Shown here: positions 1-64,000 of the stretch, piece by piece
How the letters are laid out: each line of letters starts with the position of its first letter
Numbering within the stretch: the first letter of the stretch is position 1
From: Oscillospiraceae bacterium
GTDB taxonomy: Bacteria; Bacillota; Clostridia; Oscillospirales; CAG-272
Assembly: GCA_015064255.1 (NCBI GenBank)
Contig: SVSP01000004.1
Span: 1 to 64,000, forward strand
DNA: 64,000 nucleotides
Direction of reading: 5' to 3'
The notes under the pieces: model-generated
Told to the model about the DNA's origin: nothing
What the model saw: the letters and a program-made list of their open reading frames with translations, nothing else
Database searches by the model: none
Program-made: the position numbers and the translations under genes

Positions 1-165
1 TTCAACTTCTTCTCTCGTTCTTGATGACGAATACGGATTATCTGTGGAAATGAAATAATATTGTTCTATATCCATGTGCTTGAAGTTTAATTCTTTGGCA
101 AGCGCACCGGCAAGTGTTGTTTTACCGTTTCCATTTAGTCCACATACACATATTCCACACTTCAT
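1..165 (-). CDS. Partial P-loop nucleoside/nucleotide kinase-like protein (N-terminus only, runs off window start)
   Basis: Reverse complement from ATG at 165 reads MKCGICVCGLNGNGKTTLAGALAKELNFKHMDIEQYYF..., Walker A-like GLNGNGKTT; no stop before the window edge. Confidence 0.6.
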   Translation of the reverse strand, partial: MKCGICVCGLNGNGKTTLAGALAKELNFKHMDIEQYYFISTDNPYSSSRTREEVE

Positions 166-336
166 ATACCGCCTCCGTATTTATCGCCAGTTTCGCATTT
201 GTTTTACAAATGCATCGGGCTATGCCCACACCCTTATTATAGCACAAAAACCGCAGAAAATCAATCTGCGGTTTCTGCACTTTTGTGATTTCTCCGTTAA
301 GAACAACAGAGAAATGAAAAACTGTTTTTTTACAAA

Positions 337-792
337 TTATGATTTTTTTCTTTTGCGGATTACCGAGGTCAATACAGCGACTATCATAACGACAAACATA
401 AGTGCTGCCAAAATATAAAACATCGGTCCGTAATTTACCTGGGAAGCCGAGCAAATCTCACATTTGCGCGTTTCTTTTATGATAATAAACCAATCGCGAA
501 ATTCTTTGTTCCAAGTATGCTCGTCGGCAACTCCCTTGTTACCGCATTCGGGACATTCAAGCCAGTGCACATCGTTGTCCTTTTTAAAAGGCTCCGAGTC
601 TTGCTTGTAGCCGCACTGCGCACATTCAAACCAATGCTCCTCACCGTCGTCTTTCGGAATTTCCGAGGCTTCCGAGTAAGAATAATCTTCGTATCCGACT
701 ATCTCATCAGAAGCATACGACGGTAATAACAAAGTCAAAAGCATCGTAAAAGCAAAAATAACGATAAGTATAAGAGAAAGTCTTTTTCTCAT
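337..792 (-). CDS. Secreted/membrane protein with extracytoplasmic CxxC zinc-ribbon-like motifs and C-terminal TM
   Basis: N-terminal signal sequence, repeated HWFECAQCG / HWLECPECG / CEICSA motifs, C-terminal TM followed by RKRKKS. Confidence 0.65.
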   Translation of the reverse strand: MRKRLSLILIVIFAFTMLLTLLLPSYASDEIVGYEDYSYSEASEIPKDDGEEHWFECAQCGYKQDSEPFKKDNDVHWLECPECGNKGVADEHTWNKEFRDWFIIIKETRKCEICSASQVNYGPMFYILAALMFVVMIVAVLTSVIRKRKKS

Positions 793-871
793 AATATATT
801 TTACTCCTAAAAAGTCTGTAATTATATGGCATCGCCGTTGGCGTCAAAGAGGGGGAGCTTTTCAAGATAGA

Positions 872-1378
872 TTATATCGTCGCGGTCAGCGCCTCGCCCT
901 CTGCAAGAATAGCCATACGTCCGACAATTTCCGCGCCTGTAGCGTTCACAAGTGCTTCAAGCGATTTGAGCGATTCTCCTGTAGAAATAACGTCGTCAAC
1001 GATAAGAACACGCTTGCCGCACATCATTTTAGCATCTGCACCGTCGATATAAAGGTGCTGTGTGCGTGCTGTTGTTATAGAGTTCACTTCAACGTCAAGA
1101 ACGTCGCTCATATAAAGCTTTGTGGACTTTCTTGCAACAACGTACTTTGCGTCCTTGTTCTGACGGGCCATTTCGTGAGCAAGCGGAATGCCTTTCGATT
1201 CTGCGGAAAGGATGTAGTCGTATTCGGGAGCCTTTTTCAGAAGAGCTTCCGCAGCTTTTTCTGTAAGCTCGGGATCACCGATGATAACAAAAGCACCGAT
1301 ATAAAGCTTTTCGTTAAGGGGGCAGAGCTTAAGCTCTCTTTTAACGCCTGCGATGGTAATAGGATAGAATTCTTTCAT
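872..1378 (-). CDS. Phosphoribosyltransferase family protein (adenine/xanthine PRT-like)
   Basis: PRPP-binding motif VLIVDDVISTGESL. Confidence 0.85.
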   Translation of the reverse strand: MKEFYPITIAGVKRELKLCPLNEKLYIGAFVIIGDPELTEKAAEALLKKAPEYDYILSAESKGIPLAHEMARQNKDAKYVVARKSTKLYMSDVLDVEVNSITTARTQHLYIDGADAKMMCGKRVLIVDDVISTGESLKSLEALVNATGAEIVGRMAILAEGEALTATI

Positions 1379-1416
1379 TACATTTTCTCCTTGTCAAACT
1401 GTGTATTAATTATATT

Positions 1417-2109
1417 TTATCTTAAAAGACCGTATTTCGCAAAAATTTCTTTATAGCTTAAGTAATTTAAGATCTCAAGGTCAACTTTTACGCTGTCATC
1501 TATCGGAGAGGGAAGATCCTCTTCGCGAACGGCGATAACAGCGAGCGCTCCTGCTGCGTTGGCGGCTTTGAAACCGCTTCCGGCGTCCTCAAAAACGATA
1601 CATTCCGACGGATCGAGCCCCATTTTATTTGCGGCGGTGATGTAAACGTCGGGCTCGGGTTTGCCCTTGATGATACCGTCGGCGTATGTAATATTGTTAA
1701 AATTAAACCATTTGCTTATACCGAGCTCACTAAGGTAAAATTCAACGTTTCTGAGGTCCGAGCCTGTTGCAAGCGCGTACGGAATCTTGTTATCCAACAG
1801 ATAGTCGAGCATTTCGGGCGCACCGTGTACGAGATGCATAAATTCGGGATGCTCCACGCAGTAAGCGATGTATTTGTCTTCCTTGGAATTAGCAAAAGCG
1901 CGTACAGCCTCGTCAGTTGCATTTGGATCAAAAAATTCTCTGTAGACCGTGGAATTCGGCTTTCCGAATACGTTTTTTATTAAATAATGATCGTCGGGAA
2001 CAGGCTTTCCCGCTTCCTCAAGCTTTTCTTTAAAAGCCTTTATGTGAAATTTTGTGTCAAAAAAAAGAGTTCCGTTAAAATCGAAAATTACGCCCTTTGC
2101 AGTTTTCAT
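1417..2109 (-). CDS. HAD-superfamily hydrolase (beta-phosphoglucomutase-like)
   Basis: DFNGTLFFDT motif I, ATGSD motif II, KPEPDVY...FEDAGSG motifs. Confidence 0.85.
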   Translation of the reverse strand: MKTAKGVIFDFNGTLFFDTKFHIKAFKEKLEEAGKPVPDDHYLIKNVFGKPNSTVYREFFDPNATDEAVRAFANSKEDKYIAYCVEHPEFMHLVHGAPEMLDYLLDNKIPYALATGSDLRNVEFYLSELGISKWFNFNNITYADGIIKGKPEPDVYITAANKMGLDPSECIVFEDAGSGFKAANAAGALAVIAVREEDLPSPIDDSVKVDLEILNYLSYKEIFAKYGLLR

Positions 2110-2321
2110 ATGAAATGTCCTTTGTGAGTTTTATATATAAAAATTATATCACTTAAAATGCAAAAAGTCAATAATAAAAGGAAAAAGAGAAAATAAAAAT
2201 AACAAGTAGGACACCGTTTTCAAAATTGCACAAAAAAATATCATAAAATCCATCCTACTTTGTGAAAAAGAGCATTGACAAATCGTGCCTGTTGTGGTAT
2301 TATAATGGAGCAGTTCGAAAT

Positions 2322-2392
2322 GCGGGTGTAGCTCAGTGGTAGAGCTCCAGCCTTCCAAGCTGGCTATGTGGGTTCGATTCCCATCACCCGCT
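2322..2392 (+). tRNA. tRNA-Gly (anticodon TCC)
   Basis: Cloverleaf gcgggtgtagctcagtggtagagc..ccttccaagctgg..ggttcgattcccatcacccgct; TTGACA-N17-TATTAT upstream. Confidence 0.95.
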
Positions 2393-2453
2393 TAATAAAA
2401 CGGTCTGAAAAGACTAAGAGCCGCACCATTTGTGCGGCTTAAATTTTGAATAT

Positions 2454-2527
2454 GTACCCTTAGCTCAGCAGGATAGAGCAACTGCCTTCTAAGCAGTAGG
2501 TCGAGGGTTCGAATCCCCCAGGGTACG
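2454..2527 (+). tRNA. tRNA-Arg (anticodon TCT)
   Basis: gtacccttagctcagcaggatagagcaactgccttctaagcagtaggtcgagggttcgaatcccccagggtacg. Confidence 0.95.
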
Positions 2528-2532
2528 TGGAA

Positions 2533-2566
2533 AAGACAAGCTTCGTCGGAGGCTTGTCTTTTTTTT
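2533..2566 (+). terminator. Intrinsic terminator after tRNA-Arg
   Basis: AAGACAAGC...GCTTGTCTT stem then T-run. Confidence 0.85.
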
Positions 2567-2734
2567 ATCTTCACTTTTTCAGCACCGATTTCGGTGCTTT
2601 TTTTATTATTCTCGACAAATCGCAAAAAATATGTTATAATATAAAAAACTTCACGAAACCATTACACATTTTCAATTTTTTCGGTACTATTATTTATGAA
2701 GGACCTTCAAAGTATGTCGGAAAGGAGGCAAGTT

Positions 2735-3331
2735 ATGGAACTTCAAACAAAGCAAAACGTGAAATTCCCGATGGACGATAATGGTATAATAGAGCTTTAC
2801 TTCGCGCGCGATGAAAAAGCAATAGAGGAAACCGACTTAAAGTATGGAAAATATCTTTTTACAGTTGCGTATAATCTTTTAAGCGACAGACTCGACTGCG
2901 AAGAATGTATTAACGATACGTATGTCGGCGCGTGGAACGCTATGCCGCCCGAAAGACCGGATTTTCTGAAAGCATTTCTTACCGTTATCACACGAAGAAT
3001 TGCGGTAAAACGCTATCACAGCAAACTGAAAAAGAGCAATATTCCGTCAGAAATGACACTGTCTTTGTCAGAGCTTGAAGATTTTGTATCGGGTGATGAA
3101 GAGGTAAGCGAAGCGTTTGATGCAGAGCGTCTCGGAAAGGTTATTACGGATTTTGTATCTTCGCTCCCCGAGCGCAGACAGTTTATATTTATGAGCAGAT
3201 ACTACGCATCAGAGCCTATTGACAAGATCGCGAGCCTTCTCAGCCTGAGCCGTTCTATGATAAATAAAGAGCTTGCCGCCATTAGAAGCAGTTTAAAGGA
3301 AAAACTTGAAAGTGAGGGTTATTTGGTATGA
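2735..3331 (+). CDS. RNA polymerase sigma-70 family (ECF-type) sigma factor
   Basis: AAAGGAGG RBS before ATG 2735; sigma region 2/4 architecture with C-terminal HTH (SEPIDKIASLLSLSRSMINKELAAIRSSLKEKLESEG). Confidence 0.85.
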   Translation: MELQTKQNVKFPMDDNGIIELYFARDEKAIEETDLKYGKYLFTVAYNLLSDRLDCEECINDTYVGAWNAMPPERPDFLKAFLTVITRRIAVKRYHSKLKKSNIPSEMTLSLSELEDFVSGDEEVSEAFDAERLGKVITDFVSSLPERRQFIFMSRYYASEPIDKIASLLSLSRSMINKELAAIRSSLKEKLESEGYLV

Positions 3332-4650
3332 AAAAAGAAGAATGGAACGAAGGTTTAAATAATATCGACAGCGACCTTGTGAAAAAATACGTTGAAGAAA
3401 AAGATAAACTAACCGTTAAGAAAAAGAGGAAAAACGTGCTTGTCCGCATCGTTTCGGCTGCCGCGTGTTTTGCACTGATATTAAGCGCGATCATCGTTGT
3501 GCCGATGCTTACAGGGGATAATATTCCCGTTGATATTCCCGTTTGGGATGATGCTAAGTATTCGGCAACGGATATTTCCAAGTTGTTTGATACACAAAAA
3601 GAAGCCATTGCAACAAACGCTTACGTTAAACGCTATGTGTCCGACTCGAAATACTTGTATATTGATGAAATACCAAGTGAAGAATATTTAAGTATTTATC
3701 AGTTTAACGTTCAAAAAAGACCATTAAAAAAGAATGAATTTAAGGATTTCATAGATACTTATCTCCCAGGTATAGCAGATTCTTTGAACATCAATGTTCC
3801 AAAATACGAAATTAAGAAAGAAGATGAAGTTTATTTTAGAGTTCATATAGAAAGCGGTTCTTATAGTATGAATATGAGTCAAACCGAAATCAAGCATCGT
3901 TTTTCGTTATATTCTAGCAGCAAAAGTGATAGAAAGATGATTTTAGACGGAGAGACGGTACAGATAGATCAGAGAATGTCAGATGAAGAAATTATAAATT
4001 CCTTGAAATCTGTCAAAAATAAGCTTTTTGACATCTTTAACGTGTCTTTTTCCGATGCAAAAGTTATCAGATATTTTGATTATTATTCTGAATACGGTGC
4101 GACAAATGTAATGATTTACTTTTATGATGAAAGCGCCAATCCAATAAACTCGTTAAGGACACAGCCCATTTCTGATTATATATGTATCAGTTTTGATAAT
4201 TTCGCCAATTATGAGGGCGATATTGTAAGCGACAGTATTTTGACGGTTGCAGATATTGAATTCATTAAAACGCGAGTCGATATAAGCAAAGAATATGAAG
4301 TTATCGGAGAAGCAAAAAAAATATCACTCGAAGATGCGGAAACACTGTTATACAACGGCTATGTCTTCGGCGGACATTCCTGTCCTCTGTGTATGGCAGC
4401 GCAAGAGAAAATAAGCTTTGACAACTACGATTTTGTTGACGTTGAATATGTGTTTGGGAGTGATTATTCTACAAACAATCCGACCAAGGGAATTCCGTTT
4501 TATGCTTTTTATAAGAAGATCGGAACTACCAAGAACGGAAATATTTGCTACGCCAAGACCTACGTTGCGGCAATAGAGGTTAGCGGATATAAAGAATATT
4601 TTGAAAGCCAAAAGGACAGTCATAAGAATACAAACGAATATTTTGATTGA
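3328..4650 (+). CDS. Membrane-anchored protein, probable anti-sigma factor partner with large extracytoplasmic domain
   Basis: ATGA overlap with sigma gene; cytosolic N-terminus, one TM (VRIVSAAACFALILSAIIVVPML), extracytoplasmic region with HSCPLCM motif. Confidence 0.65.
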   Translation: MKKEEWNEGLNNIDSDLVKKYVEEKDKLTVKKKRKNVLVRIVSAAACFALILSAIIVVPMLTGDNIPVDIPVWDDAKYSATDISKLFDTQKEAIATNAYVKRYVSDSKYLYIDEIPSEEYLSIYQFNVQKRPLKKNEFKDFIDTYLPGIADSLNINVPKYEIKKEDEVYFRVHIESGSYSMNMSQTEIKHRFSLYSSSKSDRKMILDGETVQIDQRMSDEEIINSLKSVKNKLFDIFNVSFSDAKVIRYFDYYSEYGATNVMIYFYDESANPINSLRTQPISDYICISFDNFANYEGDIVSDSILTVADIEFIKTRVDISKEYEVIGEAKKISLEDAETLLYNGYVFGGHSCPLCMAAQEKISFDNYDFVDVEYVFGSDYSTNNPTKGIPFYAFYKKIGTTKNGNICYAKTYVAAIEVSGYKEYFESQKDSHKNTNEYFD

Positions 4651-4655
4651 TATAA

Positions 4656-4690
4656 TAACAGCGAGTGCCGAAACACTCGCTGTTATCTTT
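4656..4690 (+). terminator. Intrinsic terminator
   Basis: AACAGCGAGTG ccgaaa CACTCGCTGTT then ATCTTTT. Confidence 0.8.
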
Positions 4691-4699
4691 TAATAAAAG

Positions 4700-5383
4700 C
4701 TACACCCCATACTTCACCTTTATCCTCTCAAGCTTTTCGCCAAAGGGCTTTGAAAGTATCAAAAGGAAGATAAAATTCGATACCGAATACAGGATAGTAT
4801 GAGGAATAGCGGTAATGAACGATGCTGTAAAGAACTGAAAGTTCAAAGTATCGCTGTACGAAAGTACTGTCCATACGTCCATAATGACAGAGAAAATTAT
4901 TCCCGAAATCACGCCGAAGATAAGTAAAAACACCTTGCTCGATTTAAGAGGCTTTGCTAAAAATCCGGCTAAAAGTCCGAGAAGTCCCCACGCGAGCATC
5001 TGAAAAGGTGTCCAAGGTCCTTGACCGAAATAAAAATTCGATAACAGAGCAGAAAGCGAGCCTACCATAAAACCCGACTCTCCGCCGAGATACATAGCGG
5101 AAATAACGGTAAGCGCGGTAACGGGCTTGAAAAAGGGAATAAACCGTCCGACTACCGAAAGAGCTATCATTATAGAAACGAGTATAAGCCTGCGCGTGCC
5201 AGTTTTTTTCTTTTCAAATCCTGTGATAAACAGACAAACGGTGAGAAGCGCGATACAAAACGAGATAAAAATGTATTTTTTACTGTCTAAAAGAGAAATG
5301 CCTACCCAAATTACAGCAGGAATTAAGATAAACGGAATAATAAATCCGAGTATCTTCCGCAGAAGTTCGTTTTTTATTATCAT
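4700..5383 (-). CDS. ECF transporter S component (vitamin-type; predicted cobalamin substrate from context)
   Basis: Hydrophobic multi-TM protein starting MIIKNELLRKILGF; GRFIPFFKPVTALTVISAMYLGGESGFMVGSLSALLSNFYFGQGPWTPFQMLAWGLLGLLAG typical of S components; ATG overlaps ATPase stop; the longer 5581 start lies inside the ATPase gene and is rejected. Confidence 0.85.
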   Translation of the reverse strand: MIIKNELLRKILGFIIPFILIPAVIWVGISLLDSKKYIFISFCIALLTVCLFITGFEKKKTGTRRLILVSIMIALSVVGRFIPFFKPVTALTVISAMYLGGESGFMVGSLSALLSNFYFGQGPWTPFQMLAWGLLGLLAGFLAKPLKSSKVFLLIFGVISGIIFSVIMDVWTVLSYSDTLNFQFFTASFITAIPHTILYSVSNFIFLLILSKPFGEKLERIKVKYGV

Positions 5384-7011
5384 AACTGCTTCTCCTCGGA
5401 CTTCTTTCCGTTCAGAGCGCAAAGCTCTGCAATATCCTCGACGGTTACGGCATAATCGAAATAACCCTTTGACATTCTTGAAGCGGCTGTGGTGTAAAAT
5501 TTGTTTTTGGAGAAGAATTCTCTCGGTGTGCCGACAGATACTATATCGCCTCTGAAAAAGAGAGCGCAGCGGTCGGCACAAAGGGAAGCGAATTCGACGT
5601 CGTGAGTTACGATAAGAACGCTTATTCCGCTTGCCTTGAGATTTTTTATTACTTCGAGCAAAATCTGCTTTTTGTGCGCGTCAAGACCTTTCGTCGGCTC
5701 GTCCATAAGTATAAGACGCGGCTCAGTAGAGAGTACCTTAGCAAGAGCAACGAGTTGCTGCTCACCGCCCGAAATGTCATAAGGATGCTTGTCAAGAAGC
5801 TGCGAAAGATCGAAGGGAAGAGTATTTATATCTGTTTTGGAGTCTTCGAGCTCCTCGCGTACGGTGTTTCGCAGAAATACGCTCTGGACGTCCTGCGGCA
5901 GAAGCGTAAGACAGTTTGTGTAAAGAGTCTGCGCGGGATAGTCCTTCAGTTTTTTGCCGAAAACTTTTATTTCACCGCTGTAAATTTTGCGAAGACCTGC
6001 CGCGCACGAAAGAGATGTAGTTTTTCCCGAGCCGTTTCCGCCGAGAATACAAAACACCTCATTTTCATATACCGAAAAGCTGAGCCCCTTAAGAATGTCG
6101 GGGAGATTTCTCTCGTAGCGGAAATATACGTTTTTAAATTCAAGAGCTTTTTTGTCGCCGTGTGCATATTCTTTTTCATCAAGTGCGCGCAGTCTGTTTT
6201 TGTAATTGCTTTCGATAAAGCCTCTGCCGTCCTTTACTGTAAGAGGGCAAACTCCCTTTTCGCCGAGCATATGATAAAGTCTGACAGAGGTCGGCATAGA
6301 CAAAAGGAGCTTGCTGCCACGGTCAAGCTTTGCCGTAATTTCGGCAGGATCCCCGTTTTCAATAAGAATTCCGTTTTCCATAACCATAAGCCTGTCGCAC
6401 ATCGGGATAAGCTCTTCAAGACGGTGCTCGGCAATTATGACCGTGAGTGAAAAATCGCGGCTGAGCTTTTTGAGCGTTGCAAGAAAATCGGAGGTCGCAA
6501 TAGGGTCGAGCTGTGAGGTCGGCTCGTCAAGAATGAGAATATCGGGGTCGCTTATCATCACCGAAGCGAGATTGAGAAGTTGCTTCTGACCGCCCGAAAG
6601 AGTAGAAACGTCGCGGTCGTACCAATCCTCAATACCGAAATAAGATGCCATTTCTGCGACACGGCGGGCAATTACGTTTTGCTCAAGTCCCGAGTTTTCA
6701 AGTCCGAAGGCAAGCTCGGAATAGACCTTGTCGGTAACTATCTGCTCGTCGGGATGCTGTGTTACAAAACCGATGCGCTCGGACGGTATTTCCGAAATGG
6801 GTGTGTTTTCGATGAAAATTTCACCGCTTTCCTCGCCGTTTGGGGATATTTCGCGCTTTAAAAGCCTTAAAAATGTCGACTTGCCGCTTCCCGTTGCACC
6901 GCAGAGTACCGTAAAATCGCCCGAATTTACAGAGCAAGACAGATTATTTACCGCGCTTTTTTTGCAATTAGGATATGTAAAAGTCAGATTTTTGACTGTA
7001 AGTAGCTCCAT
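5380..7011 (-). CDS. ECF transporter fused A1-A2 ATPase
   Basis: Two ABC domains: GATGSGKST...LSGGQKQLLNLAS...ILILDEPTSQLD and GGNGSGKTT...ISGGEQQLVALAK...LILMDEPTKGLD. Confidence 0.93.
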   Translation of the reverse strand: MELLTVKNLTFTYPNCKKSAVNNLSCSVNSGDFTVLCGATGSGKSTFLRLLKREISPNGEESGEIFIENTPISEIPSERIGFVTQHPDEQIVTDKVYSELAFGLENSGLEQNVIARRVAEMASYFGIEDWYDRDVSTLSGGQKQLLNLASVMISDPDILILDEPTSQLDPIATSDFLATLKKLSRDFSLTVIIAEHRLEELIPMCDRLMVMENGILIENGDPAEITAKLDRGSKLLLSMPTSVRLYHMLGEKGVCPLTVKDGRGFIESNYKNRLRALDEKEYAHGDKKALEFKNVYFRYERNLPDILKGLSFSVYENEVFCILGGNGSGKTTSLSCAAGLRKIYSGEIKVFGKKLKDYPAQTLYTNCLTLLPQDVQSVFLRNTVREELEDSKTDINTLPFDLSQLLDKHPYDISGGEQQLVALAKVLSTEPRLILMDEPTKGLDAHKKQILLEVIKNLKASGISVLIVTHDVEFASLCADRCALFFRGDIVSVGTPREFFSKNKFYTTAASRMSKGYFDYAVTVEDIAELCALNGKKSEEKQL

Positions 7012-7862
7012 TTTAATTTTTCTCCGATCTCGTTAAATGTAGGAAGAAGTGATAAAATTCCGTAGGAAATATATGCCGAAATACTGAAAAGGTTCAGATC
7101 GTCAAGCTTTATAGTAGGATAAAACACAAAATCAAGCTTGCTGAGGAAAATAAAGGTCAAGGTAACTGCCGAGCATAAAAGAGTAACAGATAAAATTATA
7201 ATGTCGGCTGATCTGAACTTAAAAAGGGAATAGTGCGTGCGCCTCTGTTTTCCGTATCCGCGCGCTTCCATACTGTTTGCGGTTATGATTCCGTTTTCGA
7301 GAGCCCACGTTATCAGGATCGAAAAGACACGCAGATCGCATTTTATCTTGTCGAGAAGATTGTCATCCTTGTAAAGACCGAGTGCCCTTTGGCTGTCAAC
7401 GATTTTTCTTGTGCGCTCTTTGAACAGAGCTATGTATCTTATTCCCATCGAGAGTATAAGCGCGACTTTGGGCGAGAGCTTACCGAATACGTATAAAAGT
7501 CGGTCCCTTGTCATAATCGAGCTGAATATTTTGAACAGATATAGCACGGTAACGATGATTCCGGCGCTGACTGCACCGAAGACAGTAGCTTCAAGAGTTA
7601 TCGGTGAATCGTTTATAAAAAACAAAACCGTTCTTCCGTTGTGGGAAGTGAGCGGATTTATAAGCGTAAGTATGATAAAAATAATAAAGAAAAATAAATG
7701 AGTTTTCAGAGTGTTTTCTCTGTTTCTTATAAGAAAGTAAGATACAGCACCTACAAAAGCAGTAAGGAGAAGAATAGGATTTTGTGAAAACATAATTATA
7801 GAGCTTGTAAGCAAAAAATATAAAGCAACAACTATCGGGTTGTAATTTTCAAACGATCTCAT
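6984..7862 (-). CDS. ECF transporter T component
   Basis: Multi-TM with NSMEARGYG coupling motif; overlaps ATPase gene start. Confidence 0.9.
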   Translation of the reverse strand: MRSFENYNPIVVALYFLLTSSIIMFSQNPILLLTAFVGAVSYFLIRNRENTLKTHLFFFIIFIILTLINPLTSHNGRTVLFFINDSPITLEATVFGAVSAGIIVTVLYLFKIFSSIMTRDRLLYVFGKLSPKVALILSMGIRYIALFKERTRKIVDSQRALGLYKDDNLLDKIKCDLRVFSILITWALENGIITANSMEARGYGKQRRTHYSLFKFRSADIIILSVTLLCSAVTLTFIFLSKLDFVFYPTIKLDDLNLFSISAYISYGILSLLPTFNEIGEKLKWSYLQSKI

Positions 7863-7904
7863 TTTCTTCTCCTTTCTTTGTTTTTTGTTTCTTTCGGTGA
7901 ATAT

Positions 7905-9569
7905 TTACCCGCCGTAATCTCCGAGAGTCAGCGTGTAATTCCATTCTATAACATCTCCGTCGCTAAGCTTGTATTCACTTGCCCCAACAGACGGAGTTTT
8001 TCCGTTTACGGTATAAGTCCACCCCGAAAGATCACCGAAATCAAATTCGTAGATGTAATTTATACCCGAAATATATGCCATAGAGTCGCTTCCGTTGTTT
8101 TCAAACTGAATCTTGTACTTCTTCGAGGCTTCAACGAGAATAGAATATACGCTGTCGCCATCCTCAATGTCAAACGCGGTCGTATCAAGAATGATTCCGT
8201 CGCTCGGTATGTGCTCAGCCAAGCCGGCAATTTTTTCACAGCTTATTTTGACAGTCACGCTTCCGATGATATTTTCTTTCGTTTCGCCGCTGTCGCTGTA
8301 ATAATCGTCAGCTGATTTTATATCTGTAAAATAGACCGCAGCAGATAAGATCACAGCAATAAGCAGTGCTGAAATGAGCTTTTTACAGTTCATTCGCTTT
8401 TTTAGAAGCAAAATAAGACATATCAAAGCGGTTATAACGGCTATTGCAAGTATTACCCATAATTTGTAGCTGAAAGACGGGGCGTTTTCCTTCTGATCGT
8501 TACCTTCGCCTTTGTTTCCATCATTGCTACCGCCGATATTTTCTTCGGGCGGTGCAGTAGAGGGAGGGACCTCGGACGGCGGATCTTCGACAGGTAGATC
8601 TTCGTTATTCTCGGATTTGTCAAGACTGTAAAAAGCGTTTTCGCCGTTTATCAGACGAAGATAGGAAATTACACCGCAAAGCACCTGAATAGTTGCATTT
8701 TCGTTTGATTTTTCGCCCTCGATATGAGAAAAACTGCCGTCATCAAGTTTGAATTTTTCTATTCCGTCAAAAAGTGAATTCCCGTTTTTTATAAATCGGC
8801 TGTCGTTTGCGCAGTCTATGCCGAGCGAAGACAGAGCAATAAGAACCTGAACGGTGCTTTCGGAATTTGACACTCCGTAGCTTGCGAAAGTTCCGTCTGC
8901 AAGCTGTTTTTCGGAGAGTAGGGAAAGCGCTTCGTCGATGGCAGATTTGACGTTTTCGTTACTGTCAATAAAAGGCACCAACGCCTGCACGGTCATAGCC
9001 GTAGCATCCACGTCGCCGTACTGTCCCGTAATTGCCCAGCCTCCGTCATCGCATTGAAGTCCGAGCAGCTTATTTACGATATCCGATGACGAATATTCGT
9101 TGCTCACGTAGCCGTTATTCAAAAGATGAAGTCCGAATACCCAGCTCATAAGACCTTGCTTGCCGATAGAATCATCAAGAGTCGCGGATATATATTCGTG
9201 CGAGCTTTCTATCGCGGCAAGGGTAAGCGCATATTTTAGCCGCGAAGACGCTGAGCGAACAGTGTTATTTTCAAGATATGAGGTAAGTGAAGCCTCATAT
9301 CTTGAAAAATCATAGCTTCCGTACTGCGAAAGCGCAAGTATATACCATTCTGCACCCTGTGAGGCGTTTTCGGAAAATTTGCCGTCGATCAGACTCTGTA
9401 CAGAGTTGCTTTCGCTGTCGGCATCGTGATAGGAGAGAATACCGTCCAAAATATTCTCGGCTCTTTCTGCGAAATTATCGGAAGAATTCTCTCCGTAGCA
9501 GGGTACAGACGATAATATTAAAATAAAAGTGAGACAGTATATTAATATTGCGGAAAATTTAGATACCAT
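7905..9569 (-). CDS. Transcobalamin/intrinsic-factor-like membrane protein: alpha/alpha prenyltransferase-type repeats + internal TM hairpin + C-terminal DUF4430 (transcobalamin-like C) domain
   Basis: Signal peptide; repeats LLGLQCDDGGWAI..GDVDATAMTVQAL, LADGTFASYGVSNSESTVQVLIAL, LDDGSFSHIEGEKSNENATIQVL; P-rich linker; two TM stretches; DUF4430 signature SGWTYTVNGKTPSVGASEYKLSDGDVIEWNYT. Confidence 0.8.
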   Translation of the reverse strand: MVSKFSAILIYCLTFILILSSVPCYGENSSDNFAERAENILDGILSYHDADSESNSVQSLIDGKFSENASQGAEWYILALSQYGSYDFSRYEASLTSYLENNTVRSASSRLKYALTLAAIESSHEYISATLDDSIGKQGLMSWVFGLHLLNNGYVSNEYSSSDIVNKLLGLQCDDGGWAITGQYGDVDATAMTVQALVPFIDSNENVKSAIDEALSLLSEKQLADGTFASYGVSNSESTVQVLIALSSLGIDCANDSRFIKNGNSLFDGIEKFKLDDGSFSHIEGEKSNENATIQVLCGVISYLRLINGENAFYSLDKSENNEDLPVEDPPSEVPPSTAPPEENIGGSNDGNKGEGNDQKENAPSFSYKLWVILAIAVITALICLILLLKKRMNCKKLISALLIAVILSAAVYFTDIKSADDYYSDSGETKENIIGSVTVKISCEKIAGLAEHIPSDGIILDTTAFDIEDGDSVYSILVEASKKYKIQFENNGSDSMAYISGINYIYEFDFGDLSGWTYTVNGKTPSVGASEYKLSDGDVIEWNYTLTLGDYGG

Positions 9570-9574
9570 TTGTT

Positions 9575-10381
9575 TTATATCTTATTTCTCTTTGCGGGGA
9601 TAAAAGCCATACCGAAAATCAGAGCTGCGGGGATCAGAGCGTATATAGCTGTAAGATCGCCTGTTTCGGGATTTCCTGTGCTCTTTTCGGAAACATTTAC
9701 CTTTACTGCTGGAGGAACGAGTGTCTGAGAAGAGCTCTTTGCGCTGATAACGAAGTCGCCGGTCTTTTCCATAACAAGCGTAACCTTGCCGCTTGCATCG
9801 GTCTTGTATGTTGTTTCCTCGCCGTTTACTGTGACTGTAGCGTCTTCAACGGGAAGAACTACGCTGTTCCAGTTTGCGTCATATCCGATATAAGAGAGTG
9901 TGAGAGTGATGCTTTCACCCTTATTTATCTTCTTAGTCTGTGCGTCGAAGTAGCAGAATGTGTCGCTCCAGGTTTCGAGGTCTGTGTAAACGTACGCGTT
10001 TAAGTAGTCACCGTTCTTTACGGTGTTGGTGAGACCGGTTGCAGAAGCATTATTTAACATGTAGCCGTAAGAACCGCCGTTTTCAGCTCCCCAAAGCTTC
10101 ATAAGCGAAATACCCCATTGGCTTTCCTCGCTCTTGTAGCCTGCTTCTGCGCCGCCCTCGTACTTTGCTTCGTGTGCACAGTAGAGAGCGTCGTTTATGG
10201 TAAGCGCGCCATCGTTGTCAATGTCATTTACGGTTATCTTTTCCTGAATAAGGACAAGCTTTCCGTCTTTGTCGCTGATGGTTACGTAAACGCTTGTGCT
10301 GTCGTTTTCTGCAAATACGTTAAGTGCAAGTGCAGAGAAAACGATGAGAACGGTGAGTGTGACAGAGATGAGTTTTTTCAT
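9575..10381 (-). CDS. Secreted surface protein with C-terminal LPXTG-like sorting signal (NPETG)
   Basis: Signal peptide; Ig-like/carboxypeptidase-regulatory-like segment (VEDATVTVNGEETTYKTDASGKVTLVMEKTGDF); C-terminal NPETGD-TM-KRNKI. Confidence 0.65.
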   Translation of the reverse strand: MKKLISVTLTVLIVFSALALNVFAENDSTSVYVTISDKDGKLVLIQEKITVNDIDNDGALTINDALYCAHEAKYEGGAEAGYKSEESQWGISLMKLWGAENGGSYGYMLNNASATGLTNTVKNGDYLNAYVYTDLETWSDTFCYFDAQTKKINKGESITLTLSYIGYDANWNSVVLPVEDATVTVNGEETTYKTDASGKVTLVMEKTGDFVISAKSSSQTLVPPAVKVNVSEKSTGNPETGDLTAIYALIPAALIFGMAFIPAKRNKI

Positions 10382-10425
10382 TTTTTACCTCTTTCGTTTG
10401 CTTTTTATTTTATATATAATAAAAA

Positions 10426-10716
10426 TTATATATCTTCGGGATTTTTTTTCTGCTTCAACGCGGCTGTCTTAGCGCGCTTCGCTCTTATTCGCTTTTCTTT
10501 GTTTTTCTGTGCGCGGTCATCGTCGCGCGGAGCTTTTATACCGGCACTTTCGAGAGCGCGGGGCCACGGACCGAGAAAGGCTTTTATCGCGACTACCACC
10601 GCGTCCGAAAAATCGGAGCGCTGAGGATATCTTGAAAGACCTTCTTCGGTAAGCTCAGCGTACTTTTTTCTTAAAATGAGAATACATTCTTCTTTACTGT
10701 ATTTTTTATCGGACAT
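10426..10716 (-). CDS. Small basic protein with homing-endonuclease-associated (HNH) repeat-like domain
   Basis: Pattern YSKEECILILRKKYAELT..GLSRYPQRSDFSDAVVVAIKAFLGPWPRALESAGI; highly basic C-terminus. Confidence 0.55.
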   Translation of the reverse strand: MSDKKYSKEECILILRKKYAELTEEGLSRYPQRSDFSDAVVVAIKAFLGPWPRALESAGIKAPRDDDRAQKNKEKRIRAKRAKTAALKQKKNPEDI

Positions 10717-10732
10717 AAAGCCTCCAAAGCAT

Positions 10733-10773
10733 AAAAAAACGCTTTTTTACTGTTTTATAAGTAAAAAAGCGCA
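10733..10773 (-). terminator. Intrinsic terminator between cobalamin riboswitch and downstream genes (possible expression platform)
   Basis: On minus strand GCGCTTTTTTAC ttataaaaca GTAAAAAAGCG TTTTTTT. Confidence 0.7.
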
Positions 10774-10864
10774 GCTATCCTTGTAAATAAAAATGGGTAT
10801 AACTATCCCATAGTCTTACTGAAACGGCTGCACTTTTCATATCCAAAAATGCTTATGTAAAATA

Positions 10865-10995
10865 TACATAACCCTCGCGTTTGTTCGGGGAGTATTCCGA
10901 CTTATGACAGCGTGTGTCAATTACGGTAATGATGGTTGCGACGGATTTGCACCGAACTTCCCTCTGATCTGCAAATAGCAGACCCGAACTGCGAT
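10865..10995 (-). ncRNA. Cobalamin (AdoCbl) riboswitch
   Basis: Minus strand: P1 GTTCGGG (10983-10989) pairs CCCGAAC (10873-10879); core aGGGAAgttcGGTGcAAATCCgtcgCaaCC...GTCataAGTCGGAAtACtCCCC matches the cobalamin aptamer consensus. Confidence 0.88.
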
Positions 10996-11031
10996 AAATA
11001 TTAAATTGTGTTAAAATCGGTTTACGGGTGC

Positions 11032-11060
11032 AGTATAACACCTCTTTTTCGTTTTGTCAA
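11032..11060 (-). promoter_or_regulatory. Sigma-A promoter driving the cobalamin riboswitch operon
   Basis: Minus strand TTGACA-N17-TATACT. Confidence 0.8.
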
Positions 11061-11093
11061 TAGATTTTTTATTTATTTCTGCTGTAAAATATA

Positions 11094-11122
11094 TTGACAC
11101 ACTTGGTGCAGTAAGGTATAAT
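11094..11122 (+). promoter_or_regulatory. Sigma-A promoter for divergent XRE regulator
   Basis: Perfect TTGACA-N17-TATAAT. Confidence 0.85.
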
Positions 11123-11245
11123 TGGATAAATTTCAGTTTTGTCACGCATAGAGTGACAAAGTTACACGTTTGTTTGGTGGACTTACGGTATGAAAGAAAG
11201 TATAATTATATCAAAAATATCAGATAAGCGTAAGGAGATAATATT

Positions 11246-12265
11246 ATGACACTCGGTCAGAGGATACAGCAAATAAGAATTGAACATAACCTGTCGCAAG
11301 AGGAATTTGCGGCAAAGCTCGGAACTACGCGTCAGAGCGTTTCGCGATGGGAGCTTGATCAGACGTATCCCGAAATATCGAAAATAGTACTTATCAGTAA
11401 AATATTTTCGGTAAGCACGGATTCTGTTTTAAAAAACGGAATAAGCACCTTTGATACTGAGGTAGAGCATTTTACCTGCGGTGTATATAGGGGCGCTAAA
11501 AGCGAAATAGTGGAAACGGATAAATTTGTGCTTGTTATATATTCGTCGTACGACAAAAATATATTGGGCGCAAGGCTTTACAAAGGCTTTGAAAATAAAA
11601 AACGTCTTGTTGCCGTGTGCGAAAGAAATATAGCCGAGGAAAGAACCGAATTTGCATATTCTGTAGAGGATAGCGATCCGTATGCAAACGTTTCAAACAG
11701 CGAAAGACTGAAAAAATGTCTGACAGAGGCATACGACCCGTCTGTAAAGCGGTCAATGCGGCGTCTTGAATATTTTGAGGTCGATCACGACGGCTCACCA
11801 TTGCCGACGGTAAAAGAGGCGGGAATCCCGAAATGCCTTACTCTGTGGCGAATGGCGGACAGTTATTTTTCAAGCTACGACAGATTTAATTTTTACCTGT
11901 GTACGGGTAAGACGGAATATGTTTTCTCGATCGATCCAAAAGATACGAATATTTACTGCGGTGCATCGTACAATATCGTTTTCGACCTCGGACTTTTCAG
12001 CGGCGGACAGTTTTTCAGAATACGGAATTATAAGGATAACAGCGAAAAATGGACCAGATTTTTCTGCGATTTTTCATACGAAGCGGGTGAAATAAATATA
12101 CCGACAGATCAGTGTGAGCTGGGAAAATGTATTCAGACAAGCAAAGGTCTTATGTGGTGCGTAAAAAGATACAGTGACGACGAGATAGTTTTGCAGGGGT
12201 GCGGTGACGATGAATATACGTATCGCCGCGAGGATAAAAGGACGGAGCAGTTTAAAAGTTTGTAG
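11246..12265 (+). CDS. XRE-family transcriptional regulator with long uncharacterised C-terminal domain
   Basis: N-terminal HTH LGQRIQQIRIEHNLSQEEFAAKLGTTRQSVSRWELDQTYPEISKI. Confidence 0.85.
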   Translation: MTLGQRIQQIRIEHNLSQEEFAAKLGTTRQSVSRWELDQTYPEISKIVLISKIFSVSTDSVLKNGISTFDTEVEHFTCGVYRGAKSEIVETDKFVLVIYSSYDKNILGARLYKGFENKKRLVAVCERNIAEERTEFAYSVEDSDPYANVSNSERLKKCLTEAYDPSVKRSMRRLEYFEVDHDGSPLPTVKEAGIPKCLTLWRMADSYFSSYDRFNFYLCTGKTEYVFSIDPKDTNIYCGASYNIVFDLGLFSGGQFFRIRNYKDNSEKWTRFFCDFSYEAGEINIPTDQCELGKCIQTSKGLMWCVKRYSDDEIVLQGCGDDEYTYRREDKRTEQFKSL

Positions 12266-12292
12266 CTCGGTCATCCCGATTTTTTTTAATTT

Positions 12293-12330
12293 AAGTCTGC
12301 CGAAGCGTCAAGCAAAGGCAGACTTTTTTT
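12293..12330 (+). terminator. Intrinsic terminator
   Basis: AGTCTGCC...GGCAGACT + T-run. Confidence 0.8.
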
Positions 12331-12441
12331 GTTTGCTGACCTAAAAAATTTCACAATATTATTGAAATTTTACGATAACTGTGCTAAAATCGCAATTGAA
12401 GAAACTTGTTAATATTTGTCATATCTCGGAGGATAAAACTT

Positions 12442-13665
12442 ATGACCTTAAAAATTTCGGTTGTAGCTATAGCACTGCTCGGCAGTCTTTATACGCTGAT
12501 ACTTAATATTGTGGGGCGTCGCTCGGCAAATAATCCCACTCCCGAAAATCTTTCGGACGTTTACGATGCTGAAACCTATGAGAAATGGAAAAAATATAAG
12601 GCAGAATGCTCCCGTCTTGATATTGTTTTTACCGTAATCGGCGCGGTAATTACGGCAGCCCTCCTTTTTACCGATCTTTACGCGTTTTTTGCGAGTCTTT
12701 TCGGGGAAAATATGTACGCGCAGATATTCGGTGTCGTACTTCTTGAAGCAGTTGTCGGCGCTCTTGTGGGAACACTCGAAAGCTATATAAGTAATATGAT
12801 AATAGAGCAAAAATACGGCTTTAACCGCACGAGCGTGAAGACGTTCGTTTTTGACAGAATAAGATCTGTTCTGCTCGGACTTGCACTCTCCTGCGCGCTC
12901 GTATATCTTCTTATGGCGATACATATGGCTCTCGGCGTTTGGATGATACTTGTTTTTGCCGCAGCGGTCTTCGCTTTTACGCTTCTTATCAGCTTCCTTT
13001 ACCCGATACTCAGCCGTGTCGGAAATAAGTTCGTGCCCCTTGAGGAGGGTGAGCTTAAAGACAGACTTATGGAGCTTCTCACAAAGCACGGATATAAGGT
13101 AAAAGCAATAGAAGTTATGGACGCTTCACGCCGTACGACCAAGCTTAACGCTTATTTTACCGGCTTTGGTAAGCTTAAAACTATCGTACTTTACGACAAC
13201 CTTGTAAACGCTATGACAACAGACGAAATATGTGCAGTCTTTGCACACGAGCTCGGACACGGACTTAATAAAGACGTTCCTAAATTACAGGTTATGAATT
13301 TCGGAAATCTTGTTCTTATGGCGGTCGTTGCATGGCTTACGGTAAGTATTTCCGAGCTTTATACCGTATTCGGTTTTGAAGAGGTAAATTACGGATTTGC
13401 ATATATTCTTATGGGTGTTTTCCTCGGACTCGTTCAGCCGATCACTTCTATGATAATGAACGCGCACAGCCGCAGTGCAGAATACCGTGCGGACAGACAG
13501 GCTGTAAAGGAAGGATACGGAGAAGCTATGATAACAGCACTCAAAAAGCTCGGTAAAGAGAATTTTGCGCACCTTGCTCCGTCAAGACTGAACGTGATAA
13601 TGGAATACAGCCATCCGCCGCTCAGCAGCAGAATAGAGGCTATCGAGCGCGAAATGAAAAAGTAA
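12442..13665 (+). CDS. M48 family metallopeptidase (Ste24/CAAX protease-like)
   Basis: AVFAHELGHGLNKD (HExxH), multi-TM, HSRSAEYRADRQAV; RBS ggagg before ATG 12442. Confidence 0.9.
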   Translation: MTLKISVVAIALLGSLYTLILNIVGRRSANNPTPENLSDVYDAETYEKWKKYKAECSRLDIVFTVIGAVITAALLFTDLYAFFASLFGENMYAQIFGVVLLEAVVGALVGTLESYISNMIIEQKYGFNRTSVKTFVFDRIRSVLLGLALSCALVYLLMAIHMALGVWMILVFAAAVFAFTLLISFLYPILSRVGNKFVPLEEGELKDRLMELLTKHGYKVKAIEVMDASRRTTKLNAYFTGFGKLKTIVLYDNLVNAMTTDEICAVFAHELGHGLNKDVPKLQVMNFGNLVLMAVVAWLTVSISELYTVFGFEEVNYGFAYILMGVFLGLVQPITSMIMNAHSRSAEYRADRQAVKEGYGEAMITALKKLGKENFAHLAPSRLNVIMEYSHPPLSSRIEAIEREMKK

Positions 13666-13711
13666 AAAGTAAGCTTATAAAAAACACAGTATTCCGAAAG
13701 GAAATAAGTAT

Positions 13712-15703
13712 ATGGAAAGAAGAGAACAGCTTGTTTCTCTCGTTTCCGTTTTTTCGGACAGCGAAGAAACCAAATTAAAATTCGCAGAGCATCTTGAAGA
13801 ACTTTTCGACGTTATCTCCCCCCAAAAGATAGGCGAAGCTTTCTGCAAAGCAACTGAAAATAACGATTACGTATCGGCGGTGAAGATATGCGCTGATTAT
13901 TACCGCAGTAAAGACTCTGCGAAGATACCAGAGCTTTCCGGACACGGCTCGTATAATGAAAAGGCTGTAGAAAACACTCTTGTCGGTACTTTTACCGTTG
14001 TAAATATAGATTGGACTTTTCCCGAAGGAAAAGTGGACTTTCTGTTTGATCCCACAAATATTCTGAAGCCGATAAATCACGAATGGCTCTGGCAGTTTAA
14101 CCGTCATGCGTACTGGAACGACCTTGCAAGAGCATATACCGCAACGTGTGATGAAAAATACGCACGTGTCTTCAGAGATCAGCTTGTAAGCTGGATAGAA
14201 CAAACCGATATACCGAAAAATTGGAACGGTCCGGGAAGCGCTTGGCGTACTATAGAGTGCGGCATAAGACTTCTCGGAAGCTGGCAGATAGCTTTCGACG
14301 CTTTCAGAAAATCAAGCTCTGTTGAAGATACGGTGCTTCTTCTTATGATAGCGTCTATGCACAGACAGTCGGTGCATCTTGTGAAAAATCCTACGGGTAA
14401 AAACTGGCTTATGATGGAATCAAACGGAGTTTATACCTTCAGCTCGCTCTTTACAGAGCTTTCCGATTCCAAAGAAAACAGAAAAATTGCCGCGAGCCGT
14501 CTGCAGGAAGAGCTTGAAGCGCAAATACTTCCGGACGGTATGCATAACGAGCTTTCGCCCGATTATCAGAGCGTTGTCCTTAATTGCGGACTGAATTTTT
14601 ACAGTATCGCATATGAACTCGGTGTGGCAGACGAAATCCCCGAAAGCTTTACGGAACTTCTCAAAAAGACCGTAAATGCCGCAATACAGCTTTCTACTCC
14701 CGCACTTACACAGCCGCGTACAAACGATACGTACACGATAAAAACTTCGAATTTTACTTCGCGTGCAGAAAAGCTTCTCGGAAAATATCCCGAATATATT
14801 TATGTGAATACAGCGCGTAAAGAGGGAAATCCGCCCGAAGGTGAAAGTGCTTCCGCATTTCTTCCGTATGCGGGATTGGCGCTTATGCGATCCGATTGGA
14901 GCGCGGATGCTATGTATATGTGCTTTGACGTAGGACCTCTCGGAACGGCGCACTTCCATCAGGATAAGCTGAATATAAATATCTATAAAGGAAACGAAGA
15001 GCTTATTTATGACGACGGCGGCGGACAGTATGAAATATCCGATATGAGAGATTACGCTATATCCGGATACGGTCATAATACCGTTCTTGTTGACAGGCTT
15101 GCACAGTACAGAAAGGCTCCGCTTGTGTCGGAATCTGCGATCGACGCGGGATGGGTAACAAATCTCGAGTTCGATTATGCATATTCTGTGTATGATGATA
15201 CTTACGGAAAAGAAATGATAAGACCTGCAACGCATAAAAGAGAAGTACGCTTCTGTAAGCCCGGATTTTTCTGTGTTGCGGATACTCTTACGTCAACAGA
15301 CGGAAAATCTCACGATTACGAGTTGATCTTTCATCTTGATACAACGAAAATAAAAATGCTAAAAGAGTATAAAAACGGCGTAATATCCGATTTCGGAAGA
15401 AAGTATGAAATCGTTATGATACCGATAGATGACTCGGAAGATGCAGAGCTGAAAGCCTTGTCGGGGGAAAGCGGTGAAAACATCCGCGGTTGGTATAACG
15501 GAAGAAACGAGGCAAATCTTCATAAAGCAGTTACCGTTTCAAGAGAAGTAAAAAATGTTAGAAATTGCAAATTCACGACACTTTTGTTTCCCGTAAAAAG
15601 AGGCGACTCTCTTCCTAATGTCAAACAACTTTCCGACGGAAAGATAGAAGTTTTCTTCGATGGTAATAAATATAATATCAACATCAATGCACTCAATAAA
15701 TAA
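13712..15703 (+). CDS. Heparinase II/III family protein (polysaccharide lyase-like)
   Basis: Alpha/alpha toroid N-terminus plus GTAHFHQDKLNINIYKGNEELIYDDGGGQYEISDMRDYAISGYGHNTVLVDR. Confidence 0.85.
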   Translation: MERREQLVSLVSVFSDSEETKLKFAEHLEELFDVISPQKIGEAFCKATENNDYVSAVKICADYYRSKDSAKIPELSGHGSYNEKAVENTLVGTFTVVNIDWTFPEGKVDFLFDPTNILKPINHEWLWQFNRHAYWNDLARAYTATCDEKYARVFRDQLVSWIEQTDIPKNWNGPGSAWRTIECGIRLLGSWQIAFDAFRKSSSVEDTVLLLMIASMHRQSVHLVKNPTGKNWLMMESNGVYTFSSLFTELSDSKENRKIAASRLQEELEAQILPDGMHNELSPDYQSVVLNCGLNFYSIAYELGVADEIPESFTELLKKTVNAAIQLSTPALTQPRTNDTYTIKTSNFTSRAEKLLGKYPEYIYVNTARKEGNPPEGESASAFLPYAGLALMRSDWSADAMYMCFDVGPLGTAHFHQDKLNINIYKGNEELIYDDGGGQYEISDMRDYAISGYGHNTVLVDRLAQYRKAPLVSESAIDAGWVTNLEFDYAYSVYDDTYGKEMIRPATHKREVRFCKPGFFCVADTLTSTDGKSHDYELIFHLDTTKIKMLKEYKNGVISDFGRKYEIVMIPIDDSEDAELKALSGESGENIRGWYNGRNEANLHKAVTVSREVKNVRNCKFTTLLFPVKRGDSLPNVKQLSDGKIEVFFDGNKYNININALNK

Positions 15704-15748
15704 AGTGCAAAAATATTAGATCGTAAAAGATTATAAAGGAGATTTTTT

Positions 15749-17923
15749 ATGAAACAAGTTAATATTACCGAAATAAAAGAAAAATTAAGATCTGAAGCTA
15801 TATATGCGCTGACACATAAGCCGATAATAACATACTCTTCGGACAGGGTTAAGGTTTGGCACGATGCATTTCTTTTGACAAGAGATCTGCCGACACAGCC
15901 GCAGAAATATTCTAAATCGCTCAAATATTTCCTTGAAAATATTTCAATACCGATTAATGAGAATGATATCCTTATTGGTAGAATGGTCGAAGAGAGCTTT
16001 ACCGAAGAGGAAGAAAAGGTCTTTCAGCAAAAATATATGTCAGAGCCGGGATGCTTCGGAAGACCCGATTTTGTTACCGAAAACGGACACTGTTCGCTCA
16101 GATGGGATATTCTTTTTGCCAAAGGAATATCGGGACTTAAAGCCGATGCGGAAGGATGGCTCGGGCATTATAAGAAAAACGGTAACGAATCGCAGGTGGA
16201 TTTCCTTGAGTCTGCTATAGGTATGTATGAGGCTATTATAATATATCTTAAAAGAAGCGCGCAAGAGTGCCGTAAATTCGGGAAAATCGAGCAGGCAGAG
16301 ATACTTGATAAGATTTCTTTTTCCGCACCCGACGACTTCTTCTCGGCAATGCAGCTCTACTGGACGGTAACATTTATCATATGCGCATATCTTGCATCAA
16401 ACCCGACGCTCACGCTCGGCAGACCCGACCTTTTCCTGTACGATTTCTATAAGAAGGATATAGAGGAAAAGAAGCTTACAAAGGAAGAAGTATCGCTTAT
16501 TGTCGCCGACTTTTACGCTAAAAATAACCTCATAATGGGTAGAGGTGAGCATCAGATCAGCGAGATATATGAAAATTCAACCTGCACGGGGTGGCACAGA
16601 ATACTTGCATACGACGCTCCGCAGTATCTCATTCTTTCGGGAACAGATCCCGAAACGGGAAAAACTGTCGCGAATGAGCTTACGGAAATTTTTGTCGATG
16701 AAATCGTACCTGCATATAAAAATCCTGTAATAGAATTCCGTTATTCAAAGGGAGTAGGGGAAAATTATCCTAAGCTGTGGAATAATTTTGTTTCCAAAAT
16801 CGCAGACAGCGCCTCGGCTATGATATATAACGATATAGGCATTATTGAAGCATATATCAAAGACGGATTCGACTTTAAGACTGCCGCATCTTACGAGCAT
16901 TACGGCTGTAACTGGCCGACGATACCTACTACCGATACCATAGGTCCTTCTTTGCAGACAAACGTGACCCGAGTGATGTATTCGATTATTCACGATTATG
17001 CGGAGCGCGAAGATGAATTTGACCGTGAACGCTTTTTGTCTGCGGTGTATGATACTTTTTTTGACATATACGCTAAAAGAGCACAGGTAATAAAAGAAAT
17101 AAGCGCGAAAAATCTTCCCAACAGTAAGCATATAAAGCTTGTTGCGTGTTTTTCAAAGAATAATATAGAAAATGCGGGGCTTTATTACGAAAACATAAAC
17201 GTACTGGCAAGTATCGGCACGGTATGCTCGGCTATCGATATGGCTGTAGCTATGGAGTATATGTGCAAGGAAAAGGGATATTCTCCCAAAAAGCTTATGG
17301 AGATATGCGACCGTGATTTTGAAAACGACGAATATACGCTCGCACTTTGTAAGAACGCTCCAAAAGCGGGACAAAACGATGAGCTTGCGGATTTTTACGT
17401 TGAAAGAATTCCGCGACTTGTCTTGGATGCGGCTGAAAGGTCGCTGAAGGATATTCCGAGTCACTGTCACATCCGTTATTGCAGCGAATCGGATACGGGA
17501 CATATTGCCATAGGTGCTTCGCTCGGTGCTACCCCCGACGGAAGACGCAAAGGTGAATCTATAAGCCAAAATAATCAGCCTTCCCACGGAAGCGCTAAAA
17601 ACGGTATAACGGCTATGCTTTCGTCTATGAATAAGATGCCGCTTGACAGACTGTTTTCGGGTGCTATGAACGTTACGATACAGCCGAAAAACTTCGCAGG
17701 CGAGGAAGGTATTGCAAAGCTTGCCAAGATAATGGAGGTTTATTTCGAAAAGGGCGGTCTTCAGCTTCAGATAAGCGCTGTGGACAGAGATAAGCTTCTC
17801 GCGGCACAGAACGATCCGGACAGCTACCGCGACCTTATGGTGCGTGTTACGGGATACAGTGCCGTCTTTGTCGATCTCAGCCGCAGAGCACAAGACGATA
17901 TAATTGCACGAGATGCGCTGTGA
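15749..17923 (+). CDS. Glycyl radical enzyme of the pyruvate formate-lyase superfamily, substrate unknown (copy 1)
   Basis: C-terminal glycyl radical motif MVRVTGYSAVFVDLS (G702), active-site loop YEHYGCNWP (C387), PFL domain. Confidence 0.9.
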   Translation: MKQVNITEIKEKLRSEAIYALTHKPIITYSSDRVKVWHDAFLLTRDLPTQPQKYSKSLKYFLENISIPINENDILIGRMVEESFTEEEEKVFQQKYMSEPGCFGRPDFVTENGHCSLRWDILFAKGISGLKADAEGWLGHYKKNGNESQVDFLESAIGMYEAIIIYLKRSAQECRKFGKIEQAEILDKISFSAPDDFFSAMQLYWTVTFIICAYLASNPTLTLGRPDLFLYDFYKKDIEEKKLTKEEVSLIVADFYAKNNLIMGRGEHQISEIYENSTCTGWHRILAYDAPQYLILSGTDPETGKTVANELTEIFVDEIVPAYKNPVIEFRYSKGVGENYPKLWNNFVSKIADSASAMIYNDIGIIEAYIKDGFDFKTAASYEHYGCNWPTIPTTDTIGPSLQTNVTRVMYSIIHDYAEREDEFDRERFLSAVYDTFFDIYAKRAQVIKEISAKNLPNSKHIKLVACFSKNNIENAGLYYENINVLASIGTVCSAIDMAVAMEYMCKEKGYSPKKLMEICDRDFENDEYTLALCKNAPKAGQNDELADFYVERIPRLVLDAAERSLKDIPSHCHIRYCSESDTGHIAIGASLGATPDGRRKGESISQNNQPSHGSAKNGITAMLSSMNKMPLDRLFSGAMNVTIQPKNFAGEEGIAKLAKIMEVYFEKGGLQLQISAVDRDKLLAAQNDPDSYRDLMVRVTGYSAVFVDLSRRAQDDIIARDAL

Positions 17924-17995
17924 CATTTTCTGATACTTCCGAATAGGTTGATAAACAAATAAATCTGAGTATCTGACGTTAAAGGAGACTTTACT

Positions 17996-20170
17996 ATGAA
18001 ACAACATAATATTAGCGAAATCAAAGCAAAAATGAGAGAAGAAGCGATCTACGCTCTCACACACAAGCCGATAATAACCTATTCTTCGGACAGAGTTAAG
18101 GTCTGGCAAGATGCGTTTTTGATAAGCAAGGATCTGCCGACACATCCGCAGAAATATTCTGTTTCGCTTAAATATTTCCTTGAAAATATCTCTATTCCGA
18201 TAGATGAAAATGACGTTCTTATCGGAAGAATGGTGGAAGAGAGCTTTACCGAAGAGGAAGAAAAGGTCTTTCAGCAAAAATATATGTCAGAGCCCGGATG
18301 CTTCGGAAAACCCGATTTTATAATCGAAAACGGACATTGTTCGCTCAGATGGGATATACTTTTTGCAAAGGGTATTTCGGGACTTAAAGCCGATGCTGAA
18401 AAATGGCTTGAGCATTACAAGAAAAACGGCAACGAAAGTCAGGTTGACTTTATTACTTCTGCTATCGGTATGTACGATGCAACTATAATCTACCTTAAAA
18501 GAAGTGCAGAGGAATGCCGTAAATTCGGAAAGATCGAGCAGGCTGAAATATTTGATAAGCTTTCGGTATCTGCACCCGATAGCTTCTATTCGGCAATGCA
18601 GATATACTGGACGGTAGAGTTTATTATCTGTGCGTATCTTGCAGGAAATCCGACGCTTACGCTCGGCAGACCCGACCTTTTCCTATACGATTTCTATAAG
18701 AAGGATATAGAATCGGGTAAACTGACAAAAGAAGAAGCCTCTCTTATTATCGCGGACTTTTACGCTAAAAACAACCTCATAATGGGTAGAGGTGAGCATC
18801 AGATTAGCGAAAAATATGAAAACGAAAAATGCACGGGCTGGCACAGAATACTTGCATACGATGCTCCGCAGTATCTCGTTCTTTCTGGAACAGACCCAAA
18901 AACGGGCAAATCGGTAGCAAACGAGCTTACAGAGCTCTTTATTGACGAGATAGTACCCGCGTATAAAAATCCGGTTATAGAATTCCGTTATTCAAAGGGA
19001 GTAGCCGAAAATTATCCCGAAATGTGGAAGAACTTCGTTTCAAAGCTTGCAAACAGCGCATCGGCTATGATTTATAACGATATAAGCCTCATCCCGATGT
19101 ACCTGAAAGATGGATTTGACTTTAAGGAAGCTGCCGCATATGAGCACTACGGTTGTAACTGGCCGACAATTCCGTGTAAGGATACTCCTGACCACGGTTT
19201 TCAGGGTAACGTATGCCGTTTAATGTACGGTGCTATTCATAAGTATGCGGAAAATGCAGATGAATTTGACCGCGATGGCTTTTTGACGTCTCTTTATGAC
19301 TCGTTCTATGAAGATTATAAGAATAAAGCAGAACAAATAAAGGCAACAAGAGCAGTAAACGTACCGAATAGCGGACGCATAAAGCTTTACTCCTGTTTTT
19401 CTGCGGATAATATAGAAAAAGCGGGACTTTATTACGAAAACTGGAATATGATAATGAATCTCGGCACGATATGCTCGGCAATAGATATGGCTGTGGCAAT
19501 GGAATATATGTGCAAAGAAAAGGGGTATTCTCCCAAGAAGCTTATGGAAATTTGCGACCGTGATTTCGAAAACGATGAATATACCTTGGCACTTTGTAAA
19601 AACGCTCCGAAGGCGGGAGAAAACGATGAGCTTGCCGACTTCTATGTTGAAAAGATTACAAATCTCCTTATAGATGCGGGCGAATCTGCAATGCAGGGTA
19701 TTCCGAAGCATTGCCGTCTGCGTTTCTGTACCGAATTTGATACCTCGCATATAGGTATAGGTGCCGGAATAGGAGCGACACCCGACGGAAGACGTAAAGC
19801 TATGCCTGTAAGCCAGAATAATCAGCCCGCCCACGGAAGTGCTAAAAACGGTATAACAGCAATGCTTTCATCAATAGCTAAAATGCCCTTTGACAGACTT
19901 GCATCGGGTGCCATGAACGTTACTATACAGCCTAAAAACTTTGCGGGCGAGGAAGGTATCGCAAAGCTTGCCAAGATAATGGAAGTTTATTTTGAAAAGG
20001 GCGGTATGCAGATGCAGATAAGCGCAGTTGATAGAGATAAGCTTCTCGCGGCGCAAAAAGATCCCGATAGCTATCGCGACCTTATGGTGCGCGTTACCGG
20101 ATACAGCGCGGTATTCGTTGATCTCAGCCGCAGAGCACAGGAAGATATAATAGAGAGAGACGCGCTTTAA
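17996..20170 (+). CDS. Glycyl radical enzyme of the pyruvate formate-lyase superfamily, substrate unknown (copy 2)
   Basis: Same length (724 aa) and motif positions (C387 in YEHYGCNWP, G702 in RVTGYSA) as copy 1. Confidence 0.9.
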   Translation: MKQHNISEIKAKMREEAIYALTHKPIITYSSDRVKVWQDAFLISKDLPTHPQKYSVSLKYFLENISIPIDENDVLIGRMVEESFTEEEEKVFQQKYMSEPGCFGKPDFIIENGHCSLRWDILFAKGISGLKADAEKWLEHYKKNGNESQVDFITSAIGMYDATIIYLKRSAEECRKFGKIEQAEIFDKLSVSAPDSFYSAMQIYWTVEFIICAYLAGNPTLTLGRPDLFLYDFYKKDIESGKLTKEEASLIIADFYAKNNLIMGRGEHQISEKYENEKCTGWHRILAYDAPQYLVLSGTDPKTGKSVANELTELFIDEIVPAYKNPVIEFRYSKGVAENYPEMWKNFVSKLANSASAMIYNDISLIPMYLKDGFDFKEAAAYEHYGCNWPTIPCKDTPDHGFQGNVCRLMYGAIHKYAENADEFDRDGFLTSLYDSFYEDYKNKAEQIKATRAVNVPNSGRIKLYSCFSADNIEKAGLYYENWNMIMNLGTICSAIDMAVAMEYMCKEKGYSPKKLMEICDRDFENDEYTLALCKNAPKAGENDELADFYVEKITNLLIDAGESAMQGIPKHCRLRFCTEFDTSHIGIGAGIGATPDGRRKAMPVSQNNQPAHGSAKNGITAMLSSIAKMPFDRLASGAMNVTIQPKNFAGEEGIAKLAKIMEVYFEKGGMQMQISAVDRDKLLAAQKDPDSYRDLMVRVTGYSAVFVDLSRRAQEDIIERDAL

Positions 20171-20213
20171 TTCAAACATAACTTTAAGTAAATAAGTAAT
20201 TTCGGAGGTAAAA

Positions 20214-20504
20214 ATGATAAGACATATTTGTATGTTCAAAATAAAGGAAGAAAATAAAGAAAAAAATCTGGCGGACCTTTTAGAAAAGGTTCAGTCGCTC
20301 AGGGCAATTTCGGAGATAAAGCGCTTTGATGTGGTTCTCAATGTTGAAGGTACTCCCGAAACAAACTACGACGTGTCGCTTATTTTCGATTTTGATACCA
20401 TTGCAGACCTTGAAACTTATCAGAAGAACGAGATTCACGTGAATTTCGGTAAGTTTGTGTCTGCCATGCGTGAAGCAAGAGCTTGCATAGACTACGAGAT
20501 GTAA
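20214..20504 (+). CDS. Dabb (stress-responsive alpha/beta barrel) family protein
   Basis: MIRHICMFKIKEE...ETYQKNEIHVNFGKFV pattern. Confidence 0.75.
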   Translation: MIRHICMFKIKEENKEKNLADLLEKVQSLRAISEIKRFDVVLNVEGTPETNYDVSLIFDFDTIADLETYQKNEIHVNFGKFVSAMREARACIDYEM

Positions 20505-20516
20505 TAATAAAAAATA

Positions 20517-20558
20517 CGGCAGAATTACCTTTCTGAAGTGATTCTGCCGTGTTTTTTC
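20517..20558 (+). terminator. Intrinsic terminator ending the GRE operon
   Basis: ACGGCAGAAT...ATTCTGCCGT + TTTTTT. Confidence 0.85.
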
Positions 20559-20566
20559 AGATGAAA

Positions 20567-21052
20567 TTATCTGTTAAGAAACCATATTCCGAAATTGAGA
20601 TATCCGGCAAAAGCTACCCAAAGCAGATAGGGAATTTGCAGATATGCGGACAGTTTGTTTATCTTATAAAAAGAGCTTATCATCTTGATTATCGTAATAA
20701 GCAAAGCCATAAGACATATAAACGCCGCAAAAAATGCTCTGAAACGGAAAAATATAATGCTCCAAGCGAAGTTTAAAATGAGATTAAACGCATAAATAAC
20801 AAGTGCTTTGTCCGCGGATTTCGGATTGATTTCCCGATTTGTATAAACGAGTGCGGCACTTATTCCCATAAGCACGTAGAGAACAGTCCAGACGATAGGG
20901 AAGAGTATGGACGGAGGTGCAAGCGGCGGAACTTTTATTTCGCCGTAGATCTGCATACTGTCACGCGTAAGGAACGCCGCAAGTGCCCCTACCGCAAGTG
21001 CTGTTAATATAGAAATTAAGTAGGGTTTGATTTTAGACCATAAAGAAGTCAT
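20567..21052 (-). CDS. TspO/MBR family protein
   Basis: Five-TM protein with VPPLAPPSILFPIVWTVLYVLMGISAALV and LNFAWSIIFF. Confidence 0.88.
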   Translation of the reverse strand: MTSLWSKIKPYLISILTALAVGALAAFLTRDSMQIYGEIKVPPLAPPSILFPIVWTVLYVLMGISAALVYTNREINPKSADKALVIYAFNLILNFAWSIIFFRFRAFFAAFICLMALLITIIKMISSFYKINKLSAYLQIPYLLWVAFAGYLNFGIWFLNR

Positions 21053-21162
21053 AACGGATACCGCCTTTTTGTTTTTTTAGTACATTATATGTAAATGAGA
21101 TACCGAATAATGTGAGTAATCAAGAAAAAGATTTTGAAAGGTAATATTAGGTTGTTTTTGGA

Positions 21163-21191
21163 TTGACATTTAAAGCTGTTTGTGATAAAAT
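21163..21191 (+). promoter_or_regulatory. Sigma-A promoter
   Basis: TTGACA-N17-TAAAAT upstream of the SGNH hydrolase. Confidence 0.65.
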
Positions 21192-21239
21192 CATAGGGAA
21201 TAATACCGTTATTACGGAAAAAGAAAGGCAGTTAATATT

Positions 21240-22187
21240 ATGAAGCTTTCAAACAAATCAATAAAGCCGCTTGTACACGGCGTATATCAGACAAAAGAGG
21301 AAGACGGATATCTTACCTTCTATCATTATGACGACGCGCAGATCGAATATCTTAGATTCAATGAATTCTTCTATGACCGTGCAAGGGCTTCGTCTTCTGT
21401 AACACTTGAATTTGAAACAGATGCAAAAGAGATAGGATTTGATTATAAGATATTCTGGGTAGGATCAAAGGATACCGTTGACGTATATGCGGATAACGTT
21501 CCCGTTTGTATTACGCATCTTAAAGCTCTTGCAGATAAGGGCAAGATGGCTTTTAGCCTTCCCGAAGGTAAAAAGAAGCTGACAGTGTATTTCCCGATAG
21601 ACGTTAAAATCGGTATAAAGAATCTCCGCATAGAAGGAAAATGGCGTAATATCAAGAAAAAAGGACCTAAAGTTCTTTGGATGGGCGACTCCATTACACA
21701 GGGTTACGGTACCTTTATTACGAGCGAAACATACGTAAACGTTGCTATGCGTAAGCTTGGATACGACGTGCTTAATCAGGGTATAGGCGGATACTATTTC
21801 GATGCTAACGTCATTACTCCTATGGAAGGATATACACCCGATAAGATAATTATAGCGATGGGTACAAATCAGCACACTTGGTCGGATAATGAACGTAGAG
21901 TAGCAGAATATTTTGAAAAGCTTGATAAGGTCTATAACGGAATCCCCACCCTTGTTCTTACTCCTATATGGCGTTGCAATCCCGGTACGGATATGAAGAA
22001 GCTTCTCGAAATAGCAGAAATAATAAAGGTAGAATGTGCAAAGTATCCGAATATAAAGGTTGTTGACGGATTTGAACTCGTTCCCAATCTTCCCGATTAC
22101 TTCTGCGATGCACTTCATCCCAACGCACTCGGCGGAGAGGTTTACGGAAACAATCTCGTAAATAAGATCAAAGAACTTAAATTTTAA
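21240..22187 (+). CDS. SGNH/GDSL-type hydrolase, probable carbohydrate esterase
   Basis: LWMGDSITQGYGTF block I, GIGGYYFD, MGTNQH, DALHPN catalytic block. Confidence 0.85.
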   Translation: MKLSNKSIKPLVHGVYQTKEEDGYLTFYHYDDAQIEYLRFNEFFYDRARASSSVTLEFETDAKEIGFDYKIFWVGSKDTVDVYADNVPVCITHLKALADKGKMAFSLPEGKKKLTVYFPIDVKIGIKNLRIEGKWRNIKKKGPKVLWMGDSITQGYGTFITSETYVNVAMRKLGYDVLNQGIGGYYFDANVITPMEGYTPDKIIIAMGTNQHTWSDNERRVAEYFEKLDKVYNGIPTLVLTPIWRCNPGTDMKKLLEIAEIIKVECAKYPNIKVVDGFELVPNLPDYFCDALHPNALGGEVYGNNLVNKIKELKF

Positions 22188-22208
22188 TTAAAAAAGGTAT
22201 TAAAAGAT

Positions 22209-23144
22209 ATGAAAAATCTTGAATTTAAAATCCATAATCCGATAGACGAAGGATGGTATGCAGACCCCGAAGCAAGATTTTATGAAGGCAAGTACGTAAT
22301 ATACGCTACAATGTCGCTTCCTTTTGACGATCAGCACAATCATGTTTGCTGGACTTCCGAAAATCTTACGGACTGGGAACGCCACGACGATATTATCGAT
22401 ATGTCGGGCTTTCCGTGGGCGACACGTGCTATCTGGGCACCGACCATCATAGAAAAGAACGGAAAGTATTATTATATTTTCGCATCAAACGATATTCACA
22501 GCGATAAGGAAAAGGGCGGACTTGAAATAGCTGTTTCGGACTCCCCCACAGGACCGTTCAAGGCTCTTCTCGACCGTCCGCTGATAAACGAATTTCATAA
22601 CGGTGCACAGCCGATCGACGCTCACCTCTTTAAAGATGACGACGGTACGGTATATCTTCTTTACGGCGGCTGGCGACACTGCAATATCGCGAAAATGAAT
22701 GAGGATATGACAGGATTCGTTCCGCATCCCGACGGAAGCATTATAAAGGAAATAACCCCGCCCGATTACGTTGAAGGTCCTTGTATGTTCAAAAAGGACG
22801 GAAAGTATTATTTTATGTGGTCGGCAGGCGGCTGGACGAACGGTACTTACCGCGTAAATACCGCATTTGCCGATACTCCGTACGGACCCTTTGAGGACTA
22901 TAACGAGGTTCTTTCAACTGGTGACAGTAAAATAGCAAACGGCCCCGGACATAACGGATATATCTATATTCCCGAAGAAGATCTTTATCTTATCGTATAT
23001 CATCGCCATAAGCCCGAAATCAAAGACGGAAACGCGCGCTTTATGTGCATAGACGTAATGAACTTCGGTGAAAACGGAAGAATTCTTCCCGTTACTATGA
23101 CGATAGATTGGGAATATAAAAACGGTAAAGCGACAATACTCTGA
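22209..23144 (+). CDS. Glycoside hydrolase family 43-like protein
   Basis: GWYADPEARFYEGKYVIYAT, WAPTIIEKNGKYYYIFAS, VEGPCMFKKDGKYYFMWSAGG five-bladed propeller motifs. Confidence 0.88.
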   Translation: MKNLEFKIHNPIDEGWYADPEARFYEGKYVIYATMSLPFDDQHNHVCWTSENLTDWERHDDIIDMSGFPWATRAIWAPTIIEKNGKYYYIFASNDIHSDKEKGGLEIAVSDSPTGPFKALLDRPLINEFHNGAQPIDAHLFKDDDGTVYLLYGGWRHCNIAKMNEDMTGFVPHPDGSIIKEITPPDYVEGPCMFKKDGKYYFMWSAGGWTNGTYRVNTAFADTPYGPFEDYNEVLSTGDSKIANGPGHNGYIYIPEEDLYLIVYHRHKPEIKDGNARFMCIDVMNFGENGRILPVTMTIDWEYKNGKATIL

Positions 23145-23150
23145 AAATTT

Positions 23151-23193
23151 ACAGCCCGCCTGATCAAGCTGAAAAAGGCGGGCTGTTATTTTG
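23151..23193 (+). terminator. Intrinsic terminator
   Basis: ACAGCCCGCC...GGCGGGCTGT + TATTTTG. Confidence 0.7.
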
Positions 23194-23250
23194 TGTTTGA
23201 AGTTTTGCATATTTTTTGAAAAAAATTGAAAAATAATTTTCACTTACCCC

Positions 23251-23279
23251 TTGACAAGCTCTGTTTTTTGTGTTATAAT
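23251..23279 (+). promoter_or_regulatory. Sigma-A promoter for tRNA-His
   Basis: TTGACA-N17-TATAAT. Confidence 0.85.
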
Positions 23280-23309
23280 CGCGACGTTGACTCGTGTTGA
23301 CGAAAATAT

Positions 23310-23384
23310 GGAGGGCGTAGCTCACTTGGTTAGAGCGCCAGGTTGTGGCCCTGGAGGTAGTGGGTTCGATTCCCATCGCTCTCC
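23310..23384 (+). tRNA. tRNA-His (anticodon GTG)
   Basis: ggagggcgtagctcacttggttagagcgccaggttgtggccctggaggtagtgggttcgattcccatcgctctcc; extra 5' G paired with C73. Confidence 0.93.
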
Positions 23385-23609
23385 CTCGAAATAAAGACTG
23401 GTTTAGGCAATTAAATCAGTCTTTTTCTTTTTGATGCGCTAAATATTCGCAGGTGCTTGCAAAACAAAAGAGATTTTTGTTTAAAAGTGTAAAAAAAAAG
23501 TTAATTTGACTGAATTTCTATTGTAATTATAAAAAATATGATGTATAATATGTTGTTAAATTATGTGTACCTTTAAAATTTGTATATTGCCGAAAGGAAT
23601 ATTAACGCT

Positions 23610-24107
23610 ATGGAAATGAATGAAAGAATAAGTAAACCGAATTACTATCTTGATATCGCACGTACGGTAGCAAGCAGATCGACCTGTCTGCGTAAAAAAT
23701 TCGGCGCTGTAATAGTAAAAGACGACACTATAGTATCAACCGGATATAACGGAGCTCCTCGCGGAAGAAAGAACTGTGACGAGATAGGAAGCTGTATGCG
23801 CGATAAGCTCGGAATACCGAGAGGAGAACGCTATGAGCTTTGCCGCTCTGTGCACGCAGAACAAAACGCCATAATAGCAGCTTCGAGAGAGCGTATGATA
23901 GGTGCAACACTCTACCTTGTATGTATTGACAGTAAGACGGGTGAGCTTGTGGGTGACGTTATGTGCTGTATGATGTGTAAGCGTACCGTAATAAACGCGG
24001 GTATCGAAACCGTTGTTATCAAGACAAGCGAAAAAGACTATCTTACCGTCAGAGTTCGCGACTGGATAATAAACGACGATAGCCTTTCGGGTGTTTTCGG
24101 TTATTGA
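23610..24107 (+). CDS. Deoxycytidylate (dCMP) deaminase family
   Basis: HAEQNAI zinc motif, CCMMCKRTVINAGI, KFGAVIVKDDTIVSTGYNGAPRG. Confidence 0.9.
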   Translation: MEMNERISKPNYYLDIARTVASRSTCLRKKFGAVIVKDDTIVSTGYNGAPRGRKNCDEIGSCMRDKLGIPRGERYELCRSVHAEQNAIIAASRERMIGATLYLVCIDSKTGELVGDVMCCMMCKRTVINAGIETVVIKTSEKDYLTVRVRDWIINDDSLSGVFGY

Positions 24108-24150
24108 TAACGCTATAATACATATTTTCTGATAAATTTTGAGTGAATAC

Positions 24151-24901
24151 AATGGGAAAGAAAAATACAAATAAAAAAATTAAAATACAGCCGAGAGAGA
24201 ATACGGTGAAAAAAGAAAAAATCAGTTTTGTTCCGTGGCTCATAATACTCGGGGCGATACTTCTTCTCGTGCTTGTTTTTGTACTGTCAGAGTTTATTGA
24301 TAATTATCACTACGTGCGTAAATTTTCTTTTGACTACTCTACGGGTGAGCTTTACGATAAGAAGAACGATATAACGTATATAGAAGCACCGAGCGGATAT
24401 GAACCGATACGTATATCGAATAAACCGTATGCGACAGACGGAGAGAGACAATACTATCAGATAGGATTTTTGACAGAATCGGGTAAAGAAGAGATCATAT
24501 CTCCGTCTATTGCAATTGCCACGTCACCTGACGACGGCGCGTATATATATTATGACCCGAGCGCACTTCTTCTTCCGGATGTAAAGTCCTTCGAAGCTAA
24601 AGAAATACTCGTTTGCGATATGAATAATAATACTCTGCAATCATTTGACGAATCGGAAACGAAAACCTTTCTCGAAGCCTTCGAAAATGCGAAAAATGTT
24701 CACTTTGTTGCGTCGGGTTCTGTGTTTACACTCAGACTTCGTTCTTCAAAGATACCGTGGATGTCATACTGTATGTATCTGTATATCGTAGGTGATGCTA
24801 TGTACGTGGAAGATACTACAGAAGATGTAAAAATCAAGCTTCCGTCAAATGTGTGTAAGCTTTTTGACGAGGATCTTTTAAAGCTTTTCGGTAACGGATA
24901 A
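24151..24901 (+). CDS. Hypothetical single-pass membrane protein
   Basis: Basic N-terminus and one TM (SFVPWLIILGAILLLVLVFVLS); ORF context between dCMP deaminase and rimI. Confidence 0.6.
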
Positions 24902-24923
24902 GCATTTGTGGAGAAAAATAACT

Positions 24924-25382
24924 ATGGACCTGCAGATAAGACCTTTTGATATAGCTTTTCTGGATGAAGTTTCTGAAATAGAAAATATATCGTTTTCTGT
25001 TCCGTGGTCAAAAAATTCCTTCGAGGACTGCCTTAAAAACCGTCTGATAGATTTTTTTGTTGCTGCTTTACCAAACGATATGTGCGAAGCCCGTGTCGCG
25101 GGATATATTGTTATACTTACGGTAGCTCCCGAATGCGAAATACTTAACGTTGCGGTATCTCCCGAGTTCAGACGTATGGGAATTGCCGAAAAGCTTTTAA
25201 GATACGTGTCGGACAGGGCAGCTGAAAAGAACTGCGATACTCTTATGCTTGAAGTGAGAGAATCCAATGCGGCGGCAAGAGCTTTGTATGAAAAAATCGG
25301 TTTTTATCCGGTAGGACGACGTAAAGGCTATTATTCGAACCCTGTTGAAGATGCAATACTTATGGATAAAAGCCTTGTGTAA
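24924..25382 (+). CDS. rimI: Ribosomal protein S18-alanine N-acetyltransferase-like GNAT
   Basis: GNAT motifs EILNVAVSPEFRRMGIAEKLL, LEVRESNAAARALYEKIGF; adjacent to tsaD. Confidence 0.85.
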   Translation: MDLQIRPFDIAFLDEVSEIENISFSVPWSKNSFEDCLKNRLIDFFVAALPNDMCEARVAGYIVILTVAPECEILNVAVSPEFRRMGIAEKLLRYVSDRAAEKNCDTLMLEVRESNAAARALYEKIGFYPVGRRKGYYSNPVEDAILMDKSLV

Positions 25383-25418
25383 ATTTCTTTTATTGAATTT
25401 GGAAAGGATGTTGTAACC

Positions 25419-25982
25419 GTGAAAAGATTTTTCAGCGATTTTCTTTTGAAATTTTTCACCTTTTTGTTTCTTAATTTGCCGGTAATACTTGTTTATTTTG
25501 CAGTAGCGTTAATATTTAAGTTTCCCGTTTTGGATGAGCTCGTAGGCAGACTTTCCGAGAATTCACCGGAGCTTAAGTCTGTTCTCGGTGCGGTGCTTTA
25601 TTTTATATACGTTGCGGCATATTACGTTATTTTGTACCTTTCTGTATATAAAAATAATTCTGCAAGGGTAGCGTATATTAATAATACGGCAAATGAAAGC
25701 TACTCGTTTGCAAGCGAGGTAAAAGAGTATTTCAGAGCATTCTTTGTGAGCGATCTTTTGGCGTCCTGCGTTGTTTCGTTAATATCGTTCACACTTCTCG
25801 GTGCTTTTGCAACAAATAAATTCTTCAGAGTAATATTTATTACACAGTACGGTATGTCACAGCTTGTAGGTATGGAAGTAGCTACAGTGCTGTATGCTTT
25901 GTTTACAAATGTATTTGTTTTCTTTACAACCGTGATTTCGCAGTATGTATGGAATAAGAACAGACTCGGCGGAAAAGCCTGA
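25419..25982 (+). CDS. Hypothetical multi-TM membrane protein
   Basis: Several hydrophobic helices; co-directional between rimI and tsaD. Confidence 0.6.
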   Translation: MKRFFSDFLLKFFTFLFLNLPVILVYFAVALIFKFPVLDELVGRLSENSPELKSVLGAVLYFIYVAAYYVILYLSVYKNNSARVAYINNTANESYSFASEVKEYFRAFFVSDLLASCVVSLISFTLLGAFATNKFFRVIFITQYGMSQLVGMEVATVLYALFTNVFVFFTTVISQYVWNKNRLGGKA

Positions 25983-26024
25983 CGTAAACGAATAATTGAA
26001 AATATCCGAAAGGAATCCTGTAAA

Positions 26025-27032
26025 ATGATAATTTTGGCGTTTGAGTCTTCGTGTGACGAAACATCTGTTGCTGTCGCTGAAATTGAAAACGGCGTGTATA
26101 AAATACGCTCCAATATAGTTGCTTCGCAGATAACGATGCATACACTTTACGGCGGAGTAGTGCCCGAAATTGCAAGCCGCGCGCATACTGAGGCAATATC
26201 AAAGCTGACCTATGAGGCATTGTCTGAAGCGAACGTTATACCCGATGATATAGATTTCGTCGCGGTAACCTCAAATCCGGGACTTATAGGAGCGCTTCTT
26301 GTGGGCGTAGGATACGCGAAAGCGTGGGCGTATGCAAATAATAAGCCGCTTGTGGCAGTAAATCATATAAAGGGTCATACAGCCGCAGCTTACTATTCTC
26401 ACGAAGGACTTGAGGCTCCTTTTTTTGCACTTGTTGCATCGGGCGGACATACTTCGATGATAGACGTAAAAAGCCCTACCGAATATGTAACGGTCGGAAG
26501 AACCCGTGACGATGCCGCGGGCGAAGCCTTTGATAAAGTGGCAAGACTTCTCGGAATAGGATATCCGGGCGGTGCAATAATGGATAAGCTGGCGTACGAA
26601 GGCAACGAAAAGGCTATAAAGCTTCCGTGCCCCGCACTTGCAGACAGTATTGATTTCTCGTTCAGCGGACTTAAGACAGCTGTTATAAACTATGTAAACA
26701 GCGAAAAACAGCGCGGAAATGAAATTTCGCACGCGGATATAGCAGCTTCATTTTCGGCGGCTGTGGTTAAAGCAATAATCACAAATCTTGAAAAAGCACA
26801 TAACATATACGGATATAAAACACTCGTTATAGCGGGCGGTGTTGCCGCAAATTCTCATATACGCAAAGCGGCAGCAGAGTTTGCCGAAAATCACGGTATA
26901 AGACTCTGTATTCCCGAAAGATCACTCTGCGGAGATAACGCCGCGATGATCGCCGCGCAGGGTTATCACGAGTATCTTGCTGGTAATATTGCGGACTCCT
27001 CGCTGAACGCTTTTTCCTATCAGGTTACATAA
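26025..27032 (+). CDS. tsaD: tRNA N6-adenosine threonylcarbamoyltransferase
   Basis: ILAFESSCDETSVAV, VNHIKGHTAAAY, VIAGGVAANSHIR. Confidence 0.97.
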   Translation: MIILAFESSCDETSVAVAEIENGVYKIRSNIVASQITMHTLYGGVVPEIASRAHTEAISKLTYEALSEANVIPDDIDFVAVTSNPGLIGALLVGVGYAKAWAYANNKPLVAVNHIKGHTAAAYYSHEGLEAPFFALVASGGHTSMIDVKSPTEYVTVGRTRDDAAGEAFDKVARLLGIGYPGGAIMDKLAYEGNEKAIKLPCPALADSIDFSFSGLKTAVINYVNSEKQRGNEISHADIAASFSAAVVKAIITNLEKAHNIYGYKTLVIAGGVAANSHIRKAAAEFAENHGIRLCIPERSLCGDNAAMIAAQGYHEYLAGNIADSSLNAFSYQVT

Positions 27033-27363
27033 ATTTTTTGGTGATTTGCACAAATTTTCTTTGTGTTTTGAATTGCCATATACGGTATAAACTGTATATA
27101 ATCGGGTATATACAATCCTTGAAAAATATATTCACCTGTGGAAAACTTGCTCCGAAAAGCGGCAAATCCACAAAAAATGCGTTAAATACGGCATTAATTG
27201 TGGAAAACTCTGTGGAATTTGTGGATTCATCACGATAAAGTAAGCTGTTATTTTATTCCGTTTATACGGTTTTACAAATTGCACAAGACAAAATTCGGCG
27301 GGTACTTGACAAAAAAATATTTTTATGCTTAGCAATAAATTCAAAAAAGAAAGGTCTATAAAA

Positions 27364-28554
27364 ATGGCAGATAAGGTAATCGTAAAAGAAAAATACGCAA
27401 ATGAAATCGATAGTGCGGTAGAGAAGTACAGAAAGCTTCTTGAATCTCAGCTTGAAAGAGTTGAACGTATAAACGCATCTCGTGAAACTGTTGACTATAA
27501 AGCTCTCGACAAGATCATTATAGGTGTGTGCGGTGGCGACGGAATCGGTCCCGTTATCACAGGTGCGGCTATGAAGGTGCTTGAATATCTTCTCGACGGT
27601 GAAGTTAAGAACGGCAAGGTAGAGTTCAAGGTTATCGACGGACTTACAATAGAAAACAGAGCAGCTCAGAATAAGGCTATTCCCGAGGACGTTCTCGAAG
27701 AGCTTAAGAAATGTACAGTTATACTTAAGGGTCCGACAACAACTCCCCGCGCGGGCGATCCGTGGCCGAATATAGAAAGCGCGAACGTCGCTATGCGTAA
27801 GGAACTCGACCTCTTTGCAAACGTTCGTCCCGTAAAGGTTCCCGAAAAGGGAATCGACTGGACGTTCTTCCGCGAAAATACAGAGGGAAGCTATGCGGTC
27901 GGCAGTCAGGGTGTAAACGTAACAGATGATCTCGCACTTGATTTCTGCGTTACAACAACAGAGGGAACAGAGAGAATCGCACGTCTTGCGTTTGAATTTG
28001 CACGTGCAAACGGAAAGAACCGCGTTTCTATCGTAACAAAGGCAAACGTAATCAAGACAACAGACGGTAAATTCCTGCGTATATGCGAAGAGATCGCAAA
28101 GGAATATCCCGAGATCACAACAGACGAATGGTTTATCGACATTATGACAGCAAAGCTCGTTGATGAAAAGCGCCGTACGGATTTTCAGGTATTTATCCTT
28201 CCCAATCTTTACGGAGATATTATCACAGACGAAGCGGCTGAATTCCAGGGCGGCGTAGGAACCGCGGGAAGCGCAAATATCGGTAAGAAATATGCTATGT
28301 TTGAAGCAATTCACGGAAGCGCACCGAGAATGGTTAAGGAAGGACGCGCACAGTACGCAGATCCTTGCTCAACACTTCGTGCGGCAGCTCTCCTCCTTTC
28401 GCATATAGGTTATCAGGCAGAGTCCGATAAGCTTTCAGATGCGCTTGATATATGTATGTTCAAAGAAAAGAAGCTTACGGTTACAGGACGTGATACCGGC
28501 GCAACCTGTGAGCAGTTTGCAGATTACGTGACAGAAACTTTGAAATCTCTTTAA
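27364..28554 (+). CDS. Isocitrate/isopropylmalate dehydrogenase family protein (NAD-type)
   Basis: GGDGIGPVITGAAM, FRENTEGSYAVGSQG, NLYGDIITDEAAEFQGGVGTAGSANIG. Confidence 0.9.
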   Translation: MADKVIVKEKYANEIDSAVEKYRKLLESQLERVERINASRETVDYKALDKIIIGVCGGDGIGPVITGAAMKVLEYLLDGEVKNGKVEFKVIDGLTIENRAAQNKAIPEDVLEELKKCTVILKGPTTTPRAGDPWPNIESANVAMRKELDLFANVRPVKVPEKGIDWTFFRENTEGSYAVGSQGVNVTDDLALDFCVTTTEGTERIARLAFEFARANGKNRVSIVTKANVIKTTDGKFLRICEEIAKEYPEITTDEWFIDIMTAKLVDEKRRTDFQVFILPNLYGDIITDEAAEFQGGVGTAGSANIGKKYAMFEAIHGSAPRMVKEGRAQYADPCSTLRAAALLLSHIGYQAESDKLSDALDICMFKEKKLTVTGRDTGATCEQFADYVTETLKSL

Positions 28555-28629
28555 TTTAATAGTAAATTAACAGAAAGCAGAGAGTTTTGTGCGATTTTTT
28601 GCACAAAACTCGGTTTTCTGCAGAAAGGT

Positions 28630-29313
28630 ATGGTTGTAAAAATGCCAAAACCATTTAAAGATATAGATCTTAAAAAAAGAGCCGAAATTCCGCAGGCAGT
28701 TATAACAAGACTCCCACGTTACTACCGCTATTTAAGACAGCTTGTAGATAAGGGCGAATACAGAATAAGCTCGCTCGCGCTCTCAAGACTTATGGGTACT
28801 ACCGCATCGCAGATTCGTCAGGACCTCAACTACTTCGGTGGCTTCGGACAGCAGGGATACGGATATAATACCAAAAACCTTTGCGAATGTATAGCCGATA
28901 TTCTCGGTAATAATAACTGCTATAATACGGTTATAATCGGTGCGGGTAATCTCGGAAAAGCTATTGCAACCTCGTCTTCGTTTGCTCATACGGGAATGTT
29001 TTTGAAGTGCCTTTTCGACGTGAAGCCCGAGCTTGTAGGTCAGAAAGTAAACGGCTGTGAAATAAAGCATCTCGATGAGATGGAGGAATTTTGGGCAAGT
29101 AACCGCGTTGACGTGGCTATTCTGACTCTGCCGTCGGATGCCGCTGTTAAGGTTGCTCATAAGCTTGCCGAGCTCGGAATAATGGGAATATGGAATTTTT
29201 CAGAGGCAGAGCTTGGACTTGACCCCGAAAAGGTAGCGGTAAGAGACGTCCATCTGGTAGATTCTTTTATGACACTCTGCTTTGATATCAAGACGATAGA
29301 AAATAATATTTGA
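28630..29313 (+). CDS. rex: Redox-sensing transcriptional repressor Rex
   Basis: RLPRYYRYLRQLVDKGEYRISSLALSRLMGTTASQIRQDLNYFGGFGQQGYGYN, VIIGAGNLGKAIA. Confidence 0.96.
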   Translation: MVVKMPKPFKDIDLKKRAEIPQAVITRLPRYYRYLRQLVDKGEYRISSLALSRLMGTTASQIRQDLNYFGGFGQQGYGYNTKNLCECIADILGNNNCYNTVIIGAGNLGKAIATSSSFAHTGMFLKCLFDVKPELVGQKVNGCEIKHLDEMEEFWASNRVDVAILTLPSDAAVKVAHKLAELGIMGIWNFSEAELGLDPEKVAVRDVHLVDSFMTLCFDIKTIENNI

Positions 29314-29350
29314 AAACAGTAGAGCAGTATTTTAAGGAAACGTTTTAATA

Positions 29351-30346
29351 ATGAATTTGAATATTGAATTTGGAAACGGCGTAATTTCTTTGCCTGAAAA
29401 AGCTCTGAATGTTCTTCAAAGTGCATCTTCAACTGAAATAAAGCTGCTTGTATATATTGCGTCCGATAAGTCTGTCCGTGAGAATTTTTCTCACGAGGAT
29501 GCCGCACTTATGCTCGGCGTAAACACGGATGATATTGCAAATGCGCTTAAATTTCTCGTTGACTCGGGACTTGTGTCGGGCGAAATTTCGAGAGAAAAGG
29601 CTGATATTTCGGTAAGAGTAAAGAAAGCGGGAGAGCGTTCGGTTACGGTCATAAAAGCCGGAAACGATGCTCCTACATATACGGGCGCGGAAATAGAAGC
29701 AATATTTTCGCAAAAGTCGGATATTCGTCTGCTCGTTGACGAATGTCAGAGAATATTCGGTAAGATGTTTACGCTGATGGAAATAAACAGAGTAATATCT
29801 CTTGCAGACTATTACCGTTTTGACAATGAATATGTAGTAACGCTTTTCCAGTACGCGGCAAAGATCGGAAAGCCGTCTGTTCCGTACGTTGATAAAATGG
29901 GAAGAGAACTGTACAATCAAGGTATAGTTACACTTGACTCGCTCGAAAAGAAGATAAAGCAGCTTGAGGATTTTTCTACGGTGGAAGGGTTTGTGCGCAG
30001 ACTTTTCGGTATGGGAGAAAGAAAGCTTACCTCGAAAGAAGCAAAATTTGTGGAAATGTGGTCTCAGGAAAGCTATCCTCAGACGATGATAGAGCTTGCT
30101 TACGAAATATCGGTAAATAATACGGGCGCTCCGTCAATGCCGTATATAAATAAAACTCTTACAAATTGGAGAGAAGCGGGATACCGTACAACAGAAGAGG
30201 TTGTAAAATCGATAGATAAGTACAGACAGGAAAAGCAGGATAAGAGAGATCAAACCACAAGAAAGATGGATGATCCGATGGAAGAAGCAATTCTTTCAAG
30301 CTCTAAGAGCAGACTTCAGAAAATACTTAAAGAAAACAATAGTTAA
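29351..30346 (+). CDS. DnaD domain protein
   Basis: Two DnaD-like helical domains with YEISVNNTGAPSMPYINKTLTNWREAGYRTTEEV. Confidence 0.88.
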   Translation: MNLNIEFGNGVISLPEKALNVLQSASSTEIKLLVYIASDKSVRENFSHEDAALMLGVNTDDIANALKFLVDSGLVSGEISREKADISVRVKKAGERSVTVIKAGNDAPTYTGAEIEAIFSQKSDIRLLVDECQRIFGKMFTLMEINRVISLADYYRFDNEYVVTLFQYAAKIGKPSVPYVDKMGRELYNQGIVTLDSLEKKIKQLEDFSTVEGFVRRLFGMGERKLTSKEAKFVEMWSQESYPQTMIELAYEISVNNTGAPSMPYINKTLTNWREAGYRTTEEVVKSIDKYRQEKQDKRDQTTRKMDDPMEEAILSSSKSRLQKILKENNS

Positions 30347-30383
30347 CACATATTTTTGTGTTTTGAGAAAGGAAGGGGTATAA

Positions 30384-31358
30384 ATGGCGTATAATACCGA
30401 AGCATTCAAAAAAGTTATGGATGACTATAACGCCAAGCGTGCTGCGGCGATAGATGCGGCAGAAAAACGTCTCCGCGATATTGGAGAAAGGTGCCCTGAA
30501 ATAAAAATGATAGATGCTATCCTTGCGGGAACGGGCCTTGAAATAATGGAAGCCATTTCGCAGGGACGTGAAGGAATAGAAGAGAGAATGAAGCTCATCA
30601 GAAAGAAAAATGAAGAGCTTCAGCAACAGAGAGCAGATTGCCTTGCGCTTTTAGGATACGGTCCCGATTATACTCAGCCGAAATTCGAATGTTCGAAGTG
30701 TAAGGATACAGGTTATGACGGTACTCGCCTGTGTGAGTGCTTCAAAAAAGAGCTCGTGCTTGAAAGCTGCAGAAGATCGGGTCTTGGCAGACTCGTTGAT
30801 ATGCAGACCTTTGATACGTTCTCGCTTGATTTTTATAAATATAACAACGAAGTTTACGAGAATATGCGGCTCGCATACGAGGCTTGTGTAAATTATGCAG
30901 AGGATTTTTCGCCTGCGAGCGAGAACCTTATGCTTATCGGTGATACAGGTCTCGGAAAGACGCATCTTTCAACTGCTATCGCAGGTAAGGTTATCGAAAG
31001 AGGCTTTGACGTCTGCTACGATACGGCGACAAATATTTTCGGAGCATTTGAAAGCGAACGTTTTGGAAAACAGTCTTCTCAGTTTTCTACGCCGACCGAA
31101 AGATATTTTGAATGTGATCTGCTTATAATCGACGACCTCGGAACAGAGCCGATAACGCAGTATACAATATCCTTCCTCTATAATCTGATAAATACAAGAT
31201 CGATGTACAGACGTCCGGTGCTTCTGAATACAAATCTTTCGCTTGCGGATATGCAAAAGAAGTACGGTGACCGTATAGCATCGCGACTCTTCGGAGAATC
31301 GATAATACTTAAATTTACGGGCAAGGATATCAGACTTCAGAAGATAGGTATAACCTGA
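30384..31358 (+). CDS. DnaI/DnaC-like ATP-binding replication protein
   Basis: C-x2-C-x9-C zinc motif (CSKCKDTGYDGTRLC), LIGDTGLGKTHLSTAIAGKVIERG, DLLIIDDLGTE. Confidence 0.9.
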   Translation: MAYNTEAFKKVMDDYNAKRAAAIDAAEKRLRDIGERCPEIKMIDAILAGTGLEIMEAISQGREGIEERMKLIRKKNEELQQQRADCLALLGYGPDYTQPKFECSKCKDTGYDGTRLCECFKKELVLESCRRSGLGRLVDMQTFDTFSLDFYKYNNEVYENMRLAYEACVNYAEDFSPASENLMLIGDTGLGKTHLSTAIAGKVIERGFDVCYDTATNIFGAFESERFGKQSSQFSTPTERYFECDLLIIDDLGTEPITQYTISFLYNLINTRSMYRRPVLLNTNLSLADMQKKYGDRIASRLFGESIILKFTGKDIRLQKIGIT

Positions 31359-31359
31359 T

Positions 31360-32166
31360 ATGAAATTTTCAGATAAATTTTATTTCACCGAAATATGCGG
31401 AGTGGGAATATTTAAATCGGAAAATATAACCTTTCCGCACGCCTTTTCGACAAGACTCGGCGGTGTAAGTACAGAAAAGATATATTCAAGCCTGAATCTT
31501 TCTTACAGTCGCGGTGACTCCGATGAGAATGTAAGCGAAAATATATCGAGATTTTGCCGCACGGTAGGCAGCACTTCGCCGCTTCTTGTTACAGCATCAC
31601 AGATACATTCGTCAAACGTTTATACTGTGAGCGCCGCAGATGCGGGAAAAACAATTCCGGATACGGACGGCTTTGTAACATCCGAAAAGGGAATACCGAT
31701 TTCGGTTTCGATAGCCGACTGCGCACCGATACTTCTCGAAGACAGAGAAAACAAAGTCGTGGCAGCGCTTCACGCAGGCTGGCGCGGAACAGTTTCGGGG
31801 ATCGCCGCAGAAGGTGTTCGCAAAATGATCGGACTCGGATGTGATGTGAAAAATATCCGCGCCGCGATCGGTCCGTGCATACATAAATGCTGCTACGAGG
31901 TCGGTGAGGATTTCTTTGAAGCGGTAAAAAATGCGCGCGGAAACGATTTCGCCCAAAGACACATAAAGCCGAGCGTCAGCGGTAAATACCACGCAGATAT
32001 AACATCTATGAACGGTGAGATATTGCTTGACTCGGGCGTGCTTTTTGAAAATATAAGTGTTTCCGAAAAATGTACCTGTTGTGAAAGCGAACTCTTTTTC
32101 TCGCACAGAGCGTCAAAGGGGCAGAGAGGCGCACTTAAAGCTGTAATAATGCTTGACTTAATATGA
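31360..32166 (+). CDS. YfiH/PgeF (LACC1) family peptidoglycan editing factor / purine nucleoside phosphorylase
   Basis: ALHAGWRGTVSGIA, IGPCIHKCCYEVG, CTCCESELFFSHRA. Confidence 0.93.
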   Translation: MKFSDKFYFTEICGVGIFKSENITFPHAFSTRLGGVSTEKIYSSLNLSYSRGDSDENVSENISRFCRTVGSTSPLLVTASQIHSSNVYTVSAADAGKTIPDTDGFVTSEKGIPISVSIADCAPILLEDRENKVVAALHAGWRGTVSGIAAEGVRKMIGLGCDVKNIRAAIGPCIHKCCYEVGEDFFEAVKNARGNDFAQRHIKPSVSGKYHADITSMNGEILLDSGVLFENISVSEKCTCCESELFFSHRASKGQRGALKAVIMLDLI

Positions 32167-32315
32167 TTTTTGCAAAAATCACGCTAATATCATATACAAT
32201 TCAAGATTTATTTACAAATTGATGATAAAATAAAGCTTAATGCTTGTTTTTATAATAAAAAATATTAAAAGTAATCGCGTATATTCGTTTTATAGAAAGG
32301 GACGGTTATATAAGT

Positions 32316-33350
32316 ATGATACAAATTGAAAATCTTGTAAAAAAATACGGCGATAAGACTGCCGTAGGCGGAATTACATTCTCTGTTGAAGAGGGTGAAA
32401 TAGTTGGTTTCCTCGGACCGAACGGTGCGGGTAAGACAACAACAATGAGCATTATCACGGGATGCCTTTCGGCAACGTCGGGTAAGGCTCTTATAAACGG
32501 TATAGATATTCTCGAAAATCCCATCGAAGCAAAGAAAAATATAGGTTATCTTCCCGAGCTTCCTCCGCTTTACCTCGAAATGACGGTAAAAGAATATCTT
32601 AATTTCGTTTACGATATGCGCGGATGTAAGCTTGACAGAGAAAAGCATCTTAAAGAAATATGCGATACAGTAAAGATTACAGACGTTGTTAACCGCGTAA
32701 TACGTAACCTCTCCAAGGGTTACCGCCAGAGAGTAGGTATTGCACAGGCACTTATCAATAATCCTAAGGTAATAATTTTCGACGAGCCTACAGTAGGTCT
32801 TGATCCGAAGCAGATAATCGAAATAAGAAACCTTATAAAGGCACTCGGAAAGAACCATACCGTTATTCTTTCAACACATATTCTTCCCGAAGTACAAGCT
32901 GTATGCGACCGTATCGTAATAATAAATAAGGGTAAGATAGTTGCAAACGAAAAGACAGAAAATATTTCGAAGATAGTTGACGGAAACCGCAGACTGAATG
33001 TTAAAGTATGCGGACCGCAGAAGGATGTTATCGCGCTTATAAAGTCGCTTCCCGGAGTTTCATACGTTGACGTACTCGGTTCGCACGACCTTGACAGTAC
33101 TTCGTACCTCGTTGAAAGCGAACCTGGTATCGATATCAGAAAAACACTCTTTAACGCTCTCGCTTCTCGCGGATGGGCGATAATCGGAATCGAAGCACTC
33201 GGAATAAATCTTGAAGACATATTTATTGCGGTAGTTGACAGCCCCGAGCCCGATAAAAAGCAGAAGAAAACAAAGAAAAATAAAATGACTGTCGGTAAAG
33301 GTAGAAAAATTGAAATCAATCTCGGTACCGAAGACAGCGATAATAAATAA
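32316..33350 (+). CDS. ABC transporter ATP-binding protein (GldA-like)
   Basis: GPNGAGKTTTM, LSKGYRQRVGIAQAL, IIFDEPTVGLDPKQ. Confidence 0.93.
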   Translation: MIQIENLVKKYGDKTAVGGITFSVEEGEIVGFLGPNGAGKTTTMSIITGCLSATSGKALINGIDILENPIEAKKNIGYLPELPPLYLEMTVKEYLNFVYDMRGCKLDREKHLKEICDTVKITDVVNRVIRNLSKGYRQRVGIAQALINNPKVIIFDEPTVGLDPKQIIEIRNLIKALGKNHTVILSTHILPEVQAVCDRIVIINKGKIVANEKTENISKIVDGNRRLNVKVCGPQKDVIALIKSLPGVSYVDVLGSHDLDSTSYLVESEPGIDIRKTLFNALASRGWAIIGIEALGINLEDIFIAVVDSPEPDKKQKKTKKNKMTVGKGRKIEINLGTEDSDNK

Positions 33351-33416
33351 AATATAAAATCATAACCAAAACGAAAGGAATTCTTCACGTGTTTTGAAGA
33401 ATTAACGGTAGAATAA

Positions 33417-34124
33417 ATGCTTGCGATTTATAAAAGAGAACTGCGCTCTTACTTTATTTCTCCGATAGGATATATCTTTATTGCCGCATTTCTTTGCGTC
33501 AGCGGAATACTTTTTGCATCTACTACCATTCAGGCAGGAGAAGCAAGTAACGTAGGTTCGTATTTCTCGATGCTTCTTATAATTTTTATTATAGTCCTTC
33601 CTCTGCTTACTATGAAGCTTTTTTCTGATGAAAGACGTCTTCGTACAGAAGCGCTCCTTCTCTCGGCTCCCGTAAGCCTTATGGGAATGGTAATGGCTAA
33701 GTTTCTTGCAGCTTATACAGTATTTTCGGGAACTTTCCTCATTTCCTGCCTCGATTTCATAGCACTCTATACCCACGGTGAACCCAATACCGCTATAATT
33801 CTCGGTAATATTATAGCTATCCTTCTTGTAGGCGGAGCTTGCATCGCTATCGGTGTGTTTGTTTCTTCACTCACGGAAAACCAGCTTATCGCCGCAATAG
33901 GCACTATGCTTATTATTGCACTCTTCGTGTTCACAACCGTACTTAACAGCTATATAGACAGCTATGCGGTAAGAGCCGTTCTCAGCTGGATTTCCATACT
34001 CGATAGATTCTATAACTTCTCATACGGATATTTTGATTTCAATGCAATCCTTTACTATATATCGCTCTCGTTTGTATTTCTTTTCCTTACGGTGCGTATA
34101 TACGAAAAACGCCGTTGGAGCTGA
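33417..34124 (+). CDS. ABC transporter permease (GldF-like)
   Basis: Six-TM protein MLAIYKRELRSYFISPIGYIFIAAFL, next to GldA/GldG-like genes. Confidence 0.88.
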   Translation: MLAIYKRELRSYFISPIGYIFIAAFLCVSGILFASTTIQAGEASNVGSYFSMLLIIFIIVLPLLTMKLFSDERRLRTEALLLSAPVSLMGMVMAKFLAAYTVFSGTFLISCLDFIALYTHGEPNTAIILGNIIAILLVGGACIAIGVFVSSLTENQLIAAIGTMLIIALFVFTTVLNSYIDSYAVRAVLSWISILDRFYNFSYGYFDFNAILYYISLSFVFLFLTVRIYEKRRWS

Positions 34125-34178
34125 TCTCTTTAAGAAATTTTCAGCACTGCTACAAAAAAGAAAAAAGGAAATTATACA

Positions 34179-35867
34179 ATGAGATATGAAAAATTAAAGA
34201 AAAGATCGCTTGCCGCACTGATAACCACATCAGTCGTGGCTGCCGTTCTTCTCGTAAATATTCTTGTGTCGTATATTGCATCGGCAAATATTCTGTATCT
34301 TGATCTTACAAAGACAAATTATACCGAAATAACCGAAAAGTCGGAAGAATATCTTTCTACACTCGATGCGGCGGAAAATGATATAACGATATATTTTCTT
34401 GCGGATAAGGACGAGCTTCAGAATGCAAGCTTCAGCTACAGTATAGAATACACGGGCGATACGACAAGCCTGTGGGGAATGAAATATATATATGAGCTTG
34501 CACTCGTGTATGCCGAAAAATATGACTTTATAAAAGTAGCGCATCTCGATATAAGTGACGATGCGGATAAGCTCGAAAAATATAAATCGAGTATTTCTAC
34601 AACCTTTAATAAACAGAGAATAATAATAGATAACTGTATTCCCGAAAAGGATGAGAACGGAAATCCCGTTGTTGATGCAGACGGAAACCCTGTAATGCAC
34701 CACAATTTCCGCGTGTGCAACAGAGATTACTTCTATTATTTCGATTCCGAGAATTACTATGCGTACGGATTTAACGGTGAGCTTCGTTTCACGTCGATGA
34801 TAATGAGTGTCGCAGGGCAGAGTCCCGTTGCATATTTCGCATACGGACACGGCGAGGATATCGGTGACTATACGGTGGGAAGTAATACTTCTACATCAGA
34901 TGAAGATTACGGCGATGCACAGGCTCTTCGTGATTACATTTATGATTCGGGTTTTACGGTTAAGAAGATAGATATTTCAAAAGAATATCAGACCCTTCTT
35001 ACAGATTCAAGCGCAAGACTTCTTATTATATTCGATCCGAAAAACGATTTCACGGGTGCAGATGCAGAATCGGATGACGACTCTTCCACAATAAATGAAA
35101 TTGCTGTGCTCAGAAAGTTCGCTAACAGAGAAAATTGCCACCTTATGGTATTTTCCGATCCTTCGGATAATGAGCTTCCCAATCTTTCCGAATACCTTTA
35201 CGACTACTGGGGTCTTTCTTTCGATAACTCTACGATAAAGGATCGCGGAACAAACAGCCTCGTGCCCGACGGAAGCATATTTATGGCAGACTATGAAACG
35301 AGTGAACTCAGCCCCGGTACAAGCCTTACGGCAGGTCTCAGAAATCTTGACTCGCTTCCGAGAATATACTTCGGAAATGCAGGTACTATATCCGTAAACA
35401 GTACTTACTCTAATGAGATAGGTTATTACGAAGGAAACGCCATAAGATTTGCGGGTAATGTCTTCGTAACACCCGACTCTGCCGAGATCACACTTAAGAA
35501 CGGAACTGTAGTTGACGGAAAAACCGCTGACCCTATGGCACTTATGGCTATAACGTATGAAATATGGTATAACGATAAGAATAACGAAATTCCCACGTAC
35601 GTCCTTGCGTGTGCATCGACAGATTACGTTTCCGAAACCGCACTTTCGAACGAATACGGAAACAGCGACGTTATAGGATACCTTCTCAGAGTTATGGGTA
35701 AGGATACGTTCACCTTTGACGTTGAAATGAAAGTAATTGAAACAGAAGAGGTAGAAACAATTTCACAATCTCTTATGAACGTTTGGATAGTCGTTATATG
35801 CGTAATTCCTCCGGTAATTTCTCTCGTTCTCGGTGCTGTGGTCTTCGTTAAGAGAAGACACGCATAA
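34179..35867 (+). CDS. GldG family protein (copy 1)
   Basis: N-terminal TM, LDLTKTNYTEITEKSEEYLSTL, AYGHGEDIGDYTVG, C-terminal TM + KRRHA. Confidence 0.85.
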   Translation: MRYEKLKKRSLAALITTSVVAAVLLVNILVSYIASANILYLDLTKTNYTEITEKSEEYLSTLDAAENDITIYFLADKDELQNASFSYSIEYTGDTTSLWGMKYIYELALVYAEKYDFIKVAHLDISDDADKLEKYKSSISTTFNKQRIIIDNCIPEKDENGNPVVDADGNPVMHHNFRVCNRDYFYYFDSENYYAYGFNGELRFTSMIMSVAGQSPVAYFAYGHGEDIGDYTVGSNTSTSDEDYGDAQALRDYIYDSGFTVKKIDISKEYQTLLTDSSARLLIIFDPKNDFTGADAESDDDSSTINEIAVLRKFANRENCHLMVFSDPSDNELPNLSEYLYDYWGLSFDNSTIKDRGTNSLVPDGSIFMADYETSELSPGTSLTAGLRNLDSLPRIYFGNAGTISVNSTYSNEIGYYEGNAIRFAGNVFVTPDSAEITLKNGTVVDGKTADPMALMAITYEIWYNDKNNEIPTYVLACASTDYVSETALSNEYGNSDVIGYLLRVMGKDTFTFDVEMKVIETEEVETISQSLMNVWIVVICVIPPVISLVLGAVVFVKRRHA

Positions 35868-35899
35868 GTTTGATTGCAGAAAGGAACACTTAAGCTATT

Positions 35900-37474
35900 A
35901 TGAATTCAGTAAAAAGAAAAAAGTTTAAATACGGTTCGCTTGCAATCGGACTTACCGTTGCCGTTGTGGCGTTCATTGTAATACTGAACGCGGTATTTTC
36001 AGCACTGTCCAATCACTTTTTCTGGTATTTCGATATGACATCGAGCCAGATATATCAGCTTTCTGAAAATACTACCAAGTACCTTGATAAGATAAACGGT
36101 GAAGAAAACGATATAACTATCTATTTTCTCGCAGATAAGGATAACCTTAATATGCCTGCAAGTTCATCAAGCAGTATAAGCGACAGCTCTCTTTGGGGTA
36201 TGAAGCCTATACACGAGCTTGCTCTTCAGCTTGACGATGAATATGATTTTATCTCGGTCGATTATATAAATATCACGACCGAACCCGATAAAATAAAAAA
36301 TATCGTCGGTGAGGATTCATACGTAACTACGAACTTCGCTTCGAGCTATATACTCATAGTGAATAATACGTACGAGCGTAACAGCGACGGAAGTATAGTT
36401 CAGGGCGCAGACGGAAATCCTGTAAAATATACTGATTATAAAATCTGTAACAGAAGCTCCTTCTACCTGTATGACTATTCGACAGGCTATGTAAATGCTT
36501 TCAGAGGAGATTATTACTTCGCGGCGGCTCTTATGTCTATCACTAAGGTAGATAAGCCTAACGTTTATTTCCTTGCGGGACACGGTGAATCGGTCGGTGA
36601 CGTAAATGATGAGTCTGCATCCTCTTACGGTAATGCACTTGCACTTTACTATATTTTTGAAGAAGCAGGATGTAATGTCAGAAAAATAGACCTTCAGTAC
36701 GATAATTTCGATGCAAATGAAAAAAATGCTATCGTAGTTGTTTACGGACCCAAGCGTGATATAACCTCGTCCGCAACAACTATGGGTATTAATGAAACAG
36801 ATAAGCTTAAGGCTTTCCTTGACGGAGAAGGTAACTCTTTGATGTTCTTCTTTGATTCAAACGCCGTACAGCTTACAAACTTTGAAGCGTTCGTTAAAGA
36901 GTACTGCGCGGTTGATATTTCCGATACGGTTGCAAAGGATTCCGGTGAATCATCTATCTCGCACGACGGTTATGCAATAGTAGGAAATTATCAGACAAAT
37001 AAAGCTTCAAAGGCGTATAAAATTTCCGAAAGACTTTCCTCGGATGGTATGGCAAATAAGGTTATATTTGTAGATGCGCTTCCGCTTACGATAACAGATG
37101 ATTCCAAAACAGACGCGGTTATGCTTCTTCCGAAGTCTGCGTCAGGCGATGAATACGTTGACGGAGCATCGCTTATTACAATGACCTCTGTCGATAACGG
37201 CGGAAAGATATTTGTTTGCGGTTCCACCAATTTTGCAAATCCTATGATCCTCGAAAGCGATATTTACAGTAATAAAAACTTTATCTTCTCTATGATCTAC
37301 GAAACCGACATTGGAGAAGTTCCTATGAATATCGACGTTAAGATAATCAGAAGCGAAGGTCTTGACAGAACAGAACAAGAGGCTCGTATGTGGACGATTA
37401 TAGTCTCTGTAATTATGCCTCTTGCAGTGGCACTTATCGGAACAGTAGTATATGTAAGGAGAAAGCACTCTTAA
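35900..37474 (+). CDS. GldG family protein (copy 2)
   Basis: FDMTSSQIYQLSENTTKYL, FLAGHGESVGDVN, C-terminal TM + RRKHS. Confidence 0.85.
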   Translation: MNSVKRKKFKYGSLAIGLTVAVVAFIVILNAVFSALSNHFFWYFDMTSSQIYQLSENTTKYLDKINGEENDITIYFLADKDNLNMPASSSSSISDSSLWGMKPIHELALQLDDEYDFISVDYINITTEPDKIKNIVGEDSYVTTNFASSYILIVNNTYERNSDGSIVQGADGNPVKYTDYKICNRSSFYLYDYSTGYVNAFRGDYYFAAALMSITKVDKPNVYFLAGHGESVGDVNDESASSYGNALALYYIFEEAGCNVRKIDLQYDNFDANEKNAIVVVYGPKRDITSSATTMGINETDKLKAFLDGEGNSLMFFFDSNAVQLTNFEAFVKEYCAVDISDTVAKDSGESSISHDGYAIVGNYQTNKASKAYKISERLSSDGMANKVIFVDALPLTITDDSKTDAVMLLPKSASGDEYVDGASLITMTSVDNGGKIFVCGSTNFANPMILESDIYSNKNFIFSMIYETDIGEVPMNIDVKIIRSEGLDRTEQEARMWTIIVSVIMPLAVALIGTVVYVRRKHS

Positions 37475-39351
37475 TGAATAATAACGTAAAGAAAATAAAA
37501 AGCAGTGTTTTTGTAAAACAGAAAAATACAATAATAGCACTTGCAGTAATATTTGCAGTTCTTCTTGCGGCATATCTGTTTATAATAATGCCTCTTATGG
37601 AAGACGATACTAATGTAGATGTTACACCCATAGAGCTTATTTGGAAAAATGAAGTAAAGGGTGTAAATAACAGAGTAATGATGTTCGAGCATATAGAGAG
37701 AGCCTCTGTTGCCGAAATAAAAGTCCATAACCCCGCGCTTGCCTCAACGTACGGAAAACAGTATGTCGATTGGTCGGTTTACAGAGCTGAAAAGGGAAGC
37801 GAAATAGGCGGTTACACCATCGAAGAAGATACCCTCTATTTCAAGGGGTATGAGTTTGCTCCGATTTACGAGGACGATACCACAATGACGTCTGCGATCG
37901 CATCGATCATTAACGATGCGGGATATACGCTTACTCTTTCGCGAGTAACAGACCACGCTACAGATTTCTCAAAATACGGTCTTGATTATGAAAACGATGA
38001 AGAGGCAATATATTGCGAGATCACCTCGACAGACGGCGCAAGCTATAAGTTCTACGTAGGCGATAAGATTCCTTCGGGAACAGCGTACTATGTAAGAGTT
38101 GCGGGTAAAGATGTATGTATGGATAAAAACAGCGAATTTTACGGTCAGGAGATCGAAAACGATTCGGTTTATATTTACGACTGTGCAAACGTTTTGATCT
38201 CTCCTACCGATGCTATCTCGCCCATACTTACCTATCCTATGGATTCTAATACTCAGGCTTATTTTGACGCGTTTTCGATACTTGAATCTTATAGTGTGGA
38301 CGGTGAAGACGCTGAAACCGTAATCGAATTTTTCGCGGTAAATGATTCTTATAAGAAGAAGCCGATATCGGCATTTGCACCGATGGCACTTTACTATACA
38401 ACTGTTCCGAAAGGATACTATTCTTCCGGTGCATTTGAAAATCTTTTCGAGAAATTTATGAACGGACTTTCGGGAACGAAAGTTTGTGAGCTTGCTACAC
38501 TTATGACAACCGTTGATGAAGAAACGGGTAAAGAAGAGCTTTACTACGGATTTTCAGATGAAGTTGTAAGTAAGTATTTTAAAGACGGACATACTTACTG
38601 CATAAGCTTTAGCTGGAACGGATTTCCAAGCGTCATTTACGTAAGTGAAATGACAGAAAACGCAACGTATTACGTATATTCACTTATATATAACACGATA
38701 TGCGAAGTAAGTGCAGATACTCTTTCCTTCCTTGAATGGGATAAAACGATGTTCATTGAAAAGGAAATCTTCCAGATGAATATCATACAGTGCGAAAAGA
38801 TAGAAATATCGGGAACCTACTTTGATTATGCACTCGAATCGGGAAAAGAAGCAGGTCAAAAACTCGTAGAGGCAATTTTTAATCTTGAAATTGGAAAAGA
38901 TGATTCTCTCAGTGTCACCTCTCCGAATGCGAATATAGGAAATATGACAGAAAAAGATTGGGTTGCCAATTTCCGTGTGCTCTATCAGATACTTCTTACT
39001 ATGGGCGTGCGTGACCCGATCGATGAGGAATATGCCGCTGAAATAATGAAGGGTGAGCATTTTGCCGAAATGACCGTTGTTTCCGCAGAACAGACTGTTT
39101 ATAAGACAGACGATGAAGGTAACGAAACAGCCGTTGTTGATTACGTCGTTCCGAGTATGACAAGAATTTTCAGATTCTATAAATATACTTCGGGCAGATG
39201 TCTTGTTACGATTGAATCTATTGACGAGAACGGAAAGTCGGAAGGCGAAACCGGTTCCTTCTACCTTATGACAGCCGGAGTTGAGCTTATGCTTAAATCT
39301 GCGGATAAGCTCATAAACGGAGAAACCATCAGTAAGTATGAAAGAAACTGA
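37474..39351 (+). CDS. DUF4340-type membrane protein
   Basis: TAATG overlap with preceding gene; N-terminal TM and repeated thioredoxin-like/DUF4340 segments (YTLTLSRVTDHATDFSKYGLD...FYVGDKIPSGTAYYVRVAG). Confidence 0.75.
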   Translation: MNNNVKKIKSSVFVKQKNTIIALAVIFAVLLAAYLFIIMPLMEDDTNVDVTPIELIWKNEVKGVNNRVMMFEHIERASVAEIKVHNPALASTYGKQYVDWSVYRAEKGSEIGGYTIEEDTLYFKGYEFAPIYEDDTTMTSAIASIINDAGYTLTLSRVTDHATDFSKYGLDYENDEEAIYCEITSTDGASYKFYVGDKIPSGTAYYVRVAGKDVCMDKNSEFYGQEIENDSVYIYDCANVLISPTDAISPILTYPMDSNTQAYFDAFSILESYSVDGEDAETVIEFFAVNDSYKKKPISAFAPMALYYTTVPKGYYSSGAFENLFEKFMNGLSGTKVCELATLMTTVDEETGKEELYYGFSDEVVSKYFKDGHTYCISFSWNGFPSVIYVSEMTENATYYVYSLIYNTICEVSADTLSFLEWDKTMFIEKEIFQMNIIQCEKIEISGTYFDYALESGKEAGQKLVEAIFNLEIGKDDSLSVTSPNANIGNMTEKDWVANFRVLYQILLTMGVRDPIDEEYAAEIMKGEHFAEMTVVSAEQTVYKTDDEGNETAVVDYVVPSMTRIFRFYKYTSGRCLVTIESIDENGKSEGETGSFYLMTAGVELMLKSADKLINGETISKYERN

Positions 39352-39372
39352 TAGGCAAAGGATGTGATTTTG

Positions 39373-40350
39373 ATGAAAAAAAGAATTTTTGCCGCATTTC
39401 TCTGTATAGTGATGCTTTTTGCGTCGTTGGCTAATTTGTCTGCCTGCTCGGAAAACAGTAAAACCGTTATGACGGTAGGCGATTATAAGGTTTCATATGC
39501 AATGCTCAGATATTTTGTAATGAATTATATGAACGGCTACGAAAATGTCACACCGGAAGATTTTGCTTCAAATGAGCATCTTCAGGAGCAGCTTTATAAT
39601 AACGTTATCAGTTCTATATCAGAGCTTGCAACATATTCGCTTCTTGCCGAAAAGCACGAAATAATACTTACAAGCGAAGAGAAAAAAGAAATCAAAAACT
39701 CGATAAAAGAGCTGAAGAATTCTTATGAAAGCAAAAAGGATTATGAAAAAGATCTCGAAGCTAATTATATGACGGAAGCTCTTCTCGAAGAAATATATAC
39801 GCTGAACGCTAAATGCGATAAGCTTTACGATAAGCTTGCCGACGAATATACGGGTATTTTTAAATCTGACGTAGAAACAATAGATGCGGACATAGAAGCG
39901 GGAAATTTCTTCTCAGCCGAGTATATCGTGTTCTATTATACGGATAACAATAAAGAAGAGCGCGAAGAAGTGCTTCAGGGCTTGCTTGACAGATCGAAGG
40001 CAGGCGAAAAGATGAGAGATCTTTTGGACGAAGCATATAAGACATACGGTGAGCATATTGCATATGAGCTTTATACGATATTCACCTATCATGAAAAGAC
40101 CGAAATCTTTGAGGATACGGTAGTTTCTCTTGATATAGGCTCTTACAGTGACGTTGTCGATACAGGAAATTCCTTTATAATCGTTCACAGACTTCCTCTT
40201 GATATGGACTATATTGACAAGAACTATAATACGGTAATTGCAAAATATCTTTCCCGTGAATTTTTCACGTACGTTGAAGAATTTTCAAATACTCTTGAAG
40301 TTGTGTTCAAGGAAAAATATAAAGATATCAAGATGTGGGAAATGGAATAA
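39373..40350 (+). CDS. Lipoprotein, SurA/PrsA-like foldase without a clear PPIase core
   Basis: Lipobox LANLSAC; SurA N-like MTVGDYKVSYAMLRYFV... Confidence 0.6.
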   Translation: MKKRIFAAFLCIVMLFASLANLSACSENSKTVMTVGDYKVSYAMLRYFVMNYMNGYENVTPEDFASNEHLQEQLYNNVISSISELATYSLLAEKHEIILTSEEKKEIKNSIKELKNSYESKKDYEKDLEANYMTEALLEEIYTLNAKCDKLYDKLADEYTGIFKSDVETIDADIEAGNFFSAEYIVFYYTDNNKEEREEVLQGLLDRSKAGEKMRDLLDEAYKTYGEHIAYELYTIFTYHEKTEIFEDTVVSLDIGSYSDVVDTGNSFIIVHRLPLDMDYIDKNYNTVIAKYLSREFFTYVEEFSNTLEVVFKEKYKDIKMWEME

Positions 40351-40372
40351 GATAATAAATCTCATAAAACTA

Positions 40373-40412
40373 AAGTCAGTACGAACTTTTTAAGTTTGTA
40401 CTGACTTTTTTC
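40373..40412 (+). terminator. Intrinsic terminator
   Basis: AGTCAGTACgAACtttttaaGTTtGTACTGACT + TTTTT. Confidence 0.8.
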
Positions 40413-40484
40413 TTTTCCCGGAATACTTTAAGAGCCTGTCTAATATAATGTAGCATAGACAAGTTGTTTGAAAGGACATAGCAT

Positions 40485-41375
40485 ATGCAAAAGGAACTTG
40501 AAATGTTGCTTTGTAAACTTCCGTCGGGAATATCCGAGTGCATAAGACAGAGCGAAGCATACAAAATAGGCGGCGGGATAAATGAGATAAGAATGCGTGC
40601 AAACCGCCACCTTTCACTAAACTATAAGGGAAAAAATATCATACTTTCGTATCTTGTTTCCGAGGAGATGCTTAGCGAGTGTGTGATGATCTTCTGTAAA
40701 AATTCGCTTTACAGCTATATGGATGCAATAAAGGAGGGCTATATTCCGTTTGAGAATTCCATACGTGTGGGAGTGTGCGGAGAGGCGGTGTGCGAAGGCA
40801 GTAAGATCGTAAATGTACATAGTATAAAATCCTTGAATATCCGTATTCCTACATCAATATACGGAGTCGGACGAAGTCTTTACAATAAACTTTACGAAGG
40901 AGGGTTTAACGATAGCGCCGTTATATTTTCTCCGCCGGGTATAGGAAAAACGACACTCCTGCGAGAGCTTGCGGTGACGCTTTCAAAAGGGAATCCGCCC
41001 AAACGTGTCGCACTTATTGATTCAAGATACGAGCTTTGCGACAGTGCGGTTATGAAAGAGGAAAATATAGACGTTTACAGCGGTTACCCGAAAGCAAAAG
41101 GAATAGAGCTTGCAACAAGAACAATGTCACCCGAATATATAATCTGCGATGAAATAGGTGCAGAGGAAGCGGACAGTATTCTGTCTGTGCAAAGCGGCGG
41201 AGTACCGCTTATAGTCGGCGCACACGCCTATTCGGTGGAAAAGCTGATAGCGTCGGGTTCTTTTTCGAAGCTTCATAAGGCGGGAATATTTGACCTTTAC
41301 GTGAAAATAAACATAGCTTCGGGCGGGGAGAGAAGACTTGATATAATCCCGCGAAACGAGATACTTTGCAGATGA
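40485..41375 (+). CDS. spoIIIAA: Stage III sporulation protein AA
   Basis: SPPGIGKTTLLRELA, VALIDSRYEL, YIICDEIGAEEAD; first gene of spoIIIA order. Confidence 0.93.
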   Translation: MQKELEMLLCKLPSGISECIRQSEAYKIGGGINEIRMRANRHLSLNYKGKNIILSYLVSEEMLSECVMIFCKNSLYSYMDAIKEGYIPFENSIRVGVCGEAVCEGSKIVNVHSIKSLNIRIPTSIYGVGRSLYNKLYEGGFNDSAVIFSPPGIGKTTLLRELAVTLSKGNPPKRVALIDSRYELCDSAVMKEENIDVYSGYPKAKGIELATRTMSPEYIICDEIGAEEADSILSVQSGGVPLIVGAHAYSVEKLIASGSFSKLHKAGIFDLYVKINIASGGERRLDIIPRNEILCR

Positions 41376-41376
41376 T

Positions 41377-41862
41377 ATGAATATTAAATACATAGGTCTT
41401 TTTCTGATATTTATAGTGTGCACCTTTTTCGGAAGCGGACTTGCCGTGGCGGAAAAACGAAGAATAGAACGAAGCGAATCGATCAGAAATCTTATTGCAC
41501 ACATCAGCCGTGAGATCGAATGCTTCAGAACACCGCTTGAAAATATATATTATTCATTTACAAGCGAAATACTTGAAAACTGTGGAATTCTTGAAAAGAT
41601 ACGTTCATCGGGTCTTAAAAACGCGCTTGAAGAAAAGGGAAACTTGTTTTGCTTCAGCGATAAAACCTTCGGTGCGCTGATAAATTTTTCGGATTTTTTA
41701 GGTAAAAGCGAATATACCGATCAAATATCGCGCTGCAAATATATCTTGTCACTTATTGATGAAGATATAAAAAAGAGCAGAGAAGCTTATCCGAAAAATA
41801 GAAAGATGTACTCTTCGCTCGGAATACTTGCGGGAATTATGATAGTTATACTTCTTTTGTAA
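41377..41862 (+). CDS. spoIIIAB: Stage III sporulation protein AB
   Basis: Position and SpoIIIAB-like architecture (N- and C-terminal TMs). Confidence 0.85.
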   Translation: MNIKYIGLFLIFIVCTFFGSGLAVAEKRRIERSESIRNLIAHISREIECFRTPLENIYYSFTSEILENCGILEKIRSSGLKNALEEKGNLFCFSDKTFGALINFSDFLGKSEYTDQISRCKYILSLIDEDIKKSREAYPKNRKMYSSLGILAGIMIVILLL

Positions 41863-41903
41863 AAACATAAATAAAACAGAACAAACGTGAAAGGAAAAAT
41901 AAA

Positions 41904-42098
41904 ATGGATACAGCACTTATTTTTAAAGTAGTGGGAATAGGACTTCTTGTGAGCGTTTCCTATCAGATACTGAATAAATCGGGACGTGACGAACAAGCTA
42001 TGCTTGTAACTCTTTCGGGTGTCGTTATAGTTCTTCTTATGATGGTAAATGAAATTTCAGATCTCCTTACCAAAATTCGTGAGCTTTTCGGACTATGA
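41904..42098 (+). CDS. spoIIIAC: Stage III sporulation protein AC
   Basis: 64 aa two-TM protein, ALIFKVVGIGLLVSVSYQILNKSGRDEQAMLVTLSGVVIVL. Confidence 0.92.
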   Translation: MDTALIFKVVGIGLLVSVSYQILNKSGRDEQAMLVTLSGVVIVLLMMVNEISDLLTKIRELFGL

Positions 42099-42481
42099 AT
42101 ATCTTTTCGGTGACCTCACTTGCAGTAGCGGCTGTTGTTCTTGTAATACTTGTAAAACAGCTCAAAAGCGAGATAGCGATGCCCGTGTCGGTGTTTGTAA
42201 CGGTAGCGCTTTCTCTTGTATGTGTTTCGCTTATTGAGCCGATAAGCGATTATATAAACGAAATATCCGATTCTGCGGACTACGGACCGTATATAAAAGT
42301 AATGATGAAATCGTTCGGTATTGCGCTCGTTTCATCGGGAAGTGCAGATATATGTAAAGATTGCGGAGAAAGCGCGATAGCGGCAAAGGTGGAGCTTGTA
42401 GGGAAATGTGCGATAATGCTTACGGCACTGCCTTTGATACGCTCGCTTCTTTTGCTCGCAGAGGATATAATGTATGCATAA
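42095..42481 (+). CDS. spoIIIAD: Stage III sporulation protein AD
   Basis: KVMMKSFGIALVSSGSADICKDCGESAIAAKVELVGKCAIMLTALPLI. Confidence 0.93.
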   Translation: MNIFSVTSLAVAAVVLVILVKQLKSEIAMPVSVFVTVALSLVCVSLIEPISDYINEISDSADYGPYIKVMMKSFGIALVSSGSADICKDCGESAIAAKVELVGKCAIMLTALPLIRSLLLLAEDIMYA

Positions 42482-43673
42482 GTCAAAAAAGCAAAAAGTA
42501 AAGAAAAAATATGTACGCGCGTTTGTCACGGTAGTGATTTTGTTTTGGATAATATCGGAAAATAATATTTTTACCTGCTGTGCCGTATCGAGTGAAAACT
42601 TCGACGAAGCTTACGGTAACTACGACTGTAAAGAAGATTATAGATCTTTTATAGAAAGTCTTCCCGAGGATATTTTACAGTTTTTGCCGGAAGGTACTTA
42701 CGACGTACTTGATTCTCCCGAAAAAGTTACGGAGCTGTTTAAAGCGGAATATATATTAAATATTTCATCGGGACTTCTCAGAAATGCGCTTTCGGCATCC
42801 CTTAAAACCTTTGCGCTCGTAGCGTCTGTTACATTGATAATGGCGGTACTTTCTGCCGTGGGAAAGGCTTTTTCCTCAGACGGTGCGGGAATAAAGGTCT
42901 GGAATTTGGCAGGGACACTTTGTATAGGCTTTTCCGCATATTCTCTCGTGTGGTCGCACACGGAAAGCGTGATGAATTTTGCCGAAAATATAAGTGCATT
43001 TATAAAATCACTTGCAGTAGTCATAGGAGGCGTCTATCTCAGCGCGGGTGAAGTGGGAAGCGCGGGAATACATAACGTGTGGGTCTTCTCTATAACGTCT
43101 GTAACAGAAGAACTGTGCGGAAAACTACTGCTTCCGATAATGCAGATATCATTTTCCGCGACACTTATGTCGGGAATAGTTTCGGGTGTGAATATAAGCC
43201 GCCTCGTCCAAATGATAAGAAATATTTTTACCTCACTTCTTGTCTTTCTTATGACGGTAATATCGGTAATACTTTCTTTTCAGACTATTATTGCACATTC
43301 TTCGGATACGGTTGCAATGAGAAGCATAAAGTATGCAATATCACATTCGGTCCCTGTGATCGGAGGACTTGTAAGCGATAGTGCGCGTACACTTGCAACG
43401 GGATTTACCCTTATGAAAAATTCAATAGGCTTTGTCGGTATAGTTATAATAATTCTGATTTCTCTCGGACCGCTGATAACTCTTGTTGCGTCCAAATATG
43501 CTTTGCAGCTTGCATCGGCGTTTTCGTCCGTAATATCAGAGGATATGGCAAATACTTTCCTCGACGAGTCTGTAAAAATGCTGAATTTTCTTATAGCGAT
43601 AGTTATTATGCTGAGCGTGGTATTTATGTTTTGTATAGCTATATTTGCAATTTTACCCGCAAGCGGTACCTGA
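42474..43673 (+). CDS. spoIIIAE: Stage III sporulation protein AE
   Basis: Multi-TM, SIKYAISHSVPVIGGLVSDSARTLATGFTLMKNSIG. Confidence 0.93.
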   Translation: MHKSKKQKVKKKYVRAFVTVVILFWIISENNIFTCCAVSSENFDEAYGNYDCKEDYRSFIESLPEDILQFLPEGTYDVLDSPEKVTELFKAEYILNISSGLLRNALSASLKTFALVASVTLIMAVLSAVGKAFSSDGAGIKVWNLAGTLCIGFSAYSLVWSHTESVMNFAENISAFIKSLAVVIGGVYLSAGEVGSAGIHNVWVFSITSVTEELCGKLLLPIMQISFSATLMSGIVSGVNISRLVQMIRNIFTSLLVFLMTVISVILSFQTIIAHSSDTVAMRSIKYAISHSVPVIGGLVSDSARTLATGFTLMKNSIGFVGIVIIILISLGPLITLVASKYALQLASAFSSVISEDMANTFLDESVKMLNFLIAIVIMLSVVFMFCIAIFAILPASGT

Positions 43674-43698
43674 AGTTAAGGAAAGGAGAATTTATACT

Positions 43699-44205
43699 TT
43701 GGATGCGATAAAGGGATACGTAATGTGTGCGCTTATGGCGTCCGCAATTTCGGGAATACTTAAAAGTATTTCTTCTGAAATGCGCAGCTTTGAAAAATAT
43801 ATTGGATTTGTGGCTTCTCTTGCGGTAGTTGTAATGCTTGCGGCTCCTTTTGTTTCGATAGTGGGTGAAATAGAAAAAGCACTTGAAGAAAATTCTTTTT
43901 CCGAGGAAGAAAACGGAGAAAACAGCGAAGAAAACAGTACAGATGAAACCTACGGCAAAACCGCTTCGGCTTACTATGCAAAAGCTGTGGAAAATTCGCT
44001 TGAGTCGATAATTTTGAGTAAATTTTCAATAAAATCAGAGGATTTTGAAGTAAAAGCAAATCTCGAAAAGGATAAAAACGGAAACTTGTCCGTTAAAGAA
44101 ATAATTATTGTTTTACATAACGATATAAATACCGAAGAAATAGAATATTATACCGAAAAAATACTTTGCTTGAAAACAGAAATACGGAGGTCTGAAAAAC
44201 AGTGA
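43699..44205 (+). CDS. spoIIIAF: Stage III sporulation protein AF
   Basis: Position; two N-terminal TMs; TTG start at 43699 preceded by GAAAGGAG. Confidence 0.85.
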   Translation: MDAIKGYVMCALMASAISGILKSISSEMRSFEKYIGFVASLAVVVMLAAPFVSIVGEIEKALEENSFSEEENGENSEENSTDETYGKTASAYYAKAVENSLESIILSKFSIKSEDFEVKANLEKDKNGNLSVKEIIIVLHNDINTEEIEYYTEKILCLKTEIRRSEKQ

Positions 44206-44693
44206 AATCTACGTTTTTATCAAAACTTAAAGAGATAAAAGGAGTCCGAATAATGCTTTTTTTACTTGTAATCGGCGCTCTGCTGATAATATTCGGAAGC
44301 TTTTTTTCGAAAAAGAGTGCGAAATACGACAGCGAATATACGGGAAGCTTTTCGTACAGCGAATATGAAACCGAGATAGAGGAACGAATAGCAAAAATAG
44401 TTTCCGAAATAGGCGGAATATCGGACGTCAGCGTTATGGTGACTCTTGAAAGTACGGTAAGCTACTCGTACGCGGAAAACAGCAAGGATAAAAACAGCGA
44501 ATACGTTACGATACGCGATAAGGACGGAAATGAAAGCGGCGTGCTACTGTCTGAAAATGCGCCCGGAATAAGAGGCGTTGCAGTTGTATGTAACGGAGGA
44601 GATATTCCCGAAAAGAAACTCGAAATAATCAAAATGGTGAGCGCACTTCTCGGACTTCCGCAAAACAGAGTGTACGTCGGCGGAAGATTCTGA
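44202..44693 (+). CDS. spoIIIAG: Stage III sporulation protein AG
   Basis: N-terminal TM; IGGISDVSVMVTLESTVSYSYAEN...APGIRGVAVVCNGGDIPEKKLEIIKMVSALLGLPQNRVYVGGR. Confidence 0.93.
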   Translation: MKSTFLSKLKEIKGVRIMLFLLVIGALLIIFGSFFSKKSAKYDSEYTGSFSYSEYETEIEERIAKIVSEIGGISDVSVMVTLESTVSYSYAENSKDKNSEYVTIRDKDGNESGVLLSENAPGIRGVAVVCNGGDIPEKKLEIIKMVSALLGLPQNRVYVGGRF

Positions 44694-44781
44694 AAGATTT
44701 TTATAAAATATAACGTATAATCGGAATATTTAAGGACATAGCCGAATAAATAATAACAAAACAAAGTTTTGGAGGAGAACT

Positions 44782-45402
44782 ATGAAAATCATAAAAACAG
44801 AAAAGCCTGAAAGCACAGAGGTAAGTGAGTACAAAACCTGGAATAAAATAAAGACTGTACTTACAAAAAACGTAAAGCGCAACATCGCGATAGTAAGCAC
44901 ACTCGTGCTTATCGCCGGCGCTGTATATCTAAACTGGATTCTTTTTGCAGACGGCGATGATTATAAGCCCGGTGATTACGTATCCGGCGGTGAAACGGCA
45001 AATAAGGGTGAAAATCAGGGTGACGGCACAACGGCGGGAAACGAAAATGCTGACAGCTATTTCGCACTTGCCGTTATTGACAGAAGCGAAGCACGCGCGG
45101 AAGCTCTTGAAGTGCTTTCAAAAATAACTACAAGCGAAGAAGCAAATGACGAAGCAAAACAGAATGCTTACGCGGAAATGGCGAAGATAGCCGAAGAAAT
45201 AGAATGTGAATCCAACATCGAAACACTTATCAAAGCCAAAGGATTTGAAGAGTGCGTTGTCGTTATCGGAAACGGAAAAGCAAATATCATAGTTTCGGGA
45301 GAAAATCTTCTTGCATCCGAAGTTGCACAGATAAGAGAAATCGTATATACGCAGGCAAATATTTCTCCCGAGAATATTACTATAATAGAAAAAGCCGTAT
45401 AA
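44782..45402 (+). CDS. spoIIIAH: Stage III sporulation protein AH
   Basis: SpoIIIAH-like C-terminus FALAVIDRSEARAEALEVLSKI...SGENLLASEVAQIREIV. Confidence 0.92.
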   Translation: MKIIKTEKPESTEVSEYKTWNKIKTVLTKNVKRNIAIVSTLVLIAGAVYLNWILFADGDDYKPGDYVSGGETANKGENQGDGTTAGNENADSYFALAVIDRSEARAEALEVLSKITTSEEANDEAKQNAYAEMAKIAEEIECESNIETLIKAKGFEECVVVIGNGKANIIVSGENLLASEVAQIREIVYTQANISPENITIIEKAV

Positions 45403-45441
45403 TTTAATTTTTTGTTTGAATCTGTACATATTATGTGTTTT

Positions 45442-45473
45442 AAAACGGAGAAATTTTAATTTCTCCGTTTTTT
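45442..45473 (+). terminator. Intrinsic terminator of spoIIIA operon
   Basis: AACGGAGAAAT ttta ATTTCTCCGTT + TTTT. Confidence 0.85.
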
Positions 45474-45579
45474 CTATTGCAAAAAAAAGATATATAATGT
45501 ATAATATACTAAAATTGCGGTATGAGAATTATAACTGCTTGTACCGTGAAAAACATCAGAAAACGAAAGGATATTTGTT

Positions 45580-47409
45580 ATGAAAAAAAGTGCCCTGTTA
45601 TTAAAAAGGACAATGTGTGTTTTTCTTACGGTAGTTATGCTCCTTTGTTCTTTTGCCGCGTGTAACAAAAAAGAGGAAAAGCCGAATGAAGTAGATAAGG
45701 TAGAAAATATTGTTTTTGCTTCGGCGGGAATCTCGGATTATACAGTTGTGTATGCGGCTGCTGACGGAAGAGTTATAAGACAGATTGCATCTGAAATTTT
45801 ACTCGAAATGAAAAATATAAGTAAAACTGATGTTGTTTTCACTGACGATAGCTCGGAAGCCGTTGAGTGTGAAATACTTGTAGGTAATACAAACCGTCCC
45901 GAAACAGCTACTGCTATCGAAAAGATGGGAGATAGTGAGTACATAATCACTATGATCGGAAAGAAGCTTGTTCTTTATTCCGAAAATGCAGATGCTTATG
46001 AAAAGATGTTTAATTATCTTAAAATTGCAGGATTTACAGATACACAGTTCGCCCTTTCTTCAGACTTTTCATATTCAGCAGATATGATAACCAAGTTTGT
46101 CGCAGACGAAAAGATCGATGGTAATACAAGAATTGATATTACTTTCAACTATAATCATAGTGATGCGCAGGCAGGTATTTTTATCGGACGTGAAGATGAT
46201 CTCGGTATATACGGCTACGACGGATACTGCGTACTTGTAAACGACGGTACAATAACGTTTTACAGAATGGGCGCTAAGCTTGCCAAAATGGGAAGCAAAA
46301 AGATCGGTGATATAAAGAAGGGTAAGGATTTCTCTATCCGTCTTGAAGTCGAAGGAAAGATAGCAAGAGCGTTCTTCCTTGACGATGCTGAAGGCTTCGA
46401 GCCGTGGCCCGAAATCGAGCTTCTCCTTGATAACTGCAGCGGTGCAAGTGTCGGATATATTGAGCTTTCGGGATACGGAACGCAGTATAAGGACTTTTCG
46501 GTAAAATCCTTTGATGCGGAAAAGCCTGCAAATACATATACAAATGCTGTATATGAAAACTATGCAGACCCCGAAGTTCTGTTCTATGACGGTAAATACT
46601 ATCTCTATGGAACAGGCGGATCAGGCGGATATGACGTTCACGTTTCCTCTGACCTTGTAAACTGGAGACAGCAGCCTAAGAAGGCGGTTTCTCCTAACCT
46701 TTGGGGAATAAGCAGTAACTACTGGGCACCCGACGTTGAATATATAAACGGAAAGTTCTATATGGTAGTTACATGTAGTGAGAGCATCGGTATAGCAGTA
46801 AGTGATTCTCCGCTCGGACCGTTCAAGGAATATCACGATAAAGTTCTTTACAAGAGCGCGATAGACGGACATATATTCGTTGATGATGACGGAAAGATAT
46901 ATCTCTATTACGTTCACTTCAATAACGGTAATAATATTGCAGGCGTTCAGCTTGATGAAAATATGAAGCCTATTGAAAGCACTTGGAAGCAGATCATTAC
47001 ACCCGTAGAAGAGTGGGAAACACGTGACGGTAAGATCACCGAAGGTCCGTATATGCTCAAGCATAACGGAATATATTATCTTACATATTCTGGAAGCCAT
47101 TATATCAACCCCGAATATGCGGTAGGATATGCTACCTGTGATACACCTCTCGGTAATTTCGATAAGTATGATCTTAACCCGATAATGGTTGGAACATCTC
47201 AGGTTTACGGTGCGGGACATCACTGCTTTACTACAACCAAAGACGGCAGTCAGCTTATAATAGTTTACCATACACATAAATCCACAAGCACTATACATTC
47301 GAGAAAGGTATGTATAGACCTTGCAAGATTTTCTCCTGTTGAAGGCGATATAGACCGTCTTGAAATCTATGGACCTAATATAACACCTCAGCCCGTTCCC
47401 AATAAGTAA
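45580..47409 (+). CDS. Large lipoprotein with C-terminal GH43-like domain
   Basis: Lipobox LCSFAAC; AVYENYADPEVLFYDGKYYLYGTGG, NYWAPDVEYINGKFYMVVTCS, EGPYMLKHNGIYYLTYSGSHY; concanavalin-like middle region. Confidence 0.88.
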   Translation: MKKSALLLKRTMCVFLTVVMLLCSFAACNKKEEKPNEVDKVENIVFASAGISDYTVVYAAADGRVIRQIASEILLEMKNISKTDVVFTDDSSEAVECEILVGNTNRPETATAIEKMGDSEYIITMIGKKLVLYSENADAYEKMFNYLKIAGFTDTQFALSSDFSYSADMITKFVADEKIDGNTRIDITFNYNHSDAQAGIFIGREDDLGIYGYDGYCVLVNDGTITFYRMGAKLAKMGSKKIGDIKKGKDFSIRLEVEGKIARAFFLDDAEGFEPWPEIELLLDNCSGASVGYIELSGYGTQYKDFSVKSFDAEKPANTYTNAVYENYADPEVLFYDGKYYLYGTGGSGGYDVHVSSDLVNWRQQPKKAVSPNLWGISSNYWAPDVEYINGKFYMVVTCSESIGIAVSDSPLGPFKEYHDKVLYKSAIDGHIFVDDDGKIYLYYVHFNNGNNIAGVQLDENMKPIESTWKQIITPVEEWETRDGKITEGPYMLKHNGIYYLTYSGSHYINPEYAVGYATCDTPLGNFDKYDLNPIMVGTSQVYGAGHHCFTTTKDGSQLIIVYHTHKSTSTIHSRKVCIDLARFSPVEGDIDRLEIYGPNITPQPVPNK

Positions 47410-47420
47410 ATAAAATAAAA

Positions 47421-47454
47421 ACAGGATATCCGAATTTTTCGGATATCCTGTTTC
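47421..47454 (+). terminator. Intrinsic terminator (possibly bidirectional)
   Basis: ACAGGATATCCGAA ttt TTCGGATATCCTGT. Confidence 0.8.
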
Positions 47455-47466
47455 GTTCGTTAATAT

Positions 47467-48318
47467 TTAAGTTACTATTGTAATGGCATTGTGCGCGACT
47501 GAAATTTCAGCATCGGTGCAGTCGATTATCTCACCGTCGGCACATAACTGCATAACGTTATCTAATTTCAGAGCTTTGCATCGCTTGTAGATAAGTATTG
47601 ACTTGTATTTCGGATTTATACTTCCGTCGGGTAAAATATGTAAGCCTTTTTTGTATCCGCCTATGAATTTTGCAAAACGAAGTCGGGATATTTTGCGGAC
47701 AAGCATTACGTCAATTATTCCGTCGTCAAGCTCGGCGTTCGGCGCACAGCAGAATCCGCCGCCGTAATAGCGTCCGTTTGCGATTACGCAGAGAAGATAC
47801 TCGCCTTTTTCGTGTTCAACACTTCCGTCTTCGAGCGTGAATTCAATATCGAATTTTTTACCCAGTTTGTGAAAAACTGTTGCAACAACCCCGATAGCAT
47901 AGGCGATACTTCCGCGTACGAGCTTCATTTTCTTCAGCTTTTCGGTAACCCTTACAACATCACAGTCAAACCCGATGTTTATTATATTAGCACTGTACTT
48001 GTCGTTGAATTTTATAAGGTCTATTTTTTTGCGGATTCCCGGTTCTTTGGGAAGCGATTTTACGAAATCGTTTCCCGTACCGAAGGGAACAACAGTAAGC
48101 TCGGCAAACTCTCCGGCGTTAGCGTTCATTATCGCGTTTACCGATTCGTATACGCTTCCGTCGCCGCCGTAAACTATAACGTGAGTGTCGGGATTCTCTT
48201 TGCATACCTCTTCGATTTTGTGAGTTGCGTCTCCTGCACTTTTGGAGCGATAGCAGATTTCTTCATCTACTTCGAGAGGAGTTTTTTTTGCAGAATTGAT
48301 TATTGTGAAATCGTTCAT
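47467..48318 (-). CDS. Diacylglycerol kinase/YegS-family lipid kinase
   Basis: VYGGDGSVYESVNAIM, VVPFGTGNDFVKSL, LMLVRKISRLRF-type C-terminus. Confidence 0.9.
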   Translation of the reverse strand: MNDFTIINSAKKTPLEVDEEICYRSKSAGDATHKIEEVCKENPDTHVIVYGGDGSVYESVNAIMNANAGEFAELTVVPFGTGNDFVKSLPKEPGIRKKIDLIKFNDKYSANIINIGFDCDVVRVTEKLKKMKLVRGSIAYAIGVVATVFHKLGKKFDIEFTLEDGSVEHEKGEYLLCVIANGRYYGGGFCCAPNAELDDGIIDVMLVRKISRLRFAKFIGGYKKGLHILPDGSINPKYKSILIYKRCKALKLDNVMQLCADGEIIDCTDAEISVAHNAITIVT

Positions 48319-48452
48319 ATCGACCTCTGTATAGAGTAAAAAATAAATTAACAGCATTATAGCATATTAATGTTAATTTGTCAAATAAAGTATGATAAAA
48401 AAAAGTGTTTTTTGTAAGAAAAACAAAATAATTGTTTTATTTCATTTTTGCC

Positions 48453-48481
48453 TTGACAAAACTGGTCTTTGTGGGTATAAT
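48453..48481 (+). promoter_or_regulatory. Sigma-A promoter for guaB
   Basis: TTGACA-N17-TATAAT. Confidence 0.85.
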
Positions 48482-48486
48482 TATAA

Positions 48487-50007
<1,521 letters not shown>

Positions 50008-50017
50008 ATTTAAGACA

Positions 50018-50055
50018 AAATCCTCCGCTTTTTTCGAAAAACGGAGGATTTTAAG
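50018..50055 (+). terminator. Intrinsic terminator
   Basis: AAAATCCTCCG...CGGAGGATTTT. Confidence 0.75.
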
Positions 50056-50092
50056 TTGCGGTAAAAAATGTGTGTAATATCTTTTAAAAAGG

Positions 50093-50121
50093 TTGACAAA
50101 ATACATCATATTGTGTATAAT
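50093..50121 (+). promoter_or_regulatory. Sigma-A promoter for pflB
   Basis: TTGACA-N17-TATAAT. Confidence 0.85.
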
Positions 50122-50164
50122 AATCTTGAAAAATGGTGATTATACACACGATAGGGCGGTTCAA

Positions 50165-50210
50165 GGTACCGACTTTTCGGGTATCCTGAATAAGGATGCC
50201 TTTTGTTTTT
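50165..50210 (+). promoter_or_regulatory. Attenuator-like structured leader of pflB (competing hairpins, terminator-like T tract)
   Basis: GGTATCCT gaata AGGATGCC + TTTTGTTTTT; alternative hairpin GGTACCGA...TCGGGTATCC shares 50180-50186. Confidence 0.5.
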
Positions 50211-50241
50211 ATTTGACTTTTGTTTTTGAAAGGAAGAAAAA

Positions 50242-52467
50242 ATGAATCAGTGGAGAAATTTTAAAGAAGGCTTATGGAACAGTGAAATCAACGTAAGCGA
50301 TTTTATAAAGAGAAACTATACTCCTTATTTTGGTGATTCCGATTTCCTGCAGGGTACAACCGAACGTACCACTTCGGTAAGAAAAAAAGTTGAGGAGCTT
50401 CTTATAGAAGAAAATAATAAAGGCGGAGTTCTTAATATAGATACCGACCACGTTTCTTCTATACTTTCTCACAAGCCGGGATACGTGGATAAAGAAAAAG
50501 ATATAATCGTCGGACTTCAGACAGACGAGCCTCTTAAGAGAGCAGTAAATCCGTTTGCGGGATACAGAAATGCCGTTCAGGCGTGTCAGGCGTACGGATA
50601 TGAAATAGGCGAAAATATCAATAATGAATTCAAATACCGTACAACACATAATACGGGTGTTTTCAGAGTATATACCGAAACAATGAGAAAAGCAAGACAC
50701 GCAGGTGTTCTTACGGGACTTCCCGATGCATATGCACGCGGAAGAATTATAGGTGACTATCGACGTATAGCACTTTACGGTATGGATTATCTTGTAAAAG
50801 AGCGTGCGCTTGATAAAAAACGTATAAGCGAGCGTGATATGGATGCTTCTACGATTCAGTTGATAGAGGACATCGAAAAACAGCTCGAATTTATGAAACA
50901 GCTTGTAGAAATGGCAAAGGAATACGGTTGTGATATTACGCGCCCTGCGGATAATGCTCACGAAGCAATTCAGTGGCTCTACTTCGGTTATCTTGGCGCG
51001 GTTAAGGAACAGAACGGCGCGGCTAACAGTATCGGACGTATATCGTCGTTTATAGATATTTATATTCAGCGTGATATTGAAGAGGGCGCGCTTGATGAGC
51101 TTCACGCGCAGGAGCTTATTGACGACCTTGTAATAAAAATGCGTCTTGTGCGCCATCTCCGTACACCCGAATATAACAGCCTGTTCGCGGGTGACCCCGT
51201 TTGGGTTACTTGCTCGCTTGCGGGAATGTGTGATGATGGTACTACCTTGGTTACAAAGACCTGTTACAGATTCCTTCAGACTCTTTACAATCTCGGACCG
51301 AGCGCAGAGCCGAATATTACGGTACTTTGGTCGCAAAATCTGCCCGAACCCTTCAAGAAATTCTGTGCAAAGGTATCAATAGATACAGACTCGATACAGT
51401 ATGAAAATGACGATGTTATGCGTAAGGATTTCGGCGACGATTATTCTATCGCTTGCTGCGTTTCCGCTATGAAGACAGGAAAACAGATGCAGTTCTTCGG
51501 TGCGAGATGTAATCTTGCAAAGGTGCTTCTTATGGCGCTCAACGGCGGTAAGGACGAGATATACGGTGAACAGATAGCTCCCGAGGGTAAAATCTTCGAA
51601 GAAGAAGTGCTCGACTATGAACAGGTGCTTGAAGCGTTTAAATATTACGCGGCGTGGATGGCAAAGCTCTACGTAAATACGATGAACGTTATCCACTATA
51701 TGCACGACAGATATGCGTACGAAAGACTTATGATGTCACTTCACGACGTAGAACCCGAAAGACTTATGGCATTCGGAATAAGCGGTCTGAGCGTTCTTAC
51801 GGACAGCCTCAGCGCGATCAAGTATGCGAAAGTTAAGGCGATCAAGGACGAGCGCGGAATAATCGTTGACTTTGAAACAGAGGGCGATTTCCCCAAATAC
51901 GGAAACGATGACGACAGAGTTGACTCGATAGCAAAGTGGATAACAGAATTCTTCTATGCAGAGCTTTGTAAGACAAAGGCATACAGGGGAGCAAAGCACA
52001 CTCTGTCTATCCTTACAATAACCTCAAACGTTGTTTACGGCTCGAAAACAGGCGCCACACCCGACGGAAGAAAGAAAGGCGAGCCCTTTGCACCCGGCGC
52101 TAACCCGATGCACGGACGAGATAAGGAAGGCGCACTTTCATCGCTCAACTCGGTAGCTAAAATATGCTACGATTGCTGTCAGGACGGTATTTCCAATACG
52201 TTTTCGATAACTCCCGATACTCTCGGTGACAGCGACGAAACGAGAGTACAGAATCTTGTGGACGTTCTTGACGGATATTTTGTACAGGATGCTCACCATC
52301 TGAACGTAAACGTACTCAACCGTCAAAAGCTTATAGATGCTATGAACGATCCGACGCTTTATCCTTCACTTACGATAAGAGTAAGCGGATATGCGGTCAA
52401 CTTCAATAAGCTTACGAAGGATAAGCAGCTTGAGGTAATTTCGAGAACATTCCACGAAAAAATGTAA
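50242..52467 (+). CDS. pflB: Formate C-acetyltransferase (pyruvate formate-lyase)
   Basis: [26 protein letters not shown] catalytic Cys-Cys; [13 protein letters not shown] glycyl radical motif. Confidence 0.97.
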
Positions 52468-52479
52468 CTTGATGCGATT

Positions 52480-53196
52480 ATGAACGGATTTATTCACTCT
52501 TTTGAAAGCCTTGCCGCAGTTGACGGTGCAGGAATAAGATGTGCTGTGTTTATGGCAGGATGTCCGCTTAGATGTGCATACTGCCATAACCCCGATACTT
52601 GGGATATTACAAAAGCGCCCATTCAAATGACGCCGTATGATTTTGTAAAGAAGGTATCAAGATATAAACCTTACTATAAAAAAGACGGCGGCGTTACCTT
52701 CAGCGGCGGAGAGCCACTACTTCAGGCGGAGTTTATAAAGGAATGTGTTTCGCATCTCAAAGAGGCAGGCATAGGGTACGTTATCGATACTTCGGGATAT
52801 ATTCCGCTTGACGATACGGTAAAATACGTACTTAAAGGTGCAGATGCAGTACTGCTTGACCTGAAATTCTGGGATGATGAAAGTTATCTCAAATATACGG
52901 GAAAAAGTATGGAAAATACGCTGAAAACGCTTGATTTTCTTGAGTCGATAAACAAACCGACCGTTATCAGAACTGTCGTCATTCCCGAAATAAACGATAC
53001 AAGGGAAATGATAGAAAAGTATCTTACGCACGTCCGCGATAAGAAATGCGTCAGAAAATACGAGCTTCTTGCTTTTCATACAATGGGCTTTTTTAAGTAC
53101 AGAGAGCTTGGAATAGAAAACAGATTTGCCGATAAAGCTGCGCTTGATAAAAGCACAAAAGAGGAGCTTCAGCACTTTGTTGACTCTTTACTGTAA
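52480..53196 (+). CDS. pflA: Pyruvate formate-lyase activating enzyme
   Basis: AGCPLRCAYCHNPDTWD radical SAM motif, directly downstream of pflB. Confidence 0.96.
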   Translation: MNGFIHSFESLAAVDGAGIRCAVFMAGCPLRCAYCHNPDTWDITKAPIQMTPYDFVKKVSRYKPYYKKDGGVTFSGGEPLLQAEFIKECVSHLKEAGIGYVIDTSGYIPLDDTVKYVLKGADAVLLDLKFWDDESYLKYTGKSMENTLKTLDFLESINKPTVIRTVVIPEINDTREMIEKYLTHVRDKKCVRKYELLAFHTMGFFKYRELGIENRFADKAALDKSTKEELQHFVDSLL

Positions 53197-53215
53197 AAAA
53201 TAGAAATAACCACCA

Positions 53216-53250
53216 AACCACCGCAGTAACAAGCGGTGGTTTGCTTTAAT
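53216..53250 (+). terminator. Intrinsic terminator
   Basis: AACCACCGC agtaacaa GCGGTGGTT. Confidence 0.75.
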
Positions 53251-53349
53251 ATCTGTATATTTTAAATTCAAATGTAAAAATTTTCATCTCAATAAATCCA
53301 CCACACTTGACAATCTCGCGAACGTGTGATATAATTTCAGCGTAGTTAT

Positions 53350-53946
53350 TTGAAATATACGGAGGTAAATATGACATACACAGTAAATCCGGGACTTATT
53401 CCGGGTACGGTACTTAGTAAAAAGGACTTCGGAAATGTAAGCGGTATAGAATTTCTGAATAAGATATTCTTTGTATCAAACGGCGTTATGCTTAATCAGC
53501 TCAGGGATATATCGGGTGTGGACGGCTCTACACTTCAGAACTGGGTAAAGCGAGGCTGGATAGGGAATACCGTAAATAAGAGATATTCAAAGGATCAGCT
53601 TGCGAGAATACTTATAATCAATATGATGAGAAGCTCGATGATGCTTGAGAAGATCGATTATATTCTTCATTATATCAACGGTAATATCGAAGATACAAGC
53701 GACGATATAATACCCGAATCGGAGCTTTACGGATATATATGCGATATATATGATAATTTTACCGATAGCGGACTTCATAAGGTTGAAGATCTTCGCGTAC
53801 TTATTGATAAAGTAACAACAGATAAATACGTTGAGCCTGTCGCAGGTGCAAAAGAAAGACTTGATAAAGCTCTTGAAATAATACTTGTTGCATATTTCGC
53901 ATCAAACGCGGCAGCTCTTGCAAATATTCTCTTTAATGCTCTTTAA
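53350..53946 (+). CDS. DUF1836-type protein (MerR-like N-terminus)
   Basis: FVSNGVMLNQLRDISGVDGSTLQNWVKRGWIGNTVNKRYSKDQLARILIINMMRSSMMLEKI. Confidence 0.75.
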   Translation: MKYTEVNMTYTVNPGLIPGTVLSKKDFGNVSGIEFLNKIFFVSNGVMLNQLRDISGVDGSTLQNWVKRGWIGNTVNKRYSKDQLARILIINMMRSSMMLEKIDYILHYINGNIEDTSDDIIPESELYGYICDIYDNFTDSGLHKVEDLRVLIDKVTTDKYVEPVAGAKERLDKALEIILVAYFASNAAALANILFNAL

Positions 53947-53949
53947 GAT

Positions 53950-55833
53950 ATGTTGGCAGACGAAAACAGTTGCCTTTTCTCGGATGAGTGTAAAACCAAA
54001 GATGATTTGGTTTTGGGCAACGGAAATATGCTCGTTTATCTGAAAAATACCGATATTTTGTCGTTTCACGCAGGTGAATATACGACGCCGTCTTTTCTGA
54101 CTCTTGAATGTGACTTTTACAGTGAAGAATTCAGCTGCCGTTCGGCAAGAAAGAGAGATACCTCTACCTATGTTCATAGGCTGTATGAATACGGCGGTGT
54201 AAATAAGGTAAGAAAATTCACCAAAAGCATTGAAGATGCCAGAATCGTTGATGTGATGCACCCGTCATCACAGACGTTTGTAAGATACTGTGAAAATATT
54301 ATTCCGTTTACGTTTGAGCTTAAAATACCGCCTTATGTAAGTAGAGGACTTTTCGAGCGATATAAGATAGGCGCTAAATATTATCAGACTCTTTCGCTTG
54401 TTATGCCCGCGGGCGTGTCTTTTTATAAAAATGAAGTGACGTGCAGCGAAAATAGAATGATGATAGCACTATCGGGTGACGTACGCTTTATATCGGACGG
54501 CGATAAAATAGAGTTGCTTCCGGGTCAGTCGAGAATTGTTTTTACAGCGGGTGACGGAAAATCGTGCGTGGATAATCTTCTTTTCGCACTCGGCGACAAT
54601 TCTTACTTTGAGGAAAATTCCAAAATAGTATCGGAGAGTGAGAGTTTTTGGAAAAGTGAGATCGCGCGCTCAAATATAGCGGACAGGCATAGTGACAGAG
54701 AACTGCTTATAGATGCGCTTATAGCACTCGTTTCGAGTCAAAGCGCGGATGGCGGAGTGATTTCCTGTTTCGGTGAAAACGTAATACGAGCCGACTGTGT
54801 AAACGATATAGTTACCGCTTTTCTTAAGCTCGGACTTTGCGACAGAGCGAAAAAGACTCTTGAATTTTTCGTAGGCAAATTTAAGCTTTGCGGAAAATTT
54901 TATCAGATTTACGGAACGTCGCCCTATCAGTACGAAAGATATTTTTCAAACAGTGCACTCGGTGCGTCGGAACTTGTACGTGCGTTTGTAAATTACTCTG
55001 AAAATACCGGAGATATAGAGTTTTTCAAAGAAAATTTCGCGATGCTCAAAAAGGCAGTATATGCACTGATAAGCGAAATTGCGCTCGGAATGATGCCGTT
55101 TTCGGGCTGTGAAAGAGAAATATCCGAAGAAATTCTTACACTCGGTGCAGAATATCACGGATCGCTTGAAAGTACGCTTTCCGCATATATTTCTTTTGTA
55201 AAGTTCACAGACTTTTGCAGAGAACGTTCTATAAAAATTCAAAACGATAACGGAAATATTCTGCGTAAAGCCGATGAACTTGTACAAAGTATTAAAAAAT
55301 ATTTTGTGATGGGTAATAAAGTCACACTAAACGTTCCGCTTCGCGAAAAGAATATTAAAAAGAAAAGATTTGCGTACGGTGAATGTGATATGTGCAGACG
55401 AAGTATTTCGCATATCTACTACGGCGAGCTTGAACTTGCAGGTAACGGTGTCTATATGTGTCCGAAATGCCTTAGTGAAAATCGTTATTCAGAGCGTTTT
55501 TCTACTGCCTGTACGTATATGCCGCAGGCAAGCGTGGTTTTGTGCGCAGAGCCGCGCATATTTGACGTTATCCCCGAGAAGAATATTAAGAAAATTCTTG
55601 AAAGCGCGATTGCCGAAAGACAAAACGATGTGTTTGTCCGTACGGTGCGCTCCGATATGCTTTTTCTTGAAGCGGTGAAATATTTTGACCTTAAAGAATA
55701 CGAAATACTCTTTAAAGATTTTATAAGAACAGATCTTGATAGCTCGGTGTATCCGCATACCGTGTGCGGAAGCAGAACAAAAGGGAAGTTTGACACACAG
55801 ACAATGGCTTGCCTTATTTCAGCATTTATATAA
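53950..55833 (+). CDS. Alpha/alpha-barrel glycosidase-like protein with inserted zinc ribbon
   Basis: All-alpha central region with SNSALGASELVRAFVNYSENTGDIEFFKENFAMLKKAV; insertion CDMC...CPKC. Confidence 0.55.
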   Translation: MLADENSCLFSDECKTKDDLVLGNGNMLVYLKNTDILSFHAGEYTTPSFLTLECDFYSEEFSCRSARKRDTSTYVHRLYEYGGVNKVRKFTKSIEDARIVDVMHPSSQTFVRYCENIIPFTFELKIPPYVSRGLFERYKIGAKYYQTLSLVMPAGVSFYKNEVTCSENRMMIALSGDVRFISDGDKIELLPGQSRIVFTAGDGKSCVDNLLFALGDNSYFEENSKIVSESESFWKSEIARSNIADRHSDRELLIDALIALVSSQSADGGVISCFGENVIRADCVNDIVTAFLKLGLCDRAKKTLEFFVGKFKLCGKFYQIYGTSPYQYERYFSNSALGASELVRAFVNYSENTGDIEFFKENFAMLKKAVYALISEIALGMMPFSGCEREISEEILTLGAEYHGSLESTLSAYISFVKFTDFCRERSIKIQNDNGNILRKADELVQSIKKYFVMGNKVTLNVPLREKNIKKKRFAYGECDMCRRSISHIYYGELELAGNGVYMCPKCLSENRYSERFSTACTYMPQASVVLCAEPRIFDVIPEKNIKKILESAIAERQNDVFVRTVRSDMLFLEAVKYFDLKEYEILFKDFIRTDLDSSVYPHTVCGSRTKGKFDTQTMACLISAFI

Positions 55834-55836
55834 CAA

Positions 55837-55878
55837 AAAAACTCTTGGAAAATGATCTTCCAAGAGTTTCGTTTTTTT
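55837..55878 (+). terminator. Intrinsic terminator
   Basis: AACTCTTGGAA aatgatc TTCCAAGAGTT + GTTTTTTT. Confidence 0.8.
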
Positions 55879-55916
55879 ACAAAAAGTCCAATATACAGAC
55901 AAAGTCGTAAGATTAA

Positions 55917-55969
55917 CTGAGGGAAGGGAAAAACCATCTCAAACGCCGAAGTTTTTTCCCTTCCCTCAG
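55917..55969. repeat. Long perfect inverted repeat (17-bp arms), REP/MITE-like or strong hairpin
   Basis: CTGAGGGAAGGGAAAAA ...19 nt... TTTTTCCCTTCCCTCAG. Confidence 0.75.
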
Positions 55970-56040
55970 ACTCCTAACCCTTATCCTTGGCTAAAAGCTT
56001 TTTTTTATTCTTTTGTATTCAGTCTAACTCTCTTCAAAAC

Positions 56041-56379
56041 TTACGCCATTTTTTCGCTGAGCTGTGCGCCGCCGAGTATGTGGAAATGCAGATGCTTTAC
56101 ACTCTGACAAGCGTCGGGACCGCAGTTAGAGATAACTCTGTAACCGTTTGTAAGACCTGCTTCTGCGGCAATCTTGGGAATTACCGTAAAAATCTTTGCA
56201 ACGATGTCTGCGTTTTCGGCAGTAACTCCGTCCATAGAAGGAATGTGAGTCTTGGGAATAACAAGTATGTGAACGGGCGCTTGGGGAGCGATGTCGTAGA
56301 AAGCATAGACAGAGTCGTCCTCGTAAACTTTCTTGGAGGGAATATCACCGTTTATTATTTTGCAAAAAAGACAATCCAT
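56041..56379 (-). CDS. HIT family protein
   Basis: CLFCKIINGDIPSKKVYEDD...; HLHFHILGG histidine triad. Confidence 0.95.
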   Translation of the reverse strand: MDCLFCKIINGDIPSKKVYEDDSVYAFYDIAPQAPVHILVIPKTHIPSMDGVTAENADIVAKIFTVIPKIAAEAGLTNGYRVISNCGPDACQSVKHLHFHILGGAQLSEKMA

Positions 56380-56574
56380 ATTAAAAATCTCCTTGTATGA
56401 TAAATCTGTTAAATGAATTTTATCATATTTTTAGCCGCAAAACAAGTGGTAAAAGAAAAAATCTACAAAAAATGTAAAAAAATATTTGTTGTACATATAA
56501 TATTTGACAAATGACAAAATATATGATATACTAATGTCGGTATAGTGTATACCGCACATATTTTGTTTTATATT

Positions 56575-56811
56575 GAAAGGAGCAAACACAATGAACGGAA
56601 AGAAAAAATGTAAGATTCTCAAAGAAATCCGCAGACAGATAGCTATGCAGAATGACATTGAGTATATAACCTCAGAGTGTCAGCATAAAGGCGACTGTAA
56701 GGGAACCTGCCCGAAATGCGAAGCAGAAGTACGTTATCTTGAAAAAGAGCTTGAAAAGCGCCAAAATCTCGGACGCACGGTAGCGGTAGCCGGAATTGCG
56801 GCTGCTCTTGC
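56575..56811 (+). repeat. Direct repeat copy 1 (237 bp): RBS plus Cys-rich N-terminal coding segment
   Basis: Aligns to 57174-57410 with 3 mismatches by eye. Confidence 0.9.
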
Positions 56812-57151
56812 AGTGTCGACGATGGGCTGTACACTAGATAAACAGAAAGCACCCGAAACAGAAAATACAGAAAATCTTACATCAGGCCCTGATTTTGAAG
56901 AATTGTTCTTTCTTGAACAAGGAGCGCGAAACGAATATATTTCCAAATATTCACGAGAACAAATACACAATGCTTGGGGAGAATATTTAGGCACCACTTT
57001 TAATACTGTTGATTCGTTTTTAATCACTTATAACGGAGAACTGTATTATGTTGAAGTACTATATGACAAAGACAGAACACATGAGGACAGAATGCCTATA
57101 CGTATATCAATAGAAATTGATGGAGTTACACCCGGCGATCCGGCTTATTAA
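56591..57151 (+). CDS. Cys-rich N-terminus + TM/lipobox-like + exported SmpA/OmlA-like C-terminus (copy 1)
   Basis: C-x5-C-x3-C-x2-C (CQHKGDCKGTCPKC), TVAVAGIAAALAVSTMGC, YSREQIHNAWGEY...; RBS aaaggag. Confidence 0.75.
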   Translation: MNGKKKCKILKEIRRQIAMQNDIEYITSECQHKGDCKGTCPKCEAEVRYLEKELEKRQNLGRTVAVAGIAAALAVSTMGCTLDKQKAPETENTENLTSGPDFEELFFLEQGARNEYISKYSREQIHNAWGEYLGTTFNTVDSFLITYNGELYYVEVLYDKDRTHEDRMPIRISIEIDGVTPGDPAY

Positions 57152-57173
57152 TTTAAACTGACAATATAACCTC

Positions 57174-57410
57174 GAAAGGAGCAAACACAATGAACGGAAA
57201 GAAAAAATGTAAGATTCTCAAAGAAATCCGCAGACAGATAGCTATGCAGAATGACATTGAGTATATAACCTCAGAGTGTCAGCATAAAGGCGACTGTAGG
57301 GGAACCTGCCCGAAATGCGAAGCAGAAGTACGTTATCTTGAAAAAGAGCTTGAAAAGCGCCAAAAGCTCGGACGCACGGTAGCGGTAGCCGGAATTGCGG
57401 TTGCTCTTGC
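57174..57410 (+). repeat. Direct repeat copy 2 (237 bp)
   Basis: Aligns to 56575-56811 with 3 mismatches by eye. Confidence 0.9.
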
Positions 57411-57774
57411 CGTTTCGTCGGTTGGGTGTGATGAGGATACACCATCTAAGTACAATGAGCTTAACGGCAATGTTGTTATTGAGGATGATCAGGGCGAAGC
57501 TGTTGTTGACGGAGAAATGCTGCCGCCCTTTATAACCGTGAGCGAGCTGCTTTCTCTTTCAGAAACAGAGCGAAATCAGTATATCTCGGGCTTTTCAAGG
57601 AACGATATTCGCTACGAATGGGAAAATGAAGACTCTGTTTTAGGCGACACGCAGGACATTTTCTATACCGAAGACGGTGATTATAAGATAATTGTTGACT
57701 ACGATGAAAACGGTATGGCAATTTCGATTGAAATAATATTTTGGGGAGTAACTGCGGGAGATCCTGCTCCGTGA
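57190..57774 (+). CDS. Cys-rich N-terminus + TM/lipobox-like + divergent exported C-terminus (copy 2)
   Basis: Near-identical first 76 aa; C-terminus ends GVTAGDPAP versus GVTPGDPAY in copy 1. Confidence 0.75.
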   Translation: MNGKKKCKILKEIRRQIAMQNDIEYITSECQHKGDCRGTCPKCEAEVRYLEKELEKRQKLGRTVAVAGIAVALAVSSVGCDEDTPSKYNELNGNVVIEDDQGEAVVDGEMLPPFITVSELLSLSETERNQYISGFSRNDIRYEWENEDSVLGDTQDIFYTEDGDYKIIVDYDENGMAISIEIIFWGVTAGDPAP

Positions 57775-58415
57775 TGGATATGACAGTTAATAATAAAACT
57801 GCACCTATCGTGACATTTTCGAGGCATCGGATTGCAACTGACGGTCAGGGTATAACCTCGCTCGTTATATTTCACGGTTGTCCGCTTCGTTGCAAATGGT
57901 GTATAAATCCGTACACCTTCGATCCAAAATCGGAGCGTACCGATATGACACCCGAGGAGCTTTACGATAAGCTGAAAATTGACGAGCTTTATTTCCTGGC
58001 GACCGGCGGCGGTGTTACCTTCGGCGGCGGTGAGCCTCTCCTATACGTTGATTTTATAAAGCATTTTCGTGAGATTTGCGGAGAAAAGTGGCATCTTTGC
58101 GCGGAAACATCACTTTCTGTGCCGTGGGAAAACGTCGAGAAGGCGGCAGAATGTATAGATATGTTCTATATAGACTGTAAGGACACAAATCCCGAAATAT
58201 ACCGAAGCTACACGGGAAAAGATAACAGTCTTATGCTTGAAAACCTCGAAAAGCTTCTTAAAATTATTCCGAGTGAGCGTATTACAGTCCGTGTGCCGCT
58301 TATTCCCGAATATAATACCGACGAGGATAGGCAAAAGAGTAAAAAGCTGCTTAGCAGTATGGGTGTTACACAGTTTGATTTGTTTGAATATAAAATTAAG
58401 CAGATTTACAGATGA
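57774..58415 (+). CDS. Radical SAM protein resembling PFL-activating enzymes
   Basis: DGQGITSLVIFHGCPLRCKWCINPYTFD (CxxxCxxC), GGGVTFGGGEPLL; ATG overlaps preceding TGA (TGATG). Confidence 0.88.
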   Translation: MDMTVNNKTAPIVTFSRHRIATDGQGITSLVIFHGCPLRCKWCINPYTFDPKSERTDMTPEELYDKLKIDELYFLATGGGVTFGGGEPLLYVDFIKHFREICGEKWHLCAETSLSVPWENVEKAAECIDMFYIDCKDTNPEIYRSYTGKDNSLMLENLEKLLKIIPSERITVRVPLIPEYNTDEDRQKSKKLLSSMGVTQFDLFEYKIKQIYR

Positions 58416-58442
58416 TTTCTTTTCTTTATAAGGGAGGAATAT

Positions 58443-58922
58443 ATGAAAAATAAAAAAATATATACAGTTATTGTATCAATTACTTTGATTGTAATTTTAG
58501 TAATAGGTTTTTGGTCATTTCCTTTCGGGAAACAGGATTTTTATATTTTTGCTGATATAAGTGAGTGTGAAAACATAGAAGAGCACATTCCCGATAAAAG
58601 CAAACTTGAAATATATGATAATCCGGAAAAAGACCCTGCAATAAAGGATCTCGAATACGAGAGCTTTTATGCAGCTAAATACAGCTCACTAAAAATGGAC
58701 TTTGAGATTTTCGCGTATGAATTCAAGAACAGCGAAGATTTAGACGAGTATTATAAAAACAGAGATGAATATTTTAAGGGATACGGAATGAAAACCCAGG
58801 GTGTATTTTACACATATATATGTGTAGGTGATGAAAATAAGATATATTCATTATATACTAAGACATTTGACGAAAACGAAGTTATGGAAGTTCTAAAAGA
58901 GTGTTTTTCCATTATAAAATAA
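58443..58922 (+). CDS. Hypothetical N-terminally anchored extracytoplasmic protein
   Basis: TM IYTVIVSITLIVILVIGFWSF then soluble acidic domain; RBS gggagg. Confidence 0.65.
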   Translation: MKNKKIYTVIVSITLIVILVIGFWSFPFGKQDFYIFADISECENIEEHIPDKSKLEIYDNPEKDPAIKDLEYESFYAAKYSSLKMDFEIFAYEFKNSEDLDEYYKNRDEYFKGYGMKTQGVFYTYICVGDENKIYSLYTKTFDENEVMEVLKECFSIIK

Positions 58923-58930
58923 TATATTTT

Positions 58931-58965
58931 AACGAGTTCGGTCTTATATCGAACTCGTTATTTTA
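58931..58965 (+). terminator. Intrinsic terminator
   Basis: AACGAGTTCG gtcttatat CGAACTCGTT + ATTTT. Confidence 0.8.
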
Positions 58966-59100
58966 ATATTATGCTTTTTAATATGAATATGATATAAATT
59001 TTTTACATAACCTGATATTTATAATACTTGACATAGTATTTTTTGTATGTTATAATACTTTGATGAATATTAATAACTTTGTGATAAGGAGATAAATAAA

Positions 59101-59301
59101 ATGGTAGTAACAAAAGAAACTATAATAGGCGATATCCTTAAGGCTGATATTTCGACAGCAAAATTCTTCCTTGAAATAGGAATGCACTGTCTTGGATGTC
59201 CCGCTTCGACAGGTGAATCGGTAGAAATGGCTTGTGCCGTTCACGGTGTAGATGCAGACGAGCTTGTTGATAAGCTTAACGATCATTTCGCAAGCAAATA
59301 A
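59101..59301 (+). CDS. DUF1858 domain protein
   Basis: KETIIGDILKADISTAKFFLEIGMHCLGCPASTGESVEMACAVHGVD. Confidence 0.88.
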   Translation: MVVTKETIIGDILKADISTAKFFLEIGMHCLGCPASTGESVEMACAVHGVDADELVDKLNDHFASK

Positions 59302-59315
59302 TATTTGAATATCTG

Positions 59316-60056
59316 ATGGAAAACAAGAAAAGAAGTTTTCCGCTTCCCGATATTTCACCGCGTCTTTTGGAGGTTTCGCGATTTGTGCGTGACGGTTCCT
59401 CTGTTGCGGACGTCGGCACAGACCATGCATATCTGCCGATATATCTTCTAAAAAAAGGCGTGGCAAAATATGCGGTAGCGACAGACGTAAGGGAAGGTCC
59501 GCTTGTTCATACGCGGGATAACGTTGATTTCTATAAGGTGTCCGAAAAGGTTGCTGTTTACAGAACCGACGGACTTGTAGGAATAGAAAAATATGCTCCC
59601 GATGATATTATGATATGCGGAATGGGCGGAGAGCTTATTCTGAGAATAGTTACGGAGTGTGAATATACCCGTAAAACAGGCGTGCGGCTTTTGCTTCAGC
59701 CGATGTCTTCGTTTGCAGAGCTCAGAAAGGGTCTTGCGGATAACGGATATTCTATCGAAACAGAGTCGCTTGTGCGTGACGGACATATGATATATCAAGT
59801 GCTCGTGTGTGTCTATACGGGTGAAAGCTATACACTTTCTCCCGCACAGCTTCTTCTCGGACCCGAAAATATCAGAGAAAACAGCGATCTTTTCAGAGAG
59901 TATGCGCAAATACATCTGCGTAAGCTTGACCGTAAAATAGAGTCCAAGGGCGGCGCGGGTTATGACGTTTTAGAGGACATAGAGCTTGCAAAAGAGATAA
60001 GAAATATCTTAAAATCCGAAAAAACGGAGGACGTTAAAAATGGCGACGGTATATGA
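59316..60056 (+). CDS. tRNA (adenine-N1)-methyltransferase TrmK-like
   Basis: VADVGTDHAYLPIYLLKKGVAKYAVATDV, DDIMICGMGGELI, LLLQPM. Confidence 0.9.
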   Translation: MENKKRSFPLPDISPRLLEVSRFVRDGSSVADVGTDHAYLPIYLLKKGVAKYAVATDVREGPLVHTRDNVDFYKVSEKVAVYRTDGLVGIEKYAPDDIMICGMGGELILRIVTECEYTRKTGVRLLLQPMSSFAELRKGLADNGYSIETESLVRDGHMIYQVLVCVYTGESYTLSPAQLLLGPENIRENSDLFREYAQIHLRKLDRKIESKGGAGYDVLEDIELAKEIRNILKSEKTEDVKNGDGI

Positions 60057-60810
60057 GCTTTATTCGTATCTTAATAAGATAATATCCCCCGATCTTTCGT
60101 GCGAGTGGGATAACGACGGGCTTATGGTGTGTCCGGATAAATTTTCCGATGTTAAAAGAGTGCTTCTCGCGTTGGATATTACATCGGAGGTAGTGGAATA
60201 TGCGGCATCGGAAGGCTTCGACGTGATAATTTCTCACCATCCGCTGATATTTAAGCCGCTGAAGAACGTAAGCGGCGACGATGCAGCTTCGTCAAAGGTA
60301 ATATCTCTTATTAAAAACTCTGTTACGGCTATGTCGTTCCATACAAGACTCGACGCGCTTGACGGCGGTGTAAACGATATGCTTGCAGAGCTTCTCGGCG
60401 TTGAGGATGTCGAGGTGCTTCCGGGCGATCCCGATATGATAGGACGTATAGGCAATCTTGAAATTCCCGCTGATCCCGAGGAATTTTCGCTTTACGTAAA
60501 AGATCAGCTCGGTGCTGAAAACGTGAATCTTGTAAACGCGCAGCTTGAGGTTTCAAGAGTGGCACTTTGCGGAGGCGACGGAAAAGAGCTTCTTAAGGCG
60601 GCGTATAAAGCGGGCGCGGATACATATATCACGGGAACGCTGTCTTATAATAATATGATAGACGCTGCACAGTTTCCGATGAACGTAATAGAAGCAGGTC
60701 ATTTCTATACGGAAAATCACGTTCTTAATCTGCTTGCAGACCTTGTCGAAGAATTCGATGAGCTTATAGAAGTTGAAATTTATAACAGCAATATAATAAA
60801 AACAATATAA
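60040..60810 (+). CDS. Nif3-like dinuclear metal center family protein
   Basis: SCEWDNDGLMV, DVIISHHPLIFKPLK, VIEAGHFYTE. Confidence 0.93.
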   Translation: MATVYELYSYLNKIISPDLSCEWDNDGLMVCPDKFSDVKRVLLALDITSEVVEYAASEGFDVIISHHPLIFKPLKNVSGDDAASSKVISLIKNSVTAMSFHTRLDALDGGVNDMLAELLGVEDVEVLPGDPDMIGRIGNLEIPADPEEFSLYVKDQLGAENVNLVNAQLEVSRVALCGGDGKELLKAAYKAGADTYITGTLSYNNMIDAAQFPMNVIEAGHFYTENHVLNLLADLVEEFDELIEVEIYNSNIIKTI

Positions 60811-60856
60811 AAAAGACAATAATAAATCATATATGAGATAAATACGGAGGTCAAAT

Positions 60857-61963
60857 TTGATTATTCAGCTTGAAGAATCACTGCAGAAGCTTCGCTCTAT
60901 GCGCGAAGATATGAAGGAGCTTGCACAGGCTCTCAGAATATCCCAGCTTGAAGAGACGATAGTTGAGCTTGAAAAGAAAACATTTGAAGAAGGTTTCTGG
61001 AACGACCAGGCAAATTCGGGAAAAATACTCCAGCAGCTTAAACAGTCCAAAGATAAAGTAGAACAGTTTAACGATCTTATGGCGAAGATCGACGATACTA
61101 TGTCGCTTGCAGAGCTTGCAATAGAAGAGGATGACGAATCCTTTACGGATGAAATAGTTTCGGCAACAGAAAACATTTTGGAAGAAATGGAAACAGAACG
61201 TATAGCCGCACTTCTTTCGGGCGAATATGATGCTAATAACGCGATTCTTTCATTCCACCCGGGCGCAGGCGGAACAGAGGCTCAGGATTGGGCGCTTATG
61301 CTTTACAGAATGTATACGCGATGGGGCGAAAAGCACGGATATAACGTTAAGCTTATCGATATGCTCGACGGAGAAGCAGCGGGTATCAAGAGTGCAACAA
61401 TTATGATAGAAGGTCTTAACGCTTACGGATATCTTAAGAGCGAAAACGGAGTTCACCGCCTTGTTCGTGTATCACCCTTTGATGCTTCGGGCAGAAGACA
61501 GACCTCTTTTGCATCGGTTGAAGTAATGCCCGAATTCACAGACGACGGAACTATCGAAATAAGAGATGAAGATATAGAAATAACCGCACACCGTTCAAGC
61601 GGTGCGGGCGGACAGCATATCAATAAGACCGATAGTGCTATACGTATTCTTCATATTCCCACGGGAATCGTAGTCGGATGTCAGACAGAGAGAAGCCAGC
61701 TTCAGAATAAAGAAACAGCACTCAAGATGCTCCGCAGTAAGCTTATGGAGATAAAGGAAAGGGAACATCTTGAGCGTATAGAAGATATTCAGGGTAACAA
61801 AACCAATATCGAATGGGGCGCACAGATACGTTCATACGTGTTTATGCCCTATACACTCGCAAAAGATACCCGTACAGGATATGAAAGCGGTAATATTCAG
61901 GCTGTAATGGACGGCGATATAGACGGATTCATTAACGCTTATCTTAAAATGAATGCAAAATAA
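60857..61963 (+). CDS. prfB: Peptide chain release factor 2 (TTG start, no frameshift site)
   Basis: HRSSGAGGQHINKTDSAIRI (GGQ), SPFDASGRRQTSFASVEVMPE. Confidence 0.93.
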   Translation: MIIQLEESLQKLRSMREDMKELAQALRISQLEETIVELEKKTFEEGFWNDQANSGKILQQLKQSKDKVEQFNDLMAKIDDTMSLAELAIEEDDESFTDEIVSATENILEEMETERIAALLSGEYDANNAILSFHPGAGGTEAQDWALMLYRMYTRWGEKHGYNVKLIDMLDGEAAGIKSATIMIEGLNAYGYLKSENGVHRLVRVSPFDASGRRQTSFASVEVMPEFTDDGTIEIRDEDIEITAHRSSGAGGQHINKTDSAIRILHIPTGIVVGCQTERSQLQNKETALKMLRSKLMEIKEREHLERIEDIQGNKTNIEWGAQIRSYVFMPYTLAKDTRTGYESGNIQAVMDGDIDGFINAYLKMNAK

Positions 61964-62002
61964 TATTAAATAAAAATATTTCAGAAAGGTATGGTTACAG
62001 CT

Positions 62003-62314
62003 ATGAAAAGCATAATTGAAAAATCAAAATTCACTATCGCACTTGTTCTTCTCATTCAGTCGATATCGTTTCTTATTATGTCGATTGCACAGTGGAGCAA
62101 GCGTAAGAGTCTTGCGGGAGCGTTCCTTGCAATTTCCGCAATCGGAGGCTTTATAGGAACTGTTCTTCTCATAAAGAGCGCATCTGCCGAAAATGAACGT
62201 CTGACTGTGCTTGATTCACTTTGCGGTGATTTTCTTGATATAGACGATTTCAATGAAGAGTTTGAAGTACCTACAAGCGACGATTTCGACGAAAGCGAAT
62301 TTGACGAAAACTGA
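62003..62314 (+). CDS. Small two-TM membrane protein with acidic tail
   Basis: Two hydrophobic helices and acidic C-terminus; start uncertain (61991 or 62003). Confidence 0.55.
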   Translation: MKSIIEKSKFTIALVLLIQSISFLIMSIAQWSKRKSLAGAFLAISAIGGFIGTVLLIKSASAENERLTVLDSLCGDFLDIDDFNEEFEVPTSDDFDESEFDEN

Positions 62315-62315
62315 T

Positions 62316-62355
62316 CTGTAAAAAACGAAGGCAGATACGCAAGTATCTGCCTTTG
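62316..62355 (+). terminator. Intrinsic terminator
   Basis: AAGGCAGATAC gcaa GTATCTGCCTTT. Confidence 0.75.
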
Positions 62356-62362
62356 TCAGTAT

Positions 62363-62737
62363 TCAGTTTTCACCCTTTTCAAGAGCGTAACGCTTTATGG
62401 CAGCAAACGATTTGTCGCTGATAACGTGTTCGAGTCTGCACGCATCCTCGGAAGCCGTTTCCTCGTCAACTCCGAGAGAGATGAGAAAGTTTGTGAGAAG
62501 GGTATGACGCTCGTAAATTTTTTCGGCTACTTCTTTTCCTTCGTCGGTAAGAGTTATAAAACCGTCTTTGTCAACAACGATATATCCGCCGTTTTTGAGA
62601 AGTCCTACCGCGCGGCTGATACTCGGCTTTGAATACCCGAGATGCTCGCTTATATCGATCGAACGTACGGCGGGAAGTCTGTTTGATAAAATGTGGATAG
62701 CTTCAAGGTACATTTCGCCCGATTCCTGTAAGTGCAT
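62363..62737 (-). CDS. DtxR/MntR-family metal-dependent transcriptional regulator
   Basis: ESGEMYLEAIHILSNR..VRSIDISEHLGYSKPSISRAVGLLKNGGYI; EDACRLEHVISD. Confidence 0.9.
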   Translation of the reverse strand: MHLQESGEMYLEAIHILSNRLPAVRSIDISEHLGYSKPSISRAVGLLKNGGYIVVDKDGFITLTDEGKEVAEKIYERHTLLTNFLISLGVDEETASEDACRLEHVISDKSFAAIKRYALEKGEN

Positions 62738-62885
62738 ATTTTTACCCCCTTCTTAAGATCTTTTTATTTATTTTACCATATAATTGTTAACTTTTCAACA
62801 GCTAATAACTATTTTACAGTATTTTATATAAAAAAGCATTTACCGTTTGCAACGGCAAATGCTTTTTTGGAATGGTTTAAACAAA

Positions 62886-64000
62886 TTAAAGCGCAGAAAC
62901 GATAGTTTCTGTGTCCTTTGCGATTACGAGCTCTTCGTTTGTGGGGATAAGGTAAACGTCAACCTTGGAGTTTTCGGTAGAGAGTTTTACGATATCGGAC
63001 TGACGAAGTGTCTTTGCGTTGAGTTCCTTGTTGATCTCAACACCGAAGAATTCCATATCGGAGCAAACTACTTCACGGAGTCTGGGGTTGTTTTCGCCAA
63101 GACCTGCGGTGAATACGATAGCATCAAGACCGCCCATTGCAGCCGTGTAAGAACCGATATACTTCTTTATCTGGTAGAAGAGGATGCTTGTAGCAAGCTC
63201 AGCGCGTTCGTAGTTGGGGTCGGAAGGACCGTTTTCAACTGCGCTTTCAAGGTCACGGGAGTCGGACATACCGGTAATTCCGAGGAATCCGCACTTCTTG
63301 TTCATATAGCTTGCAACTTCGCTGCTTGTCCAGTTCTTCTTTTCCATCATATAAGGAACGATCGCAGGGTCGATAGTTCCGCAGCGTGTACCCATTTCAA
63401 CGCCTTCGAGAGGTGTGAAGCCCATAGATGTGTCGATTACCTTGCCGCCGCGTACAGCAGAGATAGAGGAACCGTTACCGATGTGGCAGGTTACGATCTT
63501 TGTGTCGCCTGTAACGCCCTTCTTTGCGAGGATCTCGTTCATGATGCCCGAAACGAAGCGGTGCGATGTACCGTGAGCACCGTAACGACGGATCTTGTAG
63601 TCTTCATACATATCGTAAGAGAGGGGATAGAAGTAAGCCTTCTGGGGCATTGTCTGATGGAAAGCTGTGTCGAATACGAGAACCTGCTTTACGTCAGGCA
63701 TAACAGCGGTACAACCCTCGATACCCATAAGGTGAGCGGGAGTGTGAAGGGGAGCAAAATCATAGCAGAGCTTGAGCTTTTCGATAACTTCGGGAGTTAC
63801 GAGGCAGCTTTCAAAGAAGTAAGGACCGCCGTGTACGACACGGTGACCGATAGCTTCGATTTCGGAAACGTCCTTGATGCATCCGATCTCAGGATCGCAC
63901 AGAGTGTCAACAACGATCTTCATAGCAACAGAGTGATTGGGCATATCGTAATTCTTAACGATCTTTTCTCCGTTTATTTTGTGTTCGATAAGGCTTCCTT
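62886..64000 (-). CDS. ackA: Acetate kinase, partial (N-terminus beyond window end)
   Basis: GHRVVHGG, VFDTAFHQTMP, GAHGTSHRFV, CHIGNGSSISAV; reading frame open to position 64000. Confidence 0.96.
   Translation of the reverse strand, partial: GSLIEHKINGEKIVKNYDMPNHSVAMKIVVDTLCDPEIGCIKDVSEIEAIGHRVVHGGPYFFESCLVTPEVIEKLKLCYDFAPLHTPAHLMGIEGCTAVMPDVKQVLVFDTAFHQTMPQKAYFYPLSYDMYEDYKIRRYGAHGTSHRFVSGIMNEILAKKGVTGDTKIVTCHIGNGSSISAVRGGKVIDTSMGFTPLEGVEMGTRCGTIDPAIVPYMMEKKNWTSSEVASYMNKKCGFLGITGMSDSRDLESAVENGPSDPNYERAELATSILFYQIKKYIGSYTAAMGGLDAIVFTAGLGENNPRLREVVCSDMEFFGVEINKELNAKTLRQSDIVKLSTENSKVDVYLIPTNEELVIAKDTETIVSAL

Follow-up and report, generated by a model that had tools for sequence, protein, structure and literature searches.

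The two tandem glycyl radical enzymes (GREs) encoded in the window, the 64,000-nucleotide stretch of DNA analysed here from a gut-type Clostridia genome, belong to a previously uncharacterised branch of GREs in which tryptophan invariably takes the place of the usual catalytic acid. This branch, the CNW clade, was drawn from roughly 1200 genomes sampled and consists of 21 GREs from Clostridia, including GRE1 (W1) and GRE2 (W2). Three features define it: a Cys-Asn-Trp active-site loop and a GRGEHQ insertion, each present in 21 of 21 members, and monophyly, supported at 100/100 in the tree. All three are found in W1 and W2.

Both genes lie on the forward strand, GRE1 at 15749..17923 and GRE2 at 17996..20170, each with an ATG start and a good ribosome-binding site upstream. 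The open reading frames agree with the earlier note in giving two adjacent GREs of 724 residues each, and the sequences likewise place Cys387 and Gly702 in both. The PFL-like domain (PF02901) and the C-terminal glycyl radical domain (PF01228) score over their cut-offs in the two proteins, which are 81% identical in an ungapped comparison (584/724). Both carry the loop YEHYGCNWP, with Trp at the position of the eliminase Glu, as had been claimed; counted from the ORF starts, the codons for C387-N388-W389 occupy 16907..16915 in GRE1 and 19154..19162 in GRE2 (both + strand). The Gly loop reads RVTGYSA in each, and the active-site Cys and Gly loop are invariant across the clade. The GRGEHQ insertion, at codons 264–269 (16538–16555 in GRE1, 18785..18802 in GRE2, + strand), is invariant as well and aligns mostly with gaps in other GREs.

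That GCxE is the usual motif, also asserted in the earlier note, is borne out by PflD (GCVE), YbiW (GCIE) and HypD (GCVE, scoring over its curated cut-off). Within the host genome Glu stands at Cys+2 in 12 of 14 other GREs, the exceptions being the host pyruvate formate-lyase (PFL) and one enzyme with Asp (C33). The Cys-x-Glu catalytic pair of the eliminases thus occurs in no CNW member. Profile alignment to glycerol dehydratase shows that the equivalent of its H164 is kept as H114, and that E277 corresponds to Tyr214 and H281/S282 to Pro219/Thr220 in GRE1 and GRE2. Glycerol dehydratase E277, H281 and S282 are the set that binds the substrate hydroxyls, so that even this set is not conserved. 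An AlphaFold model of GRE2 built from a six-row alignment (pLDDT 48.5, pTM 0.43) is no guide to whether E267 or H268 of the insertion reaches the pocket.

Identity between the clade and the characterised GREs in the alignment is at most about 27%, and W1 and W2 score far under every NCBIfam equivalog cut-off; their placement outside characterised families holds, by equivalog scores, identities and the tree, for the families tested. Among the best profile matches are B12-independent glycerol dehydratase (PDB 1r8w/1r9d), CutC and propanediol dehydratase (331, 325 and 304 bits). W1 and W2 share with these enzymes the Cys and Gly loops and the His164 equivalent, but differ from glycerol dehydratase in the replacement of Glu435 by Trp, in the inserted GRGEHQ and in being about 60 residues shorter. 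HypD, HpsG/HpfG and the hydroxyphenylacetate and indoleacetate decarboxylases have the superfamily and the radical machinery in common with W1 and W2, but the scores are only 117–204 bits against equivalog cut-offs of 1000–1150. The X-succinate synthases (TutD/BssA/MasD) reach 177–194 bits, compared with 331 for glycerol dehydratase. PFL, a member of the same superfamily, is 18% identical; the match to its equivalog is 74–85 bits (cut-off 994), and its Cys-Cys pair is absent from the GCNW loop. The window carries a PFL of its own at 50242–52467. E. coli YbiW and PflD, at 22–23% identity, are GREs of sugar metabolism, reportedly (a JACS paper of 2024) ring-opening enzymes for 1,5-anhydroglucitol-6-P and anhydromannitol-6-P; unlike them, W1 and W2 have neither a phosphotransferase system nor an fsa aldolase alongside.

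Several look-alikes fall outside the clade. A further host GRE that has CNW (C18) is 20–22% identical, lacks GRGEHQ and lies outside the 100/100 branch. Another candidate (L035) has the loop GCCN and was excluded, and an RGEH string in L072 sits at residue 73 and is unrelated to the insertion. Matches to the clade profile at about 300–340 bits occur phylum-wide; the loops that were read show other motifs, and those proteins are therefore not members.

The tandem pair is also present in a congener from sheep rectum, and the comparison shows an old duplication. Identity between GRE1 and GRE2 is 82–92% over residues 1–360, falls to 65% at 361–420 and 55% at 421–480, is 63% at 541–600 and rises to 92% at 661–720. 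The earlier note had put the strongest divergence at about 390–480; this stands, but the second divergent segment, 541–600, had been overlooked. Informative sites within 361–480 and 541–600 follow the orthologue pattern (66, against 3 and 4 for the alternatives), whereas those in residues 1–360 (22:24:22) do not follow orthology; the grouping of W1 with S1 is supported at 100/100 in the tree. These site patterns indicate an old tandem duplication in which the ends of the copies have been homogenised and the active-site segments have stayed paralogue-specific; the residues that separate the copies lie within 361–605. Judged from these sequences, the active sites of the two copies became different before the two species split and have stayed so. 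Values of dN/dS against the orthologues are about 0.09–0.10 for each gene, and because both are under purifying selection both copies are probably active, as had been supposed. W1 and W2 therefore provide a natural experiment, differing mainly in the active-site half and held apart in two species.

The pair lies in an operon with the order heparinase-III-like lyase, GRE1, GRE2, Dabb protein, the outer two genes having been passed over in the earlier note. The first gene (13712..15703, +) encodes a heparinase II/III-family lyase of 663 residues (PL12, heparinase-III-like), ends 45 nt before GRE1 and is probably co-transcribed with it. Both Hepar_II_III Pfam domains (PF16889, PF07940) score over cut-off, and the closest solved structures are of Heparinase III (5jmd/4mmi, E 3e-28), matched over about 450 residues; the protein is nonetheless divergent (HepC equivalog 151 bits, cut-off 700) and has no obvious signal peptide. 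The last gene (20214..20504, +; RBS GGAGG) encodes a dimeric alpha/beta barrel (Dabb) protein of 96 residues (PF07876, E 3e-21). In the congener the lyase orthologue occupies the same place (74% identical), and the Dabb gene again follows GRE2 directly (71%). Downstream are a promoter-like site at 21163, an SGNH/GDSL esterase gene (21240..22187, +; PF13472), 83% identical in the congener, and a gene for a GH43-family glycosidase without an obvious signal peptide (22209..23144, +; PF04616), in place of which the congener has an alpha-galactosidase-type gene (Melibiase_2 in L038). Neither in the window nor in the congener is there an activase gene next to the pair, and no small-subunit genes of the X-succinate synthase type were found among the adjacent ORFs.

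Activation would then occur in trans. The host genome holds 18 GREs, 16 of them beyond the pair mentioned in the earlier note, and about 10 GRE-activase-like genes, none beside W1 or W2. The activase next to the paralogue C15a matches TIGR02494 over cut-off. Since the Gly-loop stretch YRDLMVRVTGYSAVFV is identical in W1, W2 and C15a, this protein is the probable activase of W1 and W2 too.

Genes beside other clade members encode aldo/keto reductases, SMP-30 proteins, an FGGY kinase, a DeoC aldolase, an alcohol dehydrogenase (ADH) and glycosidases; the reductases and kinase belong to these relatives and not to W1 or W2. Aldo/keto reductase neighbours occur in subclade 1; the GRE stands with reductase and activase in three cases (the host's own C15a, L010; L054; L023) and with the reductase alone in L040. 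In the second subclade, five members have an SMP-30-like gene beside them (L042, L043, L067, L068, L069). The row at L069 reads ADH, FGGY kinase (404 bits; XylB cut-off 380), SMP-30, DeoC (229 bits; cut-off 117), activase, GRE, and its logic recalls the downstream aldolase and dehydrogenase of YbiW and PflD. Together these neighbourhoods, which come from several lineages, suggest carbonyl-forming C–O cleavage of sugars or polyols. Literature searches yielded nothing relevant on GREs with uronates, the GCVE motif, new sugar-linked GREs or GREs with DeoC.

The reading we favour, at slightly less than even confidence, is that both GRE1 and GRE2 are active but have diverged in function, each being a C–O lyase or dehydratase whose substrates are sugars or polyols and whose base has been relocated. 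A radical-SAM activase, probably that beside C15a, would generate the Gly702 radical, and Cys387 would abstract a hydrogen atom from one carbon of the substrate, a sugar, polyol or sugar acid. Cleavage of a neighbouring C–O bond would then yield a deoxy-carbonyl product. Another group may have taken over the proton chemistry of the glycerol dehydratase Glu; the clade-specific GRGEHQ insertion could supply this group, possibly as E267 or H268. The two copies may handle two related substrates that the heparinase-like lyase and the glycosidases release from a glycan. Several observations count against this reading: the pair has no adjoining activase gene, the hydroxyl-binding residues of glycerol dehydratase are not kept, the reductase and kinase neighbours are those of other clade members, and the DeoC row occurs once. 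The earlier note had proposed that the chemistry is probably no longer elimination. The replacement of Glu by Trp is real and clade-wide, and both copies are under purifying selection, but loss of elimination is not established: relatives' neighbours resemble C–O cleavage, and GRGEHQ could provide a base. A bolder version is rather unlikely. It would make the CNW clade a new mechanistic class, with the base moved from the Cys loop to GRGEHQ, converting sugars or polyols to deoxy-sugars (for example an alditol to a 2-deoxyaldose, followed by kinase and DeoC). The tandem pair would be a conserved unit of two specificities in a lineage that breaks down glycans with many GREs.

The clade might instead catalyse a reaction that needs no base at Cys+2, such as C–C cleavage, decarboxylation or radical addition on a carbohydrate-derived acid, in the manner of PFL or the X-succinate synthases. 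In its favour, the eliminase Glu is missing from every CNW member, a conserved Glu is held to be necessary for deprotonation in eliminases (the IseG paper, PMC6453916), and PFLs likewise lack Glu at Cys+2. This proposal is unlikely, as the PFL and TutD/MasD profiles give 116–194 bits against 325–331 for glycerol dehydratase and CutC, the CC motif is absent, accessory small subunits were not seen beside the GREs, and the partner genes look like those for carbonyl reduction and aldolase reactions. The favoured explanation has a more specific form, in which CNW GREs still dehydrate 1,2-diols, turning alditols or sugars into 2-deoxyaldoses that a kinase and DeoC would convert to triose phosphate and acetaldehyde, the latter reduced by ADH. 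The L069 row reads as such a pathway, a related row (ADH, FGGY kinase, SMP-30, GRE) occurs at L043 in another family, and subclade 1 has the aldo/keto reductase. We nevertheless think it doubtful: DeoC appears once, at L069, where the contig ends within the GRE and leaves 623 aa of it, and the partners of W1 and W2 are a lyase and a Dabb protein rather than a kinase and an aldolase.

Two further alternatives concern the relation between the copies. That W1 and W2 form an obligate heterodimer serving a single function, instead of having two specificities, would be consistent with equal length, a tandem order kept in two species, homogenised ends and a divergent middle. It is improbable: much of the divergence immediately follows the active Cys (T394C, G399D, P400H, S401G, T404G) and is not in an identified interface, each copy retains both radical residues, and we know of no GRE in which two full-length catalytic subunits form a heterodimer. 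The conserved divergence of the pocket segments would fit two substrates at least as well. Redundant duplication for dosage, with no functional difference, could account for the 81% identity and the homogenised residues 1–360, but is very hard to reconcile with the paralogue-specific differences that recur identically in both species at 40 amino-acid positions, 30 of them within 361–480 and 541–600; a species-specific pattern is seen at 9.

GREs are oxygen-sensitive radical enzymes that catalyse some of the hardest reactions in the anaerobic gut. A whole clade that has lost the catalytic Glu and kept both radical residues allows a direct test of how Cys-loop sequence relates to reaction type. 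Many abundant gut GREs have no known function (2024 review, PMC11574389). Genomes of the host genus carry 8–19 GREs per 1.8–2.5 Mb, which points to radical chemistry as an unexplored way of breaking down carbohydrates in gut Clostridia.

Two glycyl radical enzymes (GREs) of 724 residues each, GRE1 (15749-17923, + strand) and GRE2 (17996-20170, + strand), lie in tandem, and both score far over the cut-offs for the PFL-like (PF02901) and glycyl radical (PF01228) domains. They align without gaps over 724 residues with 81% identity, and have in common Cys387, in the loop YEHYGCNWP, and Gly702, in RVTGYSA. The open reading frames and pair alignment thus bear out the lengths, radical residues and loop of an earlier note on this DNA, which also placed the greatest divergence after the cysteine. 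Identity is indeed low at residues 361-420 (65%) and 421-480 (55%), but a second divergent segment spans 541-600 (63%); elsewhere identity is 82-92% up to residue 360, 88% at 481-540, and 85-92% beyond 600.

With their closest relatives, GRE1 and GRE2 form a clade of 21 Clostridia sequences (support 100/100) whose stem branch is 1.06 changes per site long. The loop reads Cys-Asn-Trp in all 21 (hence CNW clade), whereas the third position is Glu in most GREs outside. An insertion, GRGEHQ at 264-269, is invariant across the clade; most other GREs have gaps there, and it is also evident in the hmmsearch alignment to glycerol dehydratase. That alignment pairs H114 with H164, Y214 with E277, P219/T220 with H281/S282, and W389 with E435 of glycerol dehydratase, all residues with functional roles in that enzyme. 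The pair scores far under the cut-offs of the NCBIfam equivalogs of characterised GREs and is 20-23% identical to PflD, YbiW, and a HypD that exceeds its own cut-off; the top identity of any clade member to the characterised GREs aligned is 27%. The two enzymes therefore fall outside the known GRE families, as had been proposed, but the accompanying idea that their chemistry is not an elimination is a conjecture. They represent a new variant inside the GRE superfamily, from a many-GRE lineage.

The clade is sparse. Searches that scored the two best candidates per genome found members in about ten of 396 genomes sampled within the order and in four further genomes of 388 at class level, and confirmed no new members among 398 at phylum level. 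Another host GRE, C18 (L021:7592-9808), has the GCNW motif without GRGEHQ and is not part of the clade. Its occurrence at such a distance suggests that Trp at Cys+2 may have arisen more than once.

The operon that carries the pair recurs, again with two 724-residue GREs, in a congener from sheep rectum, the Clostridia MAG G002 (JAFXJH010000034.1). Across codons 361-480 and 541-600, 66 sites group each copy with its orthologue, 3 group the two copies of one genome, and 4 show the remaining pattern; by this comparison, the duplication is older than the divergence of the two species. Over codons 1-360 the corresponding counts are 22:24:22. This signal has been erased from the N-terminal half, through homogenisation or otherwise, most simply by gene conversion. 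Paralogue differences retained near the active cysteine include A368M, T394C, G399D, P400H, S401G, and T404G. Together with a dN/dS of about 0.09-0.10 for each orthologous pair, these indicate that both copies have been kept working, and that their specificities probably differ.

None of the host's about ten GRE-activase-like genes adjoins the pair. The Gly702 radical would be made in trans by an activase, since both enzymes share the stretch YRDLMVRVTGYSAVFV with C15a, a paralogue in the host that does come with an activase. Cys387 would abstract a substrate hydrogen, and the C–O bond adjoining the substrate radical would then break. In eliminases such as IseG, a Glu handles proton transfers (PMC6453916). 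Here these might be taken over by other groups, with E267 and H268 of GRGEHQ as candidates. The residues and their conservation are read directly from the sequences; the reaction, substrate, and base are those that we infer.

Gene partners of clade relatives suggest the kind of substrate. In one subclade the host genus (L010, L054) and a Ruminococcaceae (L023) have the GRE next to genes for an aldo/keto reductase and an activase; in L040, from a different genus of the family, only the reductase adjoins it. In a second, five members (L042, L043, L067, L068, L069) have an SMP-30/gluconolactonase-like neighbour, which in L067 and L068 was recognised by sequence likeness alone. One gene row (L069:1-7783) comprises ADH, a xylulokinase-like FGGY kinase, SMP-30, DeoC, activase, and CNW GRE, with the kinase over the XylB cut-off and DeoC over its own. 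This row looks like a complete deoxy-sugar pathway. Elsewhere clade GREs lie near a fucosidase (L039), a GH38 mannosidase (L041), a GH4 gene (L044), and an aldose epimerase (L045). Given these reductase, SMP-30, kinase, DeoC, and glycosidase neighbours, clade substrates are likely to be made from sugars; the gene contexts also suggest a carbonyl product. L068 carries, after its CNW GRE and ahead of an activase, a further GRE (L068:10534-12621) whose motif is of the CC kind (SACCTVD), making another tandem of unlike GREs.

A heparinase II/III-family gene (13712-15703, + strand; 663 residues; PF16889, PF07940), whose product has PL12 Heparinase III as its closest solved structures, ends 45 nt 5′ of GRE1. 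Directly 3′ of GRE2 lies a Dabb-domain gene (20214-20504, + strand; PF07876), its 96 residues shorter than the usual length filter. Because the four genes are closely spaced and all have good ribosome-binding sites, they appear to constitute one operon. The small Dabb gene is kept after GRE2 in the congener and is a possible sugar-handling partner. Past a TspO gene on the opposite strand follow an SGNH esterase gene, which a separate promoter-like site precedes, and a GH43 gene; judged by eye, no obvious signal peptide is present in the heparinase-like, SGNH, or GH43 proteins.

At 2.5 Mb in 59 contigs, the host genome encodes 18 GREs, including the window's PFL at 50242-52467. Three congeners have 10, 19, and 8, and 55 other relatives searched have 0-11, mostly 0-5; two Clostridia with CNW members, G281 and G485, have 24 and 16. 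The host's 18 are mostly 20-30% identical to one another, and many lie near glycosidases or sugar enzymes (loci L009-L021). Neighbours of the host GREs other than GRE1 and GRE2 include GH127, GH51-type arabinofuranosidase, GH95-type, enolase-superfamily dehydratase, DHDPS-family, ADH, and SDR proteins, and several are accompanied by an activase. One, C33 (L019:7759-9951), has Asp for Glu at Cys+2 (LCQDMNIPG) and adjoins an activase and a URO-D-family protein. A different tandem, of similar 725- and 730-residue GREs with GCIE, occurs in G055 (L048:8139-12634) beside a branched-chain-amino-acid-type ABC transporter.
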